Below, one piece after another: positions 1 to 17,529 of a DNA stretch of 17,529 bases (its first letter is position 1; the number at the start of each line of letters is the position of its first letter). A model generated the notes under the pieces. That model saw only the letters and a program-made list of their open reading frames with translations. It ran no database searches and was not told the DNA's origin. Source of the stretch: a bacterium. GTDB lineage: Bacteria; UBA9089; CG2-30-40-21; SBAY01. The stretch lies in the NCBI GenBank assembly GCA_040757115.1, contig JBFLYA010000072.1:1-17529 (forward strand), written 5' to 3'. The position numbers were made by a program, and so were the translations under genes.

Positions 1-33
1 TATAGCATAGAAGGAGGCCAATCTCAATCATTT

Positions 34-63
34 CTGTTAAAAAATCTACAGATTTTTTAACAG
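34..63. repeat. Perfect 14-bp inverted repeat (hairpin)
   Basis: The arms at 34-47 and 50-63 are exact reverse complements around a 2-nt centre, and the arms contain A-run and T-run stretches. It lies just before the open frame of the gene remnant at 69-368. It could be a terminator-like structure or the end of a degraded repeat. The rest of bases 1-68 shows nothing recognisable except a Shine-Dalgarno-like aaggagg at 11-17 with no start codon at a suitable distance. Confidence 0.55.
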
Positions 64-68
64 ATTAA

Positions 69-368
69 CTACTGATATATCAAAGGGTTAACGCTATTCT
101 GGTTAGCCTACTTGCCGATTTCAGGATTAAAGCATGGCTTAAGGTTGTAAATAGCAACAATCAAGAAGTGATAATGCTGACGTCATTACTAAATCTCTCT
201 AATATTATACTACCACCTAATTTTGATTCAGGGATTGTAAATTTATTCAACTATACCTTTCCAGCAAATTTACCTCTAATGAATATTGAAATAGGCGGAA
301 GGATATTAGACTCAATTACTGGTGACCATTTAGATTCTGACATTGAAACATGCACCTATACACCTTAG
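69..368 (+). pseudogene. C-terminal remnant of a secreted beta-sandwich-type protein
   Basis: The frame is open from 69 (after an in-frame TAA at 66-68) to the TAG at 366-368, about 99 codons. A GTG at 168 could start a 66-residue product, but there is no convincing ribosome binding site. The translated run, with FRIKAWLKV, then LPPNFDSG, then FNYTFPANLP and a terminal IGGRILDSITGDHLDSDIET, resembles the last domain of large extracellular proteins of uncultured bacteria, in which an aromatic-rich strand pattern ends near an acidic tail. This likeness is from memory. I see no signal peptide and no intact N-terminus, so this looks like the tail of a truncated gene. It converges on mutS and ends about 10 bp before the mutS terminator. 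It could also be a small chance ORF. Confidence 0.35.
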
Positions 369-378
369 TTCAACTCCC

Positions 379-423
379 AAAAAAAACAGGCAGGTATGTA
401 GTGTTTTTCTGCATACCTGCCTG
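379..423 (-). terminator. Rho-independent terminator of mutS
   Basis: On the minus strand, 50 bp after the mutS stop, a perfect 12-bp stem (412-423 with 387-398, arm caggcaggtatg) with a 13-nt loop is followed by eight T residues (the A run at 379-386 on the plus strand). This is the clearest intrinsic terminator in the window. Confidence 0.88.
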
Positions 424-472
424 ATGAGATTATTGATGTATTAAATCTGAAGTTGTTTTTATCTTGCCTTTA

Positions 473-3052
473 TCATTCCACCATTTTCTTAAGTTCATTC
501 AACTTATTCATCGCTTCAAGGGGAGTTAACCTGTCTAAATCAATCTCCTTCAATTCCTCAACCACCCTATGGGATTGAGGCTCAAAAAGGGTTAATTGCA
601 CAGGTTGGTGTTTAATTGATGATACCGCTGTTTCCTCACCAATATTACTCATCTCAAGACTACTCAATATCGCGGTGGCCCTTTTTATGACTTCTGGAGG
701 TAAGCCTGCCAGTTGGGCAACATGGATACCATAACTTCTGTCTGTTCCGCCTTTAATTATCTTTCGTAAAAATATTATTTTGTCATTCCATTCTTTAACC
801 GCGATATTGTAATTTTTTATCCTTTCCAACGAAAATTCTAACTCAGTCAATTCATGGTAATGGGTAGCAAATAGTGTTCGTGCCTGAAGGCGAGGGTTAT
901 TATGAAGATACTCAGCCACTGCCCAGGCAATACTGACTCCGTCAAAAGTGCTTGTTCCCCGACCTACCTCGTCTAAAATAAGCAGGCTTTTAGGTGTAGA
1001 ATTATTCAAGATATTGGCCGTTTCAATCATCTCCACCATAAATGTGCTTTGTCCTTTAACCAATTCATCCGAGGCGCCAACTCGAGTAAAGATACGGTCA
1101 ACAATACCAATGGTAGCCGAAGAGGCAGGAATAAAACTACCCATTTGTGCTATTAAAACAATCAATGCTACCTGACGAATATAGGTTGATTTTCCAGCCA
1201 TATTTGGTCCGGTAATAATTAAAATTTGTTCTGTATTGGCGTCAATAAAGGTATCATTTGGCACAAACCGTTCACCAACCAATACCTTTTCTACAACTGG
1301 ATGTCTGCCATCTTTAATTGAAATGATATTTTCATTATTAACCTCTGGCTGGATATAATCATTCTCAACGGCTACCTGTGAAAGGGATAAAATAACATCT
1401 AACAAGGCAATGGCATTGGCTACCTTTTGAATGCGTTTTACCTCAGTGATTATTTGTGTCCGAACCTTTAAAAATATTTCATACTCAATTTCGACAATTT
1501 TATCTTGAGCATTCAGGATTTTCACCTCCCATTCCTTTAATTGTGGAGTAATGAACCTTTCGGCATTAGTTAGAGTCTGTTTGCGGATATAATCTTGAGG
1601 CACAAGAGCTAAATTAGGTTTAGTTACCTCAATGTAATAGCCAAAAACCTTATTATACCCTACCTTCAAGGAATTAATCTTCGTGCGTTTAATCTCTTCT
1701 TGCTGAAGTCTAACCAGCCAGTTTTTTGCATCTTTACTGATATTTCGTAACTCATCCAATTCTTGAAAATACCCTTCTTTGATTAAGCCACCATCTCGTA
1801 AAGAAAGTGGTGGTGAGTCAACTATCACCTTTTCAATTAATTCGGTTACATCACTTAAATCCTCTAAATTTTCTTCTATCTCCTTTATAATTCTGGAATT
1901 AAATGGCTTTAATATATCTCTTATCTTCGGGGTTATTTTCAGTGATTCTTTTAAAGCGACCAGGTCGCGGGCATTGGCTAAATTGGTATCTAATCTGCTA
2001 ATGAGTCGTTCGATGTCGTGGATATTTTTCAGGAGAGAAAATAATTCATCTCGAAGGGTAGGAGAGGCGACAAATTCACCAATACCCTGTTGGCGATATG
2101 TTATTTTTTCTACACTTATCAAGGGTTGCTGTATCCATTCTCGAAGTAATCTGCCGCCCATGGCGGTAATAGTCTTATCTAAAACCCAGATAAGCGAACC
2201 TGTCTTTTCACCACTACGGATGGTTCTGGTTAATTCTAAATTTCTTAATGTAGCGGCATCTAATATCATAAAATCAGAGGTAGTGTAAGGTGTAAGTTTA
2301 TTGACATAGGTTAGTCCAGAGCGTTGAGTTTCCTTAAGATAATGAATAATAGCACCAGAAGCCCCAATTCCTATATGAAGGTTTTCACAACCAAATCCAT
2401 CAAGGGATGAGGTGCCAAAAAGCTCACATAAGGTATTAAATCCGGTTGAATGACTAAATATCCAATCATCCTGAAAGGTAATAGTAGTGGCTAATTGGGT
2501 TACCAATTCATCTTCCTGTAATGAAAGTGGAATAAGGCATTCTTGAGGGTTAATTCGGGTTAATTCAATGAATAATTCTGTTGGGTTGGATAACTCTGTT
2601 ACTTTGAATTCGCCAGTAGAAGGGTCGATAAACGAAAAACCAATTTTATTATTATTTTTATTGATAGCGGCTAAGTAGTTATGAACTTTATCTTCAAGTA
2701 ATGATGGATTAAGCACTGTTCCTGGAGTAATAGTTCGGATTATTTCCCGTTTAACTATGCCTTTAGCTAATTTAGGGTCTTCTACTTGTTCACAGATAGC
2801 TACTTTTTTGCCTGCCTTTATTAGCCTTGAAATATAGCCATCGGCAGAATGATAAGGCACACCGGCTAAAGGTACTTTATCACCTTTTATCGTCCCTCTT
2901 GATGTTAGTGTAATCCCCAATATTTTAGAGGCAATCTTTGCATCATCAAAAAACATCTCATAAAAATCACCCAGTCGAAAGAATAAAATAGTATCCTTCA
3001 TTTGCTGTTTAATTTGCAAATATTGCCGCATCATAGGTGTTAACTGGTCCAT
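473..3052 (-). CDS. mutS: DNA mismatch repair protein MutS
   Basis: MutS binds base mismatches and small loops and, using ATP, recruits MutL to start repair. At 859 residues it has full family length. Visible features in order: the mismatch-reading GDFYEMF loop (F30, E32); connector, lever and clamp regions; Walker A GPNMAGKST at 615-623; the STFMVEM stretch near 669; Walker B LLILDE with D694 and E695; GRGTSTFDG just after; the H-loop THYHEL at 730-735. QLTLF at 819-823 fits a beta-clamp binding motif, followed by a C-terminal helical tail. The start is supported by a good ribosome binding site (caggagaac) a few bases upstream. It lies downstream of the glycosyltransferase on the same strand, separated by repeat element A, and ends in a strong terminator. 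No own promoter is obvious, so it may depend partly on read-through. Confidence 0.98.
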   Translation of the reverse strand: MDQLTPMMRQYLQIKQQMKDTILFFRLGDFYEMFFDDAKIASKILGITLTSRGTIKGDKVPLAGVPYHSADGYISRLIKAGKKVAICEQVEDPKLAKGIVKREIIRTITPGTVLNPSLLEDKVHNYLAAINKNNNKIGFSFIDPSTGEFKVTELSNPTELFIELTRINPQECLIPLSLQEDELVTQLATTITFQDDWIFSHSTGFNTLCELFGTSSLDGFGCENLHIGIGASGAIIHYLKETQRSGLTYVNKLTPYTTSDFMILDAATLRNLELTRTIRSGEKTGSLIWVLDKTITAMGGRLLREWIQQPLISVEKITYRQQGIGEFVASPTLRDELFSLLKNIHDIERLISRLDTNLANARDLVALKESLKITPKIRDILKPFNSRIIKEIEENLEDLSDVTELIEKVIVDSPPLSLRDGGLIKEGYFQELDELRNISKDAKNWLVRLQQEEIKRTKINSLKVGYNKVFGYYIEVTKPNLALVPQDYIRKQTLTNAERFITPQLKEWEVKILNAQDKIVEIEYEIFLKVRTQIITEVKRIQKVANAIALLDVILSLSQVAVENDYIQPEVNNENIISIKDGRHPVVEKVLVGERFVPNDTFIDANTEQILIITGPNMAGKSTYIRQVALIVLIAQMGSFIPASSATIGIVDRIFTRVGASDELVKGQSTFMVEMIETANILNNSTPKSLLILDEVGRGTSTFDGVSIAWAVAEYLHNNPRLQARTLFATHYHELTELEFSLERIKNYNIAVKEWNDKIIFLRKIIKGGTDRSYGIHVAQLAGLPPEVIKRATAILSSLEMSNIGEETAVSSIKHQPVQLTLFEPQSHRVVEELKEIDLDRLTPLEAMNKLNELKKMVE

Positions 3053-3070
3053 ATTGTTCTCCTGAAAATA

Positions 3071-3103
3071 GGAAGTAGAGAGTAGAAAGTAGAGAGTAGA
3101 GAG
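3071..3103. repeat. Low-complexity (agtagag)n stretch in the mutS leader
   Basis: Imperfect repeats of agtagaga-type units lie between the mutS ribosome binding site and element A. A similar ggaaagtaggaga pattern occurs just inside both ends of element G (from 14984 and near 15240-15270), so this may be the worn end of another element. Confidence 0.5.
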
Positions 3104-3110
3104 AAAATCT

Positions 3111-3355
3111 GTAACCGTTCACCGTAGAGACACAGAGACGCAGAGAAAAAATTAAAATCTATTCACCAGAGACAGAAATTTCCTTTTTTTGTGCATTTCG
3201 GGTCTTTCCCTGTTTATTAATCTTTTAATACTTACTTTTGACTAACTGTTTTTAAGCCTTTTTAAACACCGAAAAACGCGAAAAACACGAAAAAAAAGAT
3301 ATTTTCCTCTCTGTTTCTCTGCGTCTCTGCGGTAAAGGATTACCTAAACGGTTAC
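3111..3355. mobile_element. MITE-like element A, TIR GTAACCGTTCA
   Basis: This 245-bp non-coding element starts gtaaccgttcaccg and ends with the inverse (aaacggttac). Inside each end are long complementary arms of the cagagacgcagag type, so it could fold into an imperfect hairpin. It is nearly the same sequence as element B (4950-5633) without B's insertion. No target-site duplication is visible (flanks gaaaatct and ctttttcc). Its right end overlaps the glycosyltransferase 3' end and provides that gene's last three codons and stop. It fills the whole gap between the glycosyltransferase and the mutS leader. Confidence 0.85.
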
Positions 3356-4480
3356 CTTTTTCCTGATTCCTAAGATACTCAAAAAGAATGATGAAAATAT
3401 GACTTGAATGCCAATGACTATAAAAGTTAAAGCGACTAAGCCAGTTCGCACCTCACTTAACGGACCAAAATTGCCTGCTATCCATCGAATTAAGATATAA
3501 ACATTTATCCCTAATCCTAATAAGGTAACTAATGCACCAATAATTAACCCTCTTTCTAAATTGAAATAATGTGAAAACCATTCGATAAATCTATCGCTTT
3601 CTTCAAAATGTTCAGTTAGAGAGTAGCTTTTAGCATACAATCCAAGATTAACAATTTGAAAGCCCAGAATAGCCAACAGGCTACCTAACACCATATAATG
3701 AATATCAAAATGTAGATTTCCTATTTTGAGTGGTCCCGGGAGTAAGACAAGTAAAAAGACTAATCCAATAAAGAATAGGATTATACCTGGTATTAAAAAT
3801 AAATAGGTAGGGGAATACAACAGCATAAACCTGAGATGTCGCCAGCCATCTTTAAATGAGGCAAGTTTTGATTCTCCTTCTCGTGGATGATAGGTGATGG
3901 GTAGTTCTTTAATTTTAAGTTTAAGTTTCAATGCCTTAATGACCATTTCAGAGGCAAATTCCATACCGATAGTTTTAAGGTTCATTTTTTTATATGCCTC
4001 TTTAGTTACCGCTCGCATACCACAATGAGCATCCGATATTTTGCCATGAAAAAATAAGTTTAAAATCCCTGTAAGTATTGGATTACCGATATATCGATGT
4101 AACCAGGGCATAGCCCCGGTTAAGATTTTACCTTTAAATCGACTACCAATACAAAACTCATATCCTTCTCTGAGCGGGATTAAAAATTTACCTATTTCTT
4201 GCAAATCATAGGTATTATCGGCGTCAGCCATAATGATATATTTTCCATTAGCCTCTTCCAAACCCATCAGATAGGCACTACCATAACCTTTTATAGGTTG
4301 ATATACTACCTTAGCACCAAGTGATTTAGCGATATTATCTGAATTATCCGTAGAGCCGTTATCAACGACAATCACCTCTCCTTCTACACCTTCATCTTTA
4401 AAGGATTTTAGTGCCTTTTTAATACAAATTCCGATAGTATCTTTCTCATTCAAGCAGGGCATAATTACAGATACATCCAT
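3344..4480 (-). CDS. Membrane-anchored GT2 glycosyltransferase (polyprenyl-phosphate sugar transferase type)
   Basis: A family 2 glycosyltransferase of the dolichol-phosphate-mannose-synthase-like type, which moves a sugar from a nucleotide sugar to a polyprenyl phosphate at the inner membrane. The N-terminal Rossmann-like domain opens with VSVIMPCLNEKDTI (residues 3-16), VIVVDNGSTDNS follows at 37-47, and the metal-binding DxD is D86-A-D88 in IMADADNTYD. CGMRAVTK near 153-160 is the usual acceptor-side motif. Four hydrophobic helices follow (about 225-248, 262-285, 310-333 and 346-370). The last codons (V-T-V-stop) are encoded by the terminal repeat of element A, so the original C-terminus was probably replaced, but only after a natural-looking end (SILGIRKK). 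A perfect-consensus promoter lies about 300 bp upstream. The donor sugar cannot be told from sequence. Confidence 0.9.
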   Translation of the reverse strand: MDVSVIMPCLNEKDTIGICIKKALKSFKDEGVEGEVIVVDNGSTDNSDNIAKSLGAKVVYQPIKGYGSAYLMGLEEANGKYIIMADADNTYDLQEIGKFLIPLREGYEFCIGSRFKGKILTGAMPWLHRYIGNPILTGILNLFFHGKISDAHCGMRAVTKEAYKKMNLKTIGMEFASEMVIKALKLKLKIKELPITYHPREGESKLASFKDGWRHLRFMLLYSPTYLFLIPGIILFFIGLVFLLVLLPGPLKIGNLHFDIHYMVLGSLLAILGFQIVNLGLYAKSYSLTEHFEESDRFIEWFSHYFNLERGLIIGALVTLLGLGINVYILIRWIAGNFGPLSEVRTGLVALTFIVIGIQVIFSSFFLSILGIRKKVTV

Positions 4481-4554
4481 TGTTCACTCCTTATCAGCAT
4501 ATAACCTGTAACTGTGATTCAGACACTGGACATCAGACACAAGACTATAGACTC

Positions 4555-4718
4555 TATACCCAAATAAATTGAGTTTGCAAATATTTTGCTCTAAAAAGGG
4601 ATCAAGGATTCAAGGGGTCAAGGATTCAAGGGAGGTGAAAAATAAGATGTTCACTCGACCCCTGGATCCCTTGAATCCTTTCAAGAAAGTTTTTGCAAAC
4701 CTGTTTTCTTTGAGTATA
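4555..4718. repeat. Inverted-repeat element L in the glycosyltransferase leader
   Basis: The left end (tatacccaaataa, then gagtttgcaaa) is matched in reverse by the right end (tttgcaaacctg, then ctttgagtata). Inside lie ggatcaaggattcaag-type repeats and their complement ggatcccttgaatcc. The 164-bp unit could fold into a long hairpin. No target-site duplication was found. It lies between the promoter at 4777-4805 and the glycosyltransferase start, so it would be part of the mRNA leader. Confidence 0.6.
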
Positions 4719-4776
4719 AATCGTAACTCGTGTCCCGTAAACCCGTAGAATTATATGATGGTTAGCCAGTAAGTTA

Positions 4777-4805
4777 ATTATACAAAAATAGTTATTATTT
4801 GTCAA
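4777..4805 (-). promoter_or_regulatory. Perfect sigma-70-type promoter for the glycosyltransferase
   Basis: Read on the minus strand: TTGACA (4805-4800), a 17-nt spacer, TATAAT (4782-4777). Both hexamers and the spacing equal consensus. Transcription would start near 4770 and give a leader of about 290 nt containing element L. The next region away from the gene, 4806-4949, is AT-rich and shows no gene or clear structure. Confidence 0.85.
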
Positions 4806-5230
4806 TTTAAAAAATTTTCTGAAGTAAGAGGTTAGTAAAGTGAGAGGATTAATCTGATTTTCAAAAGAACCACGGAAATACAGAAATTATGAAGCACGGA
4901 AATTTGATAGAGTAATTCTATGAATAGAAAGGGATGTCCATCAATTTTTGTAACCGTTCACCGCAGAGATACAGAGACGCAGAGAAAAAATTAAAATTTA
5001 TTCACCAGAGACAGAAATTTCCTTTTTTTGTGTGCATTTCGGGTCTTTCGTTGTTTATTAATCTTTTAATACTTACTTTTGACTAACTGTTTTTAAGCCT
5101 TTTTAAACACCGAAAAACGCGAAAAACACGAAAAAAAAGGTAACCGTTCAGCCACAGAGGCACAGAGTTCACAGAGAATTAGAGAAATTAGCTATAAATG
5201 GACACGAATTAACCTGTGCCATTCGATAAA

Positions 5231-5295
5231 TGTAGTGCGAACCTTTAGGTTCGTTTTCCTGCTTGCCAGAAGCGAGGCTAAAGTCTCGCACTACA
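5231..5295. repeat. Small inverted-repeat unit F (tgtagtgcga ends)
   Basis: A 65-bp unit beginning tgtagtgcga and ending tcgcactaca, with complementary subterminal sequence (cctttaggttcg against cgaggctaaag). A 51-bp copy in inverse orientation occurs at 15439-15489 within C'. No target duplication is seen. Confidence 0.7.
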
Positions 5296-5303
5296 AATCT
5301 TTT

Positions 5304-5481
5304 CCACCTGTGCGATTAGACTAATTCATCGCAGAGACACAAAGGAAAAATATAATGTCAAATGTAAAATAGGAAATGAAAAATGGGAAATTTTAGTACT
5401 TCGCAAGATTCATTACCTTTCAGTTATACACTTTCATTTTTCATTTTACATTATCCATTTTACATTTAACCGCACAGGTCG
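5304..5481. mobile_element. MITE-like element E, TIR CSACCTGTGCG, 8-bp target duplication
   Basis: A 178-bp element inside C. Its left end is ccacctgtgcgatta and its right end read inversely is cgacctgtgcggtta. It is flanked by exact copies of AATCTTTT (5296-5303 and 5482-5489). The interior is a near-palindrome built on aaatgtaaaatagg-type sequence and its complement. A copy split by element G is at 14913-15430. The terminal CGACCTGTG is shared with element M. Confidence 0.88.
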
Positions 5482-5629
5482 AATCTTTTTATTATTCGTG
5501 TTCATTCGTGGTTATATATTTCCTCTGTGTTCTCTGTGACTCTGTGGCTATATCCTGAACGGTTACAAAAAAAGATATTTTCCTCTCTGCGAACTCTTGC
5601 GTCTCTGCGGTAAAGGATTACCTGAACTG

Positions 5630-7246
5630 TTACTCTTCCTTACTTTCCTTTAAACTTGCCCCAATAAAATCTCTAAATAATGGATGAGGATTGGTCGGTT
5701 TAGATTTGAATTCAGGATGAAATTGAGTGGCAACAAACCACGGGTGGTTTTTTAACTCAATTATCTCAACTAAATTATCATCTAACGATAGCCCACTAAA
5801 AATAACATTATGTTTTAATAGTATTTTTCGATATTTATTATTTACCTCATATCTATGTCTGTGTCGTTCGGAGATTATCTTTTCACCATAGGCTTTATGA
5901 GCAAAAGAACCGTGTCCAAGTTTAGCCGGATATCGTCCCAAACGCATTGTGCCACCCTTCTCTTTTGTGTTTTTTTGTATTTCCATTAAATCGATGACCG
6001 GATGCGGTGTATTGGGGTCAATCTCTGAGCTATTGGCATTTTTTAGTCCAGCAAGATTTCTTGCTAATTCTATCACCGCACATTGTAACCCTAAACATAT
6101 TCCCAAAAATGGTATTTTATTCTTTCTCGCATAAGAAACTGCTTCAATCTTTCCCTCAATCCCTCGATATCCAAAACCTCCAGGAACTAATATCCCATTG
6201 ACATCTTTAAATGCTTTATCTATCTTTTTTTGGGTGTTAAGTTCTTCTGAATCAACCCATTTAATATGAACCTTCACTTGATGAGGAACACCACCATGAA
6301 TTAGTGCCTCAACAATGCTTTTGTAGGCATCTTGAAGCTGGATATATTTTCCAACCACAGCGATATTAACCGACGAATCGGGACTTTTAATAATATTGAT
6401 TACCTTATTCCATTGTTCTTCTTGAGGGATGGATTCATAAGGCGGGGAAAGATTCAATAATTTTATAATAATCTTATCCAGCCCCTGTTTTTTAAATATT
6501 AATGGGACCTCATAAACACTACTGACATCATAGGCATCAATTATTGCCTCTTTATCCACATCGCAAAATAAGGCAATTTTATCCTTGAGTTCTGATAGTA
6601 GGGGTTTTTGCGTTCGACATAGAATAATATCCGGAGCAATACCAATCTCACGAAGTTTCATAACTGAATGTTGAGTAGGTTTGGTTTTAATTTCGTTTGA
6701 GACACTTATAAATGGGACTAAAGTAAGGTGGATATAAAGGACATTTTCTTTGCCAACATCTTTACGGAATTGTCTAATTGCCTCCAAAAAAGGTAATCCT
6801 TCAAAATCCCCAACTGTTCCACCAATTTCACCAATAACTACATCCACATCATCTTTGGATAGTTTTAATATTCCCGCTTTAATCTCGTCAGTGATATGTG
6901 GAATTACCTGGACAGTCTTGCCAAGATAATCGCCCTTTCTTTCTTTAGTTATGACTGAATAATAAACCATTCCGGCAGTGATATTGCTTTCTTTATTGAT
7001 AATTGAGTTAGTAAATCGCTCATAATGTCCTAAATCAAGGTCTGTTTCTGCTCCATCATCCGTAACATAGACCTCACCATGTTGATAAGGGCTCATTGTG
7101 CCGGGGTCAACATTTATGTATGGGTCAAGTTTTTGCATTCGGATTTTTAGTCCTTTGTTTTCTAATATATGTCCAATAGATGCGGCGGCAATGCCTTTAC
7201 CTAAAGATGAGACAACACCACCGGTGATAAAGATAAATTTTGTCAT
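5630..7246 (-). CDS. pyrG: CTP synthase
   Basis: Converts UTP, ATP and glutamine to CTP in the cytoplasm. At 538 residues it has family length. The N-terminal amidoligase domain (about 1-267) shows [17 protein letters not shown] at 9-25, [28 protein letters not shown] at 51-78 (start M51, end F78) and [11 protein letters not shown] at 140-150. The C-terminal class I glutamine amidotransferase domain shows PGGFGYRG at 355-362, nucleophile C384 in LGICLGLQ, and H510 and E512 in QFHPEF, a complete triad. It starts 16 bp after kdsB with a good ribosome binding site (gggaagagg), so it is co-transcribed; its CTP product is the KdsB substrate. Its stop TAA lies in the GTAAC end of element B, so the element has probably reset the gene's 3' end. 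Confidence 0.98.
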
Positions 7247-7262
7247 ATTACCTCTTCCCTGA

Positions 7263-7991
7263 TTACCAATTACTGATTACCTGTTTTCTTACCTTCTCTA
7301 AATCATCTTCAGTATCCACTCCTATTGATAAATATTCAGTTTCAACTACCTTAATTTTATATCCATTTTCTAATACCCGTAATTGTTCTAATCCTTCTGT
7401 TTGTTCAAGGGGAGTGGCTGGTAGTTGAACTAATTTTAATAAAAAATCCTTGCGATAAACATAAAGTCCAATATGTTTATAATTCTCATAATGAAATTGA
7501 TGTCTAAAAAAAGGTATTGGTGAGCGAGAGAAATAAAGGGCAAAATCATCTTTATCCGTAACTATTTTAACGACATTAGGATTAGATAATTCAGTTTGGT
7601 CTGTTACTTTGTGTTTAAGGGTAGTCATATAAATGGTTGGGTCGGTCAGGAGAGGTTTAACTGCCTCATCAATCGCAGAAGGTGAAATTAGAGGTTCATC
7701 ACCTTGAACATTAACTACAATTTCTACATCAAGTTGTTCTGCGACTTCCGCGACTCTTGAAGTTCCTGATTGATGTTCTCTTAAGGTCAAAAATACCTCT
7801 CCGCCAAAGTTTTTAACCCTGTCATAAATTTGTTGTGAGTCAGTGGCAACAATTAATGCCTCTAAAGTCTTAGATTTTTTCGCCCCTTCATACACCCATT
7901 GAATCATTGGTTTATCTAATATTTTAGCCAATGGTTTGCCGGGAAATCTTGTTGAAGAAAATCTTGCGGGAATTATCCCCACTATTTTCAT
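7263..7991 (-). CDS. kdsB: 3-deoxy-manno-octulosonate cytidylyltransferase (CMP-Kdo synthetase)
   Basis: Activates Kdo with CTP to CMP-Kdo for transfer to lipid A, a cytoplasmic step in LPS inner core synthesis. The 242-residue length is typical. Motifs: [16 protein letters not shown] (6-21) for nucleotide binding, ATD at 49-51, [13 protein letters not shown] at 71-83 (equivalent to the usual HxSGTDR, with S in place of D), NVQGDEP at 94-100 with the metal-binding [13 protein letters not shown], then [16 protein letters not shown] and the terminal [11 protein letters not shown]. The start is 3 bp after the stop of the membrane protein gene, and pyrG follows 16 bp downstream, so the three form one operon. 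With rfaE1/rfaE2 nearby this supports an LPS-bearing outer membrane. A CMP-sugar synthetase for another keto-acid is less likely given the motif match. Confidence 0.95.
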
Positions 7992-7994
7992 CTT

Positions 7995-8732
7995 TTATTT
8001 CTGTTCCTTCCAGATATTAAAATATCCTAAAGCAAATAGGGTTAAGACGAGCACTGGACACACGACTATTACCCATCCTCTCCACCAATTATAACCTTGT
8101 GGGAATATGGTGAAAAAGGTTATTATTCCTGTAATTATCCAGACTAAAAGTAATAATGTTACTCCCGCAACTACTCGTAATCTAAAATTACTTGCCTTTT
8201 TGTCAAGGTCTGTTGTTTCATACCAGAGTTGTAATTTAACCAGTTCTTCACCCAGTTCATCTAACGCGCCTTTCTGGAATTTCTCTTTTAATGATTTAAT
8301 CAATTCCGATAATTCTATAGGTACTGTTGTTGGTTTTTTCTGGTTCGCCATTTCCTCTAATATCTTTTCAATCTGTAAGATACATTCTTCTTTTTGTTGT
8401 AAATCTAATTTCGCATCCTCTTTAAGTGAAAGTTCAACATCTTCTAACGGGACTTCTGGAGGAATATACATCGTTAATTTTACCCCTTTTTGTCTGCCTA
8501 CGGAACGAATAAGTCGATATATTCTGGCGACAGAGATAGGTTGTTTGTTAATTAAATCCCTTTTTAATATCTCAATGAGTTTCTTCATCGCTTTTTTACT
8601 CTTAGTCAAAACATCCATTAATTTGCTACTTATAATCCAACTGACGAGAGCTGTTAAAAATATCCCCAGTAACATTCCCACGAGTAATGTTCCCAGAGTT
8701 GCTAATTGTTGTTGCACAACATTTATATTCAT
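7995..8732 (-). CDS. Unknown membrane protein with three hydrophobic helices
   Basis: Not recognised. An upstream ATG at 8747 is in frame, but the ribosome binding site GGAGG lies inside those first codons and is correctly spaced for the ATG at 8732, giving 245 residues. One hydrophobic helix lies near the N-terminus (about residues 11-35). A charged, helical, probably soluble middle (about 40-180) is rich in K and E, with a possible coiled-coil segment around DLQQKEECILQIEKILEEM. Two more helices come at about 185-207 and 218-238, followed by a short charged tail. The middle would lie on one membrane face. It is the first gene of the operon with kdsB and pyrG, with only 3 bp before kdsB, which suggests an envelope role but does not prove it. 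No clear promoter was seen upstream; element I1 begins 32 bp away. Confidence 0.85.
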   Translation of the reverse strand: MNINVVQQQLATLGTLLVGMLLGIFLTALVSWIISSKLMDVLTKSKKAMKKLIEILKRDLINKQPISVARIYRLIRSVGRQKGVKLTMYIPPEVPLEDVELSLKEDAKLDLQQKEECILQIEKILEEMANQKKPTTVPIELSELIKSLKEKFQKGALDELGEELVKLQLWYETTDLDKKASNFRLRVVAGVTLLLLVWIITGIITFFTIFPQGYNWWRGWVIVVCPVLVLTLFALGYFNIWKEQK

Positions 8733-8764
8733 TTTTTTTACCTCCATTTGTTTGGTAATTTAGA

Positions 8765-9252
8765 GTTCTGCAAAACTAAGAAACTGTAGTTTTTAAGCGG
8801 GTATTTAAAACCTCTATTTTTATCAAATTCCTCCAAATATCAAAATGCAAAACTCGTTTATAGTTTATAGTGTATAGTTTATAGTTTAGGGTTTATAGTG
8901 TATAGTTTATAGTGTATAGTTTATAGTCCTTCAACTATCAACTATCAACTATAAACTATCAACTATCTTTGCCAAAGTTCAGTAAAATTATCTTTTTCCT
9001 TTCAGCGTTAAGATACTTGAAGCAAAGATATTACCAGATTCCTCCAACTCTTTGAGAAACCATGCTACTTCCTATTGCTCACCAATTCTTTGAGAAACAC
9101 TATCCTTTGGCAACTTATCGATGAATTCTATAAGTCGCAGAGTGAAGTTATACAATCTTTTCTTGAAGTCCTTTTTGAAATTTGATTTGTAATTTTGCAT
9201 TTTGATATTTAATATTTATTTGCTGTCTCCCCCAAATCCTATTTTGCAGAAC
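8765..9252. mobile_element. Repeat element I1 (GTTCTGCAAAA ends) with a decayed gene
   Basis: A 488-bp unit bounded by gttctgcaaaa (8765-8775) and its inverse ttttgcagaac (9242-9252). It contains runs of tagtttatag-type short repeats (about 8850-8930) followed by their complement (about 8935-8967), and a minus-strand gene remnant (8988-9200). A shorter copy in inverse orientation is I2 (from 14268). No target duplication was found. It fills the gap between the membrane protein operon and rfaE2. Confidence 0.7.
8988..9200 (-). pseudogene. Four-helix-bundle protein (23S rRNA intervening-sequence type), decayed
   Basis: Reading from ATG at 9200 gives MQNYKSNFKKDFKKRLYNF and so on to residue 42 (FIDKLPKDSVSQRIGEQ), a stop at 9074-9072, then in the same frame EVAWFLKELEE, NIFASSILTLKGKR and a final stop at 8990-8988. 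The first part is the N-terminal helix of the S23/four-helix-bundle family and the second is its usual C-terminal helix; the middle of the expected roughly 120-residue protein is deleted. Family members are small bundle proteins first noted in 23S rRNA intervening sequences; their function is poorly known. The match is by remembered family pattern. The gene lies inside element I1, and a further shortened copy is at 14347-14460. Confidence 0.75.
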
Positions 9253-9274
9253 CCTATCGGTAATTAGTTACCAG

Positions 9275-9781
9275 TTACTTATTATATCTCTCAATAATCG
9301 TTTGAATTAAATTAGTGGTTGATTTACCTTTAATTTCTGGAATGGTCAATACTTTTCCACCAGCAGAGGTGACAATTTCTCGACCTTTTATTTCATTTAA
9401 TTGATAATCACCTCCTTTAACTAATACATCGGGAATTAACTCCGAAATTATTCTGACCGGGTCAATCTCTTCAAATATAAGCACATAATCAACGCAAGAT
9501 AAAGCAGAGAGGATATAGGCTCTATCTTCTTGAGGCATCAGAGGTCTTGTATCCCCCTTAATCTTTTTGATAGATTCATCACTATTAATGGCAACAATTA
9601 AAATATCACCATAAGTTTTTGCCTCTTCAAGGTATTTTATATGACCATAATGCAAAATATCAAAACAGCCATTGGTAAAAACTATTTGTTTGTCCTGATT
9701 TTTTAGATCGGATATTATATTTTTTAATTCCTCAAGGGTTTTAATTTTAGTCAAGTTTTTTAATTCTTTCCTGCAATTCAT
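9275..9781 (-). CDS. rfaE2: D-glycero-beta-D-manno-heptose 1-phosphate adenylyltransferase (RfaE2 type)
   Basis: Activates heptose 1-phosphate with ATP, giving the ADP-heptose precursor of the LPS inner core. The 168-residue product has the nucleotidyltransferase fold: VFTNGCFDILHYGH with the HxGH catalytic pair (H44, H47), NSDESIKKIKG with RP at 79-80, DVLVKGGDY near 118-125 and KGKSTTNLI at 151-159, equivalent to the ISTT motif. In E. coli this domain is fused behind the kinase as HldE; here it is a separate gene. The ATG at 9781 overlaps rfaE1 by 35 bp and has little ribosome binding site. A TTG at 9754, within the end of rfaE1 and preceded by aggaaag, would give a 159-residue protein starting TKIKTLEEL after the initiator and may be the true start. 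The gene ends next to element I1. Confidence 0.93.
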   Translation of the reverse strand: MNCRKELKNLTKIKTLEELKNIISDLKNQDKQIVFTNGCFDILHYGHIKYLEEAKTYGDILIVAINSDESIKKIKGDTRPLMPQEDRAYILSALSCVDYVLIFEEIDPVRIISELIPDVLVKGGDYQLNEIKGREIVTSAGGKVLTIPEIKGKSTTNLIQTIIERYNK

Positions 9782-10724
9782 CTATTTTTAATGTTGCGGT
9801 GCCTACTTTTTCGACGACGATTCCCGCAGCACAATTAGATAATCTGGCACAGGTTTTCATATCCAACCCTGCACCTAAAGCCATTGCCATCACCGCTACA
9901 ACCGTATCTCCAGCTCCCGTAACATCATAAACCTCTTTAGCAATCGTTGGGATATGCGTCACATCGCCATTTTGCTCAAATAGAGTCATACCTTCTTCGC
10001 CTCTGGTGATAAGGACTCCTTTAGCTTCTAATTGGGCTAAAATACTTTTGCCAACATTAATCAAAGATTCATCATCAACTATTTTTTTACGGGTTAGAGT
10101 TTCTGCCTCTTTAAGATTAGGGGTGATTACTGTTATTCCTTTGTAACTCAGGAAATGACTTTCTTTGGGGTCAACTATTATTGGTAGATTATATTTTTTA
10201 GTTAGAGGGATAATTTCTTCTAACAATCTTGCATTAATGACCCCTTTACCATAATCAGAGATAACAATACTCTGAATATCTTCGATGACCATTCTACAAA
10301 AACTCAATATTTGTTTACAAACCCATTCATCGATATTAGAGCGTTGTTCGCGGTCAACCCTGACTATTTGTTGGGAATGACCAATAATTCTTGATTTTAA
10401 TGTTGTCGGTCGTTCGCTATCAATCACTACGCCATCAATTTCAATTCCTTTTGCTTTAAAATCTGTAAGTAATTTTTTCCCGGTTCCGTCATCTCCAATT
10501 ACACCAGTGGGATATATTTTCCCTCCTAATGAATAGATGTTATTAATTACATTTCCCGCTCCGCCTGGAGCATAGGTGATTGAAGTTACCTCAACCACAG
10601 GCACTGGCGCCTCAGGTGAAATACGCTCTACTTTACCGTAGATAAATTCATCTATCATCAAATCGCCAATAACTAATATTTTGACACCTTTAAATTTATC
10701 AATCGCCCTGGCTAATTTATCCAT
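9747..10724 (-). CDS. rfaE1: D-glycero-beta-D-manno-heptose-7-phosphate kinase (RfaE1 type)
   Basis: Phosphorylates heptose 7-phosphate at C1, the step before the phosphatase and the adenylyltransferase of the ADP-heptose pathway. The 325-residue protein is a PfkB/ribokinase-family sugar kinase: GDLMIDEFIYG at 20-30, the substrate-binding PGGAGNV at 53-59, SDYGKGV at 156-162, VDPK at 184-187, TPNLKEAE near 201-208, and the anion-hole and catalytic DVTGAGDT at 267-274 with base D273. The start has a strong ribosome binding site (ggaggt) 8 bp upstream. rfaE2 overlaps its 3' end, so the two are translationally linked, probably as a split form of hldE. Transcription likely starts at the promoter at 11000-11028, with element K in the leader. 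Confidence 0.95.
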   Translation of the reverse strand: MDKLARAIDKFKGVKILVIGDLMIDEFIYGKVERISPEAPVPVVEVTSITYAPGGAGNVINNIYSLGGKIYPTGVIGDDGTGKKLLTDFKAKGIEIDGVVIDSERPTTLKSRIIGHSQQIVRVDREQRSNIDEWVCKQILSFCRMVIEDIQSIVISDYGKGVINARLLEEIIPLTKKYNLPIIVDPKESHFLSYKGITVITPNLKEAETLTRKKIVDDESLINVGKSILAQLEAKGVLITRGEEGMTLFEQNGDVTHIPTIAKEVYDVTGAGDTVVAVMAMALGAGLDMKTCARLSNCAAGIVVEKVGTATLKIDELQERIKKLD

Positions 10725-10777
10725 TATTCAAAAACCTCCATCTTTTGTAAGTGTTCAGGATGTAATAAAGGGAAAAG

Positions 10778-10969
10778 GTAACTGTTCACCGCAGAGACAC
10801 AGAGACGCAGAGAAAAAATTAAAAACTATGGACGATACTCATAAATCTGGTTACAATGTGCTATGTATTTCAATGTCTGCATCAATAATCTTTTATGTGC
10901 TCTAATTTATTTCTATGTCTTCTCTGTTCCTCTGCGTCTCTGCGGTAAATTACCCCCCTGAACGGTTAA
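10778..10969. mobile_element. MITE-like element K, TIR GTAACTGTTCA
   Basis: A 192-bp element. The left end gtaactgttcaccgcagag and the right end tgaacggttaa are inverse apart from the last base and one internal base. The arms are of the same cagagacacagagacgcagag type as in A and B, with a different 90-bp centre. No target duplication is seen (flanks gggaaaag and gtgaaacc). It lies in the leader of rfaE1. A worn lone end, gtaagtgttcagg, lies at 10747-10759. Confidence 0.82.
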
Positions 10970-10999
10970 GTGAAACCCTATTCTGTCTATTGTCTTCTA

Positions 11000-11028
11000 A
11001 TTTTATCACAAAGGTTATATTCTGTCAA
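11000..11028 (-). promoter_or_regulatory. Sigma-70-type promoter for rfaE1-rfaE2
   Basis: On the minus strand: TTGACA (11028-11023), a 17-nt spacer, TAAAAT (11005-11000). It is placed to drive rfaE1, with about 270 nt of leader that includes element K. The region 11029-11118 also faces ubiD on the plus strand; a TTGACA at 11050-11055 there has no convincing -10 partner, so the ubiD promoter is left unassigned. Confidence 0.75.
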
Positions 11029-11118
11029 CAAAATTTTACTTGACCGATTTTGACAACAGGCAGTCACTCTAAAGATTTCTTGTTTAAATGTCGATAAAAG
11101 AATAAGAGGGTTTTAACA

Positions 11119-12570
11119 ATGGCATATAAATCTTTTCAGGAATTTATACAAGAACTTGAAAGAATAGGAGAATTAAAACGGATAAAGAGTAAAGTTAGTC
11201 CTATATTAGAAATTACCGAGATTACAGATAGATTCTGTAAAAATCAGGGGCCGGCGTTACTATTTGAGCAAGTAGATGGGGCTTTAATTCCTGTTGTTAC
11301 AAATGCTTATGGCTCAATGGAAAGAATGGCATTGGCTTTAGGGGTAGAAAATCTCAATAAAATAGTTACTGAGATTGAAAATCTTATAAATACCGAAGTT
11401 CCAGATAATTTAATAGATAAACTTAAATTAATTCCTAAAGTATCTCAATTTGCCTCATTCATTCCTAAGAAAGTATCAGCAGGACTTTGCAAAGAAATAA
11501 TTATTGATAATCCTGATTTGAGCATTTTACCTATATTAAAATGCTGGCCTGAAGATGGAGGTAAGTTTATTACCCTGCCTATTGTTATTACTAAAAATCC
11601 CAGAACAGGTATCCGTAATCTGGGGATGTATAGAATGCAGGTGTATGATTCAAAGACTACAGGTATGCATTGGCATCCACATAAAGTTGGGGCAAAACAC
11701 TTTCAATTATATAAAGAAGTCGGAGAAAAGATGCCTGTTGCTGTTTGTTTAGGTGGTGACCCGGCAATTACTTATGCCGCCACTGCCCCTTTACCAGAAG
11801 AAATAGATGAATTGCTATTTGCTGGATTTTTACGAAAAAAACCTGTAGAAATTACCCAATGTCAAACAATTGATTTAGAAATTCCTGCTGACTCAGAGAT
11901 AGTCTTAGAAGGTTATGTTGACCCTACGGAAGAATTGCGACTTGAAGGACCTTTTGGTGACCATACAGGCTATTACTCACTTCCAGAAAAATATCCGGTA
12001 TTTCATCTGACCTGTATCACACATCGAAAAAATCCTATTTATCCAGCAACCATTGTTGGTAAACCACCTATGGAAGATTGTTTTATGGCTAAAGCCACAG
12101 AACGAATATTTTTACCTTTGATAAAACTCATATTCCCAGAAATAATAGACATAAATTTACCCATTGAAGGGGTATTTCATAATTTAGCCTTTGTCTCAAT
12201 TAAAAAAAGTTACCCTGGTCATGCCAAAAAGGTAATGCATGGTTTATGGGGATTAGGACAATTGATGTTCACGAAAATAATTGTTGTTTTGGATGAAGAT
12301 GTAGATGTCCAGAATTTGCAAGAGGTTATCTGGCGTATTGGAAATAATGTTGACCCCAAGCGTGATTTTATCTTTGTTGAGGGACCTGTTGATACCTTAA
12401 ATCATGCCGCTCCTTATCCAGGATTAGGCTCTAAAGTCGGCATTGATGCTACTAAAAAATCTAAAGAAGAAGGTTTTATGAGAGAATGGCCGCAAGATAT
12501 AAAGATGTCAAAGGAAGTAAAAAGAAAAATAGATAGTATCTGGGGAGAGATGGTAATCAGTAAGTGGTGA
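11119..12570 (+). CDS. ubiD: UbiD-family prenylated-FMN decarboxylase
   Basis: A reversible decarboxylase acting on an aromatic or unsaturated acid with prenylated FMN as cofactor; family members serve quinone synthesis or aromatic acid breakdown. The 483-residue product has family length. The N-terminal region begins SFQEFIQELERIGELKRI. The cofactor and metal region has LGMYRMQVYD (R172) and GMHWHPHK at 182-189. GGDPAITYAATAPLP (212-226) and LEGPFGDHTGYYS (275-287) are hallmarks; E276 and D281 with R172 form the expected catalytic trio. The C-terminal part contains SYPGHAKKVMHGLWGLGQL and a terminal GLGSKVGIDATKK. The start has a good ribosome binding site (aagaggg, 8 nt spacing). The UbiX partner is encoded downstream, past one inserted gene. 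The substrate cannot be told from sequence. Confidence 0.93.
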   Translation: MAYKSFQEFIQELERIGELKRIKSKVSPILEITEITDRFCKNQGPALLFEQVDGALIPVVTNAYGSMERMALALGVENLNKIVTEIENLINTEVPDNLIDKLKLIPKVSQFASFIPKKVSAGLCKEIIIDNPDLSILPILKCWPEDGGKFITLPIVITKNPRTGIRNLGMYRMQVYDSKTTGMHWHPHKVGAKHFQLYKEVGEKMPVAVCLGGDPAITYAATAPLPEEIDELLFAGFLRKKPVEITQCQTIDLEIPADSEIVLEGYVDPTEELRLEGPFGDHTGYYSLPEKYPVFHLTCITHRKNPIYPATIVGKPPMEDCFMAKATERIFLPLIKLIFPEIIDINLPIEGVFHNLAFVSIKKSYPGHAKKVMHGLWGLGQLMFTKIIVVLDEDVDVQNLQEVIWRIGNNVDPKRDFIFVEGPVDTLNHAAPYPGLGSKVGIDATKKSKEEGFMREWPQDIKMSKEVKRKIDSIWGEMVISKW

Positions 12571-12572
12571 GG

Positions 12573-12583
12573 TGAACGGTTAC
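12573..12583. repeat. Lone element end (tgaacggttac) after ubiD
   Basis: An exact inverse copy of the GTAACCGTTCA end lies 2 bp after the ubiD stop, with no partner end or arm sequence around it. It could be a relic of an excised or recombined element, or chance. Confidence 0.45.
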
Positions 12584-12603
12584 CTGTTTTCATCATTTTT
12601 TAG

Positions 12604-12633
12604 TTGACAGAGCCTTTAATTCTGTGATAAAAT
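12604..12633 (+). promoter_or_regulatory. Sigma-70-type promoter for the MNT-HEPN gene
   Basis: TTGACA (12604-12609), an 18-nt spacer and TAAAAT (12628-12633), about 30 bp before the start codon. The tgtga-TAAAAT context matches the rfaE promoter. It implies that the gene is transcribed independently of ubiD. Confidence 0.75.
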
Positions 12634-12662
12634 AAATCAAGAATAAAAAGAGGAATCATAAC

Positions 12663-13349
12663 TTGAAATTAAATAAAGAATTTTCTAATCAAATAAAGTC
12701 TCTATTACTTAAATACGACCCTGATATAGTAGAAATCATACAATTTGGAAGTTCTGTCTATGGTCTTAAGTATGCAAGAGATTTAGACTTATTAATATTT
12801 ACTAAAAAAAAGAAGGGCTACGGAGGTTATTTAGATGCTCTTTCAAACTTAAATTTCCCATACTGGATTGATATTATAGTCAATAGAATTGATGAGTCAT
12901 TAGATGGATTAGCTAATGCAGTGTTAGTTTTTAATAAAATTTTATATGGGGATGGGAGGTATTTAATGGAAGCGACTAAGGATACCAATAAGCCAAACTA
13001 TAAAGAAGCAAAAGCAGAATTGAAAAATGCGAAAGATATCCTGAAATTAGGATTAGAGATTAAAGAAAAATTAAGGAAAGAGCACTTTTTCAGAAATGCT
13101 TTCAATAGTTTATTTCATGCTGTAAGATTTGCTTCAAGGGTATATTTATCTACTGATGAAAAGAGATGGGGTGAACTTAAAAAGAGACTCCCTAATCCAT
13201 ATCAAAAAGAATTTGAAAATTATATATCCACCTTACATATAAAATATTTCTATGATGGAAACTATCCAAAAGATAAAGTAAAAGAGGAGTTTGAAATCTG
13301 GTATAATAAAGTTAAAGACTATATTGAAAATCTACAGAAACAAAGCTAA
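12663..13349 (+). CDS. Fused minimal nucleotidyltransferase-HEPN domain protein
   Basis: A 228-residue protein with two domains. The N-terminal minimal nucleotidyltransferase (about 1-100) has GSSVYG with G29-S30, the metal pair D40 and D42 in ARDLDLLIF, and a third acid D70 in YWIDIIV, so a complete active site. The C-terminal HEPN-like helical domain (about 115-225) has FFRNAFNSLFHAVRFASR at 142-159 and FENYISTLHIKYFYDGNYP further on, like the YxxFHAAR-type helix of this fold. The usual RNase motif (R, 4-6 residues, H) is not evident. MNT and HEPN are commonly separate antitoxin and toxin genes; here they are joined. The start is TTG with AGAGG 9 nt upstream, and it has its own promoter. 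It sits between ubiD and ubiX without obvious metabolic connection and looks like an inserted accessory gene. Confidence 0.82.
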   Translation: MKLNKEFSNQIKSLLLKYDPDIVEIIQFGSSVYGLKYARDLDLLIFTKKKKGYGGYLDALSNLNFPYWIDIIVNRIDESLDGLANAVLVFNKILYGDGRYLMEATKDTNKPNYKEAKAELKNAKDILKLGLEIKEKLRKEHFFRNAFNSLFHAVRFASRVYLSTDEKRWGELKKRLPNPYQKEFENYISTLHIKYFYDGNYPKDKVKEEFEIWYNKVKDYIENLQKQS

Positions 13350-13390
13350 AATGAGGATAGATAGGACTCACCTATGAAAAGGGTTTGTAA

Positions 13391-13996
13391 ATGAAGATAA
13401 TTGTTGCTATTACCGGAGCAAGTGGAATTATCTATGCGAAAAGATTACTTGAATTACTTGTTCAACAAAAGCAAATAGAGATTGTTCTTACTCTATCTAA
13501 AAATTCTATTCTTACTATTGAAGACGAGTTAAATTTAAAAGTAGATTTAAAAAATTTTAAACCTGAAGATTTGCTGGGGAAAGAAGGAAAATCTATAAGT
13601 TATTTTCATTATGAAGATTTAAGCCCTGATTTTATAAGTGGTTCAAATTATTTTGATGCATTTGTGATTATTCCTTGTAGTATGGGGACATTAAGCCGAA
13701 TTGCGGCTGGGTTATCAGATAATCTTATCGGACGCACCGCAGATGTTGCTTTAAAAGAACAACGCAAATTTATTCTTGTGCCACGAGAAACCCCTTTAAA
13801 TTACATCCACCTGCGAAATATGTTAGAACTCGTCCAGGCAGGTGCTGTAATCCTACCTGCCTGCCCGGGTTTTTACCATCACCCAAAAACAATAAATGAT
13901 TTAGTTGATTTTCTTGTTTCGAGGGTTTTAGACCATTTAGGAATAAAAACTAATGTCGTCATTAAGTGGAAAAATCCGCAAAATAATACAGAATGA
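13391..13996 (+). CDS. ubiX: Flavin prenyltransferase UbiX
   Basis: Joins a dimethylallyl group to FMN, giving the prenylated FMN that UbiD needs. The 201-residue protein has family length. It opens with IIVAITGASGIIYAKRLLE (GASG at 9-12, FMN phosphate binding). It has IIPCSMGTLSRIAAGLSDNLI at 93-113 (start I93, end I113), then ADVALKEQRKFILVPRETPL with R132-E-T-P, HLRNMLELVQAGAVILPACPGFYHHPKT (start H140, end T167), and a C-terminal DFLVSRVLDHLGI helix. The start is an ATG with aaggg 7 bp upstream; it lies 41 bp after the MNT-HEPN gene. Together with ubiD it forms a working pair. The tail after DHLGIKTNVVIKW is slightly longer than needed. Element H begins 12 bp past the stop. Confidence 0.95.
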   Translation: MKIIVAITGASGIIYAKRLLELLVQQKQIEIVLTLSKNSILTIEDELNLKVDLKNFKPEDLLGKEGKSISYFHYEDLSPDFISGSNYFDAFVIIPCSMGTLSRIAAGLSDNLIGRTADVALKEQRKFILVPRETPLNYIHLRNMLELVQAGAVILPACPGFYHHPKTINDLVDFLVSRVLDHLGIKTNVVIKWKNPQNNTE

Positions 13997-14267
13997 TTAA
14001 TTTTATTCGTAACTATTCAGCCACTGATTGACACGGATGAGCACGGATAAATAGCAGAAATCAGAGGGCAGAGGGCAGAAGGCAGAGGACAGATGAGAAA
14101 TGGGGAAACGGAGAAAGGGAGAAACGGAGAAGGAGAGGAGACACGAGGCACTATACCTGAATTTTCAGCCATCAGCCATCACCCTAATTACGGACACGGA
14201 AAACGGACACGGATTACGAATTTTGGTGGTGTCTTAATCTAGCATAAAGGTTAAAATAGTGTATAGG

Positions 14268-14640
14268 GTTCTGCAAAATAGGATTTGAGGGAGACAACAA
14301 ATAAATATCAAATATCAAATATTAAATATCAAATATAAATATCAAAATGCAAAATTACAAATCAAATTTCAAAGAGGAAGTAGCAGGGTTTCTCAAAGAG
14401 TTGGAGGAATTTGGTAATATCTTTGCTTCAAGTATTTTAACGCTGAAAGGAAAGAGATAATTTTACTGAACTTTGGCAAATTTGCAAATTCTCTGAAAAA
14501 CTTAAAACTAAAAGCGTAAAACCCAAAACCGTTGATAGTTTAGAGTTGATAGTTTAGAGTTGATAGTTGATAGTTGATAGTTGAAGGACTATAAACCATA
14601 AACCATAAACTATAAACGAGTTTTGCATTTTGCTCTTTGG
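14268..14640. mobile_element. Repeat element I2, inverse copy of I1
   Basis: Begins gttctgcaaaa at 14268 and follows I1 in inverse orientation: gagggagacaacaaataaa, the aatatc-rich part, the four-helix-bundle remnant, then gttgatagttgatag-type repeats and ataaaccataaac runs, and finally a cgagttttgcattttg stretch. The far end has lost the terminal repeat seen in I1, so the right boundary near 14640 is approximate. It lies inside J. Confidence 0.7.
14347..14460 (+). pseudogene. Shortened four-helix-bundle gene remnant in I2
   Basis: An unbroken 37-codon frame: MQNYKSNF, then directly EEVAGFLKELEE and NIFASSILTLKGKR, stop TAA at 14458-14460. Compared with the I1 copy it has lost the first helix as well, leaving the start of the gene fused in frame to the last helix. 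It is too short to form the bundle. Whether it is translated is unknown. Confidence 0.6.
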
Positions 14641-14753
14641 AGAAAATCCCTTTTGGACACCAAATCTGCATAGATTTCACTATTAGAGTTATTTTCAGAC
14701 ACCACCCGAATTTTCAGTGTTTCATCTGTGTCCATCTGTGGCTGAATAGTTAT

Positions 14754-14912
14754 GCAGACTTATTTAGAGCGGTTATTAACTGGAAGTTTACATAGGATAA
14801 TACCCATAAATAAGGCATGAGAATAATCGTTCCGTTAGGAACATAATATCGGTAGGAATAGATAGACAAATCAATCAGTTCCGTAGGAACGATATATTGG
14901 TAGAAAATTTAT
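14754..14912. repeat. Gene-free gap with paired GTTCCGTAGGAAC repeats
   Basis: Between H and E' there is no gene. Two copies of a roughly 26-bp unit lie 49 bp apart, 14829-14855 and 14878-14903. Each begins with a palindrome (gttccgttaggaac, gttccgtaggaac) and continues with a ...atatcggtag or atattggtag tail. Function unknown; they may be small palindromic repeat units. Confidence 0.65.
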
Positions 14913-14972
14913 CCACCTGTGCGATTAGACTAATTCATCGCAGAGACGCAAAGGAAAAATAAATGTGAAATG

Positions 14973-15298
14973 GTAACTATTCACCCTGTAGGAAAGTAGG
15001 AGAGTAGGGAAGTAGGAAAGGGAAAGAAAATGAAAATGAATGAGAAGTTAGATGATTTAGACAACTTGTAGTATGGCAAAAAAACCATCATTTAGTGATA
15101 AGAACATACGAAATAACCAAAAACTTCCCCACTGAAGAAAAATATGGATTGGTGCAACAGATGTGCACAGCGGCTGTTTCTATTTCAGCAAATATTGCAG
15201 ATCAATTAAGAGTAAAATAGTATGAAGTATTTTCCCCCTTTCCTACTTCCTACTTCCTACTTCCTGCTTGCTTGGTATTTGGTATGCTGAATAGTTAC
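14973..15298. mobile_element. MITE-like element G, TIR GTAACTATTCA, 8-bp target duplication
   Basis: A 326-bp element with a perfect 11-bp inverted repeat at its ends. Exact GTGAAATG copies flank it at 14965-14972 and 15299-15306. In the uninterrupted element E the corresponding site occurs once (gtcaaatg, one base changed). Subterminal parts are ggaaagtaggag repeats and the complementary tcctacttcc repeats. The centre is a four-helix-bundle gene remnant. Confidence 0.92.
15030..15220 (+). pseudogene. Frameshifted N-terminal half of a four-helix-bundle protein gene in G
   Basis: From ATG 15030 the frame reads MKMNEKLDDLDNL and then meets a TAG. From 15071 a second frame reads VWQKNHHLVIRTYEITKNF, then PTEEKYGLVQQM and AAVSISANIADQLRVK to a stop at 15218-15220. 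Joined by one shift these form the N-terminal helices of the S23/four-helix-bundle family (DL-x-VWQK-x-H-x-L, FP-x-EE-x-YGL, AA-V-SI-x-ANIA are its usual marks). The C-terminal half is absent. It belongs to a different subgroup from the I1/I2 remnants, which start FKKRLYNFTLRLIEF. Confidence 0.78.
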
Positions 15299-15430
15299 GT
15301 GAAATGTAAAATAGGAAATGAAAAATGGGAAATTTTAGTACTTCGCAAGACTCATTACCTTTCAGTTATACATTTTCATTGGACATTTCTCATTTTACAT
15401 TATCCATTTTACATTTAACCGCACAGGTCG

Positions 15431-15580
15431 AAAAGATTTGTAGTGCGAGACTTTAGCCTCGCTTCTGGCAAGCAATGGTTCGCACTACATTTATCGAATG
15501 TCACAGGTTAATTCGTGTCCATTTGTGGCTAATTTCTCTAATTCTCTGTGAACTATGTGCCTCTGTGGCTGAACGGTTAC
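15431..15580. mobile_element. Partial inverse copy of element C (C')
   Basis: Read on the minus strand from 15580, this matches the left 164 bp of element C: gtaaccgttcagccacag, the cacagag arm, then aattaacctgtg, unit F, and the actacaaatctttt junction where E is attached. The other half of C is missing; beyond E' the sequence is unrelated. Its terminal tgaacggttac abuts the transposase fragment at 15581. Confidence 0.85.
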
Positions 15581-15889
15581 AATAGTTTAGATGAAAATCT
15601 GGTCAAGAACAAAGGGGCAATAGAAGAGTTAGTTGGGGACATTGAGAGGAATAAGAGAGATATTCCCTGTTATGCGTATGCGGTTAGGAAGAGACCTGGA
15701 TTTCGTAATTCGAGCAATATAGGTGAGAAAATGAATGACCTTATTGTGTCAGAGAGACAGAAACATAATGGGATGAGTTGGTCTAAGTCTGGTTCAATAG
15801 GTCTTGCTTCAATAACTGCGATGAAAAGAAACAATGAGGCTAAAAGATGGTTTGAACAAGGTGATATAGAGTTCAAACTGGCAGCTTAA
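15581..15889 (+). pseudogene. C-terminal fragment of a transposase
   Basis: The open frame can be read from a GTG at 15548, but its first 11 codons are element C' sequence, so the true coding part starts at the element boundary. About 102 codons remain. Marks are KNKGAIEELVGDIERNK, then RPGFRNSSNIGEKMNDLIVSERQKHNGMSWS written here only as positions: R and K residues around 15690-15780 with GMSWSKSGSIGLASITA following, and the end RWFEQGDIEFKLAA. I recall this C-terminal pattern from DDE-type transposase-like proteins of uncultured bacteria, without being able to name the IS family. A terminal repeat like that of E follows 2 bp after the stop, which supports an insertion-sequence origin. The N-terminal catalytic part is gone. 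Confidence 0.55.
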
Positions 15890-15891
15890 TC

Positions 15892-15907
15892 CTAACCATA
15901 CAGGTGG
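15892..15907. repeat. Terminal repeat of the truncated insertion sequence
   Basis: Read on the minus strand, ccacctgtatggttag matches the left end of element E (ccacctgtgcgattag) at 13 of 16 positions. It lies 2 bp beyond the transposase stop codon, as expected for the right end of an insertion sequence. Confidence 0.65.
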
Positions 15908-15917
15908 AAAATTTTTG

Positions 15918-15946
15918 TTGACAATAGGGAAAGATTTTGGTAAAAT
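15918..15946 (+). promoter_or_regulatory. Sigma-70-type promoter of the toxin-antitoxin pair
   Basis: TTGACA (15918-15923), a 17-nt spacer, TAAAAT (15941-15946). The 8-bp duplication made by element M starts inside the -10 hexamer, so the element now lies between promoter and genes. Without M the predicted transcription start would fall about 70-75 nt before the antitoxin ATG at 16276. Confidence 0.8.
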
Positions 15947-15950
15947 ATTC

Positions 15951-16187
15951 CGACCTGTGAAATAGGTCGACCTGGGAAAACAAAATTATACTCCACTGCT
16001 TGGTGTAAGAAAAGGAGATAGGGAGATTAAGGAGATAAGGGGATATTATTCTAATTCCACTCTTCTAAAATCTGCCTTTTCTTTAGCAAAGTGGACAAGA
16101 ATAGCACTGATATCTCCATATCTCCTTTATCCCCTTATCCCCCTTCTTATACTAACCATAATCAAAATATTCCTATTTCACAGGTCG
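15951..16187. mobile_element. MITE-like element M, TIR CGACCTGTGAAATAGG, 8-bp target duplication
   Basis: A 237-bp element with a perfect 16-bp inverted repeat (15951-15966 and 16172-16187) and exact AAATATTC flanks at 15943-15950 and 16188-16195. The inner arms are ggagatagggagattaagg-type repeats and their complement tatctccatatctccttt, so the transcript would form a long hairpin. The outer nine bases CGACCTGTG are shared with element E. It has no coding sequence. Confidence 0.92.
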
Positions 16188-16275
16188 AAATATTCCCATA
16201 ATGGGCAAAAGTGAAGGTAATATCCAAAATGCACCAAAAAGCAAATTCCTATCAGTTTATGGAGGTGAGTTTATA

Positions 16276-16542
16276 ATGGGAATTAGAAGTGTTGAAGCAA
16301 TAAATCCATTAGAAGGAGAATTTCCACTTATTTTGGAAAAGGGTTGCCCTAAGGCTTTTGTTGTAGAGGTAAAGGTCTTTCAAATGCTCAAGATACTCGT
16401 AGATAATCTTCTTGAAAAAGAGCAAGAACCAGAGGATGTTTTACTATCAACTTCTAAGGCATTCCAAAGGCTTTTAAATTCTGTTGAAAAAGAAGATAGT
16501 AAGCCATCTTCGGATTGGAGAAAAGAGCTTTATGAGATTTGA
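16276..16542 (+). CDS. Probable antitoxin of a RelE/ParE-type pair
   Basis: An 88-residue protein not recognised by family. An in-frame ATG exists at 16201, but the ATG at 16276 has the strong ribosome binding site ggaggtga 8-15 bp upstream, and the earlier ATG lies at the edge of the duplicated promoter sequence, so the later start is chosen. The sequence starts MGIRSVEAINPLEGEF, has a helix-forming middle (FVVEVKVFQMLKILVDNLLEKE) that here spans about residues 28-49, and a charged C-terminus ending DWRKELYEI. That layout (short N-terminal part, helical middle, toxin-binding charged tail) fits a type II antitoxin. Its stop codon overlaps the start of the toxin gene by 11 bp. The assignment rests mainly on position. 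Confidence 0.6.
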   Translation: MGIRSVEAINPLEGEFPLILEKGCPKAFVVEVKVFQMLKILVDNLLEKEQEPEDVLLSTSKAFQRLLNSVEKEDSKPSSDWRKELYEI

Positions 16543-16870
16543 GATTCGGTTTTCAAAACCATTTAAGCGTAGTATTCACCATCTGGAAAAGAAATATCAG
16601 CACATTCGGTCTGATTTGGAGTCAGCAATTGAAGTGTTGTTAATTTACCCTGATTTAGGAAAAGTGATACCTAATACGCAGGGAGTGCGAAAACTTCGTG
16701 TTAAAAGCAGCGATATGGTTAAAGGTAAGCGTGGGGGCTTTCGCTTGTTGTATTTACTTGATAGGGAAAAAAGTTGTATTACTTTGTTATTTGTTTATGC
16801 TAAGCCAGAGAAAAAAGACATAAGCCCAAAAGAGATTGAGTCAGTTATAGAAGAAGCCTTAAGGGAATAA
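16532..16870 (+). CDS. RelE/ParE-family toxin
   Basis: A 112-residue protein of the RelE/ParE superfamily, small toxins that cut mRNA on the ribosome or poison gyrase. It begins FEIRFSKPFKRSIHHLEKK after the initiator (first strand and helical pair), then SAIEVLLIYPDLGKVIPNT, the strand VRKLRVKS, the hallmark KGKRGGFRLLYLLD at 64-77, and ITLLFVYAKPEKKDIS at 83-98. The start at 16532 overlaps the antitoxin stop; a further upstream ATG at 16484 lies in the antitoxin gene and would add 16 residues unlike the family. The GKRGGFR with a following YAKSE-like segment points to an mRNA interferase more than to ParE, but the target is not decided. The pair follows a transposase remnant and lies in repeat-rich sequence, typical for mobile TA modules. 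Confidence 0.82.
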   Translation: MRFEIRFSKPFKRSIHHLEKKYQHIRSDLESAIEVLLIYPDLGKVIPNTQGVRKLRVKSSDMVKGKRGGFRLLYLLDREKSCITLLFVYAKPEKKDISPKEIESVIEEALRE

Positions 16871-17185
16871 TGAAGAAGCTTTTGGGATTTTTGGTTTTGG
16901 GAATAGGGTTTATACCCAATACTGTTCGGAATGATTTTTGCTTAAACTATTTTTATTAAAGTGTTGTAACTCATTGATATTAAAGGAGAAAAAATTCTAG
17001 ACATTTTTCCTTTTTTATGTTATACTGGACTTTCGTAAATTTTATGCTACTTCTAAAGTTCTCTTTATCCTTATCAATCTGTTTATTTTGCTCAAAGATG
17101 GCAAAATTAGGCTCAAAAGCCTGATGATTTTTTGCAACTTATCCTTTGAAGTTGAGTTGATAAAAAATGCTTTACCTATTTTTTT
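16871..17185. other. Gene-free region with an orphan promoter
   Basis: No convincing gene. The plus-strand promoter at 16998-17026 lies in it. Downstream a small stem (aggct/agcct, near 17109-17122) precedes a T run at 17128-17133, a weak terminator candidate. An ATG-started frame from about 17088 runs into the tandem repeats and is not taken as a gene. Confidence 0.5.
16998..17026 (+). promoter_or_regulatory. Orphan sigma-70-type promoter
   Basis: TAGACA (16998-17003), a 17-nt spacer, TATACT (17021-17026); each hexamer has one mismatch to consensus. No gene with a ribosome binding site follows within 200 bp. It may have served a lost gene or a small RNA. Confidence 0.5.
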
Positions 17186-17311
17186 CCCTTTGTGTCCTTT
17201 GCGTTACTACTTTGTGCCCTTTGTGATTTATCCTTTTTTAACCGCAAAGAACGCAAAGAAATCAACCGCAAAGAACGCAAAGAAATCAATCGCAAAGAAC
17301 GCAAAGATTAA
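17186..17311. repeat. Tandem 24-bp repeats (aaccgcaaagaacgcaaag) with inverse arm
   Basis: Three adjoining 24-bp units at 17240-17263, 17264-17287 and 17288-17311, the third with two early and some late changes. The upstream ctttgtgtcctttgcgtt at 17188-17205 is nearly the inverse of the unit, so this is a palindromic repeat element with an amplified arm. The style resembles the cagagacgcagag arms of elements A, B and K, with aaag in place of agag. Confidence 0.8.
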
Positions 17312-17529
17312 AGGAGAAAGGAATCATAGAAAATTCACGGTAAGCGTTCAGGTGGTGTAACAAAAGGAGATGTGGAGATTAAGGAGATAGGGAGATATTA
17401 TTAAAAAAATTGAAATTAATAGAAACTAATACTCGATGTTCAAGTTTTTTAGTTTTAGGGGCATAAAGTCCTTATTTTTATTTTAGCTCAAGTGAGACAA
17501 TATGCTGTTCTCCATTTCAAGAAAGGGGT
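17312..17529. other. Window end, gene-free, with a worn GTAAC-type end
   Basis: gtaagcgttcagg at 17340-17352 differs by one base from the GTAACCGTTCAGG end. It is followed by ggagatgtggagattaagg and related purine-rich repeats (17365-17398) like those in element M. The remainder to 17529 is AT-rich and shows no gene or clear structure. Confidence 0.45.

What the first reader, a model, noticed from the sequence alone, without database searches (positions are those of the whole stretch)
5132..5574. Element C inserted in element B with an 8-bp duplication; element A is the natural empty site
Elements A and B are near-identical. B is split at exactly one point by a 427-bp unit with inverse GTAACCGTTCA ends. 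AAAAAAAG stands on both sides of it, while A has it once in the same context. This shows directly that the GTAACYRTTCA units transpose and duplicate 8 bp.
Basis: seen in the sequence. Interest (0 to 1): 0.75.

Follow-up and report, generated by a model that had tools for sequence, protein, structure and literature searches.

The report
Nested IS66-type miniature transposons (MITEs)
A short non-coding jumping element (a MITE) really did land inside another MITE here, duplicating exactly 8 bases; it belongs to a very abundant family, spread through its bacterial phylum and most likely moved by IS66-type (ISBst12-group) transposases, so it is a clear example of a known kind of thing.

Summary
Confirmed. 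Element C (5140-5566, 427 bp) splits element B (4950-5633) at one point. AAAAAAAG stands on both sides (5132-5139, 5567-5574) and occurs once in the paralogous unsplit copy A (3111-3355). In the 44% of the genome fetched, 38 of 107 inverse GTAACYRTTCA pairs have exact 8-bp flanking repeats (0.45 expected by shuffling) and none has 9. Eleven independent nested insertions have paralogous empty sites, with 8 the commonest overlap in each. These are MITEs: about 1,065 ends in 4.32 Mb (22 for the control pattern), enriched across the phylum. G007, in the same order, is Candidatus Desantisbacteria CG2_30_40_21. The mobiliser is most likely a single-ORF IS66 (ISBst12-group) transposase: a broken tnpC copy in this genome has exact GTAACCGTTCA ends, and an Omnitrophota relative has the same ends with an 8-bp duplication. 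C is itself composite: a 241-bp core carrying a second, unrelated MITE (D, 5304-5481) with its own 8-bp duplication. New member of a known kind. Left open: about 60% of pairs lack any duplication, and the elements cluster at gene 3' ends, sometimes supplying the stop codon.

The parts
3111..3355 (.). Element A: MITE copy without insertion; paralogous empty site. Right end mutated (TAAACGGTTAC)
   Evidence: folds as a near-complete hairpin, -75.3 kcal/mol, z -8.0
3291..3298 (+). Single AAAAAAAG in A (empty target site)
4950..5139 (.). Element B, left part
   Evidence: alignment with A
5575..5633 (.). Element B, right part
   Evidence: alignment with A
5132..5139 (+). Left copy of the 8-bp target duplication AAAAAAAG
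5567..5574 (+). Right copy of the 8-bp target duplication AAAAAAAG
5140..5566 (.). Element C, 427-bp MITE (241-bp core plus D) inserted in B; ends GTAACCGTTCA / TGAACGGTTAC
   Evidence: hairpin -159.8 kcal/mol, z -12
5140..5150 (+). Left terminal repeat of C
5556..5566 (-). Right terminal repeat of C
5304..5481 (.). Element D: second MITE family (ends C[CG]ACCTGTGCG) inside C, target duplication AATCTTTT at 5296-5303 and 5482-5489
   Evidence: the 242-bp D-free core occurs elsewhere, e.g. G000:C23:6100-6341
14973..15298 (.). Another member (326 bp, ends GTAACTATTCA, duplication GTGAAATG) inserted in a D copy (14913-15430)
5630..7246 (-). CTP synthase gene; its TAA stop is supplied by the GTAA end of element B
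3344..4480 (-). Glycosyltransferase-like gene; last codons (VTV) and TAG stop lie in or at the right end of element A

Best explanation
C is a non-autonomous miniature inverted-repeat element (MITE) that transposed into an older MITE copy, B, duplicating the 8-bp target AAAAAAAG. It was moved in trans by a DDE transposase of the IS66 family, single-ORF ISBst12 group, that recognises GTAAC[CT][AG]TTCA ends. Shown: the insertion, the exact 8-bp duplication here and genome-wide, the shared ends with IS66 tnpC elements, and an 8-bp duplication on an IS66 relative with those ends. Inferred: that this transposase family, acting in trans, moved C. Likely order of events: D entered the C core, the C+D composite spread as a unit (the same D site is present in another copy), and a composite inserted in B.
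For: Insertion and duplication. Independent empty sites: 11 nested elements, 8 being the commonest overlap in each. Same in related genomes: exact 8-bp repeats in 5 of 9 pairs in G001 and 3 of 10 in G008. Mobiliser: tnpC element L029:893-2455 in this genome has perfect GTAACCGTTCA ends. IS66 elements in other species of the phylum have GTAACCGTTCA (L117), GTAACTATTCA (L118) or GTAACTACTCA (L116) ends. Omnitrophota L137, TnpC 77% identical to L117, has GTAACCGTTCAC ends and duplication AATTCTTT. In G008, L219 is a 256-bp remnant with one GTAACCGTTCA and one CTAACTGTTCA end that still holds the TnpC C-terminus, a link between IS and MITE. Published ISBst12-group element ISDge4 has ends GTGACTACTCAGCA/GTAACTGCTCAGCA and an 8-bp repeat (PMC12898284); 8-bp repeats for IS66 also in PMC11946415.
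Against: 64 of 107 pairs have flanks no more alike than random. The only near full-length tnpC in this genome has two internal stops, and the four tnpC elements with both ends found in the phylum (L029, L116, L117, L118) show no 8-bp duplication. Several MITE-rich genomes have no PF03050 match: G008, G013, G015. MITE interiors were not shown to derive from tnpC elements, apart from remnant L219.
Confidence: 0.9

Rival explanations
1. The MITEs are moved by another, unrelated transposase that also makes 8-bp duplications, and the match to IS66 ends is coincidence or convergence.
For: Some MITE-rich genomes have no recognisable intact IS66 transposase. The second family D also makes 8-bp duplications with different ends.
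Against: Exact 11-bp ends on independent tnpC elements in this genome, in other families of the phylum, and in other phyla; GTAA ends and 8-bp repeats are IS66 traits. Exact-duplication pairs of 700-5000 bp revealed no other transposase.
Confidence: 0.07
2. A lost a C-like unit (precise excision or deletion) and B keeps the original state.
For: A and B alone cannot tell insertion from precise loss.
Against: Other copies of the host element also lack C at that site, with an overlap of 8 in four of them. C recurs elsewhere in unrelated contexts.
Confidence: 0.02
3. Assembly artefact: repeats joined wrongly in a metagenome-assembled genome.
For: 462-contig draft; repeats of 240-430 bp exceed short-read length.
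Against: A wrong join would not create exact 8-bp duplications at 11 different nested sites, nor the same signal in two other genomes.
Confidence: 0.01

Closest known systems
IS66 family, ISBst12 group (e.g. ISDge4 of Deinococcus geothermalis)
   Same: GTRAC...CTCA-type ends, 8-bp direct repeats, single tnpC ORF in the putative autonomous partner
   Different: The elements here are mostly 100-650 bp and non-coding; TTCA rather than CTCA in most ends
Bacterial MITEs such as Correia, Chunjie and ERIC
   Same: Short, non-coding, intergenic, inverse ends, direct repeats, tens to hundreds of copies
   Different: Ends and duplication length match IS66; about 530 copies estimated here from end counts, near the top of the range quoted in the review (ERIC 711 in Photorhabdus)
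Classical IS66 (tnpA-tnpB-tnpC)
   Same: GTAA terminus, 8-bp repeats, DDE TnpC
   Different: Classical ends start GTAAGCG; only single-ORF tnpC elements were found with the ends seen here

Membership tests
MITE | Short and non-coding | tested here: met
   No ORF of 60 aa or more lies within A, B or C; paired lengths 59-659 bp, mode 200-250
MITE | Terminal inverse repeats | tested here: met
   GTAACYRTTCA inverse pairs
MITE | Target-site duplication | tested here: met
   Exactly 8 bp in 38 of 107 pairs against 0.45 expected
MITE | Shares ends with an autonomous element | tested here: met
   tnpC elements L029, L117, L118, L137
MITE | Moved in trans by that transposase | not testable with these tools
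   Needs an experiment
IS66 family, ISBst12 group (putative mobiliser) | Single tnpC with IS66 DDE domain | tested here: met
   PF03050 in L029 (two internal stops), L116 and L117; D, D and E motifs visible in the L029/L117 alignment
IS66 family, ISBst12 group (putative mobiliser) | GTAA/GTGA terminus and 8-bp duplication | tested here: met
   L137 element with AATTCTTT on both sides; the elements within the phylum have the terminus but lack duplications
IS66 family (element C itself as an IS) | Encodes a transposase | tested here: not met
   C is non-coding: IS66-related MITE, not an IS66 element
Classical IS66 | Inverse repeats starting GTAAGCG | tested here: not met
   Ends are GTAACYRTTCA

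The most novel reading that the evidence does not exclude
In this lineage the MITEs have become functional 3'-end modules: hairpin elements retained just after, or supplying, gene stop codons, where they may serve as transcription terminators, and they outlive their transposase across a phylum.
Probability: 0.2. Interest if true: 0.5.

Novelty: new member of a known kind. Interest (0 to 1): 0.36.

Why it matters
It gives sequence-level proof of transposition, with empty sites, for one of the denser bacterial MITE families, in an uncultured phylum without genetics. It links the family to a specific transposase group (IS66/ISBst12) whose mechanism is poorly characterised. Searches of the held papers found no description of IS66-derived MITEs, though most subscription papers are not held. 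The nests allow relative dating of families.

Tried and rejected
Reciprocal swap of flanks between duplication-less elements (homologous recombination): no reciprocal pair and only 3 single matches among 64 elements, with under half of the genome held. Wrong boundaries as the reason for missing duplications: outer flanks of the CCACGAAG subfamily are unrelated right up to GTAAC, so the ends are correct. Another transposase inside longer pairs with exact duplications: only 2 such pairs of 700-5000 bp, neither with a convincing transposase. Known RNA families in the window: none. Orthologous empty site in G001: the DNA search with the neighbouring gene found no match.

Full report
What is there. 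B (4950-5633) and A (3111-3355) are two copies of one element, alike along their length apart from a 2-base indel, a few substitutions and a short divergent patch. B is interrupted once, by C (5140-5566, 427 bp, perfect GTAACCGTTCA inverse ends). AAAAAAAG flanks C on both sides; A has it once.

More than chance. The motif GTAACYRTTCA occurs 525 + 540 times in the 4.32-Mb genome, against 9 + 13 for the same pattern read backwards. I fetched 1.91 Mb (window included). Among 107 adjacent inverse pairs of 1 kb or less, 38 have identical 8-mers outside; shuffled flanks give 0.45. Identical 9-mers: none. Positions -1 to -8 each match in about 60 of 107 pairs, falling to 6 at -9. The duplication is therefore exactly 8 bp. 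Targets are A+T-rich, with C favoured first and A then T in the two halves.

Empty sites. For each pair I matched the two flanks to the rest of the sequence. Twelve elements had places where both flanks meet. In 11 of them, all with exact duplications and including C and window 14973-15298, the commonest overlap is 8. The twelfth has no duplication. A is thus one of several paralogous empty sites for C.

C is composite. Whole-genome matches to C show stand-alone 242-bp cores in which C positions 1-164 and 343-427 adjoin with an 8-base overlap. The piece between is D (5304-5481), ends C[CG]ACCTGTGCG, duplication AATCTTTT. D is a second MITE family with its own copies; 6 of 15 end pairs have exact 8-bp repeats. 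D sits at the same core position in another copy (L068:17744-18163), so C+D appears to have spread as a unit. The finding is a three-level nest: D in C in B.

The mobiliser. A PF03050 (IS66 transposase) copy in the same genome lies between perfect GTAACCGTTCA ends, as a 1,563-bp element (L029:893-2455), but has two internal stops. Other species of the phylum have IS66 tnpC elements with GTAACCGTTCA, GTAACTATTCA or GTAACTACTCA ends. TnpC relatives in other phyla share GTAACCGTTCAC ends, and an Omnitrophota copy (L137) has the exact 8-bp duplication AATTCTTT. An internally deleted 256-bp element in G008, with one GTAACCGTTCA and one CTAACTGTTCA end, still holds the TnpC C-terminus (L219). Published ISBst12-group and IS66 elements have similar termini and 8-bp repeats (PMC12898284; PMC11946415; IS66 ends GTAACCGTCCGGGCA in PMC12888890).

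Where it lives. Ends are enriched in most genomes of the phylum (up to 1,074 in G001 and 717 in G008) but not in the genomes outside it that were searched as relatives. The match list of G007 (same order) is the same as that of the genome of L170, Candidatus Desantisbacteria bacterium CG2_30_40_21, so the window belongs to that phylum. An Omnitrophica genome (G047) also has 22 + 22 ends, often as inverse pairs about 127 bp long, so the family is not confined to one phylum.

Open points. First, 64 of 107 pairs have essentially random flanks, with hardly any intermediates; one long-ended subfamily (CCACGAAG at both ends) shows no duplication in any pair. Age with homogenisation between copies, or chimeric pairs, are possible; a recombination swap test found nothing. 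Second, ends avoid genes (16 of 414 deep in ORFs against 64% of random positions) and cluster at gene 3' ends: 32 lie 0-9 bp after a stop against 2 at the 5' side, and 15 supply the TAA stop themselves (simple ORF calling; any insertion in that frame would also give such a stop). Elements at 3' ends carry duplications less often (5 of 31 against 33 of 76, Fisher p = 0.008), which hints at retention rather than target choice, but this was tested after the fact.

Verdict. The observation and the interpretation hold. It is a clear, well-supported case of a known kind: IS66/ISBst12-type MITEs, unusually numerous.

Noticed in passing
window 5304-5481 and 14913-15430: Second MITE family (D), ends C[CG]ACCTGTGCG, mostly 156-184 bp, 8-bp duplications; transposase not identified.
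   Followed up: partly
window 5630-5632, 3344-3346; genome-wide: MITE ends supply gene stop codons (15 TAA cases in 1.91 Mb) and cluster 0-9 bp after stops.
   Followed up: partly
genome-wide, e.g. L055:2687-2954, L051:9905-10172: Subfamily with long near-perfect inverse ends GTAACTATTCACCACGAAG... shows no target duplications, although two copies are 98% alike.
   Followed up: partly
window 14913-15580: A second nest: a 326-bp member inside a D copy, which adjoins part of a C-type core (15416-15580).
   Followed up: partly
window 16201-16870: Small gene pair, the second weakly RelE/ParE-like: possible toxin-antitoxin pair.
   Followed up: no
window 14280-14340 and 14535-14620: Short-period simple repeats (AAATATCAAAT..., TTGATAGTTGATAG...) near the nested elements.
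   Followed up: no
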